A stretch of 64,000 nt of DNA, from NCBI GenBank assembly GCA_002632355.1, contig NSJJ01000007.1, positions 62,001-126,000 on the forward strand, written 5' to 3'. Numbering within the stretch: position 1 is the first letter of the stretch; each line of letters begins with the position of its first letter. The notes beneath the pieces are model-generated. The model saw only the letters and a list, made by a program, of their open reading frames with translations, was not told the DNA's origin and did no database searches. A program made the position numbers and the translations under genes. This stretch comes from Sulfuricella denitrificans (GTDB lineage Bacteria; Pseudomonadota; Gammaproteobacteria; Burkholderiales; Sulfuricellaceae). Of this stretch, positions 1 to 64,000 are shown piece by piece.

Positions 1-160
1 CAAATTGCTCCGCCTTTGCCACGGAGATCATGCCGCCGATCCAGTACCTTGATCCACGCTGCACTGTTTCCAGAATGACGCGCATGGTTGCACGTTTGGA
101 TTTAGGAATGCGGACGTAGGATAGGCCGGCAGGGATTATCTTCGGGAAAGTGATTTGCAT
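1..160 (-). CDS. Partial unknown protein, N-terminus only
   Basis: An open frame on the minus strand starts with an ATG at 160 and runs out of the window, giving 53 residues that begin MQITFPKIIPAG. The residues look protein-like, with several basic and aromatic positions (RIPKSKRAT, GSRYWIGGM), and no stop interrupts the frame. I do not recognise the family. It lies at the outer side of the integrated island, beyond the structured RNA candidate, so it is probably further island cargo. Confidence 0.4.
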   Translation of the reverse strand, partial: MQITFPKIIPAGLSYVRIPKSKRATMRVILETVQRGSRYWIGGMISVAKAEQF

Positions 161-504
161 GCGGCATCCATCGTGGTTTTGATGGTTTGTATAGCAAGCG
201 CATGTGCTTGAAGGCACGATGTGCTTTCAGCGTGTGCGCAGCACACTCATTGATGTTCCAGAGCTTCGCAAACATTTGTCGCTATACGGAACAGGTACGC
301 CCATACCGCAGGAACACAACCGGACGTCAAGAGTCTCGCCGCCAGCCATGGCAGTCGGGACGTGCCAACGTCAAACTGCCAAAAACTCTCTCGCAAATCG
401 CCAATTTTCGGGAGTCTAACCCCCGTCGCGCAGTGCCTCTAGTAGGGCTCGCTGCGTGGCAATGGGCGCTGGAGATAACATCTCCTTCGATCCAATCTAA
501 ACCG
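161..504. other. Gene-free stretch before the structured RNA candidate
   Basis: About 340 bases hold only short, overlapping, mutually incompatible frames on both strands with no convincing ribosome site or family resemblance. I see no gene here. If the plus-strand RNA that follows has its own promoter, it should lie in the right part of this stretch, but I could not pick a convincing -35/-10 pair. Confidence 0.4.
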
Positions 505-1331
505 ACTATGTGAGGTTGGGCGACGCGGAAACGGGAACGCTGGTAACAGCGCAAACCCTGGTCATTCATGAAATCGGGAGTGTCTTTCTTGGACACGCAA
601 GCACCGACGTTGGGATGCGGGAAACCGTATAACGACTGCCACAGAGGTGGGCGTCAGCGCGATGGGCAACCATAGCGAGCCGTCAAGGAGAAATCTGGCG
701 ACGGCGGTACCAGAGCGCGCAAGCGGTCTGGATCGGCGAATAGCTTAAGCCTCTAAACGGGTCCTTCGGGATCCAAAGTGGAATCAATTGAAGCCATAAC
801 CTGGCAGCAGTCCAGGTTGACTAAACTCGGAAACTTTGCCGAGAGTAACCCACCAGCTCTGGAACATCGAGGGGGCGAAATCTGAAATGAAAGTCCGTTA
901 CGGGCTATCGGCAATAGTGAGAGAGTGGCGTTGATTGATGCAGTAGTAATGATCTAACGCGGGAAGGTCTGGGCGGGTGTGATGGGTGGCACCATCTCGA
1001 TTCACCGTAGCCCCCGATGAAAACGGGGTTTACCAGACTGGGAGCGAACCTGATATGGCATCGAAACCATGACGTGATTTAGTCGAAGCGTCATGGGACG
1101 GATGTATCGCCGTAAGGGGTCAGGGGTTAAGTGTGCCTGGCGGCACATGGCAGTGATTCTTTTGTTGGGGAGGATGGCTTGGCGGCCATTTTACCGCATC
1201 CGATCTTGGCGGATCGGGAGGTTTTAAAACAGCAAGACAAGGTCAAGTGGCGCGATGTTTGGGGATGTTGCCCGCATGTTGTACGCGCTGTTTTTTGTTC
1301 ACACCCCCGGTTTTCCGGGGGCTTTTTTCCT
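505..1331 (+). ncRNA. Candidate large structured RNA (unclassified)
   Basis: This stretch has no credible protein gene on either strand but a dense run of hairpins readable on the plus strand: 538-551 with a GTAA loop, 580-596, 615-630 with a GAAA loop, 639-650, 759-774 with a TTCG loop, 798-818 (7 bp), 826-843, 981-996, 1012-1028, 1131-1148 (7 bp) and 1200-1217. It ends at a strong intrinsic terminator. Tetraloop-capped stems strung together with short A-rich joints are typical of large ornate RNAs (group II introns, HEARO/OMEGA RNAs, GOLLD/ROOL classes). No intron-encoded RT, IscB or HNH gene follows, and I could not place it in a named class. The stem at 679-704 (AGCCGTC with GACGGC) is only loosely like group II domain V. 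The boundaries are estimates. Confidence 0.4.
1304..1330 (+). terminator. Rho-independent terminator, plus strand
   Basis: CCCCCGG, a TTTT loop and CCGGGGG are followed at once by CTTTTTT. The T tract is on the plus strand only, so it ends a plus-strand transcript. The only plus-strand candidate upstream is the structured RNA, since hsdR converges from the other side. Confidence 0.75.
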
Positions 1332-1518
1332 GTAACCAGCATATACAGGAGGGGCTGGTGTTCTATCTCTGTTTGCGCCTTCTCCCCCTTTCCCTCTGCT
1401 GACAGGCGAGCATGTGTGTCACGTAATTTTAGGACCTGATTTGCACGTTTGGACGTGTTCATCAATCGCATCACGCCGGGCAACAATAAATATTTCGTCA
1501 ATCAAGCCAACCATAGGA

Positions 1519-3912
1519 TCACTCTCGTACATCATACAAATACCGCTGGAACCCGCTAAAAACCTTCCCGATTTCATCCGGCTTACCCAAATCAGCCATA
1601 GCATCCGCAATCGAGTCGTGATACATCAATTTCAATAGTGGTGTCAGCTTCGCTTGATCAAGTTCTTCGACCCCTTCTGCAACATAGTGCGACAACACAA
1701 AATCCAGAAACACCTGTTGCCGGGAATTAAAACTCTCGCTGATCACAGCCATCGCCCGGTCTGCTCGTTCTTCGCGGGTCAGCGGTTCCAAGGCATAGGC
1801 CACATGCGCCAGCACGTCGAACAGATCGCTCTTCTCGGCGTCGATGATCTTCTGCATTTCAGCCAGTTGATCCTTGCCAAAACCCTTTTCAGACAGCCCC
1901 TCCAGCAACTTTTTGCGGGTATCGGGTGCGCTCCACAGCACCCGCAGGTCATCTTCGTCCTTGAAGAAATCCGGCAGCTTACCGAACAGTGCCTCCATGA
2001 ACTGCTGCGCCGACATGGGTGTGCCATCCGGGTGCCAGAAACTGGTGACCGTCATGTGCTGGATCGTGCGCGATTTTCCATCGGCCAACTGCACCTTCGC
2101 TTTCTTCTTGCACACACAGGGAAGCTGGTGGCATTTTGGGCAGGGGTCTTTCGCGCATTCGCAAGGCGACTTGCCGCAGAGATGGCAGGGCGTTGGGGGT
2201 TCATTGATGCAGACACAGGGGACGTTCTGGCACTTCGCGCATACCTCCGGCTCGATCTGCTCCCCATCCCATTCTGGATCGCTGAAGTTGTGGCTCGCCT
2301 TTACAAAGTCGTAGATCGTGAAGTAATACTTGTCCTGGTATAGGCGCGTGCCGCGCCCGATGATCTGCTTGAACTCAATCATCGAATTGACTGGCCGCAG
2401 CAGCACGATGTTTCTCACATTGCGGGCATCCACCCCGGTCGAGAGTTTCTGTGACGTGGTCAGGATCGTCGGAATGTGCTTCTCGTTATCCTGAAAATCG
2501 CGAAGCCACTGCTCGCCCAACGCACCGTCATTGGCCGTCACCCGGTGGCAGTAGTTCGGATCGGTGCTGGTCTTGATCTGATTGATCAGGTCGCGGATCG
2601 CCAGTGCATGATCCTGTGTGGCGCAGAACACCAGCGTTTTCTCCCGCTGGTCGATCAACGACATGAAAATCTCGACGCGCTTTTTCTCACGCTCCTTGAT
2701 CTCGATGATCTTGTTGAAGTCCGCTTCCTCATACCGCTTGCCGGCCTCGACCTCGCCTTCCACCACCTGGTCGTCTGGCGTGTAGACGTACTCGTCGAGC
2801 GTGGTGGAAATCTGTTTGACACGAAACGGGGTCAGAAATCCGTCGTTGATGCCGTCCTTGAGCGAGTAAATGAACACCGGATCGCCAAAGTACCGGTATG
2901 TATCCACGTTGTCTTTGCGCTTGGGCGTTGCGGTTAAACCAAGCTGCACAGCGGGCGCGAAATACTCCAGGATGCCACGCCAGTTTCCCTCGTCGTTGGC
3001 ACCACCCCGGTGGCATTCGTCGATGACGATAAAATCGAAGAAATCTGGCGGATATTCGCCGAAATAGGGCGAAGGGTGACCGTCCTTCGGTGGCCCGCTC
3101 ATGAAAGTCTGGAAGATGGTAAAGAATATACTGCCATTCTTCGGCACCTTGCCCTTCTTGCGAATGTCCGCCGGGTCGATCCGCACCAGCGCCTTGTCAT
3201 CAAAGGCCGAAAAAGCATTGAATGCCTGATTGGCCAGAATGTTGCGGTCAGCAAGGAACAGGATGCGTGGGCGTCGCGTGGGTTCGCCATTCGCCTTCCA
3301 GTCCGCCAGATTCCACCGGCTGTGAAACAGCTTCCAGGCCAATTGGAAGGCGATGAAGGTCTTGCCCGTACCTGTCGCCAGCGTCAGCAGGATGCGCTCC
3401 TGCCCGGCTGCAATCGCCGCCAGCACACGCTCGATGGCGATATCCTGGTAGTAACGCCCCTGAAAGAATCCGCCCCTGTCCTCGAACGGCACCGCCGCAA
3501 AACAATCCCGCCACACATTCTTGGCGGCAAAGGTCAGGTTCCACAGTTCATCTGGTGACGGATACTTGGCAATCTCTCCTTCCACGGCGGTATCCATGTC
3601 GATGCCGTAGATGCCCTGGCCATTACTGGCATAGGTAAAGCGCAGCGCCAGCTTGCCGGCGTAATCCTTGGCCTGCGCCACGCCTTCCGTCAGCGCCTTG
3701 TCCCGCGCCTTGGCCTCGACCACCCCCAGCTTGGTATTGCGGTATTCCAGAACATAGTCCGCCGTCAGAGGCTTGCCGCGCTTGCCCGCGCCTTCCAGTC
3801 TCCCGAGCGTGATCGGATACTCGCGCCGGATGCGGCTACCTTCGACCACTCCCCAGCCCGCAGCAGCAAGGGCAGGGTCGATATGTTCGGCGCGGGTTTC
3901 AGCTTCGTTCAT
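1519..3912 (-). CDS. hsdR: Type I restriction enzyme subunit R
   Basis: This is the translocase/nuclease subunit of a type I restriction-modification enzyme, about 797 residues. An N-terminal nuclease core (D at TADYVLEY, then VEAKA, the D-E-x-K pattern) precedes the superfamily 2 helicase: Walker A LATGTGKTF near residue 185, DECH box VIDECHRGG, motif III GLTATPKRK and motif VI QIIGRGTRLY. Between the helicase and the C-terminal domain are three tandem Cys-rich units (CAKCQNVPCVC, CHLCGKSPCEC, CPKCHQLPCVC; bases about 2104-2246), which is unusual. I chose the second ATG (3912) because the first, at 3918, is not conserved in the duplicate copy of this start near 9127. It is the last gene of the operon led by hsdM and is separated from hsdS by extra defence genes. 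Confidence 0.93.
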   Translation of the reverse strand: MNEAETRAEHIDPALAAAGWGVVEGSRIRREYPITLGRLEGAGKRGKPLTADYVLEYRNTKLGVVEAKARDKALTEGVAQAKDYAGKLALRFTYASNGQGIYGIDMDTAVEGEIAKYPSPDELWNLTFAAKNVWRDCFAAVPFEDRGGFFQGRYYQDIAIERVLAAIAAGQERILLTLATGTGKTFIAFQLAWKLFHSRWNLADWKANGEPTRRPRILFLADRNILANQAFNAFSAFDDKALVRIDPADIRKKGKVPKNGSIFFTIFQTFMSGPPKDGHPSPYFGEYPPDFFDFIVIDECHRGGANDEGNWRGILEYFAPAVQLGLTATPKRKDNVDTYRYFGDPVFIYSLKDGINDGFLTPFRVKQISTTLDEYVYTPDDQVVEGEVEAGKRYEEADFNKIIEIKEREKKRVEIFMSLIDQREKTLVFCATQDHALAIRDLINQIKTSTDPNYCHRVTANDGALGEQWLRDFQDNEKHIPTILTTSQKLSTGVDARNVRNIVLLRPVNSMIEFKQIIGRGTRLYQDKYYFTIYDFVKASHNFSDPEWDGEQIEPEVCAKCQNVPCVCINEPPTPCHLCGKSPCECAKDPCPKCHQLPCVCKKKAKVQLADGKSRTIQHMTVTSFWHPDGTPMSAQQFMEALFGKLPDFFKDEDDLRVLWSAPDTRKKLLEGLSEKGFGKDQLAEMQKIIDAEKSDLFDVLAHVAYALEPLTREERADRAMAVISESFNSRQQVFLDFVLSHYVAEGVEELDQAKLTPLLKLMYHDSIADAMADLGKPDEIGKVFSGFQRYLYDVRE

Positions 3913-4155
3913 GGTCATTTACCGCCATCGTCAAAACCCAATCAAGAAATAGTTTACGGCATCCGGTTTGTAACTCTTTGGAAAAAATGGACTAGCGACC
4001 CAACTCTGCCCGCTCTCGGCCTGCACAATCAAAACTCGATCAAGAAACTCACGCCCAATGCGGCACATAACCGGCTCGCGGATGATCAGGATCGGCAACA
4101 CGAATCAAACCGGCACCCAGAGTTTTGTTGATCACCCCGGTCGCCTGGGCGGCAT
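3870..4155. repeat. Direct repeat copy A (hsdR start / AlbA gene end)
   Basis: The junction between the end of the AlbA-ATPase gene and the start of hsdR is repeated, in the same orientation but diverged, at 9088-9335. Shared blocks include GGCAGGGTCGATAT, GCGCGGGTTTCAGCTTCGTT, CGCCATCGTCAAAAC, ATCAAGAAACTCACGCCCAA and TTTTGTT followed by a CGGTCGC block. Copy A is the functional one, since it contains intact coding ends. The pair brackets the DUF262-RT-AlbA module. Confidence 0.85.
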
Positions 4156-5506
4156 TCTTGGGATCGATGCCCAGGCGGGCGCAAAGAGAGGCATTTTTCA
4201 TCTTGTCGCCACTGAGAAACTTCAGTACCGCGTGGAAATAACAAGCACGCACCCGCTCATCCTGGGTCATCTCGGCAAAGCTACGCGGCGCGTAAAGCAC
4301 CACCTGCATGGAATTTTCATCTGCTCTTAACAGCGGCGGAGGCAGTTGAAAAACCTCCACCAGGGCAAACACCTTGTCCAGGCCGCTGCCCTGCTCCTCG
4401 CACATCCCCATGCGGCGCATCAGCGAGGCCAGCGCATCATTACGTGACCGGGGCGGCAAATCGATCATGCGATCCGGCTTCACCAGCGAACGACCCGGGT
4501 TGGTGATTTCGATCCGGTCGGAAAACAGCTCAATTTGCGGCCCGGCGCCAGTCACAGTCATATCCTGATGGATAAGGGCATTGGCCACCAACTCACGGAT
4601 CGCCAGTTCAGGGAATAGCGGATGAGCCTCGCGCAGCGCCGCCCCAATATGTTCATTCTTGGGCAGCAGGTCGTTCAGGTAACCGACCAACCCCTCGAAG
4701 CCGACGGCATAGCCCTTCTGTCCATCATGCCGATGGGTGACGGTTGCTGCCCGGTTGTTGCCACCATAGGCCACAAAGCGCACCGCTTTTCTGGCAAGGC
4801 TAGCCTCAAAATCCCCGAGCCGGGTAGCAAACAGAATGGCCCCCAGGTTGGTGATACTCCAGCGGTCGCCCACATCGCGAGCAATCAACCGATCCGCTTC
4901 CAGCCGATCAAAGATGCCGGCACGATTATCTGGCAATGGCTGTCCGGTCAATCGAAAGTACTGGCTGTAGTCGAGCAACGCCAGCACCTCATCCCCCGTG
5001 GCGTACTGGCGAGCGACGCCCTGCTCCCAGCGGTAAGGCTGCATACGCTCAATCAACTGCTGGTAGCGTTGCGGGTAGTCGGTCAGTTTTGGGGTTGCAC
5101 TGCCAATACGGACGTAGGAGATGTTATTGAACGCAACCGGCGTTCCTGTCGCCGCCGGAATCTCAAGTAGCACCACATGCCCCTGGGGATGGTGAACGAC
5201 GCGAAAACCGAAAGCGATACTCGGTTGCAAACTGTTTGCCAGCCATAGCGGCAACACCTGCCCACCGACCTTCTTTGTATCAGGATTGAAGTTCGTGCCG
5301 ATCACCGCATGGCTACCATCCTCGACGCCCCAGACCATGTAGGCACAGTCCCGTCCTTCGATGCGGGCAGAGTTGGACAACGCCGAACACCGTTTGCCGA
5401 TGGCGTCCGGGTCGGTATTGTTGCCCTTGAACTCCAGCCACGGAGTTTCCGCCGACTGGGCGCGAAGTTCGTCAATCAGGGCGATGTCGCGGGCCTCGTT
5501 CGTCAT
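4049..5506 (-). CDS. Schlafen AlbA_2 / GHKL ATPase domain protein
   Basis: This is a predicted nucleic-acid-binding ATPase of 485 residues (COG2865 type). The N-terminal AlbA_2 domain covers about residues 15-140 (ETPWLEFKG; SALSNSARIEGRDCAYMVWG). A C-terminal HATPase_c_4-like region follows, with RELVANALIHQD, ITNPG and EEQGSGLDKV, the ATP-binding motifs of that family. The tail resembles a winged helix. Its ATG overlaps the stop of the RT gene (ATGA), so the two are translationally coupled. Proteins of this kind recur in type I restriction operons and other defence loci, but their biochemical role is not established. A second, decayed copy of its 3' end lies at about 9240-9335. Confidence 0.85.
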   Translation of the reverse strand: MTNEARDIALIDELRAQSAETPWLEFKGNNTDPDAIGKRCSALSNSARIEGRDCAYMVWGVEDGSHAVIGTNFNPDTKKVGGQVLPLWLANSLQPSIAFGFRVVHHPQGHVVLLEIPAATGTPVAFNNISYVRIGSATPKLTDYPQRYQQLIERMQPYRWEQGVARQYATGDEVLALLDYSQYFRLTGQPLPDNRAGIFDRLEADRLIARDVGDRWSITNLGAILFATRLGDFEASLARKAVRFVAYGGNNRAATVTHRHDGQKGYAVGFEGLVGYLNDLLPKNEHIGAALREAHPLFPELAIRELVANALIHQDMTVTGAGPQIELFSDRIEITNPGRSLVKPDRMIDLPPRSRNDALASLMRRMGMCEEQGSGLDKVFALVEVFQLPPPLLRADENSMQVVLYAPRSFAEMTQDERVRACYFHAVLKFLSGDKMKNASLCARLGIDPKNAAQATGVINKTLGAGLIRVADPDHPRAGYVPHWA

Positions 5507-7206
5507 GGCTGGACAACCTCCGGCTGCGACGGCGCCTTCTGAGCAGCACCTCCGACCACTTTGTTTTCAACCTTTGCGGGCATACAGAAAAAATGGAATC
5601 CTTTGCCCTTCAACTTGGCGAGAAAGCCTTGCCCATTTCCCTCAAGCTCCTTCTTTGTCCAAATTTGGTAGATCAACAGCCAATGCTTATCTTTTTCTCT
5701 GGAATCCCCTGCCATTAGATTCTTTGCACGCTTGGTGATTGAGGACTTCACTTTTGGCCGCTTGCGCTTTTTTGCATATTCTAAAAGCAAAACATTAGCG
5801 ATGCAGTCATCCAGGGCAACAATCTCGATCAGTTCATCATCTTTTAGATGGAGCGTGAGGTCATGTTTCAGTGCAAAGTAAAGCGCATGCGCAATTGTGT
5901 CGGGGTAAAGCTTACGGACCCCCAATGACACAAGTGATGTCGCGAAATCGGCGATTCGTTCTTTCAGCCCTTCATGCCAGTACTTGTCGAAAACAAACTC
6001 ATCAAGCAGGGGTGCAAGGTAAGGGTACGCCAGCGCAAGATTCATCGCCTCTTGCGTATACATGCGTTTCGCACGTGGATTAAGTTTACGTGGCTCGTCA
6101 TTCCCGGCAATGGTTTTGATCGCGTAGTTCAAGGGCGTAGACTTGCCTGCCGACTGCGCACATTCCAATGCGAGGTCGAGAAACGAGCGGATGACTGAAA
6201 ATCGAAGTTCTTCGTCCTTGGGAAACAGAAATCGATTGAGCACGAGTCGCCAGTTTTCGTCGCTGGGTCTTGGCAGTGCCAAAATTCGCGTTTTCTTTTC
6301 GTTGAGCGACATCTCATAAGCACGTAGATTCATACCAAGGGTTTTTACAAAAAGCTCGGCCTCATCAAACGTATCGGCAAAGTACCTGTAATCATCCACA
6401 TGCCGCACAACCTTCTCGTATCCACTGGCTTGCAACTCAGTATCGATGCAGGTCAGTACGACTTCCGAAATGATATTTGAGGCATGCGGCCCAATTAGCA
6501 GTCCGTTGGTTTGTCGATCACGGGTGTTCTGCGTGCATTTGTCCAGCAAATTGCCGGCAAGCTTTGTAATGCTACTGGATTTTTTTGCATCGTCTTTACT
6601 ATGGAGTGCCCAGGGAATGACATGAGTGTAGATACTGGGAAAACATGCCGCTATGTCCGCTTCGACGACAAACTTGGCGCCGGCCATCCACTGAATCTCG
6701 CTTTCTTCAAACTGAAAACGTTCGACACCCTTGTAATTCATTTCGAAGATACGACCATCCCCAACATGCCGGACATGGATGCGGCTGATTGCTGGTTTGG
6801 GGTGATTGCAGTGCGTCGCAATCGCCTGCCAATGCTTCGAAATTGCCAGCGCCTGAACTGCATACGCTTCCGGATGAGGGATTCCTAAATGCCGAGGGAC
6901 ATTGGTGTCCCGTAGCGCCTCATACCGAACATAGTCGTGATTACATTTATCAATCTTGCCTTTGAGTTTCAGATCGTCCGTCTCGGTCAGTAAATCGGCC
7001 ATCAACTCGAAGACTATTGCGGTCAGTCCATCGGTAGAAAAGCAAGGTGGAACCTTTTCAGCGAACAATCCATGATCCATCAAACCCGTCAGCACATCTT
7101 CTGGACTCAACTTTTCTTTAGTGGAATCGAACCAGTCAAAATCCAACACAATGTCGAGCAGGTCGCCCATCTTCACTTCGCCCGCTGTGGCTTGAGGTGC
7201 GCTCAT
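5503..7206 (-). CDS. Reverse transcriptase, defence-associated type
   Basis: This is an RNA-directed DNA polymerase of about 567 residues with no intron or retron msr/msd next to it. The RT motifs are in order: motif A EADIAACFPSIYTH, motif B NGLLIGPHASNIISE, motif C RHVDDYRYF (catalytic DD), and LNEKKTRI just after. About 65 residues before the fingers and about 230 helical residues after the palm are unassigned. This layout fits the Abi/UG/DRT group of antiphage reverse transcriptases. I cannot assign a subgroup by eye, although the VDDY form of motif C resembles AbiA- or DRT3-like proteins. The ATG at 7206 overlaps the DUF262 stop (TGATG), and its own stop overlaps the AlbA start, so it is embedded in the restriction operon. 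Confidence 0.85.
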   Translation of the reverse strand: MSAPQATAGEVKMGDLLDIVLDFDWFDSTKEKLSPEDVLTGLMDHGLFAEKVPPCFSTDGLTAIVFELMADLLTETDDLKLKGKIDKCNHDYVRYEALRDTNVPRHLGIPHPEAYAVQALAISKHWQAIATHCNHPKPAISRIHVRHVGDGRIFEMNYKGVERFQFEESEIQWMAGAKFVVEADIAACFPSIYTHVIPWALHSKDDAKKSSSITKLAGNLLDKCTQNTRDRQTNGLLIGPHASNIISEVVLTCIDTELQASGYEKVVRHVDDYRYFADTFDEAELFVKTLGMNLRAYEMSLNEKKTRILALPRPSDENWRLVLNRFLFPKDEELRFSVIRSFLDLALECAQSAGKSTPLNYAIKTIAGNDEPRKLNPRAKRMYTQEAMNLALAYPYLAPLLDEFVFDKYWHEGLKERIADFATSLVSLGVRKLYPDTIAHALYFALKHDLTLHLKDDELIEIVALDDCIANVLLLEYAKKRKRPKVKSSITKRAKNLMAGDSREKDKHWLLIYQIWTKKELEGNGQGFLAKLKGKGFHFFCMPAKVENKVVGGAAQKAPSQPEVVQP

Positions 7207-9002
7207 CACAACACCTCAAACCAGGCCTTGATCTTCAGCGCCATCAGCTTGCGCCGCTCTTCGAGAAAGGCGGGATAGTCGCCTATCGTGCCGTCCAGCA
7301 TCGCCACCGGAATGCAGTTCATTTCCAGGTTGGCCGCCATTTCCGTCTTGTCACTGATGCCGCCGTATTTCTTCGCGCCGCCGCTGCACTGCTCGGCCAG
7401 TTCCTTGAAGTAGCTTGCTGGGGCTTTCGCGCCGATGGTGATGTTTATCTCGCTCTGGGCGATAACGAAATTGGCTATCTGGTTGTAGACGCCGCGTGTC
7501 TTCCCTGCATTCTTGAGGAATTGCTTGGGATACACATGGTGAACGTCGGCCCGGTTGAGCAGCAAATCCGTGACTGTGATGTCGCGGGAGAGAAAGCCCC
7601 GATCTCCCAGCTTGATCTGCGCCGCCTGGTAACACCGGAAATACGGGCTGCTAATCGATGAGGTATCCATGAATTGCGGCAGCATTCCCGTCCAGAAGCT
7701 ATCAGGCAATTCGTTAGGAATGACCGCATCCGTAAACGCTACAACCCCACGACTGTCGATCTGGCGTATGTCGAAATCGAAGGTGGACTCGGGCGAGCCG
7801 CTGTAACGGCCAGTTAGCATGGACATCGCAAACCAGCGCCGAACCATCTTTTCCAGCTCGGCAGCAGGAACATTTTCGCGGCGACCTCGCAGATACAGGA
7901 TGTACGCGAAATTGATCGCATTCTGGCTTCCGATCATGTCACTCAGAATGAAGCCGGCCGAACGCAGGATCATGGTAATGCGGTCAAAATGCGTCTTGTT
8001 GACGAAGGCCAGAATGCCCTGCTTTAGCTTCTCAAACGAGACTTCGGCGATCACATCTTCGTATTGCTTGGTCTCAAAATTTCGGCCAGACAACAGTGCC
8101 ACGAGGTCTTGCAACTTGCCGCGACCGAACTCCGACGTGAATGCTACACGCAGCATGTCCGTATAGCTAGGGTCGTAGATGTCATCGTTCACATCGGCGA
8201 TCCACTTCATCTTGCCGAAGAACTCCGACTCTACAAAGGCATTGTCGCCCTTCTTGATCTTGGCCAGGAACTCCGGGGCAATGGCGAGGTGACAGAAATA
8301 ATCAATGGCTTTGCGCAGCATATTGCCGCCGTAGCTCGTGTTCACCGCAATCTTGGACATCGCAAAGTCCGCTTGCGATAGCGGCGAGCCTGCCGAGTTC
8401 ACTCGAATGAATATCTCGGTGACGGTTTCGATGTCGAGGTCTTCAGCCAGATCAATGATGCCGACGTGGTTGTGAATGATGCCACGCAGCTTCTCGATGA
8501 CCTTGAAGATCTGGTCTTGCGAACTATCGGGATTCGCTGCGCAATAGTCAGCGACCAACTGGAACAGGCTGGTCGAAGGCTCGAAGACCTTGGCAACATC
8601 AGGAATCCATGCCACGTTCTTGCGGATGGCCGGGTTGGCGACCTCGAACCTCTCCTCCTGCGGATTGAACGCAATGCGTATCTGCACCATTTCGTAGTCG
8701 TCTGTCAGTACTTCCACCCCCAGCAAAGACGCCATCAGCGCGGTCACGCGCTGCTGCCCATCAATCAGGATGCGCTTGCCGGTCGAGGTGGAGCCATCTT
8801 TGAGCCGCACAGTAGGGTTGCGCCAGGCAATCAGATAGCCGACCGGATAGCCTTGGTACAGCGAATCAAGAAGGTTGCGCACCTTTGTGGCCTCCCACAC
8901 GAAAGGCCGCTGGATTTCCGGTATCGCGATCTCACCCGACTTCACCCAGGTCAGCAGCGTTTCCACTGGGTGCGGAGTGACAGAGTAGCGTTGGGTTGAC
9001 AT
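7206..9002 (-). CDS. DUF262/DUF1524 GmrSD-like endonuclease
   Basis: This protein is 598 residues long. The N-terminal DUF262 domain has the ParB/Srx-like motif [13 protein letters not shown] near residue 80 and the [10 protein letters not shown] signature. The C-terminal HNH-like DUF1524 region carries [12 protein letters not shown], followed by Asn-rich segments ([16 protein letters not shown]). Fusions of these two domains resemble GmrSD, a modification-dependent (type IV) restriction enzyme that cuts glucosylated hydroxymethylcytosine DNA. It is the first gene of the inserted DUF262-RT-AlbA block and is coupled to the RT gene. The target specificity here is unknown. Confidence 0.85.
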
Positions 9003-9087
9003 GGGTTAGGAGTCCTGTGGGTTGGATGCGTTGTTATATTAGAGTTGGCCGCTGAATACCCGGGTCAGCAGGAATATTCAGATCGAT

Positions 9088-9335
9088 GGGCAGGGTCGAT
9101 ATATTCGGCGCGGGTTTCAGCTTCGTTCATGGTGATTTGTCGCCATCGTCAAAACTCAATCAAGAAATTTCACACTTCAGCCTGTTTGTAACCCGTTGAA
9201 AAATAGGAACTCTCAGTTCAGGCAAGCTGGCTCTCGACCGGCGCAATCAAAACCCGATCAAGAAACTCACGCCCAATGTGGCGCACAACCCGAACCGATT
9301 GTTTTGTTCATTACCTCGGTCGCATGGGCAGCAGT
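9088..9335 (-). pseudogene. Direct repeat copy B: decayed AlbA-gene end plus hsdR start
   Basis: This stretch repeats 3870-4155 in the same orientation. Reading on the minus strand it first shows a worn AlbA-gene tail (9335 to about 9240), with a deletion relative to copy A. It then shows the start of an hsdR-like frame at about 9127: ATG AAC GAA GCT GAA ACC CGC, giving MNEAETRAEYIDPA before homology stops. It is therefore the stub of an older AlbA-hsdR junction left behind when the present DUF262-RT-AlbA block was placed in the operon. It accounts for most of the 443-base gene-free gap between DUF262 and DUF3800. The remaining 110 bases up to 9445 show no gene. Confidence 0.8.
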
Positions 9336-9445
9336 TCCCCCTGGCAAGCCCTATAGTTTTTCCTTGTCCACAACCTTTGGGTTGTTTATACTACGCTCAT
9401 AAGTGGACTGGGGGTTCCCGGTCGGCGTCACGGCCTCGGTGAGTT

Positions 9446-10360
9446 TCATCGGGGCTTTTCGCTTTCTGGTGCTGGAAAAATCTTCAGCCCCCAGTTTTCA
9501 AAGCCCTCGCCTACCTTCTCGCGACCGCCGCTACAGAAAAATTTACGTTTGAGTACATCAAATGCACGGTTCTCCTGATCGGGGCGCAGAACGCTCAAAC
9601 CCACCGGCCTGGCAACCAGGTCTGCCAGCTGTAGACCGGACGAGTTTGTCTTCTTGTCCGCAAAAACGATTTCAAAAGGCAGTCTCTTGCCCAGACGATT
9701 GGCGCCGTCACAGATACGCCGAAATTCCAGTTCCAGATCCTTGTCTTCCTTCGTGCCCCTGCACTCGACCACCACATGGGTCAGGGCGTCGTTCTGGTTT
9801 TTCTCTTGCAGGAACTCGTACAAGGTTTCCAGACAAAAACCCAGCGCCACATGGTACGGATTGGAAAGCCGCTCTGGCCTGTCACGCAGCCGGCTTTTGT
9901 CGATCACACAACTGACCAGGATGAAGTTACTGGCATCGATGATGCCGGTCAACGCTTCCAGGAAATCATGCTTGTGCTGCCGGCTCTGAAACTTGAAGCA
10001 GCCTTTTTCCTTGCGGATTTCATGCTCGTGCAACACCACAAGGTCGTGCCCGAAGTGGTTGAACTTGAACTTCTGCAGGGTGGGTACCACTTTTTCGCTG
10101 TAATGGCGTTTGTAGAACACGCAAAACGACAGCACGAAGACCGGGTAATTGGGGTCTACCGTCTGCATGCCATGATCACCGCTTTCATCCACGTAAACCA
10201 CGAAATTGCTGAATCTGCCAATGGGCGGCGTGCTGGCCACCTCATCGGTCGCATCTGCCGCCTCATTGCTGAACAGAGAGAACTGCTCGGGCGGCGAGCC
10301 TTTGGGAACTGGATCAGCGGGCGGGTTGGTGGCGGGTGGCATCGGTGGCGTCTCTTTCAC
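9446..10360 (-). CDS. DUF3800 domain protein, putative nuclease fold
   Basis: This protein is 304 residues long. After a low-complexity Pro/Ala-rich N-terminus of about 45 residues comes the DUF3800 signature YVDESGDHG. Further acidic positions follow (VVECRGTKEDKDLELEFRRI), and near the end VFADKKTNSSGLQLADLVA, the D-x-L-x-L-A-D-x-V motif of the family. DUF3800 is predicted to adopt an RNase H-like fold and is frequent in defence islands and mobile elements. Its first ATG overlaps the hsdS stop, so it belongs to the restriction operon. A second ATG six codons later is an alternative start. Confidence 0.8.
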   Translation of the reverse strand: MKETPPMPPATNPPADPVPKGSPPEQFSLFSNEAADATDEVASTPPIGRFSNFVVYVDESGDHGMQTVDPNYPVFVLSFCVFYKRHYSEKVVPTLQKFKFNHFGHDLVVLHEHEIRKEKGCFKFQSRQHKHDFLEALTGIIDASNFILVSCVIDKSRLRDRPERLSNPYHVALGFCLETLYEFLQEKNQNDALTHVVVECRGTKEDKDLELEFRRICDGANRLGKRLPFEIVFADKKTNSSGLQLADLVARPVGLSVLRPDQENRAFDVLKRKFFCSGGREKVGEGFENWGLKIFPAPESEKPR

Positions 10361-11484
10361 AGCTGACCCGAGAAAGCTTGGTGCAGCAGGGATTTTTTCA
10401 GGTCGTCCAGTGCGGTCAGCTTTTGCTGGTAAATGGATTCGAGGCGCTGAGTTTCGGTGGCGAGAGCGTCGAGCTTGGATACTATCTGCTCCTGCTCGCC
10501 GAGCGTCTTCGGAAATGAAATCTCAATCGCCTTAAGGAGGCTCGCCTTGATACCTTGCACCGTAGCGCCCGTCCCTTTAGTGCGAATGCGTTGTTGAACA
10601 GGTTGAGAAAGCAGGAGATATTTCAGGAACGTGCTATCGAGCTTTGCCATATCGGGCTGCATGATGATGATGCGTTGAGCGAAAGCAACTTTTTCGTCCG
10701 TGTCGAGTTGCGCCACGTTGGCAAGCGGCGCTTCGGTCGTAAACAGGACGTCACCTTTCTGCGGAATGCCACGAGTCATCCAGCCTTTATAGCCTGCCGA
10801 AGCAATGAATTCCATTGGCTTATCTTGCAGATAACCCATCTTTACGTTTTTTGCCGTAATCAGTCGGATGCCGCTCTCAGTCTTTACTGGTGTCTTGCCA
10901 CGGTAGTCGATGAAGCGGATGCAATCGCCAATGGCCGTTTCTACCCACCCCTCACCCCGCTCCGTGAAAACCGATTGCAGGTGGCTTTCGAACAAGGCGC
11001 GGGCGTTCTGGAGGTTCTTTTCGGCGTTGGCTTTGGCGGTGGCGATGCCATCAAACGCTGCGTCGAGAATGCCGACGATGCGATGCTGTTCTGCTCTGTC
11101 GGGGTACTTGATCTCCAATTCCTTGAGTAACTTGTAATGCCGGGCATACCCAAGGGAATCAAGTTGCGCAGTCTGCAACTGATAGTAGAAGAACTTCGGA
11201 ACAAGAAACTCTTTCGGTGGTAACAGCTTGACGCCATCCGCCCCAAGGACAAAGTCAAAATCGACGTATTTCAGAACCTTGGTGTGATCACCAAAGACCA
11301 CAAGCGGCGTTTCAACTCGGAACACATCATCCGCACCGTCCCAATAGCCGTTGATGAAGGCATCCTCTTGCGACACCACCGGGAATGCCCCCGCATCCAA
11401 GAAATCCTTGCGCTGAATCTTGGTCGTATAGGTGACCTTCTCAATGCAATTCTCGAACGGCTTGGATTGCCACCCCTTCTTCAT
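10357..11484 (-). CDS. hsdS: Type I restriction specificity subunit S
   Basis: This is the DNA-recognition subunit of the type I enzyme, 375 residues, with two target-recognition domains. The first half begins KPFENCIEKVTYTTKIQ and ends in a helical spacer (ILDAAFDGIATAKANAEKNLQNARALFES). The second begins WVETAIGDCIRFIDYRGKTP and ends in a matching spacer (SKLDALATETQRLESIYQQKLTALDDLKKSLLHQAFSGQL). This is the normal circular TRD1-CR1-TRD2-CR2 layout, and the length is typical. Its start overlaps the hsdM stop (ATGA). Confidence 0.93.
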   Translation of the reverse strand: MKKGWQSKPFENCIEKVTYTTKIQRKDFLDAGAFPVVSQEDAFINGYWDGADDVFRVETPLVVFGDHTKVLKYVDFDFVLGADGVKLLPPKEFLVPKFFYYQLQTAQLDSLGYARHYKLLKELEIKYPDRAEQHRIVGILDAAFDGIATAKANAEKNLQNARALFESHLQSVFTERGEGWVETAIGDCIRFIDYRGKTPVKTESGIRLITAKNVKMGYLQDKPMEFIASAGYKGWMTRGIPQKGDVLFTTEAPLANVAQLDTDEKVAFAQRIIIMQPDMAKLDSTFLKYLLLSQPVQQRIRTKGTGATVQGIKASLLKAIEISFPKTLGEQEQIVSKLDALATETQRLESIYQQKLTALDDLKKSLLHQAFSGQL

Positions 11485-12938
11485 GTGAGCAACGCCTTGA
11501 TATTTACCAGTACCTCCGCGCTCTCGGCATCCAGCGCGGCGATCTCGGCCATGATGACCTGCGGACTGCGGTAGGTGACTTCCTCGCCGCCGTTCGGATT
11601 CTTCACCGACAGGTCATAGGTCGCCGTGGCTATGGTCGAGGCATCCACGCTCCAGCTCTTGGGCGAGTCGGCTTTAGTCTTTTTCAATTCGATAAATTCG
11701 GCCAGGTCGGCGTCGTTGAGCGGGTTGGTCTTGCCCATGTTGCGGCCCGGATCGAGCTGGTAGTACCAGATCTTGCGCGTGGGCGATCCCTTCTCGAAGA
11801 ACAGCACGACGGTTTTAACGCCCGCGCCCTGGAAGGTGCCGCCGGGGCAATCGAGGACGGTGTGCAGGTTGCAGGATTCCAGCAGCAGCTTGCGCAGGGA
11901 CACCGAGGCGTTGTCGGTGTTGGAAAGGAAGGTGTTCTTGATGACGATGGCAGCCCGTCCGCCGGCCTTGAGCATCTTGATGAAGTGTTGCAGGAACAGA
12001 AAAGCGGTTTCACCGGTGCGGATCGGGAAGTTCTGCTGCACTTCCTTGCGCTCACCACCTCCAAACGGCGGATTGGCGAGGATCACGTCCATCCGATCCT
12101 TGTCCTGAATGTCGGCCAGGTTCTCAGCCAGGGTGTTGGTGTGGATGATGTTGGGCGCTTCGACGCCGTGCAGGATCATGTTCATGATCGCGATCACATA
12201 GGCCAGCGGCTTCTTCTCCTTGCCGTAGAAGGTCTTTTCTTGCAGCGTCTTGAGGTTATCGGCCGTGAGCTTGGGTTGCTGGCGCAGATGGTCGAAGGCT
12301 TCGCACAAAAAGCCGGCCGAACCACAGGCGCCGTCGTAGATGCGCTCGCCGATCTTGGGCTGCACCACCTGAACCATCGCCCGAATCAGCGGGCGCGGAG
12401 TGTAGTATTCGCCGCCGTTGCGTCCGGCGTTGCCCATGTTCTTGATCTTGGCTTCATACAGGTGCGAGAGTTCGTGCTTCTCGGCCTGCGAACGGAAACG
12501 CAGTTCGTCGATGTGGTCGATGATCTCGCGCAGGGTGTAGCCACTTTGAATCTTGTTCTTGATCTCGCCGAATATCTCGCCGATCTTGTATTCGATGGTG
12601 TTCGGGCCGGTGGCCTTCTGCTTGAAGCCGTGCAGGTAGGGGAACAGCTTGCGATCGACAAACTCACGCAGGTCGTCGCCGGTCTGCGCCTTGTTGTGGT
12701 CGAGCTTGCCTTGACTGTCCTTAGGGGCCGCCCAGGATGACCAGCAATAGGCTTCGTCGAGAATGAAGGTGTATTTTCTGCCCTCCAGTTCGGCCTCCAT
12801 CGCCTTGTCCTGCTCCAGTCCGTCGAGATATTTGAGGAACAACAGCCAGGAAGTCTGCTCGGTGTAGTCGAGTTCGGTAGTACAGCCGGCCTCGTTGCGC
12901 AGGTCAGCGTCGATATTCTTGAAGGCTTGTTCAAACAT
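11481..12938 (-). CDS. hsdM: Type I restriction modification subunit M
   Basis: This is the N6-adenine DNA methyltransferase subunit, about 485 residues. An N-terminal helical domain (MFEQAFKNIDADLRNEAGC, TELDYTEQTSWLLFLKYLDGL) leads into the SAM-binding motif YDGACGSAGFL and the catalytic motif NPPFGGGE. I start it at MFEQAFKN because family members begin there, although no Shine-Dalgarno sequence is visible. The open frame continues 58 codons upstream into a fragment of an IS3-type transposase that is not part of HsdM. Confidence 0.93.
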   Translation of the reverse strand: MFEQAFKNIDADLRNEAGCTTELDYTEQTSWLLFLKYLDGLEQDKAMEAELEGRKYTFILDEAYCWSSWAAPKDSQGKLDHNKAQTGDDLREFVDRKLFPYLHGFKQKATGPNTIEYKIGEIFGEIKNKIQSGYTLREIIDHIDELRFRSQAEKHELSHLYEAKIKNMGNAGRNGGEYYTPRPLIRAMVQVVQPKIGERIYDGACGSAGFLCEAFDHLRQQPKLTADNLKTLQEKTFYGKEKKPLAYVIAIMNMILHGVEAPNIIHTNTLAENLADIQDKDRMDVILANPPFGGGERKEVQQNFPIRTGETAFLFLQHFIKMLKAGGRAAIVIKNTFLSNTDNASVSLRKLLLESCNLHTVLDCPGGTFQGAGVKTVVLFFEKGSPTRKIWYYQLDPGRNMGKTNPLNDADLAEFIELKKTKADSPKSWSVDASTIATATYDLSVKNPNGGEEVTYRSPQVIMAEIAALDAESAEVLVNIKALLT

Positions 12939-13019
12939 GAGGGAGGAGAGTTCCGAAAGCGAGCAACAAAGGGGCCACTCTACTGGAATTGATGCCGCCG
13001 GACAAACATTGAACAACAC

Positions 13020-13073
13020 ATTGTCATGGCAATTCCCTTTTCGTGAAACAGATCCTACTATCGCCGTTAAGTA
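13020..13073 (-). pseudogene. IS3-family transposase scar
   Basis: Just upstream of hsdM and in the same open frame is the peptide YLTAIVGSVSRKGNCHDN. The segment GSVSRKGNCHDN matches the strongly conserved GSMSRKGNCxDN block in the DDE region of IS3-family OrfB. Only about 20 residues remain, and neither the flanking catalytic residues nor terminal repeats are present. It marks a past insertion at the hsdM promoter side. The rest of the 271-base gap (12939-13209) shows no gene. Confidence 0.65.
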
Positions 13074-13209
13074 TGCTCCTCCCCGGCCAGGCCCTTCCCG
13101 CCGTTGCGCCATGCTGGCTAGAAATCCCCCACATCATCACCGAATGTGGTAACGCTTGCGAGTTCCTGCTTGTGGACGTTTGTGACAGTCTCATCAAAAT
13201 CCCAGGCAT

Positions 13210-14469
13210 TCACCGCCCCCGTCGTTTGCCTTGCTTTTTCTTATGCTTCTTAGGCTGAATATCCTGTTTAGGCTGCGTGCTAGGCATTTCAACGGTTAAC
13301 CCCCTCATGCCTACGGGGCGCCCCTCCATATCGGCTTTCAGCTTTTGCAAAGTTGCCTCGCTTGCGCCCATGTTCTTGAAATGGCCCATCAATTCCTCGT
13401 CGCTGACTTTGCTCGCGAAACCATCAAGGGCTGCGCGTATCTCTGGTGCCGTGACGAGTCCCTCATCATATATTTCGATAGCTTGCGTGGAATGATGTCC
13501 CGTTTGTTTGCCTATGGTAGCGTAGGTCAAGCCTGATTCTATGGCCCTGGATACAAACTCACGGCGCATTGCATGGGCATGAAAATCCTTCGGGAGCACC
13601 CCTTCCATTCTGAGACGCTTTATTCCATAGGAGTAGTTGTATTTCACCCAGTCTCCTTTACTGCTCCTGGTTGAAAACAGGTACAGAGAACCAGGTGTCT
13701 GTTCATTTGCGTACCTGACTTGGGCTTTCATCGTCTGCATTGCCTCGGGGGTAATATGAACGAAACGATCCTCCTGGTCGCTCTTGGTCATCTTAAATGT
13801 AAGCGAACGGTCATTGAGTCTGATATCGGCGAGCAGCAATCCGGAGAGTTCTCCCGGTCGGCAGCCTAAATTCAGCAGCAGCTTGGCAAAGCGAGCGGCT
13901 TCAGCAAGGTTGGGCGCATCAAAAGTCAGGATGGCATTCTGCAGCGCTGCCTGTTCCACTGGAGGTACACGGCGTTTACGCTTTGCGGTTTTCCCTCTCT
14001 GGATGCCGCTAACGAAATTCGCTGCAAGCATTTTTCGGTCTTTGGCCCAGGCGACCAATGAGGACAGCGCGGCAATTTCAAGCCGAACGGCCGTCCAGGA
14101 CAGCTTGCGACCGGTTCTCTTGGACATAGTTACACTACGCATGTCAATGTAGTCGTAGATGGGGCCAGTATCGCGACTGAGATTCCGAAACGAATATCCG
14201 CCGAGTTCAGCAAGCACAGATTTGATACGCGAAATTTCAGTCTTTCGCGTATTCTCGGTCTTCTGAGTAAACATGGCCGAGGCTGAGTACTTCTTCCACC
14301 CTTCTGTCAGAGTCATCTCCGCGTCCTTGTGTAGAACGCGGGATGCCAGGATGCGAGCTTCGGCATCTTCAGCCTGAAGGCGCGTATCGTGAGTTTTGTC
14401 GTATTCCGGATAGCCTTTGCGGCGGATTTGAACGCGAAACTTGCCGTTTGGCAGTTGATGGATTGGCAT
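13210..14469 (-). CDS. Tyrosine recombinase (island integrase)
   Basis: This is a site-specific integrase of about 419 residues. The N-terminal arm-binding segment reads MPIHQLPNGKFRVQIRRKGY. The catalytic domain shows LLLNLGCRPGELSGLLLADI (first Arg), HAMRREFVSRAIESG (HxxR) and the region TIGKQTGHHSTQAIEIYDE (H and the Tyr nucleophile). The C-terminal tail is very basic (KKHKKKQGKRRGR). I chose the ATG at 14469 because AGGAG lies five bases upstream. A longer frame to 14544 lacks that. It lies 115 bases from a tRNA gene, the usual arrangement for an integrase encoded next to its attachment site. Confidence 0.92.
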   Translation of the reverse strand: MPIHQLPNGKFRVQIRRKGYPEYDKTHDTRLQAEDAEARILASRVLHKDAEMTLTEGWKKYSASAMFTQKTENTRKTEISRIKSVLAELGGYSFRNLSRDTGPIYDYIDMRSVTMSKRTGRKLSWTAVRLEIAALSSLVAWAKDRKMLAANFVSGIQRGKTAKRKRRVPPVEQAALQNAILTFDAPNLAEAARFAKLLLNLGCRPGELSGLLLADIRLNDRSLTFKMTKSDQEDRFVHITPEAMQTMKAQVRYANEQTPGSLYLFSTRSSKGDWVKYNYSYGIKRLRMEGVLPKDFHAHAMRREFVSRAIESGLTYATIGKQTGHHSTQAIEIYDEGLVTAPEIRAALDGFASKVSDEELMGHFKNMGASEATLQKLKADMEGRPVGMRGLTVEMPSTQPKQDIQPKKHKKKQGKRRGR

Positions 14470-14583
14470 ATTGTCTCCTGGTGTTTTTGCACCGGAGATG
14501 TGCAACCGCCTCCCGTGTGCAGAGGAATTGCACACGGATTGCACATTACTGTCAAGGAGTTTGTTGCAACACCTTGTTTTTAT

Positions 14584-14660
14584 TGGTGGGCCCGCACGGA
14601 CTTGAACCGTGGACCAAAGGATTATGAGTCCTCTGCTCTAACCAACTGAGCTACAGGCCC
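14584..14660 (-). tRNA. tRNA with CAT anticodon, probably tRNA-Ile2
   Basis: The minus strand folds into a complete cloverleaf: acceptor GGGCCTG paired with CGGGCCC, D-arm GCTC/GAGC, anticodon stem GAGGA/TCCTT with loop CTCATAA, T-arm CACGG/CCGTG with TTCAAGT, discriminator A, and an encoded CCA at 14584-14586. The anticodon CAT means elongator Met or lysidine-modified Ile2. The pairs C4-G69 and C5-G68, known positive determinants for TilS in E. coli tRNA-Ile2, favour Ile2. The adjacent integrase makes its 3' half the probable island attachment site. Confidence 0.9.
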
Positions 14661-14668
14661 GTAAAGCT

Positions 14669-16570
<1,902 letters not shown>

Positions 16571-16605
16571 ACCTTGTCCCGAAAAAGCGTTTAACAAAAC
16601 AGAGC

Positions 16606-16611
16606 ATTATA
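16606..16611 (-). promoter_or_regulatory. Possible -10 element upstream of rpoD
   Basis: A perfect TATAAT lies in the 62 bases between the dnaG stop and the rpoD start. No good -35 hexamer stands at 16-18 bases; a TTGATA is only 11 bases away. It may serve a secondary rpoD promoter inside the operon, but the evidence is a single hexamer. Confidence 0.3.
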
Positions 16612-16632
16612 CCCTACTTCCGTATCAATTTT

Positions 16633-18357
16633 TTACTCTTGGCCACGCAACAACAGTTGCTGCAGGCGTAATTTTTGGCTTTCCGTCAAGCCCTGAGCGC
16701 GCGCCAGACCAAGCAACGCATCGATTTCCCTTTGCCGCCCTTGCCATTTCAACTGCGCAAGCGCCCCTAAAAACTCCTCTTCGATCTCACCTTCTGCAAA
16801 ACGATCCTCCCACTGCATGATTTCAGCGGCAGCATCGCGCAACTTCGCCTCATGAAGTGATCCACGAAAATGCTCAATCACCGGAGCCGCATCCTTTAAC
16901 TGCGGGTGAGCCGCAAGAAAATCAAGCAAAGCCTGCAAAGTCGCTTCGTCACCATCGCCTTCGAGCACCTCCAGTTCGGCGCTCTGTGCCAGTTTTGGCT
17001 GCACCAGCAGCAACTGGATTATCTGCCGGATCAAAGAAGGCGGATTGCGCCTTCCCTTCGGCAACACCCTGGGCTTTTGCGCGGTTTTTATCTGGAACAA
17101 CTCCTCGAGCTCCGCCTGGGAAATACCCGCCAGTTCCGCCAGCCGCTTGCGCAGCATCAGGCTCAGCGCTGGGGCGGCCACCTGCGACAGCAGCGGTCGC
17201 GCCAGTTGCAACAAATGCGCGCGGCCTTCCTGAGTCTGCATATCCACCTGCGCAGTCAATTCCCGCAGCAGGAATTGCGACAGGGGCAACGCTTCGCCAA
17301 GCATGGCCTCGAATGCCGTCTTGCCGGCGCTGCGTATGTATGAATCCGGATCTTCGCCCTGGGGAAGAAACAAAAAACTCAGACGCTTGCCGTCCGCCAC
17401 CTGAGCAAGGCTATTTTCCAGTGCGCGCCACGCCGCTTTCCTGCCAGCAGCGTCACCATCAAAACAGAACACGATGCTATCGCTCTGGCGCAGCAGTTTC
17501 TGCACATGGACTGGCGTCGTCGCCGTGCCCAGTGTCGCCACGGCATATTCGATGCCGTGCTGCGCCAGCGCCACCACATCCATATAACCTTCTACCACCA
17601 GCACACGATCCACCTCGCGAATCGACTTGCGCGCCTGGTAGAGGCCATACAGCTCCTGCCCCTTTTCGAATAACGGCGTTTCCGGGGAATTCAGATATTT
17701 GGGCTCGCCCTGGTCCAGTACACGGCCGCCGAAGCCAATCACCGCACCGCGCGGGTTGATGATGGGAAACATGATGCGATCACGGAAGCGGTCATAGCGC
17801 TTGCCATTCTCGCCCTCGATCACCAGCCCGGCCTGAACCAGGCTCCTGGCTTCATAATCAGGAAAAACATCTCGCAGGTTCTGCCACCCCTGCGGCGCAT
17901 AACCGATCCCGAAACGTGCAGCGACTTCGCCGGAAAGGCCGCGCTGCTTAAGATATTCGATTGCCCTGGGCGCACGCTTCAGCTCATCCCGGTAATATCG
18001 GGTGGCCAGCAGCATGACTTCGGCTAGGTCGGCACTTTGCGCGGAGCGCTGTTTTTCAGCCACGGCCTCCTGCGGCACCGTCATACCGGCGCTACGCGCC
18101 AGTTCCTCGACCGCCTCCACAAAGCCCAACCCCTGGTATTCCATGACAAAACTGATCGCGGTACCGTGCGTCCCGCAGCCGAAACAGTGATAGAACTGCT
18201 TGGTAGGGCTAACGCTGAAAGAAGGGGTTTTTTCGCCGTGGAACGGGCAGCAGGCCATGTAATTCGCGCCCGCCTTTTTCAAAGGGACATAGCGCTCGAT
18301 GACATCCACGATATCGAGGCGATTCAGCAGGTCCTGGATGAATGACTGAGGAATCAC
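16633..18357 (-). CDS. dnaG: DNA primase
   Basis: This enzyme synthesises the RNA primers for replication; it is 574 residues. The N-terminal zinc ribbon is CCPFHGEKTPSF followed by FYHCFGCG (CHC2 type). The TOPRIM core has VVEGYMDVVALAQHGIEYAV and FCFDGDAAGRKAAWRA. The C-terminal helicase-binding region begins after about residue 430 and ends SQKLRLQQLLLRGQE. It sits between yqeY and rpoD, 82 bases from yqeY with a hairpin terminator between. Confidence 0.97.
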   Translation of the reverse strand: MIPQSFIQDLLNRLDIVDVIERYVPLKKAGANYMACCPFHGEKTPSFSVSPTKQFYHCFGCGTHGTAISFVMEYQGLGFVEAVEELARSAGMTVPQEAVAEKQRSAQSADLAEVMLLATRYYRDELKRAPRAIEYLKQRGLSGEVAARFGIGYAPQGWQNLRDVFPDYEARSLVQAGLVIEGENGKRYDRFRDRIMFPIINPRGAVIGFGGRVLDQGEPKYLNSPETPLFEKGQELYGLYQARKSIREVDRVLVVEGYMDVVALAQHGIEYAVATLGTATTPVHVQKLLRQSDSIVFCFDGDAAGRKAAWRALENSLAQVADGKRLSFLFLPQGEDPDSYIRSAGKTAFEAMLGEALPLSQFLLRELTAQVDMQTQEGRAHLLQLARPLLSQVAAPALSLMLRKRLAELAGISQAELEELFQIKTAQKPRVLPKGRRNPPSLIRQIIQLLLVQPKLAQSAELEVLEGDGDEATLQALLDFLAAHPQLKDAAPVIEHFRGSLHEAKLRDAAAEIMQWEDRFAEGEIEEEFLGALAQLKWQGRQREIDALLGLARAQGLTESQKLRLQQLLLRGQE

Positions 18358-18381
18358 TGGCGCAATCCCGGAAAATGGAAA

Positions 18382-18410
18382 CGCCAGGAAAAATTTCCTG
18401 GCGCTTTATT
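18382..18410 (-). terminator. Hairpin between yqeY and dnaG
   Basis: A 9-10 bp perfect stem (CGCCAGGAAA / TTTCCTGGCG) with a minimal loop follows the yqeY stop. On the minus strand it is followed by TTTCCATTTTCC, an interrupted T tract. This fits a partial, attenuating terminator, like the one between rpsU and dnaG in E. coli, that lowers dnaG expression relative to rpsU. Confidence 0.6.
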
Positions 18411-18438
18411 ATTCAAGCCCAAGCAGGAATACGAGCAA

Positions 18439-18885
18439 TCAAGCGCCCAGTTTCGCCTTGATCAGAGCGGATACCTTACCCATGTCGGCCCGGCCAGTCA
18501 CTTGCGGCTTGACTGCGGCCATCACCTTGCCCATGTCTTTGACACCAACTGCGCCAGAGGCGGCAATGGCATCCACCACCATCTGCGCCACTTCGGCATC
18601 GGACAAGGCCTGCGGCATATAGGCCTGAAGCACCGAAACTTCAAACTTCTCGACATCCGCCAGATCGTTGCGGTTCGCGGCCTCATACTGCGAAATCGAA
18701 TCCCGGCGCTGCTTGAGCATCTTCTCGATGACCGCAACCACTTGCGTATCATCCAGCTCGATACGCTCATCCACTTCGCGCTGCTTGATGGCGGCCTGAA
18801 GCAGACGGATAGCCCCAAGGCGCGGGGTATCCTTGGCGCGCATCGCCGTCTTCATGTCTTCGGTGATACGCTCTCTGAGACTCAT
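18439..18885 (-). CDS. yqeY: GatB/YqeY domain protein
   Basis: This 148-residue protein spans the whole YqeY family. It begins SLRERITEDMKTAMRAKD, has the basic helix RLGAIRLLQAAIKQREVDER, and the C-terminal GatB-tail-like repeat GKVMAAVKPQVTGRADMGKVSALIK. The family resembles the tRNA-binding tail of the amidotransferase subunit GatB. Its exact function is unclear, but it commonly sits between rpsU and dnaG, as here. Confidence 0.93.
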   Translation of the reverse strand: MSLRERITEDMKTAMRAKDTPRLGAIRLLQAAIKQREVDERIELDDTQVVAVIEKMLKQRRDSISQYEAANRNDLADVEKFEVSVLQAYMPQALSDAEVAQMVVDAIAASGAVGVKDMGKVMAAVKPQVTGRADMGKVSALIKAKLGA

Positions 18886-18903
18886 GAGAGGGAGAGGTTT
18901 TGC

Positions 18904-19116
18904 TTAGTACAGCTTGGTCGGCAGCATCTGGCTGCGCAGGCGCTTGTAATGGCGCTTTACGGCAGCAGCGCCTTTGCGCTTGCGCTCAGCAGTGGGCTTC
19001 TCGTAGAACTCGCGGGCACGCAGCTCATTGAGCAGACCGGAACGTTCGATGGTACGACGGAAACGGCGCAGAGCGACGTCAAACGGTTCACCTTCTTTTA
19101 CGCGAACACTTGGCAT
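18904..19116 (-). CDS. rpsU: 30S ribosomal protein S21
   Basis: This is the small-subunit protein bS21, 70 residues: [19 protein letters not shown], then [21 protein letters not shown] longer frame upstream is discarded because the family starts at MPSVRV. It leads the rpsU-yqeY-dnaG-rpoD block and follows the groEL terminator. Confidence 0.97.
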
Positions 19117-19206
19117 ATCAGCTTTCTCTAAACAGAAATTAAATGGGAAAGGCGGAGATTCTAACAGAGTCAGACAGTTTTTCCAAACCATGATCACCGC
19201 TTTTTA

Positions 19207-19241
19207 TAAAAAACAAGGGCCGCTTGACTTGCGGCCCTTGT
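19207..19241 (-). terminator. Intrinsic terminator after groEL
   Basis: An 11-bp perfect stem (ACAAGGGCCGC / GCGGCCCTTGT) with a 7-base loop is followed on the minus strand by TTTTTTATAAA. It lies 27 bases past the groEL stop and separates groESL from rpsU. Confidence 0.88.
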
Positions 19242-19267
19242 CGCTTGCTACTGAGGCAAAGCCGGAA

Positions 19268-20917
<1,650 letters not shown>

Positions 20918-20952
20918 CTAAATCTCCTTAAAGAATTCTGTAGTAAAACCAA

Positions 20953-21243
20953 TTAGCCTTCGATCACGCCCATCACATCTTCTTCGCGCATCACCAGCAG
21001 TTCATCGCCATCCACCTTGACGGCCTGGCCGGAATATTTGCCGAAAATCACCTTGTCGCCCACTTTCAGGGACAATGCACGCAGGCTGCCGTCATCCATC
21101 ACCTTACCTTCGCCCACGGCCTGAACCAGACCCATATCCGGCTTCTCTGCCGCATTGCCGGGCAGTACAATACCTGACGAGGTTTTTTCTTCGGCTTCCA
21201 GGCGCTTGACGATTACGCGGTCATGCAAAGGACGAATTTTCAT
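20953..21243 (-). CDS. groS: Co-chaperonin GroES
   Basis: This is the 10-kDa lid of GroEL, 96 residues: [20 protein letters not shown], the mobile loop [16 protein letters not shown], then [19 protein letters not shown]. It is the first gene of groESL, preceded by a ribosome site (AGGAG in the leader) and the CIRCE element. Confidence 0.98.
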
Positions 21244-21296
21244 TGCTTGAATCTCCTGTGGGTTTAACTTATTGAAATCTCATGGCGACGGAGCTA

Positions 21297-21323
21297 TTAG
21301 CACTCACGTCTGGCGAGTGCTAA
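21297..21323 (-). promoter_or_regulatory. CIRCE operator (HrcA site) of groESL
   Basis: TTAGCACTC-N9-GAGTGCTAA is a perfect match to the CIRCE consensus, 54 bases upstream of groES. It is the operator of the heat-shock repressor HrcA, so groESL should be HrcA-controlled. Confidence 0.95.
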
Positions 21324-21607
21324 TAATAGGGATAGCCCCTTCGGAATTCAAGGGGATTTTTGTCATTTGCCAATAAAATCGATCATTACGAGCAAATCGT
21401 AGCAAATACCTGGTTAGCGCGGCATGAGCAGGCAAAAAGATACAAATCCACCAGGCAATTCGTACTTTATCTCGCAGTGCGGCCGTTCAAGTGGTGAAAC
21501 AACTAGAAGGCCAGAAAAGGCCAAGAACCAAAGCACATTAAAATTCTCTGAGCCAGTAATGTAGCTATCGAATCATAGCCTTACATCACAAACGCAAGAA
21601 GCGCGGT
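21324..21607. other. Gene-free stretch between groES and nifQ
   Basis: There is no coding frame of quality. One hairpin (CCCCTT...AAGGGG followed by ATTTTTG) at about 21334-21356 has its T tract on the plus strand, where no gene ends, so I do not call it a terminator. No clear minus-strand terminator for the nifQ operon is visible. Confidence 0.5.
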
Positions 21608-22192
21608 TTAGTTAGCCTGCCCATCTTCAGGGCCAAAGCATTTGAGATAATCATCGCATACCGCGCAGCTTGGCGCTCTGCAGGCACGTACTCCGGAACG
21701 GTCACACAATTGCTTGTAGAGAAACTTTTTCCACTTCATGTTGCCGCTATTGCGGGCAAACAGAACCGGGAAATATTCTTCCAGCAGGCCGGAAAGTATC
21801 TGCCGGTTCGGAAGCCCCATATCCTGATAGAGATGGTCGTTACCCATGCATGCTGTAGCGATGGCAAATGCCAGCCACTCTGACTCCTTGTCGGGATGGC
21901 TGCGATATTCCAGCAACAAACCCAGCAAATCATCGAACTCCTCGCCACGCAAAGCATCGCAGCCCGGAGCATTTCCGGCGCATGGCAATACCATACCTGC
22001 GTTTTTCAGGGCGCCAGGGAAATGGTTTTCCATCAAACCCTCGAAACAATCATCTGCCAAGCCTAGAAAATCCGGGGTGTCCAGGCATTGATTACGGCAC
22101 GAGCCATGGATCACCCCGGCAAAAGCCTGGGTCAGGTGGTCAGCAGGGTTTCTGGCATGTGCCATCAGCCATTCGTAACTCAGGATTTCCAT
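21608..22192 (-). CDS. nifQ: NifQ, molybdenum donor for FeMo-co
   Basis: This protein delivers molybdenum for FeMo-cofactor synthesis. It is about 194 residues and ends with the NifQ cysteine motif CX4CX2CX5C (CRAPSCAVCDDYLKC), which binds a Mo-Fe-S cluster. I chose the ATG at 22192: GGAGG stands five bases before it, and it follows the ferredoxin stop by 13 bases. The upstream starts lie inside the ferredoxin gene. It is the last gene of the nifE operon. Confidence 0.93.
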   Translation of the reverse strand: MEILSYEWLMAHARNPADHLTQAFAGVIHGSCRNQCLDTPDFLGLADDCFEGLMENHFPGALKNAGMVLPCAGNAPGCDALRGEEFDDLLGLLLEYRSHPDKESEWLAFAIATACMGNDHLYQDMGLPNRQILSGLLEEYFPVLFARNSGNMKWKKFLYKQLCDRSGVRACRAPSCAVCDDYLKCFGPEDGQAN

Positions 22193-22205
22193 CTCATCCT
22201 CCGGT

Positions 22206-22511
22206 TCAAGCCACCATGGCCTCATGGGTGTAACATTTCTTGGGGCAAATTTTGGCGCAGGCTTCGCAACCGACGCAGTTGGCTTCATTGGCGACAGTCA
22301 TGACCTTTTTTTCATACTCGTCGTCATCGTCGTCGTCAGCATCCACGGCGATCAGCCCGCCTTCATCGTCCATGCCCATCAGCTGCAGCACATCACGGCC
22401 GCATACCTTGAAGCAGCGACCGCAGCCGATGCATTTTTCCTTGTTGATGGCCTTGACGAATTTTGGGGTCCACGTCCGCCCGTCAGGCATTACCACACTG
22501 GCAAATGACAT
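22206..22511 (-). CDS. fdxB: Nif-specific ferredoxin III (2x[4Fe-4S])
   Basis: This 101-residue ferredoxin has two clusters: CIGCGRCFKVC and CVGCEACAKIC followed by P-KK-C. They are separated by a notable acidic insert (DADDDDDDEYE). The family is the nif-specific ferredoxin III regularly placed after DUF683, as here. It is thought to give electrons for cofactor assembly or nitrogenase. Confidence 0.92.
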   Translation of the reverse strand: MSFASVVMPDGRTWTPKFVKAINKEKCIGCGRCFKVCGRDVLQLMGMDDEGGLIAVDADDDDDDEYEKKVMTVANEANCVGCEACAKICPKKCYTHEAMVA

Positions 22512-22512
22512 C

Positions 22513-22707
22513 TCACACCCCCTTTGCCATTCTGGCGCGTGCCTCGGTCAGCGCCTGGTAGGCTGCAAAAGTGCGTTGCGCCACTTCAGGAATTTTCTCC
22601 CATCCCGTCGGCAGGTCCTCGGACAGATCGTGCAGATCCATCTTGAGTTGCGTGGCCTGTGCATTGAGCTTCTTCACCCTGGCCTTGAGTTCTTCCATTT
22701 CATCCAT
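22513..22707 (-). CDS. Nif-cluster Rop-like protein (DUF683)
   Basis: This is a small helical protein of about 64 residues (MDEMEELKARVKKLNAQ; a heptad-rich first helix). It matches the CCE_0567/DUF683 family, a predicted helical hairpin of unknown function found almost only between DUF269 and fdxB in nif operons. I use the ATG at 22707, preceded by GAGGTGA that overlaps the previous stop. Confidence 0.85.
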   Translation of the reverse strand: MDEMEELKARVKKLNAQATQLKMDLHDLSEDLPTGWEKIPEVAQRTFAAYQALTEARARMAKGV

Positions 22708-22717
22708 GTTGTTCACC

Positions 22718-23182
22718 TCAACCGTAATTCGCCACATCGGGAAATTTCTTCACCATTTCAACGCCGCCTGCAACCAGCTTGTCGCCTTCCTCCGCCAGTT
22801 TTCCCAGGGTGAGAAAACCGAAGCGGTGCACGTCGCGCAACTGCTTGTTGACCGCCACCAGGCGACCCGCGAGCAGCACCATGCGGCCGAAGCCTTCGTG
22901 CGACATTTTCATCATGGGCGAAACCATCACCCCGGTCTGGCGCTCGATGGCGAGGCCCACGGCGTTGTAGAACAGTTCCAGGCGCCACAGGGTTTCCGGA
23001 TCTGGGTCGCCGATGATGGGGATTTCCTTGCGTTTCTCCTTGTCGATCACGTAGGGTTCAAGCAAATCTTCGTCCGACTTGCCCTCCCATGCGCCGTAGG
23101 CATCCTGGGCGCGCCACTGCTTGATCAACTCCACCAGGAAAGGGGAAGACTTCAGGTCGAACTTTTCCATTACTTCAGACAT
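22718..23182 (-). CDS. NifX-associated protein (DUF269)
   Basis: This is a 154-residue member of the NifX-associated DUF269 family ([38 protein letters not shown]). It is restricted to nitrogen fixers, and its role in cofactor biosynthesis is undefined. The ATG at 23182 overlaps the end of nifX by eight bases. Confidence 0.9.
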
Positions 23183-23594
23183 GGCACTCAATCTCCTCAT
23201 CACTATCGAAATCCAGTTTGCGTTCCTGCCCTTTCAGCATGACCTTGCGCAGCCAGGGCGGCGGTGTGCCCTGCAGCACGGTGAGCAGCTTGTCGAGGAT
23301 GACGCTGATCAGTTCAGGTTCCGGCACCTTGACCGGATGCACCCTGGCATTGACCACCTTGGCCGCCGCCGATCCGCCGATCGCAGCCACGTAGAGAATG
23401 GCGCAGTCGCGTACCGCATCGATCTTGGGCGCCAGCTTGTCCTCGTTACCGTCTTCCTTGAGATCGCCGTCGAACTGGATGGCCTCCACAAACTGGTAGC
23501 CTTCGGGCGAAATCTCGTACACGGCAATGTTTTTCGCCCAGCCGAAATGGGCATCGACACTCTTCATGTCCTGGGTAGTGAAAGCGACTTTCAT
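23175..23594 (-). CDS. nifX: NifX, NifB-co/FeMo-co precursor carrier
   Basis: NifX binds cofactor precursors in transit from NifB to NifEN. It is about 139 residues with the dinitrogenase-iron-molybdenum-binding fold ([20 protein letters not shown], where HFG is conserved; [16 protein letters not shown]). A longer frame overlaps the nifN end. I prefer the ATG at 23594 because AGGAG lies eight bases upstream. Confidence 0.93.
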
Positions 23595-23616
23595 GGGGTG
23601 CGCTCCTGGTTTGTGG

Positions 23617-24978
23617 TTAGTGATGAGTTTCAGCTTGCGCATATTCGTTTCCATCGTTTACGGGCAAAGGCCAGGAATCGGGACGGTTTTCGTGCACGTT
23701 ATCGAGAAAGATATTGCCGATTTCAAAAATCAGATCGCGCGTGCCGCGATAGCCCACGGACAGCTTGTGCGCCGCACCAAGTCGATCGAACATGGGGATA
23801 CCCATGCGCAGGAAAGGCATTTCCAGCCGCTCTGCCGCCTGCCGGCCATGGGAATGGGTGATCAGCAGGTCGCAGCCGGCAGCGCGCTGCTCCAGATCCT
23901 CCAGATCCCCGATCAGCACTTCTTCGGCAGGCATCCGTTCCAGAACTACCGAATGGGTAGTCGTCACGGCTGCCTCAATCTCGCAGCCCATCTCCGTGAG
24001 CAGGGAAGCGATCTGCCACAGCAGGTCCGGCTCGGCGCCGATGGCGACTTTTTTGCCGCCACAGTAAAAGTGACCATCCAGCATGGCGTCCACCAACTGG
24101 CTGCGCTGGCGGCGGTACTTGACTGGAATCTCGTCCTTGCTCAGTTCCGAAAGAAATTGCAGGAACTCGTCATTGGCTTCCAGCCCGGTCAGGCGGTCGA
24201 ACAGCCGGAACGGCACACCGGTCTTCTCCTGCAAAGCCTCCGCGGCCCAGCGCATCTGCTCGCCAATGGCGATGGTGACGGCTGAGCCGCCCATGGAGCG
24301 GATTTTCTCCACGCTGGCGCCACCCAGCGTCGTCGGCAGGAAGGTCTCGGGAATATGTCCATCCAGCGAGCCGGACAGATCCGGCGCGATGATCGGGTAG
24401 AGCCCGAAGGATTCGATGATCTCGCGGATTTCCTCGATGTCCGCCACAGTCATGTGGCAGCCGGGGAGCACATTGACCTGCCATGCAGTACGCGGCCTGG
24501 GCTCGCAAATGGTGGTCACAATGCGCGTCACCGCCTTGCCCCAGCCATCCTGGAACGCGCCCTGATAATCTGGGGTGGCGACATAGACCAACTCGGTTTC
24601 TGCCAGTTCCGGATGCCTTTTGCGTATCAGCCTGAGGTAGCCATCGACATCCTCGCCCTTGGTCTCGGTCAAGCCAGTCGAGCAGATGCCGATGACCTGC
24701 GGATTGGCACGGGTATGGATATTCACAATCGCCTGTTCCAGATTGTCCAGACCGCCCAGGATCGTGGTGACCTCGTTCATGGCCGTGGTCTGGAGCGGGA
24801 TGGTTTCGCGGAAATGGCGCACGAACAGCACCAGGCCGAAGGCGGTGCAGCCCTGCGAGCCATGCATCAGCGGCATGCACTTGTCCAGCCCGAGGAAGGC
24901 CAGTGCCGCGCCGATCGGCGCGCTCATCTTGAGCGGATTGACCGCGCAGGCTTTTTTGCTGTGGGTGACGGTTGCCAT
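23617..24978 (-). CDS. nifN: FeMo-co scaffold subunit NifN
   Basis: This is the beta subunit of the NifEN scaffold on which FeMo-co is matured, 453 residues, paralogous to NifK. The start carries NPLKMSAPIGAALAFLGLDKC and PLMHGSQGCTAF. The middle has ICSTGLTETKGEDVDGY and VNVLPGCHMTVADIEEI. It follows nifE by about 58 bases across a GTGAGG-rich intergenic repeat. Confidence 0.96.
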   Translation of the reverse strand: MATVTHSKKACAVNPLKMSAPIGAALAFLGLDKCMPLMHGSQGCTAFGLVLFVRHFRETIPLQTTAMNEVTTILGGLDNLEQAIVNIHTRANPQVIGICSTGLTETKGEDVDGYLRLIRKRHPELAETELVYVATPDYQGAFQDGWGKAVTRIVTTICEPRPRTAWQVNVLPGCHMTVADIEEIREIIESFGLYPIIAPDLSGSLDGHIPETFLPTTLGGASVEKIRSMGGSAVTIAIGEQMRWAAEALQEKTGVPFRLFDRLTGLEANDEFLQFLSELSKDEIPVKYRRQRSQLVDAMLDGHFYCGGKKVAIGAEPDLLWQIASLLTEMGCEIEAAVTTTHSVVLERMPAEEVLIGDLEDLEQRAAGCDLLITHSHGRQAAERLEMPFLRMGIPMFDRLGAAHKLSVGYRGTRDLIFEIGNIFLDNVHENRPDSWPLPVNDGNEYAQAETHH

Positions 24979-25002
24979 ATTTTTCTCCTAAGTGATGGGG
25001 GG

Positions 25003-25075
25003 AGGCGTGAGAGGTGAGGTGAAATGCACCACCGGCTTAGCCCGCCTCACCCCTCACGTCTAACCCCTCACCGTC
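25003..25075. repeat. GTGAGG/CCTCAC inverted repeat at the nifE-nifN junction
   Basis: CGTGAGAGGTGAGGTG at the left faces CCTCACCCCTCACG at the right, a near-perfect inverted pair of the same GTGA-rich style seen at 32716-32790 and 34877-34951. The right arm covers the last codons of nifE ([11 protein letters not shown]), so the repeat has grown into the coding end. Confidence 0.6.
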
Positions 25076-26455
25076 CAGCTCCCATGGCGCTGGACGCCGC
25101 ACCTGTGTCCAGATCGGGTTATAGAGCAGTCGGTCGATCTGCTTCATCAGTTCCACCATGCCTTCATAACCGGCAAAGGCGTGGTGACGCTCCTGATTGA
25201 TATCCATCCACGGGGTCTTGGCCTTGAGTGCCACGAACTGCGAGCGCCCGCCGGAGAGCATGATGTCGGCCTCGGAGTTCTTGAGAATCTTGTACATCTC
25301 GCGCGGCGGCAGATCGTCGAACATGTGCGATTCGTCGCCCATGATCTCCTTGATGCGTTCCTTGTCTTCCCTGGTCGATTTCTTGGTGCTGGTGCCCATC
25401 ACCTCGATGCCGATTTCCTGTAGCGCAGACACCACCGACCAGGATTTCACCCCGCCCGTGATGAGCAACACACGCTTGCCGGATAGCCGCGCCCGGTAAG
25501 GTTCGATACTTGCCCAGGCACGTGCTTCCTCCCTGGCGATCAGGGATTCCGTGCGTACCAGCAACTCTTGCGGTGCACCCTGCTGGACCAGCAGCCTGGC
25601 AATGCTCCGGAGCGATTCCGAGGTGTCGGAAATACCATAGAAAGAACCTTCGAAATAAGGGATGCCATAGCGCTCCTCCATCTTGCGGGCGATATTGATC
25701 AGGGCCTTGGAACACACCATCATCGCCGCCCTGGCGCGATGGGACCGGGCCACGTCGGCGTAGCGCGCGTCACCGGAAATGTTGGCCAGCACGCGGATGC
25801 CGAGCGCATCGAACAGTGGCTGCACCTGCCACAGTTCGCCGGCCAGGTTGTATTCGCCGTAGATATTGATGTCGTAGGGGGTGGTGAACTCCGGCTCCTG
25901 CGTGCCGACCACATAGTCCAGCAGCGCCTCGCCGCCCAGCTTGTTGCCCAGGTTCTTGCTGCCGGCGAAGCCCGGCGAGTTGACCGGAATCACCGGCTTG
26001 CCAAACTTGGCGGCTGCCGCCTTGCACACCGCCTCGATGTCGTCGCCGATCATGGCGGTCACGCAAGTCTGGTAGACGAACACCGCGGGCGGGTCGTATT
26101 TCTCGATGATTTCTCGGATCGCCCGGAACAGACGCTTTTCCCCGCCGTAGACTACATCCAGGTCGCCGATATCGGTGGTGAAGCCGGTGCGGTACAGCTT
26201 CGGCCCGCTGGAAGCGGCATGACGGTTATCCCAGGAATTGCCTTCGCAGGCGATCGGGCCATGCACCAGATGCGCCACATCGACGATGGGCTGCAGCGCG
26301 ATCTTGGCGCCGTCGAAGGCGCAACCGCCCGCCGCCGCGCCGGGCGTGAGCGGCTTGGCACAACCCTTCTTGCGTTCCTTGTCGGACTTGCCCTGGTTGA
26401 CATTGCAACCCGGCTCGTTGAACACCGCCTCGACTTTGCTGCTTAATGCGCTCAT
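25037..26455 (-). CDS. nifE: FeMo-co scaffold subunit NifE
   Basis: This is the alpha subunit of the NifEN scaffold, about 472 residues, paralogous to NifD. It shows [41 protein letters not shown], and the segment [25 protein letters not shown]. The start is set at 26455 because the frame's earlier ATG lies on the -12 element of the sigma-54 promoter. The last ten or so codons are repeat-derived. Confidence 0.96.
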
Positions 26456-26494
26456 TGCGAAGACCCCGACAAAAGTTGCTCTTGCCATGATCAT

Positions 26495-26510
26495 TGCAAA
26501 ACATGTGCCA
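26495..26510 (-). promoter_or_regulatory. Sigma-54 promoter of nifE
   Basis: TGGCACATGTTTTGCA matches the -24/-12 consensus TGGCAC-N5-TTGC[AT]. Transcription should begin near 26485, inside the longest open frame of nifE, which settles the start codon. About 85 bases upstream, at 26594-26620, lies TGTCG-N17-CGACA. It contains two TGT-N10-ACA-like half matches, each imperfect (TGT-N10-TAG and GGT-N10-ACA), so the NifA site is degenerate or doubled. Confidence 0.82.
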
Positions 26511-26621
26511 ACCAGGAAAACCCCTGCAAAGGCGCGCCAATGCTGGTTTTATGGGTTAAGGCAGAAAATCCGTAGAGAAATTGTCGGGTGCAATGTCGGG
26601 TTTGCTACCAAACTGCGACAT

Positions 26622-27917
26622 TCAAGACCACTTTACATCGCAGCAAAAAACGCAGGTTTTCCCTGCATGACGGATCGTCACCGACAAGGTGACGCACATG
26701 CTGGCCCCGGCCAGAGAAAGGTAGGGGCGTGAAATCTGGACTCCGCCCGGTTGGGCCATCGCGCGGCGAAAATAATGGCGCCGCGACCAGATGGCACCAT
26801 TGGCGTCTCTCAGGGGTGCAAAACGCGGATCGATGATGTCACTGCGTCTGGCTGGAAGAGCATTGTCACCAATCTGCCTTCCCTCGTCGTCCAGCGTGAA
26901 GCAACGCTCTGCATCAGGCATTTCAAGCAGCGTTGCGGAGGCAGGTTTCATGCTCATGCCTCGCTCGATCTTGCGTGCCGCCTCCAGGAAACATTCAAGA
27001 TACGGACTCAGCCCCAGATGATATTGCTGCTGTTCCATTGCAGAGAACTGTTTGAATCTGTCACACAGCCCCCCCATAAAATCCTGGCAGCCTATTTCAT
27101 GTGAAACCCGCTCACCCGGTTTCGCAAAATAGTAGCCCTGTACAAAATCAATACCGGAATCCATGGCGATCAGCGCCTCTTCCTCGGTTTCGATCCCCTC
27201 CATCAGCGCCATGCTGCCCGATTCATGAATCAGCGAGACCAGATTGGGGATCAGGCGACGTACCTTGGGCTGCTGTGCAGCGCGGGCAATCATGGAGCGG
27301 TCCAGCTTGACGATTTGCGGAGCGATGCGCCAGATACGATCGAAATTGGAGTGGCCGGCGCCAAAATCATCAATGGCGATGAGGCAGCCCAGATCGCGGT
27401 AATAGCCCACGGCATCGGCGAGCAGGGCTTCATCACTGATGCTGTTTTCAAGAATCTCCACCACGATACGGTGAGGCGCGATCCGGTACTTTTCCAGAAA
27501 ATCCGCAAAGAATGAGCCATGGCGCCTGCCATCGGTCACCACCTCGGGATTGATATTGAGAAAAATCCAGTTGTCGTTGACCGAGTCATTCAAGTAGTTG
27601 CGTACATGAATCGTGCGGCACAGCCGATCGAGAAAGGTCACCTCGCCATGGCGCTCCGCCAGATCGAACACCTGGGGTGGTGGCACAGCGGAACCATCGG
27701 GGGCATAAGCACGCAACAGCGCCTCGTAACCAACCGGACGGCGGTGCGCCAGACTGAATATGGGCTGAAAAGCGCTGTTCAGTTTGACATCCCGATAGTG
27801 GCTCACTGCACGCCCGGAATTGGTGCATACCGAGGCTTCGATCATCTGCAGAGCACTGGCTGGAATGCCTGCATCTGCAGGCAGGGACTTCATAAAAGTG
27901 TTGTTCGTGGCATTCAT
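26622..27917 (-). CDS. EAL-domain cyclic-di-GMP phosphodiesterase
   Basis: This protein is 431 residues. The EAL domain (about 45-285) has every expected catalytic residue: GYEALLRA, FLNINPE, VVEILEN, IAIDDFGAG, IVKLDRSMI, LMEGIETEEE and VQGYYFAKP. It should therefore hydrolyse c-di-GMP. The C-terminal 140 residues look like a sensory domain (PDAERCFTLDDEGRQIGDNAL, then FAPLRDANGAIWSRRHYFRRA). No signal or membrane segment is evident, so it is probably cytoplasmic. It lies between the nifHDK group and the nifE operon on the same strand and ends just upstream of the nifE regulatory DNA. Confidence 0.88.
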   Translation of the reverse strand: MNATNNTFMKSLPADAGIPASALQMIEASVCTNSGRAVSHYRDVKLNSAFQPIFSLAHRRPVGYEALLRAYAPDGSAVPPPQVFDLAERHGEVTFLDRLCRTIHVRNYLNDSVNDNWIFLNINPEVVTDGRRHGSFFADFLEKYRIAPHRIVVEILENSISDEALLADAVGYYRDLGCLIAIDDFGAGHSNFDRIWRIAPQIVKLDRSMIARAAQQPKVRRLIPNLVSLIHESGSMALMEGIETEEEALIAMDSGIDFVQGYYFAKPGERVSHEIGCQDFMGGLCDRFKQFSAMEQQQYHLGLSPYLECFLEAARKIERGMSMKPASATLLEMPDAERCFTLDDEGRQIGDNALPARRSDIIDPRFAPLRDANGAIWSRRHYFRRAMAQPGGVQISRPYLSLAGASMCVTLSVTIRHAGKTCVFCCDVKWS

Positions 27918-28049
27918 GGCCGGAAATATTTAGCAAATTCCGTTCCAGCATCGCGCCATGAACTACTGAACATTTTTTGGGCACTGCTGGGCTGGCTGTA
28001 TCAGGCCAGATTTATTAGACCCTCAGCAGTAATCAAAGCATCCAGGCCA

Positions 28050-28841
28050 CTACGCGGCTTCGCGTTTATTGGCGTTGGAATGAGCTAGGGCATGCGCCAA
28101 TCCGTCCCACAATCCGAGACGCGCGTCGATGGCTTCCTCTGCTGCCGACTTGAGCTGCTCGATGGCCTGCATATCTTCACCGGTCAGCTCGCTGATTATT
28201 TTCCAGGCAGCCGGACCATGGCTGTCGCCGTCGAGTTCGATATGGCGATTGAGATAATACACGAACATCGGCGCCTCATTTTCATCCATCTGCCAGTGAG
28301 CCAGGAGACTCCGGAACATGTCTGGAATGACATTTTCCCGGCCGAAGAAAAAACTGCCCAGCACCTGATGCACGCTGCCGCTGGTGGCCGTATTGAGCGT
28401 ACTGCACACGAAATGGCGAATGGCCGGATCTGCACCGACGACGATCAGCGCTTCCTCGACAGCAAGTCCTGCGCGGATGTGCCGCACGAATGCCTCGATC
28501 TGTTCCGTGGAGGCACCGATTTCCTTCATTGCCAGCAGATACATTTCATAGTGGCTGAGGTGACCGCCACCCGGCATCTCGTCACACTCCTCGCCAAGCA
28601 CGATTTCATTGATCAGGCGTGCTGCAACCGGGCTGGCCGGGGGCACCCACGGCAGGTCAACACAGGTCAGCCTGCGCTGGAGCTGTTTGAGCAAGGACAT
28701 GAAATCCCAGACTGCGAACACATGCCACGACATGAACAGACGCAGGTCGTCGATGTTCCTGATAGTGGAAAAAACCGGATGTGCTTCCAGTGCATGCTGC
28801 CTGGCGAGAACTTCTGAAAACTGTTGATCAAGATTGGTCAT
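28050..28841 (-). CDS. DUF3050 family protein
   Basis: This 263-residue protein matches DUF3050 (heme-oxygenase-like helical fold) in its N-terminal HPVFSTIRNIDDLRLFMSWH and in VWDFMSLLKQLQRRLT, GGHLSHYEMYLLAMKEIG and LNRHIELDGDSHGP. Repeated His/Glu positions suggest a metal site of the di-iron oxygenase-like kind, but this is inference. It follows the zinc-ribbon gene after the nifHDK terminator. Its link to nitrogen fixation rests on position only. Confidence 0.7.
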   Translation of the reverse strand: MTNLDQQFSEVLARQHALEAHPVFSTIRNIDDLRLFMSWHVFAVWDFMSLLKQLQRRLTCVDLPWVPPASPVAARLINEIVLGEECDEMPGGGHLSHYEMYLLAMKEIGASTEQIEAFVRHIRAGLAVEEALIVVGADPAIRHFVCSTLNTATSGSVHQVLGSFFFGRENVIPDMFRSLLAHWQMDENEAPMFVYYLNRHIELDGDSHGPAAWKIISELTGEDMQAIEQLKSAAEEAIDARLGLWDGLAHALAHSNANKREAA

Positions 28842-28913
28842 ATGAACTTATCGGAGAAAACAGGAAACGCCCAAGGTGGAGACGGCCCGCCAAAATAAAA
28901 TGTTATCTGCAGA

Positions 28914-29144
28914 TTATTTCTTCGGCCGCTCCGAAGCCTTGTAGTTGCTGAAATGCCCTTCTCTGGCAGCCTGGGAGCGTGCGCTCGAAATGATTCTGGC
29001 CGTCTGGCCGGGTGCTGCGGGACGCGATAGCAGTTTCTCCAGTTTCTGGCTGCCGCACGCCGGGCAAACCGGGACGCTGGACGATCTGACCAGCAGTTCG
29101 AAGGTCTTGTCGCAGTCCCTGCAACGGTAGTCGTAAATTGGCAT
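28914..29144 (-). CDS. FmdB-type zinc ribbon protein
   Basis: This is a 76-residue protein starting MPIYDYRCRDCDKTFELLV, with two CxxC pairs (CRDC and CPAC), the FmdB/CxxC regulatory-protein zinc ribbon. The tail is basic and disordered-looking. The ATG at 29144 has a G-rich ribosome site (GGGGGGTG). It lies just beyond the terminator of the nifHDK-ferredoxin unit, so it is expressed by read-through or separately. Confidence 0.85.
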   Translation of the reverse strand: MPIYDYRCRDCDKTFELLVRSSSVPVCPACGSQKLEKLLSRPAAPGQTARIISSARSQAAREGHFSNYKASERPKK

Positions 29145-29158
29145 GTACACCCCCCGCG

Positions 29159-29187
29159 AAAAAAAGCCCATCGCTCGCGCGACGGGC
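29159..29187 (-). terminator. Intrinsic terminator after nifHDK-ferredoxin
   Basis: On the minus strand a 9-bp stem (GCCCGTCGC / GCGATGGGC, one G-T pair) with a GCGA tetraloop is followed by seven Ts. It lies 26 bases past the ferredoxin stop. Confidence 0.88.
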
Positions 29188-29212
29188 CTTCGTCTATCAA
29201 AACTGAAAATGA

Positions 29213-29560
29213 TCAGAACTCGACCAGGATATCCTCGTCCAGCACCATGTACTGACAAGCCATGCGCCATTTGGGTGCCACATCGCTGACGTTGATCTGT
29301 TCGAGATCGGCCTTGCTGAGCTTGCCGTTAAGCACCAGCACGGTTTTTTCCTTTTCCGTCAGATGCACCGCTTTGGGGGCATGCGCACCGAGCGGAGTGA
29401 CCTGAATGGCGCAGGAGCCGCACTCGCCGTCCTCGCACTCGTAGTGGATGGGGATCTTGTGTTCCTGTGCGACGGAAAGCAGGGTCTTGCGGTCGCCGGC
29501 GACGGCATAGACGGTGATGTCCTTTTTCAGCGCCGGAGACGAGAAGGTGATATTGGCCAT
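29213..29560 (-). CDS. [2Fe-2S] ferredoxin of the nifHDK operon
   Basis: This is a plant-type ferredoxin of 115 residues. The cluster motif is CEDGECGSCAIQV (C-x4-C-x2-C), with the fourth Cys in WRMACQYM. It follows nifK by 54 bases and ends at the operon terminator. It is a plausible electron donor to NifH or a partner in cluster assembly. Confidence 0.9.
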   Translation of the reverse strand: MANITFSSPALKKDITVYAVAGDRKTLLSVAQEHKIPIHYECEDGECGSCAIQVTPLGAHAPKAVHLTEKEKTVLVLNGKLSKADLEQINVSDVAPKWRMACQYMVLDEDILVEF

Positions 29561-29582
29561 TATTTACTCCATGAGGAGGCAG

Positions 29583-29606
29583 GGGGTCCCGTGCAAACGG
29601 GACCCC
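29583..29606 (-). promoter_or_regulatory. Perfect 10-bp hairpin between nifK and ferredoxin
   Basis: GGGGTCCCGT and ACGGGACCCC flank a 4-base loop right after the nifK stop. No T tract follows, so it should not terminate well. It more likely protects the 3' end of the nifHDK message or tempers expression of the ferredoxin. Confidence 0.65.
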
Positions 29607-29614
29607 TCACCGCT

Positions 29615-31153
29615 TTAGCGAATGATGTCGTAGCTGTAATCGGTCTTGCCCGGGATGTTGGTGGTCTTGTCCATCTCGTCGAAGATCTTGTCGAGAATTT
29701 TCACCAGCACGTTGAGCGAGCCCTGATAACCCCACACCGGATAACGATGGTGGTGGTGGCGGTCCATGATGGGGAAGCCGATGCGGATCAGTGGGGTGCC
29801 GATGTCGCGTTCCAGGTACTTGCCATAGGTGTTGCCGATCACGAAGTCCACCGGTTCGGTCGCCAGCAGCGAGCGCATGTGCCACAGGTCTTTGCCGCCC
29901 CAGGCCTTGCAGCCCTGGCCGAACGGCGAAGCGTCGAGCAGCGCCTGCATCTTGGCTTGCCAGTCCTTGCTGCCGTTGGTGGCGAGCACATGCACCGGCT
30001 CCGCGCCCAGTTCCATGAGGAAGGAAGCCAGGCCCATGACCATGCTGGGATCGCCGTAGATGGCGAATTTCTTGCCGTGGATATGGGCTTGCGAGTCGGC
30101 GATGGCATCCACCAGGCGGCCGCGCTCTTTTTCCAGTTCGGCGGGAATATCCTTGCCGCTAAGCTTGGAAATCGCCATGAGGAATTCGTCGGTGCCCGCC
30201 ACGCCGACCGGGTGGTTGAAAGACACGACTTCCTGCCCCTTGGACTTCACGTAGTCACGGGTTTTTTCCGTGCCGAAGTCCTGCATGAAAATGGTGCCCT
30301 TGGCGTTGAGCGCGTCCGCAGCCGATTCCAGCGTGGTGCCACCGTCGTACATGGCGAATTCGCCGCTGGTCGGGGTGTCCCACACATCGCTGTTGTCGCC
30401 GAGGATGGTGGCATCCACGCCCATCGTGTCGAAGATGCGCTTGATTTCACGCATGTTGCCAACGGTGTAGCCGTCGAAGCCGCCGACAAAGTTGATCTTG
30501 CCGTTGTCCTGGCGTTCCTTGCCTTCCCAGAAGTGGGTCAGGATGCCCTTCATCATGTTGTCGTAGCCGGTGATGTGGCTGCCGACGAAGGACGGGGTGT
30601 GGGCGAAAGGCACGTCGAATTCTTCCGGGATCGAGCCTTTCTGCTTCGAGGTGCGGATGAAACTGTCCAGGTCGTCGCCGATCACTTCCGCCATGCAGGT
30701 GGTGGAAACCGCGATCATCTTGGGCTTGTACAGGCTGTAGCTGTTGGCAAGTCCATCCACCATGTTGTTGAGGCCGCCGAACACCGCCGCATCTTCGGTC
30801 ATGGAACTGGAGACGGCCGAAGTCGGCTCCTTGAAGTGGCGGCTGAAGTGGCTGCGGAAGTAGGCCACGCAACCTTGTGAACCGTGCACGAAGGGCAGGG
30901 TCTTTTCGAAACCCAGGGCGGCGAAAATCGCGCCCAGCGGCTGACAGGCCTTGGCCGGGTTGACGACCAGGGCTTCGCGGGCGAAGTTCTTCTCGCGGTA
31001 CTCCATGGTCCGGGTCCAGTCGGCGATCTTGAAGACTTCATCGTCCGGCCTGCCGCCTTCGAAGCAGGTTTTCTTGTTGTCCAGCATTTCCACATATTCC
31101 GGCTGGCGGAACAGGTCGAAGTGGTCGAGAACTTTTGCGGTGTTCTGGCTCAT
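29615..31153 (-). CDS. nifK: Nitrogenase MoFe protein beta chain
   Basis: NifK forms the alpha2-beta2 dinitrogenase and shares the P-cluster; 512 residues. P-cluster cysteines lie in [22 protein letters not shown] and [12 protein letters not shown]. Also visible are [13 protein letters not shown] and the C-terminal [17 protein letters not shown]. It lies downstream of nifD with an 87-base hairpin-rich spacer. Confidence 0.98.
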
Positions 31154-31240
31154 TTTGAATCTCCTTTATGGGCGGTTCAGACTCTTGCGTCTGCCCGCCG
31201 GTCGGGTGGTGGACGCGTCAGGCGCCCACCCTGCGTTGAT

Positions 31241-32683
31241 TTACTTCTTCCACGGTGCCTTGGTCATGCCCCATACCGGGCTGCTGATGGCCATGTCCAT
31301 GTCACGGGCGAAGATGGCGAAGCCGTCATAGCCGTGATACGGGCCGGAGTAGTCCCAGGAATGCATCTGGCGGAAAGGCAGGCCCATTTTCTGGAACACG
31401 TACTTTTCCTTGATGCCGGAACCCACCAGGTCGGGCTTGACCGCTTCGACGAATTTCTCCAGTTCGAACTCGGTGACGTCGTCGTAGATCAGCGTGCCGT
31501 CCTTCACGTAATGCGTGGTGCGCTGGTAATCGTCGCCGTGGCCGAACTCGTAACCGGTGCCGGCGATTTCCATGCCCAGGTCTTCATAAGCCCCCACCAC
31601 GTGGCGCGGACGCAGACCGCCGACGTAGAGCATTACGGTCTTGCCTTCCAGGCGCGGCTTGAACTTGGCAACTACCTCGTCCACCAGCGGCTGGTACCTG
31701 GCGATCACGCGCTCGGCGCCTTCCTTGATGGTGTCGTCGAACAGCGCGGCGATGGCGCGCAACGACTCGGCGATCTTGGTCGGGCCGAAAAAGTTGTACT
31801 CGTGCCAGGGAATGCCGAACTTCTCTTCCATGTGGCGGCAGATGTAGTTCATGGAACGGTAGCAGTGGATCAGGTTGAGCTTGGCCTTGGGCGTGGCTTC
31901 CATTTCCTTCAGGGTGCCGTCGCCGGACCACTGGGCGATCACGCGCAGGCCCATTTCTTCCAGCAGGATGCGCGAGGACCAGGCGTCGCCGCCGATGTTG
32001 TAGTCGCCGATGATGGCCACATCGTAGGGCGTGCTCACGAACTCGCTGGCCTTGCCGTCCACTTTGTCCAGCACGAAGTCGCGCACCGCGTCGTTGGCGA
32101 TGTGGTGGCCGAGGGACTGGGACACGCCGCGGAATCCTTCGCAGCGTACCGGCACGATGGTCTTGTCGATCTGCTTGGCTTTCTTCTTCGACACCGCCTC
32201 GATGTCGTCGCCGATCAGGCCGATGGGGCATTCGGACTGTACCGAAATGCCGTTGTTGAGGGGAAACAGTGCCTCGATTTCATCCATCACCTTGTCCAGC
32301 TTCTTGTCGCCGCCGAACACGATGTCCTTCTCCTGGAAATCGGAAGTGAACTGCATGGTGCCGAAGGCGTTGACGCCGGTGACACCGATGAAATAGTTGC
32401 GGCGCGATGCCCAGGAATACTGTCCGCAACCCACCGGGCCATGGCTGATGTGCACCATGTCCTTGATCGGGCCCCACACCACGCCCTTGGAACCGGCGTA
32501 GGCGCAACCGCGCACGGTCATCACGCCGGGCAGGGACTTGATGTTGGATTTCACGCCACAGTCGGGCTTGCCTTCCTCATAAACATTGAGGTGCTTGGCG
32601 CGTTTTTTGGCGGATTTTTCCGGATATGCCGAGAGCACCTCCTGGATCAACTCCTGGTTCCGGGTTTTGACGTCTGTACTCAT
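31241..32683 (-). CDS. nifD: Nitrogenase MoFe protein alpha chain
   Basis: NifD carries FeMo-co, the site of N2 reduction; 480 residues. P-cluster cysteines lie in [14 protein letters not shown] and [11 protein letters not shown]. The FeMo-co ligands are the Cys in [18 protein letters not shown] and the His in [17 protein letters not shown]. It is the second gene of nifHDK. Confidence 0.98.
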
Positions 32684-32715
32684 TTTGAATTTCCTTTAAC
32701 GTGAAATACGTGAAA

Positions 32716-32790
32716 CGTGAAGAGTGAAGCGTGTTCATTACGCGGGTTTTACCTTTCACGCTTCACAGCGAAGCGGCTTCACTCTTCACG
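32716..32790. repeat. 15-bp perfect inverted repeat between nifH and nifD
   Basis: CGTGAAGAGTGAAGC (32716-32730) pairs exactly with GCTTCACTCTTCACG (32776-32790). The loop contains further GTGAA-like copies (TTTCACGCTTCACAGCGAAGC). It fills almost the whole nifH-nifD spacer and could fold in the mRNA as a barrier that sets nifH above nifDK levels. The same repeat style recurs after draT and near nifE. Confidence 0.8.
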
Positions 32791-32793
32791 GCA

Positions 32794-33672
<879 letters not shown>

Positions 33673-33822
33673 TCACTCCTTAAAAAAATCAAACCGTTTC
33701 CGTTTGGCTTCCGGTCAAGCTGTTTCAAATAACCGGCGTCCAGTCTGGTAACACCCCGCACTGCTGTTGATCTTCTTATCCGCCCTGCAGAGAAGCCCGT
33801 TCTTTGGCCGCACCCAGCCTAT

Positions 33823-33838
33823 TGCAAAGGCTGTGCCA
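33823..33838 (-). promoter_or_regulatory. Sigma-54 promoter of nifHDK
   Basis: TGGCACAGCCTTTGCA matches the -24/-12 consensus in all key positions. The predicted start near 33812 gives an untranslated leader of about 140 bases before nifH. Confidence 0.92.
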
Positions 33839-33907
33839 GCCCAGCAAAAAATCTTCAACTCATTGTTGTTATTATGTTTTGTATAATTATTTCGGGTTTG
33901 TTGCGAA

Positions 33908-33923
33908 TGTCGCAAACACGACA
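33908..33923. promoter_or_regulatory. NifA upstream activator site (nifH/draT intergenic)
   Basis: TGTCGCAAACACGACA fits TGT-N10-ACA exactly and stands 70 bases upstream of the nifH -24 element, within the working range for NifA. It is also 139 bases upstream of the divergent draT, but I see no sigma-54 promoter facing draT. Confidence 0.88.
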
Positions 33924-34061
33924 AACAGGAGACCAATGTCTGGAATGACGCAATCGGCATGCCCGGCAAGATGGTGTGCAAAAGAATGATTGAATCCGCG
34001 CTGACACGTGTTCAGAGGGCAAGCGATAGACGCAGGAATGGAATTTGCTGAAACGCTATAA

Positions 34062-34874
34062 ATGGAGCGTACAGCCGACACTTTTGAAGGACACAGCACC
34101 AACCTGACAGGCATCCCGAGCGGGCTGCTGGCGAGCACGGTTTTCAACGATTTCCCCCTGCCGCTACATATTAACGGCGTGCGTGAAATGAACAGGCCCC
34201 TATTCGAAATGCTGGCGCGCTCGACTTCCACAGAGGAAGCGGCAGACGCCTTCCAGAATTACATGGGCGCATTGTTCGGTCTGGACAGCGAACAGCGCCT
34301 TCGGCCAGCGAACCACCGGCGCTTCCGCAGCAGCTATCTGCGCCTGCTGCAGGGCTGGGGATTCGATGCAAACGGCCCGGAAGGCGCGGTACTGAAAGGC
34401 TGGGTGGAAAGCCGCTTCGGGCTCTTCCCCACTTTTCACAAGGAAACCCTGGGGCGTTATGCATCGGCGGGGTGGATGACTTACGTAGAGGAAAAGATGT
34501 CGAGCCGTTTTCACAACAACAGCATCAACCTGCAGCTCGACCTGCTGTATGAGTATTGCCAGATCTCGCTGGCGCGCTATTTCGCGGCGGGCAGGAAGCA
34601 CCTGACCCTGTACCGCGGGGTCAACGATTTCAATGAGCACCCGATCCGCAAACGCCAGGGCAAGGACAGCGCCATCGTGCGCCAGAACAATCTGGTGTCG
34701 TTCACCTCGGACCGCCTGCGCGCTGACGAATTCGGCGACTGCATCCTGGAAGCCCGTGTGCCGGTGGTGAAAGTGCTGTTTTTCAACGGGCTGGTCTCCG
34801 GCACCACCCTCAAGGGCGAAGGCGAATACCTGGTGATCGGCGGCGACTATCAGGTGCGGTTCAGTTATTTGTAA
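34062..34874 (+). CDS. draT: Dinitrogenase reductase ADP-ribosyltransferase DraT
   Basis: DraT transfers ADP-ribose from NAD+ to the Arg of NifH and switches nitrogenase off under ammonium or energy stress. It is 270 residues, the usual length. The core shows FRSSYLRLLQGWGFDANGPEG, LTLYRGVNDF (the catalytic Arg region), NLVSFTSDRLRADEFGD and the late LKGEGEYLVIGGDYQV with the acidic residue expected of the transferase fold. A seven-codon frame (ATG at 34038, MEFAETL) ends on the base before this ATG and could couple translation. Confidence 0.93.
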   Translation: MERTADTFEGHSTNLTGIPSGLLASTVFNDFPLPLHINGVREMNRPLFEMLARSTSTEEAADAFQNYMGALFGLDSEQRLRPANHRRFRSSYLRLLQGWGFDANGPEGAVLKGWVESRFGLFPTFHKETLGRYASAGWMTYVEEKMSSRFHNNSINLQLDLLYEYCQISLARYFAAGRKHLTLYRGVNDFNEHPIRKRQGKDSAIVRQNNLVSFTSDRLRADEFGDCILEARVPVVKVLFFNGLVSGTTLKGEGEYLVIGGDYQVRFSYL

Positions 34875-34876
34875 AA

Positions 34877-34951
34877 CGTGAAATGTGAAGGGTGAAAAAT
34901 TTTCCAGCCTCACCCTTCACGCTTCACAGCGCAGCGGCTTCACATTTCACG
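34877..34951. repeat. 14-bp inverted repeat after draT
   Basis: CGTGAAATGTGAAG (34877-34890) is the exact reverse complement of CTTCACATTTCACG (34938-34951). A second nested pair (GTGAAGGGTGA / TCACCCTTCAC) lies inside, and related TTCACGTTTCAC units continue to about 34967. It is the same family of GTGAA repeats as at 32716-32790. Confidence 0.8.
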
Positions 34952-35002
34952 ACGCTTCACGTTTCACCTGCTCTTATATTAACCCCCATAAAAGGAATCA
35001 TC

Positions 35003-35578
35003 ATGTCAGACTTCATCTCTTCCCCCATCGGCAAACTGGACGGCCAGGAACGCCTGATTTCACCCGTATTCAAGGCATCGACGGCATCAGGATTCGCATT
35101 CCGCGGCGAAATCGGCATCAAGCTGGCGGAAAGCATCGCGGGAGAAAAGCGCCCGCCCGATATCAAAACCGATCAGGTTTTCATGTTCTCGGATGGTGAC
35201 AGGATCACCTTCTACTCCAGCTTTCTCGACAACCTGGCCGACCTGGAAGGACTGCATGCACTGATGTCATCCTTCTTCACGCCGGAAGGCAAGTACGTAA
35301 TCTATGCCGGCAATGTCGATCTGCTGAAGAAATACAGGGTCAAGCTCGGCGACATCAGCTACTACGTTTTGCCGCTGGACGAAGGAACGGTTTACAACGA
35401 GTTGCTCGACCTGTTCTACATCGAGAAGGGCGACCTGAAGAAACTCGACATGGGCGAGAAAATCGAAACCCTGGCTACAGCCGCCAAAAAGATCAGCGCC
35501 CGATTTCCGGATACTTCATGGGAACAGGCGCTGAAGGAAATGGGGCCGGTCAAGGTGTATGAAAACCGGCCTGTCTGA
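35003..35578 (+). CDS. Unknown protein between draT and draG
   Basis: This 191-residue protein is not recognised. It begins MSDFISSPIGKLDGQERLIS, with no signal peptide or membrane segment. The sequence is mixed alpha/beta (SDGDRITFYSSFLDNLADLEG; KLGDISYYVLPLDEGTVYNEL) and contains no obvious catalytic motif. The ATG at 35003 has AGGAA upstream. Its end overlaps draG by 20 bases, so it is co-translated with DraG, which suggests a role in reversible nitrogenase inactivation. That is inference from position. Confidence 0.75.
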   Translation: MSDFISSPIGKLDGQERLISPVFKASTASGFAFRGEIGIKLAESIAGEKRPPDIKTDQVFMFSDGDRITFYSSFLDNLADLEGLHALMSSFFTPEGKYVIYAGNVDLLKKYRVKLGDISYYVLPLDEGTVYNELLDLFYIEKGDLKKLDMGEKIETLATAAKKISARFPDTSWEQALKEMGPVKVYENRPV

Positions 35579-36479
35579 AGAAGGGCTGCATAGCCGTGCG
35601 CTGGGCGCCTATCTGGGCCTGGCCTGCGGCGACGCGCTGGGTGCGACGGTGGAATTCATGACGCCGCGCGAAATCCATGCGCAATATGGCACCCACCGGG
35701 AAATCACAGGGGGCGGATGGCTGCGACTGGAGGCAGGCCAGGTCACGGACGACACGGAAATGTCGCTCCATCTCGGGCAGGCCATCATTGAATCAAAAGG
35801 CTGGAACCTCACCGCCATCGCGGATGCATTTGCCACCTGGCTCAAATCCAGACCCGTGGACGTCGGGGCCACCTGCCGTCGCGGCATCCGCCGCTACATG
35901 CTGGGCGGCGGCCTTCACGGCCCGGAATCGGACAGCGACGGCGGCAACGGCGCCGCCATGCGCAACCTGCCCGTGGTGCTATGCACGCTCGGCGATGAAG
36001 CCCTGTTCGAGCGCTACACCAGGGAACAATCGCATATCACCCACCACCATGCACTGGCCGATGCGGGCACGCTGGCGCTGGGCAACATGGCGCAAATCCT
36101 GCTGCTGGGCGGCGGCGTGAAGGAATGCCGCCCGGTCGCCAACCGGCTGGTCGAAAAACACCGCCAGTTCCGCTTCGACCCCTACCCCGGCCGTGCTTCA
36201 GGCTACATCGTGGACACCGTGCAGACCGTGCTGCACCACTTCTTCTATACCGACAGTTTCGAAAGCTGCGTGGTGGAAACCGTCAACCGCGGCGAGGATG
36301 CGGACACCACAGGCGCACTCGCCGGCATGCTGGCCGGCGCGCTGTACGGCGCACATGCCATCCCCCAGCGCTGGCTGAACAGACTGGATTTTCACGTCGT
36401 GAAGGCAATCGAACATCAGGTGCAGGGCTTGCTGCAAATGGCGCCCGCCAATCAGGGAAAACTACCATGGCCAAAGTGA
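35559..36479 (+). CDS. draG: ADP-ribosyl-dinitrogenase reductase hydrolase DraG
   Basis: DraG removes ADP-ribose from NifH and restores activity. It is 306 residues of the ADP-ribosylglycohydrolase fold: GAYLGLACGDALGATVEF, QVTDDTEMSLHLG (metal-binding TDDT), SDGGNGAAMRN and NRGEDADTTGALAGMLAGALYG (metal-binding ED-ADTTGA). These dinuclear-metal residues are all present. It overlaps genes on both sides. Confidence 0.95.
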   Translation: MKTGLSEEGLHSRALGAYLGLACGDALGATVEFMTPREIHAQYGTHREITGGGWLRLEAGQVTDDTEMSLHLGQAIIESKGWNLTAIADAFATWLKSRPVDVGATCRRGIRRYMLGGGLHGPESDSDGGNGAAMRNLPVVLCTLGDEALFERYTREQSHITHHHALADAGTLALGNMAQILLLGGGVKECRPVANRLVEKHRQFRFDPYPGRASGYIVDTVQTVLHHFFYTDSFESCVVETVNRGEDADTTGALAGMLAGALYGAHAIPQRWLNRLDFHVVKAIEHQVQGLLQMAPANQGKLPWPK

Positions 36480-36859
36480 TATTTTTCGAAAAACCCGGCT
36501 GCGTGAACAACACCCGGCAGAAACAACTGCTGACCAAGGCGGGCCATCAGGTCGAAGCACATGATCTGTTGCACCATGCCTGGACAGCGGAAAACCTGCG
36601 CCCATTCTTTGGCGCACGGCCTGTCGCCGCATGGTTCAACCGCGCCGCCCCGCGCGTCAAAAACGGCGAAATCAGGCCGGAAGAGATGAACGAAACCGCT
36701 GCGCTGAAAGCCATGCTGGCCGACCCCCTTCTGATCCGGCGCCCGCTGATACAGGCTGGCGAGCGGCGGGAAGCCGGATTCGAGCCCGGCACCATGGAAA
36801 AATGGCTGGGGATCGCGCCCGACATTGAAACGGATCTGGAATCATGTCCAATCAACTGA
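36467..36859 (+). CDS. nifO: Nitrogenase-associated ArsC-like protein
   Basis: This is a 130-residue thioredoxin-fold protein of the ArsC/Spx family, of the nitrogenase-associated subfamily (MAKVIFFEKPGCVNNTRQKQ; FNRAAPRVKNGEIRPEEMNE; LADPLLIRRPLIQ). It keeps a single N-terminal Cys where arsenate reductases carry their catalytic Cys. The ATG at 36467 overlaps the draG end by 13 bases. The A. vinelandii homologue (NifO) has been linked to molybdenum/nitrate effects; the role here is unproven. Confidence 0.85.
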   Translation: MAKVIFFEKPGCVNNTRQKQLLTKAGHQVEAHDLLHHAWTAENLRPFFGARPVAAWFNRAAPRVKNGEIRPEEMNETAALKAMLADPLLIRRPLIQAGERREAGFEPGTMEKWLGIAPDIETDLESCPIN

Positions 36860-37230
36860 ATTTTCTGCAACTGAACCAGCCGGAAATGGACGCGACCCAC
36901 CGCGAGTTCATGGAACTGCTGGCATGCGCCCAGCAAGCTGCGGAAGAAGCCCTGCCGAGATGTCTCGATCATCTGATCGAACACACCCGTCTCCACTTCG
37001 AGCGCGAATCCGTGATGATGCGCGCCTGCGGGCTGTCGTCGCAGGAAGAGCACGAGTCAGAACACCGCCGTATCCTCGCTGATCTGGGACGCATGCGCGC
37101 CCGCGCCGGGGGAAGCCGTATCGTCTTCGTTCGCGCTTACCTGTCCGAAGCCATCCCGGACTGGTTCCGCACCCATCTTGCCACGATGGATGCGGAACTG
37201 GCGGCAAAATACCGCCAGGCCGCCATGTAA
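36844..37230 (+). CDS. Bacteriohemerythrin-like protein
   Basis: This 128-residue protein has the hemerythrin diiron ligands in order: MDATHREFMELL, HLIEHTRLHFERESV, EEHESEHRRIL and WFRTHLATMDAEL. It should bind O2 (or act as an O2 or iron buffer) at a non-heme diiron site. It overlaps the ArsC-like gene by 16 bases and ends the draT operon, which suggests oxygen handling for nitrogenase. Confidence 0.88.
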   Translation: MSNQLNFLQLNQPEMDATHREFMELLACAQQAAEEALPRCLDHLIEHTRLHFERESVMMRACGLSSQEEHESEHRRILADLGRMRARAGGSRIVFVRAYLSEAIPDWFRTHLATMDAELAAKYRQAAM

Positions 37231-37279
37231 AAAACCAGGCCAAGGCGGGTGGCCATGTACCCTGCATGGACCCGGGTCG

Positions 37280-38176
37280 TCAGTCTTCGAGCGCCAGCGG
37301 CCAGGTCCGTACACAGTTGCGCCCTGCTTTCTTGGCGCCATACATCGCTTTGTCTGCCCGATCGATGGATTCCTCGACTGTAACCCCCTCGTCCAGGCCC
37401 GACATGCCAAAGGATGCTGTAACGAATTCGGGGGCGGCGCTACCTTGCACCAGAACTTTTTCAGCAAGCCCAAGTCGCATGCGTTCTATTGCCATAAGGC
37501 CGGTTTGAGGGTCGGTATTCGGAAGAAAAATCAGGAATTCCTCCCCGCCATATCGGAAAACCCTGTCATAGGGTCGAAGATTCTTTTTCAAATAATGCAC
37601 CGTGGCAGCGAGAACCCTATCTCCAACCTGGTGGCCATAGGTATCGTTGACATGTTTGAAATGATCCAGATCCGCAATAACGATGCAACATCGCTGCATG
37701 CCACGCTGCACCATCGAATGCATCTCCCGAAGCGTGGTCAGCATCCCGACGCGGTTTTCAGCCCCGGTCAGGGGGTCGCGATTCTGCAGTAACTCTTCCA
37801 GTTCTCGGATAATCGTATTGAATTGCAAACGGAGGTTGTCCAGCGCATTTGCAAAGGTATCGAAGTCATCAGGCAAGATTACACCGCCTGCAGCCATGGT
37901 TTTCAACAATCTGCTCGCGATCTGATGCATGTTCCGGTGTACTGTCTCGATAGCAACAAATGCAACCTTGTCGCGAAGTTCCTGTGGCGCATCGCCGTAG
38001 TACCACTGCCCGAACAGACAGCAACGGTGGCTGTCCTCGGCCACATCCTGCTGATCGCAGGAAAGCCGGCACATAATGGTGCGGGTGATGTTCTTATGCC
38101 ACTGTTCGTGGTTATAGACGGCTTGCCTGACCTGCCGCAATATTTCCTGCAAATTTTCCTGGGAAATAGAAAACAT
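37280..38176 (-). CDS. CZB-GGDEF diguanylate cyclase
   Basis: This protein is about 298 residues. An N-terminal chemoreceptor zinc-binding (CZB) domain carries YNHEQWHKNI, CCLFGQWYYG and VHRNMHQIA. The GGDEF domain has DPLTGAENR, the active site RYGGEEFLIF, and an inhibitory RPYD site exactly five residues before GGEEF. The architecture equals that of zinc-controlled DgcZ (YdeH). I chose the ATG at 38176, which has GGGAG upstream, over one 11 codons earlier. It converges on the draT operon. Confidence 0.9.
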   Translation of the reverse strand: MFSISQENLQEILRQVRQAVYNHEQWHKNITRTIMCRLSCDQQDVAEDSHRCCLFGQWYYGDAPQELRDKVAFVAIETVHRNMHQIASRLLKTMAAGGVILPDDFDTFANALDNLRLQFNTIIRELEELLQNRDPLTGAENRVGMLTTLREMHSMVQRGMQRCCIVIADLDHFKHVNDTYGHQVGDRVLAATVHYLKKNLRPYDRVFRYGGEEFLIFLPNTDPQTGLMAIERMRLGLAEKVLVQGSAAPEFVTASFGMSGLDEGVTVEESIDRADKAMYGAKKAGRNCVRTWPLALED

Positions 38177-38319
38177 CACCGCTCCCTGACCTGGGTTTGC
38201 CGATTGCAAGTCTTATTATGTGTTTGATCATGCGAGCCAGCAACCTGTTTTTCTGGCTGAAATACAGGGAGTAATCACTGCCGGATGGCGTCTAGCTGCA
38301 GGCGATATTCCAGGCCGTA

Positions 38320-39099
38320 TCAGAAGGCGATTTCTGCCTCCATAAACGTGACCGCGCATCCCGAAAGCTTGACCCTGCCAGCTTGCACCTCGCATGTGAG
38401 ATTGCCGCCCCGCCTGGAAACCTGCCTGGCCGTCAGGGTGTTCTTGCCGAGCCTGCCGGCCCAGTACGGCGCAAGCGCACAATGCGCTGAGCCTGTGACG
38501 GGGTCTTCGGGAATGCCGAACCTTGGAGCGAAGAAGCGGCTGACAAAATCGACATCCACGCCCGGCGCTGTGATGATTACACCGCGCAAATCAAGCTGAC
38601 CCAGGAGAGTCTGGTCGGGCACGATAGCGCGAATAGTCGCTTCGCTGTCAAATACGGCAAGATAGTCGTCAGCCACCAGAACTTCGAGCGGGCGACGGCC
38701 GAGCCCCTGGGCCAGGGTTTCTGAAAGTTCGCAAGGCGATGGCGGGCATGCGGGGAAATCCATTTCCAGCAGTGCACCGTTTTTTTTCACAAACAGTTCG
38801 CCGCTGCGTGTTTCAAAAGTGATGGACTGCCTGGCGTAGCCAAGCGCCTCGAAAAGGACATGCGCCGTTGCCAGGGTTGCGTGCCCGCAGAGGTCGATCT
38901 CCTTGAGCGGTGTGAACCACCTCAGCTGGAAGCCTTTATCCGAGGCAACGAAGAATGCGGTTTCGGAGAGATTGTTCTCCTCTGCAATCGCCTGAAGTAG
39001 CGGATCATCCAGCCATGCCGACAGCGGAACCACTGCAGCCGGGTTGCCACCGAAGACCTTGTCAGTGAAGGCGTCAACCTGATATTGCCTAAGCTTCAA
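38320..39099 (-). CDS. PhzF-family isomerase
   Basis: This is a 259-residue member of the PhzF/diaminopimelate-epimerase-fold family. It has YQVDAFTDKVFGGNPAAVV, ENNLSETAFF (catalytic Glu), LCGHATLATAHVLF and the second GSAHCALAPYW motif. The substrate is unknown, since most bacterial members outside phenazine clusters are uncharacterised. It stands alone between the GGDEF gene and the end of the nifB operon. Confidence 0.92.
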   Translation of the reverse strand: MKLRQYQVDAFTDKVFGGNPAAVVPLSAWLDDPLLQAIAEENNLSETAFFVASDKGFQLRWFTPLKEIDLCGHATLATAHVLFEALGYARQSITFETRSGELFVKKNGALLEMDFPACPPSPCELSETLAQGLGRRPLEVLVADDYLAVFDSEATIRAIVPDQTLLGQLDLRGVIITAPGVDVDFVSRFFAPRFGIPEDPVTGSAHCALAPYWAGRLGKNTLTARQVSRRGGNLTCEVQAGRVKLSGCAVTFMEAEIAF

Positions 39100-39252
39100 T
39101 GTGATCTCCGCAGATTATCATCAAGGGCGCATACCATGATTGCTTATTGGCATGCGCAATCCCCGATGATTATATGCGTATCCAGATACGTTTCGAAGTG
39201 TCCCATTTCATGTCCGGACGAGCGGCACGTCAGTTCGCCGGCAAGTCGACTA

Positions 39253-40095
39253 TTACGCTGCTGCAGGCAAGGCTTCCGTCACCGCATCGAAGAAGGCATT
39301 CAGATCCATGTCGAGGCGGGTGATGTTCTGTTCCTGCATGAAACGCACTTCGTTCTTGGTCAGTTCGCCCGGCAGCACAACCCAGTGCGGGCCTGCGCCG
39401 GAGCGTTTCATGATCTGGCGGGCGTAGCTGCGGGTGAGCTGATTGTCGAAGCGGCAGCCGAGGAAGAGGAAGCTGCGGTTCTTGCGCAGCACCTGCACCA
39501 GTGCTGGAATCGGGCTCTGGATATCGATTTCGGTCAGCACTTCGACGTAGTCGGAATCGGACACGATGTAGTTGCTTGCCGGACTCGCGCTGCCGATGGG
39601 CTGGTACAGCACGCTGCGCCATTTTTCCGCCTGTGCTGCATCGCCCGGCGTGCCGTCCGGCAAGTAGTATTTCACCCACTGGTCGAAGTGTTCGGCGCGG
39701 CTCACGCCCTGCAGAAGCCCCCACCCTTCGCTCCCGGCCATGGCTGCCGCCATGGTGCCGTCGTACCACGCATCCACGATCAGCGGCAGTTGCAGTTCGG
39801 CGAGGTGACGGTGCAGCGGCGCCGGTTCGGGCCTGTGGGCGAAGATTTCATTCATCATCGTCACCAGTGTCTTGCGGTGCTTGAAGTTCTCGATGTACTG
39901 GGCGGCGGCGGTGAGGTTCTTGCGAATCTTGAACGGCAGTGTGGTTTTTGCCGCCAGCTGGTCGGCCAGCTCCACGGCGGTTGCCGGAACGGTCTTTTCC
40001 ACCACCTGCGCGAGCATGCCCGGCCCGAGATAGGGAATGGCCTTTTTTTCGGCCAGGGCGGCGATGATGACATCCAGTTGCTGTGAGGTACTCAT
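39253..40095 (-). CDS. SIR2-like domain protein in nif operon
   Basis: This 280-residue protein resembles the SIR2_2 family: AIPYLGPGMLAQ near the start and RSFLFLGCRFDNQLTR, the late nucleotide-site motif. It lacks a clear Cys4 zinc module. The ATG has AGGAG upstream and follows nifT by nine bases, so it is the terminal gene of the nifB operon. SIR2-like proteins bind or hydrolyse NAD+, and several act in phage defence. Here the operon context suggests a metabolic or regulatory role in nitrogen fixation. Confidence 0.78.
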   Translation of the reverse strand: MSTSQQLDVIIAALAEKKAIPYLGPGMLAQVVEKTVPATAVELADQLAAKTTLPFKIRKNLTAAAQYIENFKHRKTLVTMMNEIFAHRPEPAPLHRHLAELQLPLIVDAWYDGTMAAAMAGSEGWGLLQGVSRAEHFDQWVKYYLPDGTPGDAAQAEKWRSVLYQPIGSASPASNYIVSDSDYVEVLTEIDIQSPIPALVQVLRKNRSFLFLGCRFDNQLTRSYARQIMKRSGAGPHWVVLPGELTKNEVRFMQEQNITRLDMDLNAFFDAVTEALPAAA

Positions 40096-40104
40096 GATTT
40101 TCTC

Positions 40105-40311
40105 CTATTCACCCAGCTTGCGGGCTTCGACAGTGATCGGCAGGCGGGTGTCGGCGGCCATTTCCGGCAGCGCGAATTTCCAGCCGTTGGCCAGCGTCAC
40201 CACACCGCCCCACATGTCCGGCTTTTCCATCTCCACGATGGGTTCTTCCAGGTCCTTTTTGGGCAGATAACCGGTCAGTACGCCAGCGGCATTGCGGATC
40301 ATGATTTTCAT
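40105..40311 (-). CDS. nifT: NifT/FixU protein
   Basis: This is a 68-residue protein matching NifT: MKIMIRNAAGVLTGYLPKKDLEE, then GGVVTLANGWKFALP. It is a small beta-rich protein of unknown function common in nif operons. Confidence 0.92.
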   Translation of the reverse strand: MKIMIRNAAGVLTGYLPKKDLEEPIVEMEKPDMWGGVVTLANGWKFALPEMAADTRLPITVEARKLGE

Positions 40312-40337
40312 TTTGTTGCTCCTGTATTTATCCTGGA

Positions 40338-40622
40338 TTACCCACTAGCCCCAACCCTTCCCATCCCCCCTGACAAGGGAAAGTCAAAGTGGGTCAGCTC
40401 TTCCTCGAGGCAGCCGACGATCATCAGGCCGGGAAATTCCACCATGTAGACCGGCGTGCTGCTTTCGACGTGCTGGCCCACGTTGACGATTTCGCCCACG
40501 GTTCCCGCCGCCGCAAGCAGCGCATCCGCTTCTCTTTCGGGATGGCTGCCGTCGTTGAACAGATCAACGCTGCAGCTCACTCGCTGCTGTATATGAAACA
40601 GGGGCTGGCGCATTTCAGACAT
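40338..40622 (-). CDS. NifZ-like protein, second copy
   Basis: This 94-residue protein resembles the NifZ domain (LAAAGTVGEIVNVGQHVESSTPVYMVEFPGLMIVGC, then EEELTHFD). It starts eight bases inside the end of nifZ. It could be a paralogue or the split C-terminal half of a longer ancestral NifZ (about 150 residues in A. vinelandii). Confidence 0.75.
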   Translation of the reverse strand: MSEMRQPLFHIQQRVSCSVDLFNDGSHPEREADALLAAAGTVGEIVNVGQHVESSTPVYMVEFPGLMIVGCLEEELTHFDFPLSGGMGRVGASG

Positions 40623-40899
40623 GGGATGCCTCCTCGATGGGTTCCAGTTCTTTTCCCTTCATTCCGACGATGTGGCCCTGCTCATAGAAATCCACGCCGT
40701 AGATGTAGAACTGCTGCAGGAAAGTGCCGATGCTGGTGACGTAGCCGGTATCACCCTTGTTCACCAGGATTTCGCCAATTTCCCTGCCGGGAAAAGTGCC
40801 GTCGTTGCGGATATTTTTGGTGGAGCGCACCTTTTGTCCATAGCCGTAGACCGGTTCCCTGTCGATTTCAATCACATCGCTGTCGCGGCTGATTTTCAT
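40615..40899 (-). CDS. nifZ: NifZ, MoFe-protein maturation
   Basis: NifZ helps form the second P-cluster of the MoFe protein. It is about 94 residues: YGYGQKVRSTKNIRNDGTFPG, EILVNKGDTGYVTSIGTFLQ, FYIYGVDFYEQG. I use the ATG at 40899 (GAGGA upstream), which overlaps the LRV gene end by four bases. The longer upstream frame lies in the LRV gene. Confidence 0.9.
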   Translation of the reverse strand: MKISRDSDVIEIDREPVYGYGQKVRSTKNIRNDGTFPGREIGEILVNKGDTGYVTSIGTFLQQFYIYGVDFYEQGHIVGMKGKELEPIEEASHV

Positions 40900-41654
40900 A
40901 GCGTCAATTCCTCGCCTTGCAATCTTGAACGCGCCATTTCGCGCACCAGTTCGTCCTCGTCGCCAATCAATTGTGTCAGCCACTCTGTCTCGCCGCGGCT
41001 GGCCACTTCGTAGCGCACACGCCAGTCCGGGTCGCCTTGCAAGGACAGTAATTCATCCCCGTTCAGGCGGCGTGCCGCTTCCAGCCTGACGTCAGCATCC
41101 CCATCGGTAGCCAGTGCATGCAACCACTCCATGCCGATACGCCGGGCAACCATCAGCCTGACCTCACGATCCGTATCGTGCAGCAACAAATGCAAGGATT
41201 CCGGCTGCAAACGGCGCGCCACTACCAGCCGCACGTAGTAATCCGGATCGGCACGCATCTCCAGCAGGTCGGACCCTTCCAGCCGGTAGGCGACACGGAT
41301 GCGCACTTCGCGGTCCGGGTCGTGGCGCATTTTCAGCAGATACTTGCGCGGCAGGCGGATCAGGGCAGAGAAGCGCACGGTTTCATCCGCGTCTTCCAGC
41401 AATGGCGGCAGGCGGAACACGTCGGCGAACTTCGCCGCGATGGCGCGCACCTCGAAATAGGGGTGTGCCAGATAATCATTGGCGAGCGTCCGGTTCCAGT
41501 AAAAAAACCGGTCGATGCGCCGCGCGTAGCGGTCGTGCACGCAGGCACGATGCAACTGGCACAGACCCTCTGCCAGCAAGGCCCGGTGCCCGCAGGTATC
41601 GCAGGAAATCGGCCTGCCTTGCCAGTCGAGCGCTTCGTCGATGTCAGTCATCAT
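40896..41654 (-). CDS. 4Fe-4S leucine-rich-repeat-variant (LRV) protein
   Basis: This 252-residue protein is like the LRV protein of the Azotobacter nif cluster. The N-terminal cluster-binding segment has four cysteines (CDTCGHRALLAEGLCQLHRAC). About seven repeats of roughly 24 residues follow, with the form DPDREVRIRVAYRLxxxxLxxM. They build a right-handed helical solenoid. The function is unknown, probably a protein-interaction factor in nitrogenase assembly or protection. It overlaps the TPR gene by 11 bases. Confidence 0.88.
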   Translation of the reverse strand: MMTDIDEALDWQGRPISCDTCGHRALLAEGLCQLHRACVHDRYARRIDRFFYWNRTLANDYLAHPYFEVRAIAAKFADVFRLPPLLEDADETVRFSALIRLPRKYLLKMRHDPDREVRIRVAYRLEGSDLLEMRADPDYYVRLVVARRLQPESLHLLLHDTDREVRLMVARRIGMEWLHALATDGDADVRLEAARRLNGDELLSLQGDPDWRVRYEVASRGETEWLTQLIGDEDELVREMARSRLQGEELTL

Positions 41655-42168
41655 CTTCCTGCCCCTGGCGATTCAGGACTTCCAGCAGCACCGCTGCGCC
41701 CACCCGGTCGGCGGGATCGAGCTGTATCACCTTTTCCACCGCCACCCGGCCTGCTTCCAGTTCGCCCAGGCGCAGCTTCAGGTATCCGTAAGCCTTGAGG
41801 CTGAAGAGAAAAAAGCGCGGCACGAAAGCAGAAAAATCGCTGAAGCTGGCATCCTCGCGCTGCACCTGTGTCCAGTCTTGATCCAGTTTCAGTTCCCGGG
41901 CTGCCAGACCAAGGCAGAGTTCGGCATAGGGCAATGCCTGGCTGATCTGGTTACGGTAAAAATGAAAGCGGTAGAACGCGATATACACGGCCGCGTGCTG
42001 AGGCGCCAGGGCAAGGGCCTGGTGCAGGTATTTTTCTGCCGCCCGGTCGTCGCCATAGCTTCCCGCCGCCTGCTGCAGGCAACGCTCGGCAGCAGGCGGC
42101 AATGTTTCACCATGGCAATCGCGTTCCAGCCAGGATAAGTCGTCTGCGATGGTGTCCCGGCCTGCCAT
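41644..42168 (-). CDS. TPR-like protein of the nifB operon
   Basis: This protein is about 174 residues. TPR-like helices are readable at AEKYLHQALALAPQHAAVYIAF and LGELEAGRVAVEKVIQLDPADR, with an acidic C-terminus (GQEDDD). Proteins like it sit beside the LRV gene in other nif clusters. No catalytic motif is seen. The ATG at 42168 lies 11 bases after iscA; a longer frame overlaps iscA and is rejected. Confidence 0.75.
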   Translation of the reverse strand: MAGRDTIADDLSWLERDCHGETLPPAAERCLQQAAGSYGDDRAAEKYLHQALALAPQHAAVYIAFYRFHFYRNQISQALPYAELCLGLAARELKLDQDWTQVQREDASFSDFSAFVPRFFLFSLKAYGYLKLRLGELEAGRVAVEKVIQLDPADRVGAAVLLEVLNRQGQEDDD

Positions 42169-42178
42169 GCTGTTCTGC

Positions 42179-42565
42179 TCAGGCGGAGCGCCGCACGATG
42201 CTGGCAATATTGACCGTTGATACTGACGGATCGGTATCTCCCGGTGCGCTGCTGCCGCAACCACATATACCGCGCGCGTTGGGGTTGAAGAACTTGAGCC
42301 CGGTATCCATCATGGTATCGGCGAAATCGATGACATAACCATCCAGCAGTTCGCGGCTGGGCTCGGGTAAAAACACATTAAGCTCAAACAGTTCGAGCAC
42401 GTAATCGCCGAATTGCGGCCCGGCCTCGATGCTGAACTCCGAACTCAGGCCGGAGCAGCCGCCCGGGCTGACCACCAGCCGGAAACCGGCCTTGTTTCCC
42501 ATCAGCCCGAAACGCACCATGCGGCGCATGAAATTTTCGGCCTTGGGCGTGATTGTCAGATTCAT
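42179..42565 (-). CDS. IscA/HesB-type Fe-S assembly protein
   Basis: This 128-residue A-type scaffold has the three conserved cysteines: GGCSGLSSEF and, 60-odd residues later, ICGCGSS. The central part (FELNVFLPEPSRELLDGYVIDF) matches nif-associated IscA. It carries or transfers Fe-S clusters, here probably for NifB and nitrogenase. It lies between fdxN and the TPR gene. Confidence 0.92.
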   Translation of the reverse strand: MNLTITPKAENFMRRMVRFGLMGNKAGFRLVVSPGGCSGLSSEFSIEAGPQFGDYVLELFELNVFLPEPSRELLDGYVIDFADTMMDTGLKFFNPNARGICGCGSSAPGDTDPSVSTVNIASIVRRSA

Positions 42566-42577
42566 GATTTTCTCCTT

Positions 42578-42790
42578 TTACATCACGTAGCGCGGCACGC
42601 TCTTGTCGACCACGACGCAGCCATCCACCGGGCAGACTTCAACGCATTGCGGATCTTCTCCCTCGCATTCTGTGCATTTCTTGGGGTCGATCACGTAGGT
42701 ACCGTTCTTGGCCTTGATGGCCACATTGGGACAGACCGGCTCGCATGCGGTGCAGGCGGTGCAGGTGGAAGCGATGATTTTGTATGGCAT
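42578..42790 (-). CDS. fdxN: 2x[4Fe-4S] ferredoxin FdxN-type
   Basis: This is a 70-residue ferredoxin with [12 protein letters not shown] and [16 protein letters not shown], the second motif having the extended spacing typical of nif ferredoxins. It follows nifB by 28 bases. FdxN-type ferredoxins supply electrons to NifB chemistry. Confidence 0.93.
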
Positions 42791-42818
42791 GGTGTTCTCC
42801 TAAGTAAAAAATTCAGAT

Positions 42819-44324
42819 TCAGGCAGCGATGTAGGCGCCCTGGCGCAGCCTGCCCTCGCCGCGCTCGGTATGCCCGGTTCCGCGGGCCAGATATTCCTTG
42901 AACCAGGCGATCAGGGATTGCTCGATGTACTCGTGGGCGTAGGCATCCACCGGCTCGATACCGGCCTTTTCCAGGTCGTCTTTCGGACAACGGCCGATCT
43001 TGGCGACAAAGACCGCGTTGCAGTCGTTGATGCCCGAGATCACGGTTTCCAGTACTTCATCCTCGCCATAGCCACCCTCGCAGTAGTGATCCACGCGTCT
43101 ATGGCCGACGAACTTGGCGCCTTCGGCAGACAACTCGTAGATCTGGAATTCGCTGGCATGGCCGAAATGCTCGTTGATGCGTCCGCTGCCCTTGGTCGCC
43201 ACCGCCACCAGCGCCTTGATGTCGCTGCTGACCAGTCCTGCCAACTCTGTCTGCAGGGCGGCCTGCTGGTCTGCGCGTTCCTTTTCCACAAAGTTCTGGT
43301 AGGCCTGGCGCGCCTGGGCGTCGTAATTCACCTCCATCTCCGCCACCTTCTCGGTGGTGAATTCCGCACTGCGGTCCTCGCCCAGCAGGCCCACCGCGTC
43401 GGCGCGGCACTGGCGGCAATGGCGCATCAGATTCATTTCGCCTTCGCAATCGTCCTGCAGGGTTTTCAGTTCCTGCGGGGTGGGTCCGCGCTGGCCATTG
43501 AGACCGTAGAAAGTACCGTGCTCGGCCTCGGAAATCAGCGGCATGATGTTGTGCAGGAAAGCGCCCTTGGACTTGACGATGCGGTTCACTTCCACCAGAT
43601 GCTGGTCGTTGATGCCGGGGATCATCACCGAGTTGACCTTGACCAGGATGCCGCGCGAAGTCAGCATCTCCAGCCCTTCCATCTGGCGCTCGGCCAGTAT
43701 CCTGGCAGCGTCGCGGCCTTTCCAGCGTTTGCGGTTGTAGTAGATCCAGGGATAGATATGCTCGCCCACTTCCGGGTCCACCATGTTGATGGTGATGGTG
43801 ACGTGATCGACGTTGAAATCCTGGATGGTCTGCACGTGATCGGGCAGCATCAGGCCGTTGGTCGAAAGGCACAGGCGGATGTCGGGCGCGCTTTTCTGAA
43901 TCAGCTCGAAAGTCTTGAAGGTCTTTTCCGGATTGGCCAGCGCATCTCCCGGACCAGCGATGCCGACCACGGTGAGCTGCGGCACTTCGGAGGCCACCGC
44001 CAGCACCTTCTTCGCCGCCAGTTCCGGAGTCAGCTTCTCGCTCACCACGCCGGGACGGCTCTCGTTGGAGCAGTCGTACTTGCGGTTGCAGTAATTGCAC
44101 TGGATGTTGCAGGCCGGTGCCACCGCCACGTGCATGCGGGCGAAGTGATGATGCGCCTGCTCGCTGTAGCAGGGATGGTTCTTGACCTTCTCCCAGATCT
44201 CCGGCGACAGATCGCCCTGCCCCGCGCCCGAGCCGCAGCTCGACTTGCCGGAACCGCCCTTGCTTCCGCAACCGGATGACGCCGCTGCGGCGTGTTCGAA
44301 GATGGGTATGACTTTCGGTGACAT
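42819..44324 (-). CDS. nifB: FeMo-co core synthase NifB (radical SAM)
   Basis: NifB fuses [4Fe-4S] pairs with an inserted carbide to make NifB-co; 501 residues. The radical-SAM motif CNIQCNYC lies in [21 protein letters not shown]-binding elements ([27 protein letters not shown]) follow, with further Cys ligands at HPCYSEQ and RHCRQCRAD. The C-terminal third is a NifX-like domain ([21 protein letters not shown]). It leads its operon under a sigma-54 promoter. Confidence 0.97.
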
Positions 44325-44359
44325 CGCTTGCTCCCTTCGTTTGGGTTTGCAAGGACTAT

Positions 44360-44375
44360 TGCAACAAGCGTGCCA
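44360..44375 (-). promoter_or_regulatory. Sigma-54 promoter of nifB
   Basis: TGGCACGCTTGTTGCA matches the -24/-12 consensus, with GG and GC properly spaced. The predicted start is close to 44349, giving a short leader before nifB. Confidence 0.92.
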
Positions 44376-44443
44376 TTAGCCATGAACTGCATAACACAAT
44401 GATAATCAATGTTTTTATAGCAAGGTGCGGCACCGCTTTGCGA

Positions 44444-44459
44444 TGTCGCAAACATGACA
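44444..44459. promoter_or_regulatory. NifA upstream activator site of nifB
   Basis: TGTCGCAAACATGACA fits TGT-N10-ACA and stands about 70 bases upstream of the -24 element. Its core TGTCGCAAACA is identical to the nifH site. Confidence 0.88.
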
Positions 44460-44643
44460 TGACGGGGAGGAGGGAAACGGATTGTCGTGAAGATAACAAT
44501 TCTTGGATGGGGTTGGCTACTTCTGCTTCGTGCCAGTTGCAGTCTTTCGTGAGAGTCTGCTGTCAGGATGCGAAATAAAGTAGCTGTTGCTGTTTGGTGT
44601 CATAACCTGCCGCTAGCCAATCAGCAACTGGTGATCCGTGAAA

Positions 44644-44735
44644 AATCAATGGGGTCAGACTCGATTGATTTTGTCATAAGACGGTGTTAGAGTGCCTTCA
44701 CCTTTATTCATCAATGGAGTCTGACCCCATTGATT
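44644..44735. repeat. REP-like paired palindrome
   Basis: AATCAATGGGGTCAGACTC (44644-44662) is the exact reverse complement of the right arm at 44717-44735. Each arm is also palindromic at its own ends (AATCAAT...ATTGATT; ATCAATGG...CCATTGAT). The GGGGTCAGAC/GTCTGACCCC core is of the kind mobilised by REP-associated tyrosine transposases. No transposase gene is nearby. The 180 bases between this and the NifA site hold no gene. Confidence 0.75.
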
Positions 44736-44777
44736 CCATTCGGCGCAATGCCCTGCGGTTATTGCGCCCTACGCGTG

Positions 44778-45179
44778 CTAACCGTGAAGAGATTGTTCAA
44801 CAATGTCAGAATTTTGCTCAATACGCCTAACTGTCAAGAAAACTTCTTTCGCCTTGTTTAAAGGAAAATCTTCTAAAAGCTTATAGTCTGCTGTTGTTCT
44901 TATATTACGTGCCTGGCTGAGCATGTGCCCAAGTGCGCGAATTTTCATGTTGACTTCCTTAGGCTCCTCCGTTTTGGGGTAATTCGCCAACTTGCGAATA
45001 AGCCGTTCATGCTTGCCAACAGTTTCGTCCTCACCACCCAATAGAGCGTCGCCAATATCTAAGCAACGATGATAAGCAGAGTAATAGGCGCGACTTGCAG
45101 CACACCGATAATGAATTTCACTTGATCCGCCGATAAGCTCTTCGGCAATGGCAAGAAAATCGATGGGGTTTACAGACAC
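44778..45179 (-). CDS. HEPN-domain protein, putative RNase toxin
   Basis: This 133-residue helical protein has the HEPN catalytic pattern RX4-6H, here R-AYYSAY-H in CAASRAYYSAYHRCLD. HEPN proteins with this motif are often metal-independent RNases in toxin-antitoxin or abortive-infection pairs. It starts one base after the stop of the TPR gene, so the two form a unit. Codon use is more AT-rich than in the nif genes around it, which suggests transfer. Confidence 0.65.
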   Translation of the reverse strand: MSVNPIDFLAIAEELIGGSSEIHYRCAASRAYYSAYHRCLDIGDALLGGEDETVGKHERLIRKLANYPKTEEPKEVNMKIRALGHMLSQARNIRTTADYKLLEDFPLNKAKEVFLTVRRIEQNSDIVEQSLHG

Positions 45180-45180
45180 G

Positions 45181-45930
45181 TTACTGAAGCGAGGTAAAAA
45201 GAACTGACATTGCGGTGGACAACTCAGGCGCAGTGTCCATCATGGCCAAGCGTTCAGCGAGCTCAAAATTTAGATCAGAGACTGTTTCAACATCCCGATT
45301 CACACCAACAACATAAGAGAGGAAATAAGAATCTTCATCTTCCAATATGGACGTATTTAGGTCAAAGCTATAAATTCCGTGGTCATGAAGAATATCAAAC
45401 GCTGTGTTTGCCTTATTGACCCACTCGGACTCAGGTATTCCTGAATCCATATAAAATTTGATGGTAGATACCAAACCACCCAAGTATTGCTCTTTTTCTA
45501 AATGTTTCATTTTCTCAAGCAATTCTGCCCAATAAGCAGCCTGCTCAAAACGAGCAGAAATCATACAGCACTGTAATACGTCACTAGCCGCTCCAGGATC
45601 ACCCACATTCAGTTTGTAGGCGATTTGCGCTTGCTCAATCGCCTCATTCAAAAATCCCATATCAGCTAATTTGTTGGCATAGTTACTGCGCAGGACATAA
45701 TCCTGGGGTTCCAAACGAATTGCCTTTTCAAAATTATCAATGCTTGCCTGACCTTCGCCAAGGAAAGCATTGATAAGTCCTAAGACATGGTAAGCACCAA
45801 TGGCATCACTACTCAAAAGACGCTCTGCATCCTTTTTTAAGGCATGCAGCAGAAAGCGGTTCTGAAGGTCATCTCTTGACAAATGGATGACTCGCTCAAG
45901 AAGTTCATTGCTTTTAAGTTGCGGCTTCAT
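45181..45930 (-). CDS. TPR protein partnered with the HEPN gene
   Basis: This 249-residue protein has TPR-type helices (AYHVLGLINAFLGEGQASIDNFEKAI; YANKLADMGFLNEAIEQAQIAYKLN) in the first half and an unassigned acidic second half (LNTSILEDEDSYFLSYVVGVN). It immediately precedes the HEPN gene. By analogy with two-gene toxin modules it could be the regulator or antitoxin, but I recognise no family. Confidence 0.65.
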   Translation of the reverse strand: MKPQLKSNELLERVIHLSRDDLQNRFLLHALKKDAERLLSSDAIGAYHVLGLINAFLGEGQASIDNFEKAIRLEPQDYVLRSNYANKLADMGFLNEAIEQAQIAYKLNVGDPGAASDVLQCCMISARFEQAAYWAELLEKMKHLEKEQYLGGLVSTIKFYMDSGIPESEWVNKANTAFDILHDHGIYSFDLNTSILEDEDSYFLSYVVGVNRDVETVSDLNFELAERLAMMDTAPELSTAMSVLFTSLQ

Positions 45931-46069
45931 AACAGTATGGACACTTGCTCCGTCCTAAATAATGGGCGGTAAGGGAAAAATCGGGAGATTGAAATAACGT
46001 GAGTTGCTATAGTACTTCAACTAATATTGGCCTGGATAGCACTTCGACAAACTTAATCCCGTTGAGTTT

Positions 46070-46198
46070 ATGACAATCAAGAAATCACTTTCAGGCTGGA
46101 CCGTTGATATTCAACCAAGTGACTGCGCTTCTAAGCGTTACCGCAAAACCTTTCCCACAAAAGCCGAGGCGCTGGCCTAAGAAGCCTGGCTCAGATGA
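46070..46198 (+). pseudogene. Phage-type integrase N-terminal remnant
   Basis: The plus strand encodes MTIKKSLSGWTVDIQPSDCA then SKRYRKTFPTKAEALA, the arm-binding start of a tyrosine integrase. TAA at 46178 replaces the expected Tyr codon of a YEAWLR-like motif. The frame resumes as EAWLR and stops again at 46196. Nothing of the catalytic domain remains. The rest of the 333-base gap (45931-46263) shows no gene. Confidence 0.8.
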
Positions 46199-46263
46199 CC
46201 GGGGTCAGTTCTCACACCCCAACATCCCCAGCAGGCGCCTGAATTAAGAGTAATGATCTTATC

Positions 46264-47868
<1,605 letters not shown>

Positions 47869-47939
47869 CTGGGTTGACCCTTGTATCTGACACTTCCACT
47901 CCAAGCAACAACCATTCCTGAACTATGGTTATAGCGGAA

Positions 47940-48263
47940 TCACCACATTTCGGCAGGAAGTTGCAGGCGTTCCACCGGTGTGTCGCCCATCAGGTGCTGT
48001 TCAATAATCTCGACCACATCTTCCTTGCCAACCCTGCCGTACATCACGCCTTCCGGGTAAACCAGCACGCTCGGGCCAGAACCGCAGGGGCCCAGGCAGC
48101 CGGTGGCGGTGAGCTGGAATTTGCCGTGCAGGTCGCGTTTCTGGAACTCGAACATGAGCTCGTCCATCACGCTGGCACAACCCGACTGGGTGCAGGAGCC
48201 GCGCGGATGGCCGGGGCCGCGATTCTGGGTGCAGACAAAAAGGTGTTTTACTGGTTTTGGCAT
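47940..48263 (-). CDS. Thioredoxin-like [2Fe-2S] ferredoxin
   Basis: This 107-residue protein has the thioredoxin-fold ferredoxin cysteine pattern: HLFVCTQNRGPGHPRGSC, then TGCLGPCGSGPSVLVYPEG. It resembles the small (2Fe-2S) ferredoxins encoded with nif/fix genes. It sits between fixX and nifA, nine bases from fixX. Confidence 0.88.
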   Translation of the reverse strand: MPKPVKHLFVCTQNRGPGHPRGSCTQSGCASVMDELMFEFQKRDLHGKFQLTATGCLGPCGSGPSVLVYPEGVMYGRVGKEDVVEIIEQHLMGDTPVERLQLPAEMW

Positions 48264-48272
48264 GATGCCTCC

Positions 48273-48563
48273 TTAACCGAACTTGAACAGGATTCCGTAG
48301 CCGCCGCGCGGGTATTCCCAGTCCACGTTGCGGTGTTCGTCACAGATAATGCGGCAGGTGCCGCATTCCAGGCAGCCGTCGGCGATCAGCACCACGCGAC
48401 CGTTGCCTTCCAGGGTGTAGCACCCCGCCGGGCAGCACACCGCGCATTGCTGCGTCTTGCATTCGTGCACGCAGATGTCCGGCTGTCTGATGCTGACGTG
48501 AGGCCGCCCGGCATCGACGCGATAGCGGTTCTGGAACAGCTTCTCCTCGACTTTGATCATCAT
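48273..48563 (-). CDS. fixX: Ferredoxin-like protein FixX
   Basis: FixX is the ferredoxin partner of FixC in the electron-bifurcating FixABCX complex. It is about 96 residues with CCPAGCYT and [13 protein letters not shown] cluster motifs and the ending [12 protein letters not shown]. The ATG at 48563 overlaps the fixC stop (ATGA). Confidence 0.95.
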
Positions 48564-49861
48564 CTGAAAGCCCTCCAAAGTTTGTAGGCATCGCCCATCA
48601 AGCCGAACAGCGAACGGTTCTGCTTGAAGCTGGAAAAAATCTCTCTCTCCTTGGTCTTCTTATCCACGCCGTCCACGTGCAGCATGCTGTGAACAGAACG
48701 GTTGACCAGCTCGGGATAGGTGGTGAAAAACTGCCGGTTGCTGTGAAAGATATCCGGCATTTCCTGATATTTCTTCAGGTCCTTGATGACGAAGCTGTCA
48801 TCGAGTTTTTTGCGGTATTCGGCCAGACTGGCGGCGGTCATTTCCTTGCCCGCTGCCTTCGCCTCGATGATGGTTTCAGCCGCCAGACGGCCTGTGGTCA
48901 TGGCCAGGTTGGAGCCCTCGCGGTGCACCGCGTTGACGAACATGCCCGAATCGCCCACGATCATCCAGCCGTCGCCGTAGATCTTGGGAATGGCCTTGTA
49001 GCCGCCTTCCGGAATCAGGTGGGCGGTATATTCCTTCATCTCCCCACCCGCCAGCAGCGGCTTGATCGAAGGGTGGTTCTTCATCTGCTCCAGCAGCTCG
49101 TAGGGCGTGGTTTTCTGTTCCTTGAAGTCGGACAGCATGCAGCCGATGCCGATCGCGATCGACTCCCTGTTGGTATAGAGAAAGCCGGTCCCCATCATGC
49201 CGTTGGTGATCTTGCCGAACAGCTCGATCACCACGCCCTCTTCCTCACCGATGTTGAAGCGCTCCTGCAGCACCTCCTGCGGCATGAAGTGGATTTCCTT
49301 CACCGCCAGCGCGACATTCTTTGGCTCAATCTCGGGGTGAAAGTCGGCTTTTTTGGCCAGCAGGGAGTTCACCCCGTCGGCCAGGATCACCACATCGGCA
49401 TAGATGGTGCCGCCCTCGCGGTCGACCTGCACGCCCACCACCCGGTTCTTCTCGTCGCGCAGCAGGCTGGTGACGGTGGTTTCGCACACCACCAGCGCGC
49501 CCGCCTCCTGCACCTTGCCCGAGAACCACTTGTCGAACTGGGCGCGGATAATGGTATAGCGGTTGTGCGGTTCCTTGTTGAAGGCATCGGAGCGGTAATG
49601 GCTGCCAACAAAGGATTCGTCGTCCAGCACCCACATGCGCTGCTCGATGATGTGGCGCTCCAGCGGCGCGTCCTCGCGGAAATCCGGAATCATGCGCTCC
49701 AGCGCGTCGGCATAGAGAATGGCGCCCTGCACATTCTTGGAACCGGCGCTTTCGCCCCGTTCCAGCTGCAGCACATTGAGCCCTGCCTTGGCCAAGGTGT
49801 AGGCAGCCGCATTGCCGGATGGCCCTGCGCCAACTACGATTGCGTCGAATTTTTCACTCAT
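48560..49861 (-). CDS. fixC: FixC flavoprotein (ETF-quinone oxidoreductase type)
   Basis: This 433-residue protein has an FAD-binding start ([20 protein letters not shown]) and the internal [11 protein letters not shown] and [20 protein letters not shown]. It accepts electrons from FixAB. The complex couples NADH oxidation to quinone reduction and to low-potential ferredoxin or flavodoxin for nitrogenase. Confidence 0.96.
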
Positions 49862-49888
49862 GTTCTCAGCTCCTTTTTACCTGCAGGC

Positions 49889-50971
49889 CTAGCCTGCTTT
49901 TTTCGCTGTCGCCAGCGCCTGGCGGAACGACTCTGTCAGTGCGGGCAGGATGGTCATGGCATTGCCGACGATGCCATAGGTGGCAAACTCGAAAATCGGC
50001 GCGTTGGGGTCGTTGTTGATGGCGATGATGCAGTCCGAGTCGGACATGCCGACGCGGTGCTGTATCGCGCCTGAAATTCCGGCGGCGATATACAGCTTGG
50101 GGCGCACCGTCTTGCCCGATTGCCCGACCTGGCGGTCCAGGTCGACCCAGCCCGCCTGCACTACCGGGCGCGAGGCACCCACTTCGGCACCAAGCACCTG
50201 AGCCAGATCCCAGATCAGCTGGAAGTTTTCCGGCCGCTTCATGCCTTTTCCGCCAGCCACGATAATGTCGGCGAAAGCCAGCTGCGGCTTGTCCTGGTTG
50301 GCATCCGGGATGAACTCCAGCACCTTGGTGATGATGCTGCTCTCCACCATGCCCAGCGGCTGCTCGATGATGCGCCCGCTGCGGCTGGCATCGCTGTCCG
50401 GCATGGCCATCACGCGCGGCCGCACTGTAGCCATCTGGGGGCGATAGTTGAGGGTGACGATGGTGCACAGCAGGCTGCCGCCAAAGGTCGGGCGGGTGGC
50501 GGCCAGGCTGCGGTTGTCGGGGTCGATGGTCAGGCCGGTACAGTCCGCCGTGAGGCCGGTTTTCAAAGTGGTGGCTACGCTTCCCGCCAGATCGCGCCCC
50601 TGGGTGGTGGCACCGAGCAGCAGAATTTCCGGCTCGTAGGCATTGACCAGGTCCGTCAGCCCCTTGGTGAAGGGCTCGTTGCGGTAATCCTTGAGGATAT
50701 CGTCCTGCATCAGGTAGCACAGGTCCGCCCCGTAATGGAAGGCCTCGTTGCAGAAGCGGCGTGTTTCCTCCCCGGGCGCCCCCATCACCACGCCAGCCAG
50801 TTCCACACCCAGCATGTCGGCCAGCTTGCGCCCCTCGCCCATCAGTTCCCAGGAAACCGGGTGCACCTGGCCGCGTTCGTGTTCGACGAACACCCACACC
50901 CCCTTGTAGCTGGCAAGCCTGGGGTCGAGCTCGAATTTCCTTTTGCCTTTTTTGACGGGTGCTTCGCTCAT
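49889..50971 (-). CDS. fixB: FixB, electron transfer flavoprotein alpha subunit
   Basis: This is the 360-residue ETF-alpha homologue with an N-terminal extension. The C-terminal FAD-binding domain is clear ([60 protein letters not shown]). It forms the bifurcating FixAB with FixA, 11 bases upstream. Confidence 0.96.
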
Positions 50972-50982
50972 GATGATTTTCC

Positions 50983-51831
50983 TTAAGCTCGTTTGGCGAT
51001 TTCTTTGGCCACTACCGGGAAGCGGGTAAACATCTTGGCCAGCACGGTATCGGCAATATCCCTGGGATTACCGCTTTCGACATCGATCATTTCCGCCGGA
51101 TCGGTATGCGGCGTCGGGGCGAAGACCTTGCTCACCACCGTGGGCGAGCCCTTGAGGCCGATCCTGACCACATCTTCGTCGGTGATGCCTGCGGCCTCGC
51201 GATCCCAGACTTTCACTGCATGGCGCGCCGCACGGAACATGTTAGGCATGGTGGCGAAGCGCATTTCGTTGTTACCTTCGAGGATCGTGATCAGGCACGG
51301 CAGTCTTGATTTAAGCAGCTGTACGCCGCCTTCCGCGCGCCGCTCGACCACGATCTGTCCTTCCTTGGGCAGGACGGAAGAAACTTTGGAAACATAAGTC
51401 AGCAACTGGAAATCCAGGCGCTTGGCCACACCCGGCCCGACCTGCGCGGTGTCGCCGTCGATGGTCTGCTTGCCGGTGAATACCATGTCCACCGGCATGT
51501 TCTTCTGTATCTGGCGAATCGCCGAGGCAAGGGCAAAGCTGGTGGCCAGCGTGTCGGCCCCGGCAAAAGCCCGGTCGGTGATCAGGATGGCATCGTCGGC
51601 CCCGTAGGACAGCGCCTTGCGCAGCGCGCCTTCGGCCTGCGGCGGTCCCATGGTGATCACCGTCACCGTGCCGCCATGCTTGTCCTTGAGGCGCAGCGCT
51701 TCTTCAAGTGCGAACAGGTCATAGGGGTTGATGATGGCCGGAACCCCCTGGCGCATGATGGTGTTAGTCACCGGATGCACGCGAATCTGGGCGCTATCCG
51801 GAACCTGCTTGATGCAGACGACGATATGCAT
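50983..51831 (-). CDS. fixA: FixA, electron transfer flavoprotein beta subunit
   Basis: This 282-residue ETF-beta homologue starts [20 protein letters not shown]. It contains [18 protein letters not shown] and [19 protein letters not shown], the ETF-beta signature region. It lies between nifW and fixB. Confidence 0.96.
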
Positions 51832-51841
51832 GATGACCTCC

Positions 51842-52186
51842 TTACGCTACCTTTAAGCCGCGCGCCGGCATGGCATTTCGCAGGCTGTCGAGCGAAACTG
51901 TTTTGATTCCTTCTGCATCACGAAATACCTTGAACACCTTCTCCTTGACGGCACTCGAGTTGACGAAATCCTGATAAGCCTGCCCCAGCAACTCGCGGCA
52001 CTTGTCGTGCTGCTGCGTCTCGTCCATTTCAGCCAGCCCTCTGGTCTGGCGCATGTACTGGTGGAAGCGCTGCAGGATGTGCAGGCGGCTCACATTCACC
52101 ACGGTCTGGTCATATTCCAGCTGAAAGAAGTCGAGAAACTCCTCAGCCGAGGCCAGTTTGATCATCTGTTCAAAAAGTGAAGTCAT
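51842..52186 (-). CDS. nifW: NifW, nitrogenase protective/maturation protein
   Basis: This 114-residue protein matches NifW: LASAEEFLDFFQLEYDQTVVN, HILQRFHQYM, ARxxYQDFVNSSA-like end (QAYQDFVNSSAVKEKVFKVF). NifW binds the MoFe protein and supports P-cluster maturation or oxygen protection. It follows nifV by 12 bases. Confidence 0.92.
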   Translation of the reverse strand: MTSLFEQMIKLASAEEFLDFFQLEYDQTVVNVSRLHILQRFHQYMRQTRGLAEMDETQQHDKCRELLGQAYQDFVNSSAVKEKVFKVFRDAEGIKTVSLDSLRNAMPARGLKVA

Positions 52187-52198
52187 GGCGATTTTCCT

Positions 52199-53320
52199 TT
52201 AAGCCGTCAGGCCCGCTATTTCCTGATAAAATTTTCTGAGTTCGCTGATGCCCGGCGTACGCTTGGACTGGCTGGCATAGCGACGGATGCGCGCAAGGAT
52301 GGGGCCCGCCTGCCAGTCTTCCACCGGCATGCCAAGATCCTCGTAGGCGCGCATCACGGCCTTGTTTCCGGAGTGCTTGCCAAGCACCAGATGGTGGCTG
52401 CGCCCCACTTCGGCAGGATCGAAATTCTGGTAATTGACGCGGTTTTTCACCAGGCCGTCCACGTGGATACCGGACTCGTGCGTGAACACGGCAGCGCCGA
52501 CAATGCTCTTGTTGGCAGGCACTGGCCGCCCCGATGCTTGCGCCACGAGATGGGAAATCTGCGCAAAGCGCTGGGTATCGATGCCAGTATCCATGCCATA
52601 AAGATGGTGCAGGGCCATCACGGCTTCTTCCAGCGGCGCATTGCCGGCGCGCTCGCCGAGACCGTTGACCGTCGTGTTGATGTGCGTCGCCCCCGCCTTT
52701 ACCGCAGCCAGCGTATTGGCTGTGGCCAGGCCGAGATCGTTGTGGGCGTGCATCTCGATTTCGAGATCGACCGTGCTGCGCAGGGAACGGATCAATTCAT
52801 GGGTAGAAAACGGGTCGAGCACGCCCAGCGTATCGGCAATGCGCAGACGACTCCCCCCGGACTCCTGAACGGTTTCCGCCACCTGCAGCAAAAAATCCAG
52901 GTCGGCGCGGGAAGCGTCTTCGCAACCGACACAGACTTCCATCCTCAGATCGAGGGCTTCAGGCACGAAACGGCGGATGGCATCCAGCACCCAGGCACGA
53001 TCCTTGCGAATTTTGTGCTTGATCTGGAGGTCGGAAACGGGGATCGAAAGATTGACCATATCCGCGCCGCAGTGTGCCACAGCCCGAAGGTCGTCTGCCT
53101 GCATGCGTCCCCAGACCATGAGCCCGGATGGCAGGAACAGGTCGGCGATGGCGCGAATTACATCGCGTTCTTCTTCGCCCATCACAGGGATGCCGATTTC
53201 CAGCTCCGGTACGCCGGCATCGGAAAGCGCCTGGGCAATGGCAATCTTCTCTTCGCTAGTGAAGGCCACCCCGGCGCTTTGTTCGCCGTCCCGCAGGGTC
53301 GTGTCGTTGATAGTGATCAT
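52199..53320 (-). CDS. nifV: Homocitrate synthase NifV
   Basis: NifV makes homocitrate, the organic ligand of FeMo-co. It is 373 residues of the HMG-CoA-lyase-like TIM barrel: [39 protein letters not shown] (metal His pair), [17 protein letters not shown]. It leads the nifVW-fixABCX-ferredoxin-nifA run. Confidence 0.96.
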
Positions 53321-53362
53321 GCTGCACCTCCTTTTGGCTGCACAAGTGTTTGAACTTGATAC

Positions 53363-53378
53363 AGCAAGGGACGTGCCA
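53363..53378 (-). promoter_or_regulatory. Sigma-54 promoter of nifV
   Basis: TGGCACGTCCCTTGCT matches the -24/-12 consensus. It should drive nifVW-fixABCX and may carry through to nifA, giving NifA positive feedback. Confidence 0.9.
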
Positions 53379-53445
53379 AGCAGGAAAACAACTATTAGTC
53401 ATTGTTTTTTATATGGTTAAGATCACATACAATAAAAGATGGCAT

Positions 53446-53461
53446 TGTCGCCTTTGCAACA
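53446..53461. promoter_or_regulatory. NifA upstream activator site of nifV
   Basis: TGTCGCCTTTGCAACA fits TGT-N10-ACA, 68 bases upstream of the -24 element. The DNA between is AT-rich (runs such as TTTTTTATATGG), as expected of an IHF-bent spacer. Confidence 0.85.
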
Positions 53462-53469
53462 ATGTCGCA

Positions 53470-53809
53470 TTCCAACTGTACGCAACTCCCCAAAAAACAA
53501 CTTTTAACCCAGATAATTCATTAGGACACGAGATGATGGCGAGGCGGTTTGCGAGGCAGTTTTTGGGCTTGAGATAAGCCGGAAAGCTATCCATAGTTTC
53601 CGTCCGATTTGGCCAGGTTCCAGCCCATAGAAATTTTTATCCGGGCGGCAGCTTGATGGGATGATCGGTCACTGGTCTGAATTTTTACAGCGGGCTATTC
53701 CGGTCCACCTCACTCGTGCTCCTGGCTCAACCTTGCACGTTTAACCCAGGGACATCCTCAGCCCAGGATACCTCCTGTGGCCACCCCGCCAGAACCCCCG
53801 ATGCAGGCC
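53470..53809. other. Gene-free stretch between nifV promoter and lipoprotein gene
   Basis: No complete gene is seen. A short plus-strand frame ending near 53577 with ARRFARQFLGLR looks like a worn protein tail, but too little remains to name it. Otherwise nothing is visible. Confidence 0.4.
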
Positions 53810-54229
53810 TTAATCACACCTCAGAAATACTCCCCTATCCTCCGGGGCACCACCCGATTTAACACGCCCGCCGCAACGATATTCCACGGTCAATACCTTG
53901 CGCCGCCCTGGATCCGGATCGCCGCACAGGCGGTTATTGGCATCAATGCCGCAGTCCCTGCGCCCCTCGCATGCCTGACGTACCGCCTGCGTTGCATCGC
54001 AGCTCCGGCCGGCGCCGTAAATCGCACGGCTGACCTGGATGCCTATTGGTGCACGAGAGCGGTAATCCCGGTCATCCTGGTACCGATCTTGGCGCGAATG
54101 CTCAGAGCGATAGCCACGATCCTCCTGATATCTGTCCTGATGCTGGTACTCGTATCGAGGCCCCGATGTCACGCATCCAGGAAGCGCAGAGACGAGGAGC
54201 AGCAGGCTGAAAATTGGCAGGGGTTTCAT
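53810..54229 (-). CDS. Small lipoprotein with lectin-like C-terminal domain
   Basis: This protein is about 139 residues. A lipoprotein signal (KPLPIFSLLLLVSALPGC) is followed by a charged Tyr/Arg/Asp-rich linker with repeated RYQxDR units. The C-terminal domain has cysteine and glycine positions like galactose-binding (SUEL-type) lectin modules: YGAGRSCDATQAVRQAC, NNRLCGDPDPGRRKVL, VEYRC. The ATG at 54229 follows the exporter gene by 28 bases. Confidence 0.7.
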   Translation of the reverse strand: MKPLPIFSLLLLVSALPGCVTSGPRYEYQHQDRYQEDRGYRSEHSRQDRYQDDRDYRSRAPIGIQVSRAIYGAGRSCDATQAVRQACEGRRDCGIDANNRLCGDPDPGRRKVLTVEYRCGGRVKSGGAPEDRGVFLRCD

Positions 54230-54257
54230 AGGTTTTTCCTGGAGATGTAAAGCCATA

Positions 54258-55442
54258 TTACACCTCCAGCGTCGCCACCAGTTTCCGGTGCACCAGCCAC
54301 GCAGCAACTCCGCACAAAGCCATGACACCGGCCAGCGGCATCACCGTGCCATCGTGCAGGAGGCCTACCAGCGTTCCCGCCAGCGTGGCCAGGCCGAACT
54401 GCAAGGCGCCCATCAGTGCCGAAGCCGTGCCGGCTTTTTGCCCATGGGTGGCAAGAGCGGCGGCCGAGGAATTGGGGTTGATATACCCCAGGCTGGCTAC
54501 GTACACGAAAAATCCCGCGCTCAGCAGCGGCAACGAGAGCCCGCCCATAAGGCCCAGCACTGCAAGGCTCGCGCCCGCCAGGGCCGGCGCCCACAGAGCG
54601 CGCCGTAATAGCAAGGTAGGCGGATGGTGCCTCAAACTGCGCGCATTCAGCTGACTGGCGACGATCAAACCCAATGCGTTGGCGCCGAAAATCCAGCCAT
54701 AGTGCTGCGCTGGAACACCATACAAATCAATCAGCACGAATGGCGATCCCGCGATGTAGGCAAACATTCCCGACATCGCCAGCCCGCCGGACAGCGTGTA
54801 GGCAAGAAAGGCGCGATTGGCCAGCAGGCTGCGAAAATCACCCAGTACCCTGGCCAAACGGAGCGGCGCGGCATCTCGCGTATCGTGTGTTTCCTGCAGG
54901 CCGAACCACACGGCAACCAGGCACAGCAGGGAAAACCCGGCAAGGAAGTCGAACACCGCGCGCCAGCCGAGAAGCACCACGACCCAGCCCCCCAGAGTAG
55001 GCGCGAGGATCGGCGCAAGCCCCATTACCAGCATCAGCATGGAAAAAGCGCGCGCCGCCTCGCGTGTAGCGCAGCGGTCACGCACCACGGCGCGCACAAT
55101 CACCATTCCGGCGCAACCGCCGAAAGCCTGGAGAAAACGCCAGGCAACCAATGCAGGCACGCTGCCGGCCAGAGCGCAGCCGAGCGAAGCGAAAAAATAC
55201 AGGGCAAATCCAGCCAGCAAAGGTTTCCTGCGCCCGAATCTGTCACTCAGCGGGCCATATACCACCTGCCCCAGTGCGAGCCCGATGAAGAAGCTGGCAA
55301 GGGTAAACTCGACCCCGCCCGGACGGGCGCCCAGATCTTTTTCGATTGCGGGAAATCCCGGCAAATACATGTCGATGGACAGTGGCCCGATTGCGATCAG
55401 GGCACCAAGCAGAAACAGCCAGCGGATGGGAATGCAGGTCAA
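54258..55442 (-). CDS. Bcr/CflA-family drug exporter (MFS)
   Basis: This is a 394-residue inner-membrane transporter with about 12 hydrophobic segments. The MFS motif GPLSDRFGRRKPLLAG follows the second segment, and the family start IAIGPLSIDMYLPGFPAI is typical of Bcr/CflA. The substrate is unknown. It is followed closely by the lipoprotein gene. Confidence 0.92.
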   Translation of the reverse strand: MTCIPIRWLFLLGALIAIGPLSIDMYLPGFPAIEKDLGARPGGVEFTLASFFIGLALGQVVYGPLSDRFGRRKPLLAGFALYFFASLGCALAGSVPALVAWRFLQAFGGCAGMVIVRAVVRDRCATREAARAFSMLMLVMGLAPILAPTLGGWVVVLLGWRAVFDFLAGFSLLCLVAVWFGLQETHDTRDAAPLRLARVLGDFRSLLANRAFLAYTLSGGLAMSGMFAYIAGSPFVLIDLYGVPAQHYGWIFGANALGLIVASQLNARSLRHHPPTLLLRRALWAPALAGASLAVLGLMGGLSLPLLSAGFFVYVASLGYINPNSSAAALATHGQKAGTASALMGALQFGLATLAGTLVGLLHDGTVMPLAGVMALCGVAAWLVHRKLVATLEV

Positions 55443-55667
55443 AGCTTGTACTCGGTAACCGCATCGTGGCGGCAGGTTGGAAATGATAAAAGCCGTAAGT
55501 ATAGCGCCAGGCAGACCCAGGAAAAATCGCCGGGGAAATTTGATTTTCCCGACCTGAATTAGGTATAAACCCGGATAATCCGTCAGGTGCCTGCACCAGC
55601 GGTGCCGGGCTTTTAAATTGTTCCTGGAAAGCCAATCATTAACCCAAACAATCCATTACCCGCCTTT

Positions 55668-56975
55668 ATGAAAAACACGGATTACCTGCAACGCAGCCTG
55701 AATTCGGTCTGGCACCCCTGCAGCCAGATGAAGCACTTCGAAACCCTGCCGCTCATCCCCATCGCCCGGGGAGAGGGCATGTGGCTGTATGATTTCGAGA
55801 ACAGGCGCTATCTGGATGCCATCAGCTCGTGGTGGGTCAACCTGTTCGGCCATTGCAACCCGCGTATCAATGCCGCCCTCAGGGACCAGCTCGACCGGCT
55901 GGAGCATGTCATCCTGGCCGGATTCACCCACCAGCCGGTGATCGAGCTTTCCGAGCGTCTGTCCGCGCTCACAGGACTCGGGCACTGCTTCTACGGTTCG
56001 GATGGGGCTTCGGCCACGGAAATCGCGCTCAAGATGAGTTTCCATTACTGGCGCAATAACGACCAGCCGGAAAAAACCCGCTTCATCAGCCTGCAGAACA
56101 GCTACCACGGCGAAACCATCGGCGCGCTTTCCGTCACCGATGTCGCCCTGTTCAAGGATACATACGCCCCGCTGCTGCGCCAGAGCACCCAGGTACCGAC
56201 ACCCGACTGGCGCTACGCCGAAAAGGGAGAATCCGCGCGCGATTTCGCGACCCGCTGCGCCATGCAGTTGCGCGCCCATCTCGAACAGCATCATGGCGAG
56301 ACCGCCGCCTTCATCATCGAACCGCTGGTGCAGGGTGCCGCCGGCATGGGCATGTACGACGCCGAATACCTGCGTCAGGCACGGGCGATCTGCGACGAGT
56401 TCAAGGTCCATCTTATTGCCGATGAAATTGCCGTCGGATTCGGCCGCACCGGGACAATGTTTGCTTGCGAACAGGCCGGCATCCGGCCCGATTTCATGTG
56501 TTTGTCCAAAGGGATCAGCGGCGGCTACCTGCCGCTTTCCGCAGTGCTGACCACGGATGCAGTTTTTCAGGCCTTTTATCACGACGAAACGGCAAAAGGC
56601 TTCCTGCATTCCCACTCCTACACCGGCAACGCGCTGGCCTGCCGCGCCGCGCTGGCGACGCTGGACATCTTCGAGCAGGACGGGGTGATCGAAGCCAACC
56701 GCATCAAGGCCGAATATTTCAACCGGGCCGCACAAGCGCTGCGCGAGCACCCCAGGGTGAAGAATTTCCGCCACAGCGGCATGATCTGGGCTTTTGAAGT
56801 CGAGAGCAGCACGCCCCACTTTTCGCGCGCCTTCTACCAACGGGCGCTGCAACACGAACTGCTGCTGCGCCCGATGGGCAACACGGTGTATTTCATGCCG
56901 CCCTATATCATCAGCGAAGAAGAAATCAACTTCCTAATCAGCGGCACACTCAAAATTCTGGAACAACCATGTTAG
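55668..56975 (+). CDS. bioA: Adenosylmethionine-8-amino-7-oxononanoate aminotransferase
   Basis: This is a biotin-pathway PLP enzyme that converts KAPA to DAPA with SAM as amino donor; 435 residues. It has [58 protein letters not shown] and the PLP lysine in [12 protein letters not shown]. No other bio gene is adjacent. It overlaps tsaD by seven bases, an unusual pairing. Confidence 0.95.
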
Positions 56976-58003
56976 TCCTCGGCATCGAATCCTCCTGCGA
57001 CGAAACCGGCGTTGCGCTTTATCACACCGAACGCGGCCTGCTCGCCCACGCCCTGCATTCCCAGGTGGCGATGCATGCCGAGTACGGCGGCGTGGTGCCG
57101 GAACTGGCTTCGCGCGACCATATCCGCCGCGTGCTGCCACTCACCCGTCAGGTGCTGAAGGAAGCGGGCTGCACCCTCCATGACATCGAAGGCATCGCCT
57201 ACACCGAAGGGCCGGGGCTGGCCGGGGCGCTGCTGGTGGGCGCGAGCATTGCCGCCGCGCTGGCGTTTGCACTCAAGGTGCCGACCGTCGGCGTGCATCA
57301 CCTTGAAGGGCACCTGCTGGCCCCGCTGCTGGAAGAGAATCCACCCGAATTTCCCTTTATTGCGCTGCTGGTTTCCGGCGGCCACTCGCAACTGATGGAA
57401 GTGACCGGCATCGGCCAGTACGCCACTTTGGGCGACACGCTGGACGACGCCGCCGGGGAGGCTTTCGACAAGACCGCCAAACTGCTGGGGCTGGGCTATC
57501 CGGGCGGACCTGCGCTTTCGATGCTGGCACAGCAGGGCAATCAGGGCCGCTTCTCCCTGCCGCGCCCGATGCTCAAGAGCGGCGACCTGAATTTCAGCTT
57601 CAGCGGCCTCAAGACCGCAGTCCTGACCCTGGTCAAACAGCAAACAAGCGACGGGCGCGAACTGGACGAACAAACCCGTGCGGATATTTGCCTGGCCTTC
57701 CAGGAAGCCATCGTGGAAGTGCTGACCAGAAAATCCATCGCCGCGCTCAAACAAACCGGCTTGTCGCGTCTGGTCGTGGCGGGCGGCGTGGGCGCCAACA
57801 GACAGCTCAGGGACGGCCTCAGCCAGGCAGCGGCAAAAAAACGCTTCGAGGTGTTCTACCCCAAGCTGGAATTCTGCACCGACAACGGCGCGATGATCGC
57901 CTTTGCCGGCGCGATGCGCCTGCGGCAGGAGGGGCGCCGCACCATGAATTTTCCCATCAAGCCGAGATGGGATCTGGAAACGCTGGCAGCGCCTAGCCCT
58001 TGA
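56969..58003 (+). CDS. tsaD: tRNA threonylcarbamoyladenosine transferase subunit TsaD
   Basis: TsaD transfers threonylcarbamoyl to A37 of ANN-decoding tRNAs; 344 residues. It has the start [15 protein letters not shown], the metal-binding [13 protein letters not shown] (HxxxH), the nucleotide motif [12 protein letters not shown], and the late [15 protein letters not shown] and [13 protein letters not shown]. Confidence 0.97.
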
Positions 58004-58781
58004 TCTGAGCCGCCCAGCGCAGCAGGGTTTCGCTGCCCAGCCAGCGCCCGAGGTATTCCGGAAAAAACAGCAGCGCGCCCATGGCGGCCAGAACCGCCAG
58101 CAGCAGCGCGTGGCTGAACAGGCTTTCCGGTCGCAGGATGCCCCAGTATTTCATGGTCAGGAACACGAAATCCTTGCGATGTTCGGACATGCGGCGGTAC
58201 TTGATCACCATGTTGACCAGCAGGTACACCAGATAGCCGCCGCCAAGCGAGGCGAACACGATGCGGAAGATGCCCAGCATGTCCAGGCTACCTTCACCCA
58301 CGCGGTGGAACATCAGGGACAGGATACCCATTGCCAGCGAGGCCGTTACCGCGATCAGCACATTGGCGATCAGGCGGCGCCGTTCACGCGCCAGGTCCTG
58401 CTGACGCTGGATAAAGAAAGCGTCCACTTCGTGCTTGAGGTATTCGACCTTTTCCTGAACCAGCGCCGCAATCTCCGCTTTCATCACCCGGGTGCGCTCG
58501 TCCATGGCCTGCCCCAGGCGATCTGCGGCATAGTCCACCATCTCCCTTACATCCGATTTGGTGAACTGGCGCTGGCTGTGCAGTTCTGCGGAAATCTTGT
58601 CGAGCTTGGCGTCCACTTCCCGGCTTGCATCCAGCACCACCTCGCGCATTTCGCCACTCGCCTGGGCGATGCCTTCGCGCACCACGCCGTCGAGCTTTTC
58701 GCTGGCATGATCGATCGCGGTGCGGGAAACCTGCTCCAGGTTTTCCCGCGCATAGTCCATTTCTTTCTGGAACCAGGTCAT
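57993..58781 (-). CDS. Membrane protein with long coiled coil
   Basis: This 262-residue protein is not assigned to a family. The first 135 residues are charged and helical (a coiled coil with apolipoprotein-like repeats, e.g. [20 protein letters not shown]). Three or four hydrophobic segments follow ([56 protein letters not shown]). It overlaps the end of tsaD tail to tail and precedes plsY on the minus strand by convergent layout. Confidence 0.75.
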
Positions 58782-58792
58782 GACCTATGCCT

Positions 58793-59419
58793 TCATTCCG
58801 GCGGGGAATCGCCCGGCCTGGACTTGCCGCCGATGCGGGTTTCCCTGCCGGACAACAGGTTGCGGATATTGGATTGATGGCGCCACACCAGCAGCGCGGA
58901 AAGCAGCAGGACGGCCAGGCTCAGGCTGCGGCTCCCGAGGATCGTGTACCCGTAAAGCGGCGCAAAGCCCGCCGCGATCAGCGCGGAAAGGGAGGATGTG
59001 CGCCACATGTAAGTCGCCAGCAGCCAGGTAGCCAGAACCGCCAGCCCCATCCATACATTGAGCGCCAGCAGGATACCCAGCGCCGTGGCCACGCCCTTGC
59101 CGCCATGGAATCCGAAAAACACCGGGTACACATGCCCGACAAACACGGCCAGCGCCACGGCGGCAATCCCTGCTTCTCCCACGCCGTAAGCCGGTCCATA
59201 GGCAGCTGCCAGAAATACTGCCAGCCAGCCTTTGGCCGCATCGCCCAGCAGGGTCAGCGCCGCCGCCAGTTTTTTCCCTGTACGCAAGACATTGGTGGCG
59301 CCCGGATTCTTCGAACCGAAAGAACGCGGATCCGCCAGACCGAACGCCTTGCTCACGATCACGGCAAAGGAAAGGGAACCGATCAGGTAGGCGATGACAA
59401 CAAAAACTATCGAGGGCAT
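58793..59419 (-). CDS. plsY: Glycerol-3-phosphate acyltransferase PlsY
   Basis: PlsY acylates glycerol-3-phosphate from acyl-phosphate in phospholipid synthesis. It is a 208-residue membrane protein with the three family motifs: [27 protein letters not shown] and [14 protein letters not shown]. It is divergent from folB, as often seen beside tsaD in betaproteobacteria. Confidence 0.95.
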
Positions 59420-59496
59420 AACAAATCACTTAAAATCGCAAGCTTCGAATTTTACGGCAAAAAAGGGCGCCCGCATAACCATCGCGCCCATACACC

Positions 59497-59853
59497 ATGG
59501 ACATCATCTTTCTCAACGAATTCAGGGCCGAGACCATCATCGGCGTTTACCCATGGGAACGGGAAGTGCCGCAAACCATCCAGCTCGACCTGGAAATCGG
59601 CCTGCCGCATAGCCGCGCCGGCATCAGCGACGATGTGGCGGATACCATCGACTACGGCAAGGTGGTGGAACGCATTCAGCAGACACTGGCAGAAAAACAC
59701 TTTTTACTGGTGGAAGCGCTGGCGGAACATCTCGCGCAACTGGTGATGCAGGAATTCGGCGCCCCCTGGCTCAAGATCAGCATCACCAAGCTCGGCCTGA
59801 TACGCGGGGTCAAGCGCCTGGGCATCACCATCGAGCGGGGCACGAAATCCTGA
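59497..59853 (+). CDS. folB: Dihydroneopterin aldolase
   Basis: This is a folate-pathway enzyme of 118 residues: MDIIFLNEFRAETIIGVYPWE, TIDYGKVVERI, FLLVEALAEHLAQLV and the C-terminal VKRLGITIERG. All the expected substrate-site residues (E in RAETIIG, the YGKV region and the EALAE segment) are present. Confidence 0.95.
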   Translation: MDIIFLNEFRAETIIGVYPWEREVPQTIQLDLEIGLPHSRAGISDDVADTIDYGKVVERIQQTLAEKHFLLVEALAEHLAQLVMQEFGAPWLKISITKLGLIRGVKRLGITIERGTKS

Positions 59854-60593
59854 CCGGATTCCCCGCCGACGCCCTGATTGCCGCGCCGGTCATACTCTCG
59901 CTGGCTTACTTCATTCGCGGCATCTCCGGTTTTGGCTCGGGCCTGATCGCAGTCCCCTTGCTGGCGCATTTTCTGCCGCTGCAATTTGTGGTGCCGTTCA
60001 TTCTGCTGCTCGACTTCACCGCCTCGGTGGTGATGGGCCACAAGGCAAGGGAGCACGTCAACTGGAAGGAAATCCGCCCCCTGCTGCCGTTCAGCCTGAT
60101 CGGCATCGTTCTTGGCGTGATGCTGCTGACCAGCCTGCCCAGGGAGCCGCTGCTGACCGGCCTGGGACTCTTCGTGATGGCATTCGGGGTGCGCAACATC
60201 CTCGACCTGCACGGAGACAAACCCGCTTCGCAATGGTGGGCCATTCCGGTGGGCCTGACAGGGGGCACGGTGGGCGCGCTGTTCGGCACCGGCGGGCCGC
60301 CTTACATCATTTATCTTTCCCACCGCCTGCGCGACAAGGTCGAATTGCGCGCCACATTCTCGGGTTTGTTCCTGATAGACGGAGGGGTGCGTCTGGTGAC
60401 TTTCCTCGTCATCGGATTGCTGCTGCAACCGGGCCTGCTGCTGGCCTACATCCTTGCCCTGCCAATCATGGCTGCGGGGCTCAAGGTGGGCCATAAGGTT
60501 CATCTTGGCCTGAGCAATCAGCAAATGCTCAGGCTGATCGGCGCATTGCTGCTGGGAAGCGGGATTTCACTTTTGTGGAAAGCCTGGAGTTAG
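59850..60593 (+). CDS. TauE/SafE-family membrane permease
   Basis: This is a DUF81/TauE-SafE permease of about 247 residues with eight or so hydrophobic segments (IAAPVILSLAYFIRGISGFG; LTGGTVGALFGTGGPPYIIY). Family members move sulfonates, sulfite or related organic anions. The frame is open upstream with no ATG. The CTG at 59850 overlaps the folB stop (CTGA) and gives a family-length start TGFPADALIAAPV, so I take it as the likely start. Confidence 0.82.
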   Translation: MTGFPADALIAAPVILSLAYFIRGISGFGSGLIAVPLLAHFLPLQFVVPFILLLDFTASVVMGHKAREHVNWKEIRPLLPFSLIGIVLGVMLLTSLPREPLLTGLGLFVMAFGVRNILDLHGDKPASQWWAIPVGLTGGTVGALFGTGGPPYIIYLSHRLRDKVELRATFSGLFLIDGGVRLVTFLVIGLLLQPGLLLAYILALPIMAAGLKVGHKVHLGLSNQQMLRLIGALLLGSGISLLWKAWS

Positions 60594-60861
60594 AACCGGC
60601 CAAGGGAATGTTACCGTGAGTTTACCTCCTCACCCCCCTTGTGCGAGCATCCGCTACGCGAATTGCCTGCTTGACCCGCTTCGGGGGGAAGCGGGTCTGC
60701 CCCTCTCCGACCTGCCCCTCCCCTGTCTCGCCAGAGCGAGCAGCTTCGCTGCCGCTCTCGGCGGGGACACTCCTTCAAGTGTGTTGTTCCGCTTCAGCGG
60801 AATACAACCACGGGGAAGACCCCTGCGATCTTGCGGGTGACAAGGGGAGGATGGGAGGGGT
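60594..60861. other. Gene-free stretch before the sox operon end
   Basis: This stretch is C- and G-rich with CCCTC/GGGAG tracts at both ends (CCTCCTCACCCCCC on the left, GGGGAGGATGGGAGGGG on the right), so it can fold as one long imperfect hairpin. No frame looks coding. It follows the soxB stop on the minus strand. Confidence 0.4.
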
Positions 60862-62577
60862 TTAGGCTATCCCCGGATTACCCTCAACCCCAACCAGCTT
60901 GGGCATATTGAGTTTGCGCGGCGTGATCACCTTCTTGTCGCGCAGCCATGTCGATACCACGTCCCAGATCGGCTCCCCGCTCACGCCCTCGCCCACGGGC
61001 GCCCAACCAGCCACCTTGTAAGTCTTGTTGGGACTGACGGGCTTGCCTTTGAGTGTCATGTTGCTGATGCGCTTGCCGATCTTCTGGCGCGGATCGCAGG
61101 TGTACTGAATGCCTCCTACGCGCACCATGTCGCCGCCCTGCTGGTAATAGGGATCGGCATTGAACAGGTTGTCGCACACGTCTTCCATGATGGTCTTGAT
61201 GGTTTCGCCGGTCATTTCGGTCAGGGTGGTGGCCGGGTAGGTGATGGCGGTCTGGTCCATCAGGCGCTCCATGGTAATGGCTTCGCCCGGCAGCAGCGTG
61301 GTGCCCCAGCGGAATCCGGGCGAGAAAGCCGCATCGGCGCCCTTCACATCCATCAGGGCATCCAGGATCAGCTGGTCGAAAGTGCCGTTGAAATTGCCGC
61401 GACGGTAGAGCAGGTCTTCCGTCACCGCCAGTTTCTCGTTCAGCTTGGCTTCGTATGGCGCGCGATGCTTGTTGATCAGCGCCGTCATGGCCGGGTCGGC
61501 TTCGAGCAGATTGGAGAATACCGGCAACAGCTTGTAGCGGTAATCACTGACCTTGCCATCTTTCACATCAAAATCCAGCACACCGAGGAACTTGCCGTTC
61601 GAGCCGGCATTGGTCACCAGCGTCTGGCCTTTGGCATTCTTCACGATGGCGGGTGCTGGAACACCATCGTGAGTATGACCGCCCATGATGGCGTCGATGC
61701 CGGTGACGCGGCTGGCCATTTTGAGATCCACGTCCATGCCGTTGTGGGATATGACCACCACCACCTGGGCGCCTTTGGCGCGTGCCTCATCCACAATCTT
61801 CTGCATGTTCTCATCCTGGATGCCGAAGCTCCAGTCCGGTACCATCCAGCGTGGGTTGGCGATCGGCGTATAGGGGAATGACTGGCCAATGATGGCCACC
61901 GGCACCCCGTTCATTTCCTTCATGGTGTAGGGCTTGAACACCTGGTCACCGAAATCGTTGGTCTTGATATTCTGCGCCACGAAATCGACCGTACCCTTGA
62001 AATCGTTATCCACGATCTGCTTCACGCGCTCGGCGCCGAGGGTAAATTCCCAGTGGCCGGTCATGACATCCACGCCGAGCAGTTTGCAGGCATCGACCAT
62101 ATCCTGGCCGTTGCTCCACAAGGCCGTAGCCGAACCCTGCCAGGTATCGCCGCCATCCAGCAGCAGCGCGCCCGGACGCGAAGCGCGCATTTTTTTCACC
62201 AGTGTGGAAAGATGGGCGAAGCCACCGACCTTGCCGTAGGTTTTTGCAGCGGCGGAGAAATCCAGATAGGTAAAGGCATGCGCCTCCGAAGTACCCGGCC
62301 GGATGCCGAATTGCTTGAGCAGCTTCTCGCCCACCAGGTGTGGCGCCTTGCCAAAATTCGTGCCCAGGCCGATATTCACATTCGGCTCGCGAAAATAAAT
62401 CGGCATCAACTGTGCGTGGGAGTCGGTGATATGCAGGAAACTGACATTGCCGAATTTTGGCACATCGTAAAACTGTCCACCTTGTGCCGAGGCCAGAGCA
62501 AATTTGCAGTTGAGCGCAAAACCGGTTGCGCTCGCCGCAGCCAGAAGCTGCAGAAATTCACGGCGATTCATGGACAT
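60862..62577 (-). CDS. soxB: Thiosulfohydrolase SoxB
   Basis: SoxB is the periplasmic dimanganese hydrolase that releases sulfate from SoxY-bound intermediates in thiosulfate oxidation; 571 residues. A twin-arginine signal (NRREFLQLLAAASATGFAL) leads into the 5'-nucleotidase fold (FLHITDSHAQLMPIYFRE, LLDGGDTWQGSATAL, VISHNGMDVDLKMA, IMGGHTHDGVPAP). It is the distal gene of the readable soxYZAB run. Confidence 0.96.
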   Translation of the reverse strand: MSMNRREFLQLLAAASATGFALNCKFALASAQGGQFYDVPKFGNVSFLHITDSHAQLMPIYFREPNVNIGLGTNFGKAPHLVGEKLLKQFGIRPGTSEAHAFTYLDFSAAAKTYGKVGGFAHLSTLVKKMRASRPGALLLDGGDTWQGSATALWSNGQDMVDACKLLGVDVMTGHWEFTLGAERVKQIVDNDFKGTVDFVAQNIKTNDFGDQVFKPYTMKEMNGVPVAIIGQSFPYTPIANPRWMVPDWSFGIQDENMQKIVDEARAKGAQVVVVISHNGMDVDLKMASRVTGIDAIMGGHTHDGVPAPAIVKNAKGQTLVTNAGSNGKFLGVLDFDVKDGKVSDYRYKLLPVFSNLLEADPAMTALINKHRAPYEAKLNEKLAVTEDLLYRRGNFNGTFDQLILDALMDVKGADAAFSPGFRWGTTLLPGEAITMERLMDQTAITYPATTLTEMTGETIKTIMEDVCDNLFNADPYYQQGGDMVRVGGIQYTCDPRQKIGKRISNMTLKGKPVSPNKTYKVAGWAPVGEGVSGEPIWDVVSTWLRDKKVITPRKLNMPKLVGVEGNPGIA

Positions 62578-62676
62578 TTTTCGCTCCTATGACTCTGTTC
62601 TAATTGATTTTAATCAAGCCCGTAAATATTGGGCAAAAAAATAGCCGCAGCACGGACGTGCTGCGGCTCAGCGCTG

Positions 62677-63504
62677 TTACTTGCGGAATACGGAAGCCTT
62701 GAGGGGCAAACCATTGTCCTGATAGGACATGAAATATTCCAGATTGTTAAACTCATCGCTGCCCACTTCAAACGGCACTGCGCGAACCTGGCTGTTGCAG
62801 CCCTTGTAGCGGTTCTGCAATGTCGTCAGACGTTCGCCTGCACGGAATGCCGGCCAGTGAGTGGTCTGACCCAGCGTAGGCGACAATACTTCGGCGCGAA
62901 TACGGTTACCCGCATTGTCGACATGGCATGAGGCACAGGAAAAGTTCAGCTGGCCGCGACGACGGAAATAGAACTCCTTGCCCGCCTCATAGGCAGCCAG
63001 TGCCGCGGCGCCCTCGACCTTGACGTTCATTTTCATGCCATCGGACAAGGTACGCGCATAGGAGGTCAGGATCCCCATGGTATTCACGTCGCTCAGCTTG
63101 AACTCGGTTTCGCCGTTGGCTTTGAGGCACTGATTGATGTCCGCCTCGAAAGTCACCACCTTGTTCAGTGAAGCATCGAAACGGGGATAGTTGCCCGCCA
63201 CATTCTTGCCCCCATTAGGGAAGCAACTGGCAAAGGTCTTGCCATTCTTGAACGGCTTGTTCCACATTTCCTTGCCGGCTTCCACCACGCTTTCAAACGG
63301 CGGAAATTCCATAATGCTGTCGTACTGCGACTTGCTGTCCTTATCCAGGGCCAGCGCACCATAAATGTAATCCTGATATTTGACCGCGGGCAGTTTGCTC
63401 TTGAAATGGGCAACTATCTGCTTGCGGTCGTCTTCGGGAGCAGCCTGCGCAACTGCGCTTGCCATCAAGCCCGCACCCAACAAAGCCAATGCTATCTTTT
63501 TCAT
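62677..63504 (-). CDS. soxA: Cytochrome c SoxA
   Basis: SoxA, with SoxX, links thiosulfate to SoxY. It is 275 residues with a Sec signal (KKIALALLGAGLMASAVAQA). One c-type heme motif CASCH is seen in NFSCASCHVDNAG. The conserved YKGCNSQVRAVPFEVG region holds the active-site cysteine. Only one CxxCH is present, so this is the monoheme form. Confidence 0.95.
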   Translation of the reverse strand: MKKIALALLGAGLMASAVAQAAPEDDRKQIVAHFKSKLPAVKYQDYIYGALALDKDSKSQYDSIMEFPPFESVVEAGKEMWNKPFKNGKTFASCFPNGGKNVAGNYPRFDASLNKVVTFEADINQCLKANGETEFKLSDVNTMGILTSYARTLSDGMKMNVKVEGAAALAAYEAGKEFYFRRRGQLNFSCASCHVDNAGNRIRAEVLSPTLGQTTHWPAFRAGERLTTLQNRYKGCNSQVRAVPFEVGSDEFNNLEYFMSYQDNGLPLKASVFRK

Positions 63505-63560
63505 ACTACTCCTCCGTCGTATGGGATAGACCGGGAAACCCCGGCCTCCACGGCCTGTAT

Positions 63561-63875
63561 TTAGCTGATTGCTGCTTCGTCAGTGCGCTTGTCGCCGGTA
63601 TTGTCCACCCAGTTGATTACCACTTTGTCGCCGGCCTTGGCACCCTTGACCTTGAAACCAAGGAAAGGGTTCTTGGCAATCGCGCCGCTCCACTGTGCAT
63701 CGAGTACCACCTTGCCACCCACGGTCACGTTCACCGTCTGGATGTGATGCGCCGGAATCGGCTTGCCAGTCTTTGCGTCCTTGCGCAGACCGGTTTCCAT
63801 AATGTGGTTCATCAGCACTTTGATGTCTGCTGCATCGCCCTGCATCTGGGCACGGATTTTCATCGGTTCAGCCAT
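63561..63875 (-). CDS. soxZ: Sulfur-carrier partner SoxZ
   Basis: SoxZ forms the SoxYZ carrier complex; 104 residues without a signal peptide: MKIRAQMQGDAADIKVLMNH, HHIQTVNVTVGGKVV, WSGAIAKNPFLGFKVKG. It is followed by soxA after 56 bases. Confidence 0.95.
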   Translation of the reverse strand: MAEPMKIRAQMQGDAADIKVLMNHIMETGLRKDAKTGKPIPAHHIQTVNVTVGGKVVLDAQWSGAIAKNPFLGFKVKGAKAGDKVVINWVDNTGDKRTDEAAIS

Positions 63876-63981
63876 TTTAATTTCCTTTAATAATTTAGCG
63901 TTTCTTTATATCGATTCACGGTTTCGGCTCATCAAGTGATCCAGCCGGGCCTTGCCGACACAGGATCACGAACCGTCCGGA

Positions 63982-64000
63982 TTAACCGCCGCAACCACCG
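63982..64000 (-). CDS. soxY: SoxY, C-terminal codons only
   Basis: The window ends in a minus-strand frame that reads GGT GGT TGC GGC GGT TAA. That is the Gly-Gly-Cys-Gly-Gly C-terminus of SoxY, whose Cys carries the sulfur substrate. It stands directly upstream of soxZ with a 106-base gap, the normal order. Confidence 0.85.

Follow-up and report, generated by a model that had tools for sequence, protein, structure and literature searches.

Near the start of the window, by which is meant the whole 64,000-nt stretch of Sulfuricella denitrificans DNA analysed here (contig NSJJ01000007.1, positions 62,001 to 126,000), the plus strand from 417 to about 1328 very probably specifies a T-large RNA, a ribozyme of the circularly permuted (CP) group II class, adjoining its partner gene acpG. 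Large natural ribozymes are few, and we know of no biological job for this class. The first-pass annotation had proposed a large structured RNA on the plus strand of 505-1331, ending at a terminator of its own, and covariation among homologues as well as a named family now back this proposal. The interval itself starts too late: the start of the RNA is near 417, and domain 5 (D5), domain 6 (D6), the 3' splice site and the branch point all fall outside 505-1331. The first ~90 nt, the upstream partner gene and the identity of the family had been missed.

CP group II ribozymes, also known as "T-large" RNAs, were described as a class by Roth et al. (2021; PMC8637638). According to the main text of that paper, the RNAs measure ~900 nt and are found in Thermus, Firmicutes and Proteobacteria, on plasmids and on chromosomes; D5-D6 lie 5' of domain 1 (D1), the 5' splice-site motif is GGGCG, and a linker of 15-86 nt leaves as a circle. 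The class is further characterised by the splice-site motif NU as counterpart to GGGCG, by P2-D2, D3-D1 and P1-3' end pseudoknots, and by epsilon-epsilon' and delta-delta'. The published partner gene is acpG, which is often divergent. The RNA of Polaromonas plasmid pPNAP05, with a linker of 32 nt, is a member active in vitro; in P. naphthalenivorans cells, the main text reports that expression was detected and processed RNA was not. A search of the literature found no further paper on the class.

Anatomy and class of the RNA

The window RNA is divided as follows.

417-1328 (+): predicted CP group II transcript, comprising a core (419-1127), a hairpin tail and a terminator (37-sequence alignment A4, RNAalifold, profile and covariance-model matches)
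419-423/1123-1127 (+): outermost helix (RNAalifold)
427-458 (+): D5, with the triad 427-429, five pairs, a 2-nt bulge at 449-450, and an upper stem and loop (alignment, pair counts)
464-493 (+): D6, with bulged A490 as the predicted branch point; the A490 column is unpaired between paired columns (RNAalifold)
between 496 and 497 (+): predicted 3' splice site, set after a conserved AAT
497-517 (+): linker between the inverted splice sites, a predicted 21-nt RNA circle, by the rule that gives the published 32 nt in pPNAP05
512-517 (+): IBS1, GAGGUU, the last 6 nt of the linker, pairing with 863-868
between 517 and 518 (+): predicted 5' splice site, set before GGGCG
518-522 (+): 5' splice-site motif GGGCG, the start of D1 (GGGCGAC is invariant in 37/37 aligned RNAs)
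524-1127 (+): D1-D4 region (RNAalifold, alignment)
524-527/958-961 and 1046-1051/1116-1121 (+): long-range helices (RNAalifold)
863-868 (+): EBS1, AACAUC, in the loop of hairpin 849-855/870-875 (best column for IBS1 pairing)
981-996 (+): internal hairpin with a UGGC loop core (hairpin-loop scan)
1131-1148 (+): tail hairpin 1 with a UGGC loop core (hairpin-loop scan)
1171-1192 (+): tail hairpin 2 with a UGGC loop core (hairpin-loop scan)
1199-1218 (+): tail hairpin 3 with a UGGC loop core (hairpin-loop scan)
1304-1328 (+): intrinsic terminator with seven G-C pairs, a 4-nt loop and a T tract (sequence)

D5 (427-458) and D6 (464-493) precede the GGGCG motif at 518. The RNA has the D5/D6 architecture, the branch adenosine and the EBS1-IBS1 pairing in common with canonical bacterial group II introns; it differs from these in its permuted domain order, its internal, inverted splice sites and the absence of an intron-encoded reverse transcriptase (RT), no intron-type RT being found within it. 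With the CP group II RNAs of the published main text (PMC8637638) it shares a length of ~900 nt, D5-D6 before D1, GGGCG, a short linker, EBS1-IBS1 and a divergent acpG, as well as occurrence on plasmids and chromosomes.

The assignment to this class draws on matches to published members and to the partner protein. A five-seed nucleotide profile, built from the window RNA and four relatives, matches the pPNAP05 RNA with an E-value of 1.4e-44, and if the 3' site is taken to follow the conserved AAT and the 5' site to precede GGGCG, the linker there comes to exactly the published 32 nt. A covariance model of D5-D6, trained on neither of the two, matches pPNAP05 at 5.8e-25 and Thermus thermophilus pTT8 at 6.1e-7; in the latter case, strand and side relative to TTHC007 are as published, i.e. 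divergent. T. aquaticus pTA14 is matched at 9.9e-6 by the D5-D6 model. By nucleotide profile alone, the match to the Thermus pTT8 RNA is unconvincing (E 0.09). An AcpG profile that includes the protein from this genome reaches 2.5e-11 with TTHC007 and 1.1e-41 with the pPNAP05 protein. It is the pPNAP05 match, the agreement on 32 nt, the pTT8 and pTA14 matches and the link from AcpG to TTHC007 that together identify the window RNA as a CP group II RNA.

Rfam 15 gives the RNA no name. At the gathering score, the whole window returns tRNA only, and at E<=5 window 1-1600 has no credible match to any family, including HEARO, GOLLD, ROOL and group II; PhotoRC-I (E 0.068) and NsiR1 (E 4.4), which appear in that listing, are at chance level and far under the gathering score. 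The lack of an Rfam match explains why CP group II genes stay unannotated. Group II introns, HEARO/OMEGA RNAs, GOLLD and ROOL had been named in the first-pass annotation as possibilities for a covariance search. The group II suggestion holds in that the RNA is a permuted relative, which the Rfam models do not detect, and the suggestion of HEARO, GOLLD or ROOL falls away. That the RNA should be GOLLD, ROOL or a HEARO/omega RNA, or a fragment of a canonical group II intron, is extremely improbable: similar size and a setting in mobile DNA speak for such a reading, and the Rfam result, the order of D5-D6 before GGGCG and D1, and the missing intron-type RT speak against it.

Conservation of the fold and predicted chemistry

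The hairpins with tetraloops GTAA at 543-546 (stem CGCTG/CAGCG), GAAA at 621-624 (stem ATGCGG/CCGTAT) and TTCG at 765-768, which the first-pass annotation had named, are present as described, and so is the plus-strand terminator, CCCCCGGTTTTCCGGGGG followed by CTTTTTT at 1304-1321. Folded as a single sequence, 417-1331 reaches -361.2 kcal/mol, compared with a mean of -329.1 (sd 10.5) for 20 shuffles (z -3.05), one of which (1/20) folded as well. Since the fold is only moderately unusual by energy, energy alone is insufficient, and the comparison between homologues is decisive.

For the 37 aligned RNAs of A4, RNAalifold gives 94 pairs, 87 of which have at least one sequence in which both partners have changed and pairing is kept. 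Once mostly-gap columns are taken out, leaving 815, there are 162 pairs, 134 of them double-changed, at an energy of -271.8; these structures are scored on their own source alignment, and the control is a set of 15 column-shuffled alignments, which reach -62.1 (sd 7.7) and a mean of 22.6 double-changed pairs (sd 3.7). The covariation among homologues that the first-pass annotation had suggested looking for is thus present. In a 19-sequence alignment of the 5' part (D5-D6), 97.9% of cells are paired, as against 42-48% with slid partners, and 0/500 shuffles attain any of five measures. On alignment A6, D5 has 12 pairs (99.6% of cells paired, eight with double changes) and D6 has 11 (96.2% paired, nine with double changes). 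Five loci (L080, L078, L076, L030 and L027) were left out of A4, and L066 and L068 out of A6. Before counting, L082 and L087, which lie on the same contigs as L015 and L016, were dropped, as were iterative-profile segments under score 50; iterated-profile scores are circular for training sequences and were not counted as evidence.

The same comparison bears on the idea that the region is decayed coding DNA, which had been denied from the outset and can be regarded as practically negligible. Some translations of open reading frames (ORFs) over the RNA are alike among the close relatives L002, L003 and L014, as conserved DNA in any case predicts; against this, the pattern of change tracks base pairing. 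ORFs of at least 60 aa overlap only the two ends of 417-1331, with none wholly inside and none touching 597-1126.

The picture of an intact ribozyme is somewhat complicated by a few departures from consensus. The window agrees with the consensus at 99/103 near-invariant columns; the exceptions are 427 (A>C, common to L014), 1055, 1056 and 1113, and full activity is not certain for this reason. Column 427 belongs to the D5 triad, which is CGC in the window and L014 and AGC in the other 35/37 sequences, the five pairs and the 2-nt bulge being present. Active group IIC introns can have a CGC triad. AGC is also the triad of the published RNAs, as given in the main text (PMC8637638); the case adds to the class a member with a CGC triad, located in a chromosomal tRNA-Met island with defence genes alongside. 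These four departures, one of them in the catalytic triad, and the occurrence of the RNA as a single copy in the genome could suggest a relic whose activity has been lost in this genome. This is unlikely in view of what has been kept: the consensus at 99/103 columns, the splice-site motifs, the branch A, EBS1-IBS1, the terminator and an open acpG frame. Moreover, the triad change is found in the intact-looking L014 as well, and has its pairing partner on the opposite side of the stem (C-G).

EBS1-IBS1 pairing is a further conserved element. In 36/37 sequences, five or six of six pairs can form, G-U allowed. The EBS1 column has a mean of 5.2 of 6 pairs with the linker end, compared with a mean of 2.5 (sd 0.63) for other columns and 4.2 for the next best. 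A simple linker pattern is matched in 29/42 loci, with lengths of 15-64 nt, although two of these (L061 and L089) are visibly mis-parsed. The six-mers vary to different extents: seven are seen for EBS1, with 33 of the 37 sequences falling into three types, and 18 for IBS1. The much greater constancy of EBS1 relative to IBS1 is an argument against free retargeting.

Read together with the published in-vitro work on relatives, the preserved parts allow us to infer with high confidence that the chemistry would be that of the published members, and the window copy is presumably transcribed and active. The 2'-OH of branch A490 in D6 would attack the 5' splice site between 517 and 518. EBS1-IBS1 pairing would keep U517 in place, and its newly freed 3'-OH would then attack the 3' splice site between 496 and 497, releasing the 21-nt linker 497-517 as a circle. 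D5-D6 would remain joined to D1-D4, in a 2'-5' branched RNA ending at the terminator.

The partner gene, the island and the spread of relatives

Three features define the surroundings of the RNA.

1-217 (-): 5' part of acpG, a 287-codon frame with a GTG start at 217 and an alternative ATG at 160, extending past the edge of the window as far as contig position 61354
5503-7209 (-): DRT4-type RT (best PADLOC match, E 3.6e-157)
14584-14629, and contig 55991-56036: perfect 46-bp direct repeat, the 3' part of a tRNA-Met gene, bounding an island

The gene facing away from the RNA, acpG, is conserved at most of the RNA loci compared. The protein from this genome aligns with eight relatives that adjoin RNAs (alignment A1), and it resembles the TTHC007 family both by profile homology and by linkage to the RNA. 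It has no match at E<=1 in Pfam, PHROGs or NCBIfam, and an AF2 model of a relative (pLDDT 74, pTM 0.64) has no PDB match at E<=0.001.

RNA and gene lie in a 20.6-kb integrative island at tRNA-Met (contig 55991-76629), of which window 14584-14629 is the right repeat. The island contains acpG, the RNA, a type I R-M operon with the DRT4-type RT, SLFN_AlbA_2, GmrSD_N and DUF3800 proteins, and a phage-type integrase. The operon (1519-13112) holds the DRT4-type RT together with genes for GmrSD_N (DUF262), SLFN_AlbA_2 and DUF3800 proteins, and the RNA is convergent with hsdR; the earlier placing of the RNA beside a restriction/RT operon is therefore accurate. The nearby RT was considered as a partner of the RNA and rejected, as no RT homologue occurs near 11 other loci compared. 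Within 7 kb, the only window ORFs to have relatives at these 11 loci are acpG and those that overlap either acpG or the RNA. In the left part of the island, a 520-aa protein (L013 4228-5790) resembles a phage or plasmid primase-helicase by eye. The first about 50 residues of the hsdM frame (window about 12940-13112, minus strand) resemble a transposase remnant (SVSRKGNCHDN), and the true hsdM start is therefore probably downstream.

The RNA is present in a single copy in the genome, and relatives are found on many small plasmids. A blastn search with the window RNA finds two small acetic-acid-bacterial plasmids, and matches in 10 of 300 genomes of the same order, its own included. Nine of these ten represent collinear fragments of a single RNA. 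The remaining one, L006, is spurious: at L006/L022 the match is confined to 31 nt (94%) of 1268-1298, and neither the RNA nor acpG is there. This segment is matched by L022 9609-9639 (reverse complement) in an unrelated genome. No blastn match was found in phages; an exact-pattern scan of viral contigs gave 0, and of two AcpG scans of viral contigs, one gave 70 pattern matches, none confirmed, and the other 0. The AcpG family search yielded 28 and 13 plasmid records, 30/399 genomes of the order and nine named loci.

RNA and gene can each be used to retrieve the other. Among loci fetched by AcpG, 29/35 hold the RNA according to the five-seed profile, and 31/35 with the D5-D6 model, which adds L030 and L079; in 612,890 bases of reversed sequence, the profile has 0 hits. 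Neither model finds the RNA at the remaining 4/35 (L027, L029, L075 and L086), and the contig ends at L086. Conversely, 9/12 loci fetched by the RNA hold acpG, the exceptions being the spurious L022 and two complete plasmids, L002 and L003, which have the RNA without acpG. Both are present at 38 loci, at 31 of which they are divergent in linear coordinates. On pKHC110_1 (L003) there are two copies of a 16-base stretch identical to window 955-970, one on each side of the record start and separated by about 130 bases; part of the RNA seems to be duplicated there, judging by the overlap of profile pieces.

In Escherichia coli, blastn with the window RNA itself finds no match. With L028, the RNA of an E. 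coli plasmid, as the query, the RNA is detected in 21/5,426 genomes, in 23 places on plasmids and 0 on chromosomes. On E. coli plasmids of about 30 kb, the RNA is accompanied by a divergent acpG (the pair lies at L028 10920-11741, minus strand, and 12034-12726, plus strand); no annotated feature lies beneath the RNA among the eight records listed. E. coli plasmids and the cryptic Pseudoalteromonas plasmid pMtBL (L024) are carriers in tractable hosts.

The UGGC-loop hairpins and the possible role of the RNA

Hairpins with UGGC in the middle of a six-base loop number 139 in the 42 loci, where dinucleotide shuffles would lead one to expect 3.8. None of the other 256 possible four-base loop cores is as frequent as UGGC; GAAA comes next, with 57. 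The number per locus varies from 0 to 6, and the stems vary while the loop core is constant. In the rest of the window, such hairpins occur at 0.09 per kb and strand. The pPNAP05 RNA, which is outside the 42 loci, has four, and the 1,964-base region beside TTHC007 on pTT8 has one. Repeated UGGC-core hairpins set the family of the window RNA apart from the published description, in that neither the word UGGC nor the word hairpin occurs in the main text of PMC8637638, although its figures may show them.

One reading would have every UGGC loop dock to a conserved GCCA in D1. However, L083, L017 and L015 are without GCCA at that place (by eye) yet keep the loops, so a D1 GCCA dock cannot be the sole reason for them. 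The array probably provides putative docking sites for protein. In the proteobacterial RNAs, where the array is mostly in the 3' tail, AcpG is the first candidate for the docked protein; it is possible, and put forward here tentatively, that the resulting ribonucleoprotein, rather than the small circle, aids the persistence of the plasmid or island. L002 and L003 keep UGGC hairpins without acpG, which means that AcpG need not bind them, or acts from elsewhere. A repeated hairpin loop could lead to the protein partner, and should the array serve as a docking platform, the purpose of the CP group II RNA becomes testable by pull-down and deletion.

Candidate roles given in the main text of PMC8637638 are help to mobile elements, defence, and trans effects on transcripts. 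The role that we would prefer, with weak support, is a trans-acting ribonucleoprotein with a fixed target. Conceivably, its core would be the branched RNA, with AcpG or else a host protein holding it by the UGGC hairpins, and the particle would serve plasmid or island persistence; this might be so, and is offered as a suggestion.

A different role would be that of a replication RNA belonging to an integrated plasmid, as a primer or antisense system of the ColE1 type. The many small plasmids that carry relatives could be taken to favour it, and the authors of pMtBL proposed a ColE1-like mechanism for its origin, according to the available text of their account. It is nevertheless highly improbable, for the evidence from pMtBL itself points the other way. 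The minimal origin (1918-2759) replicates alone, as stated in the same text, and the CP group II RNA, at 3116-3765, is outside it; replication does not need the RNA. Other carriers have differing annotated replication proteins (RepL, TrfA, RepB), and the window copy is in a chromosomal island with an integrase.

Regarding the trans-acting ribonucleoprotein and its suggested part in persistence, pMtBL offers a further observation. Its orf1 (110-817), called hypothetical in the available text of the published accounts, is acpG, and the main text of PMC8637638 makes no mention of this RNA-acpG pair outside the origin. According to the accounts available, a full-length pMtBL vector is fully stable and an origin-only vector is lost, a difference assigned to partition genes. 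Besides the partition genes, the origin-only vector also lacks the RNA and acpG.
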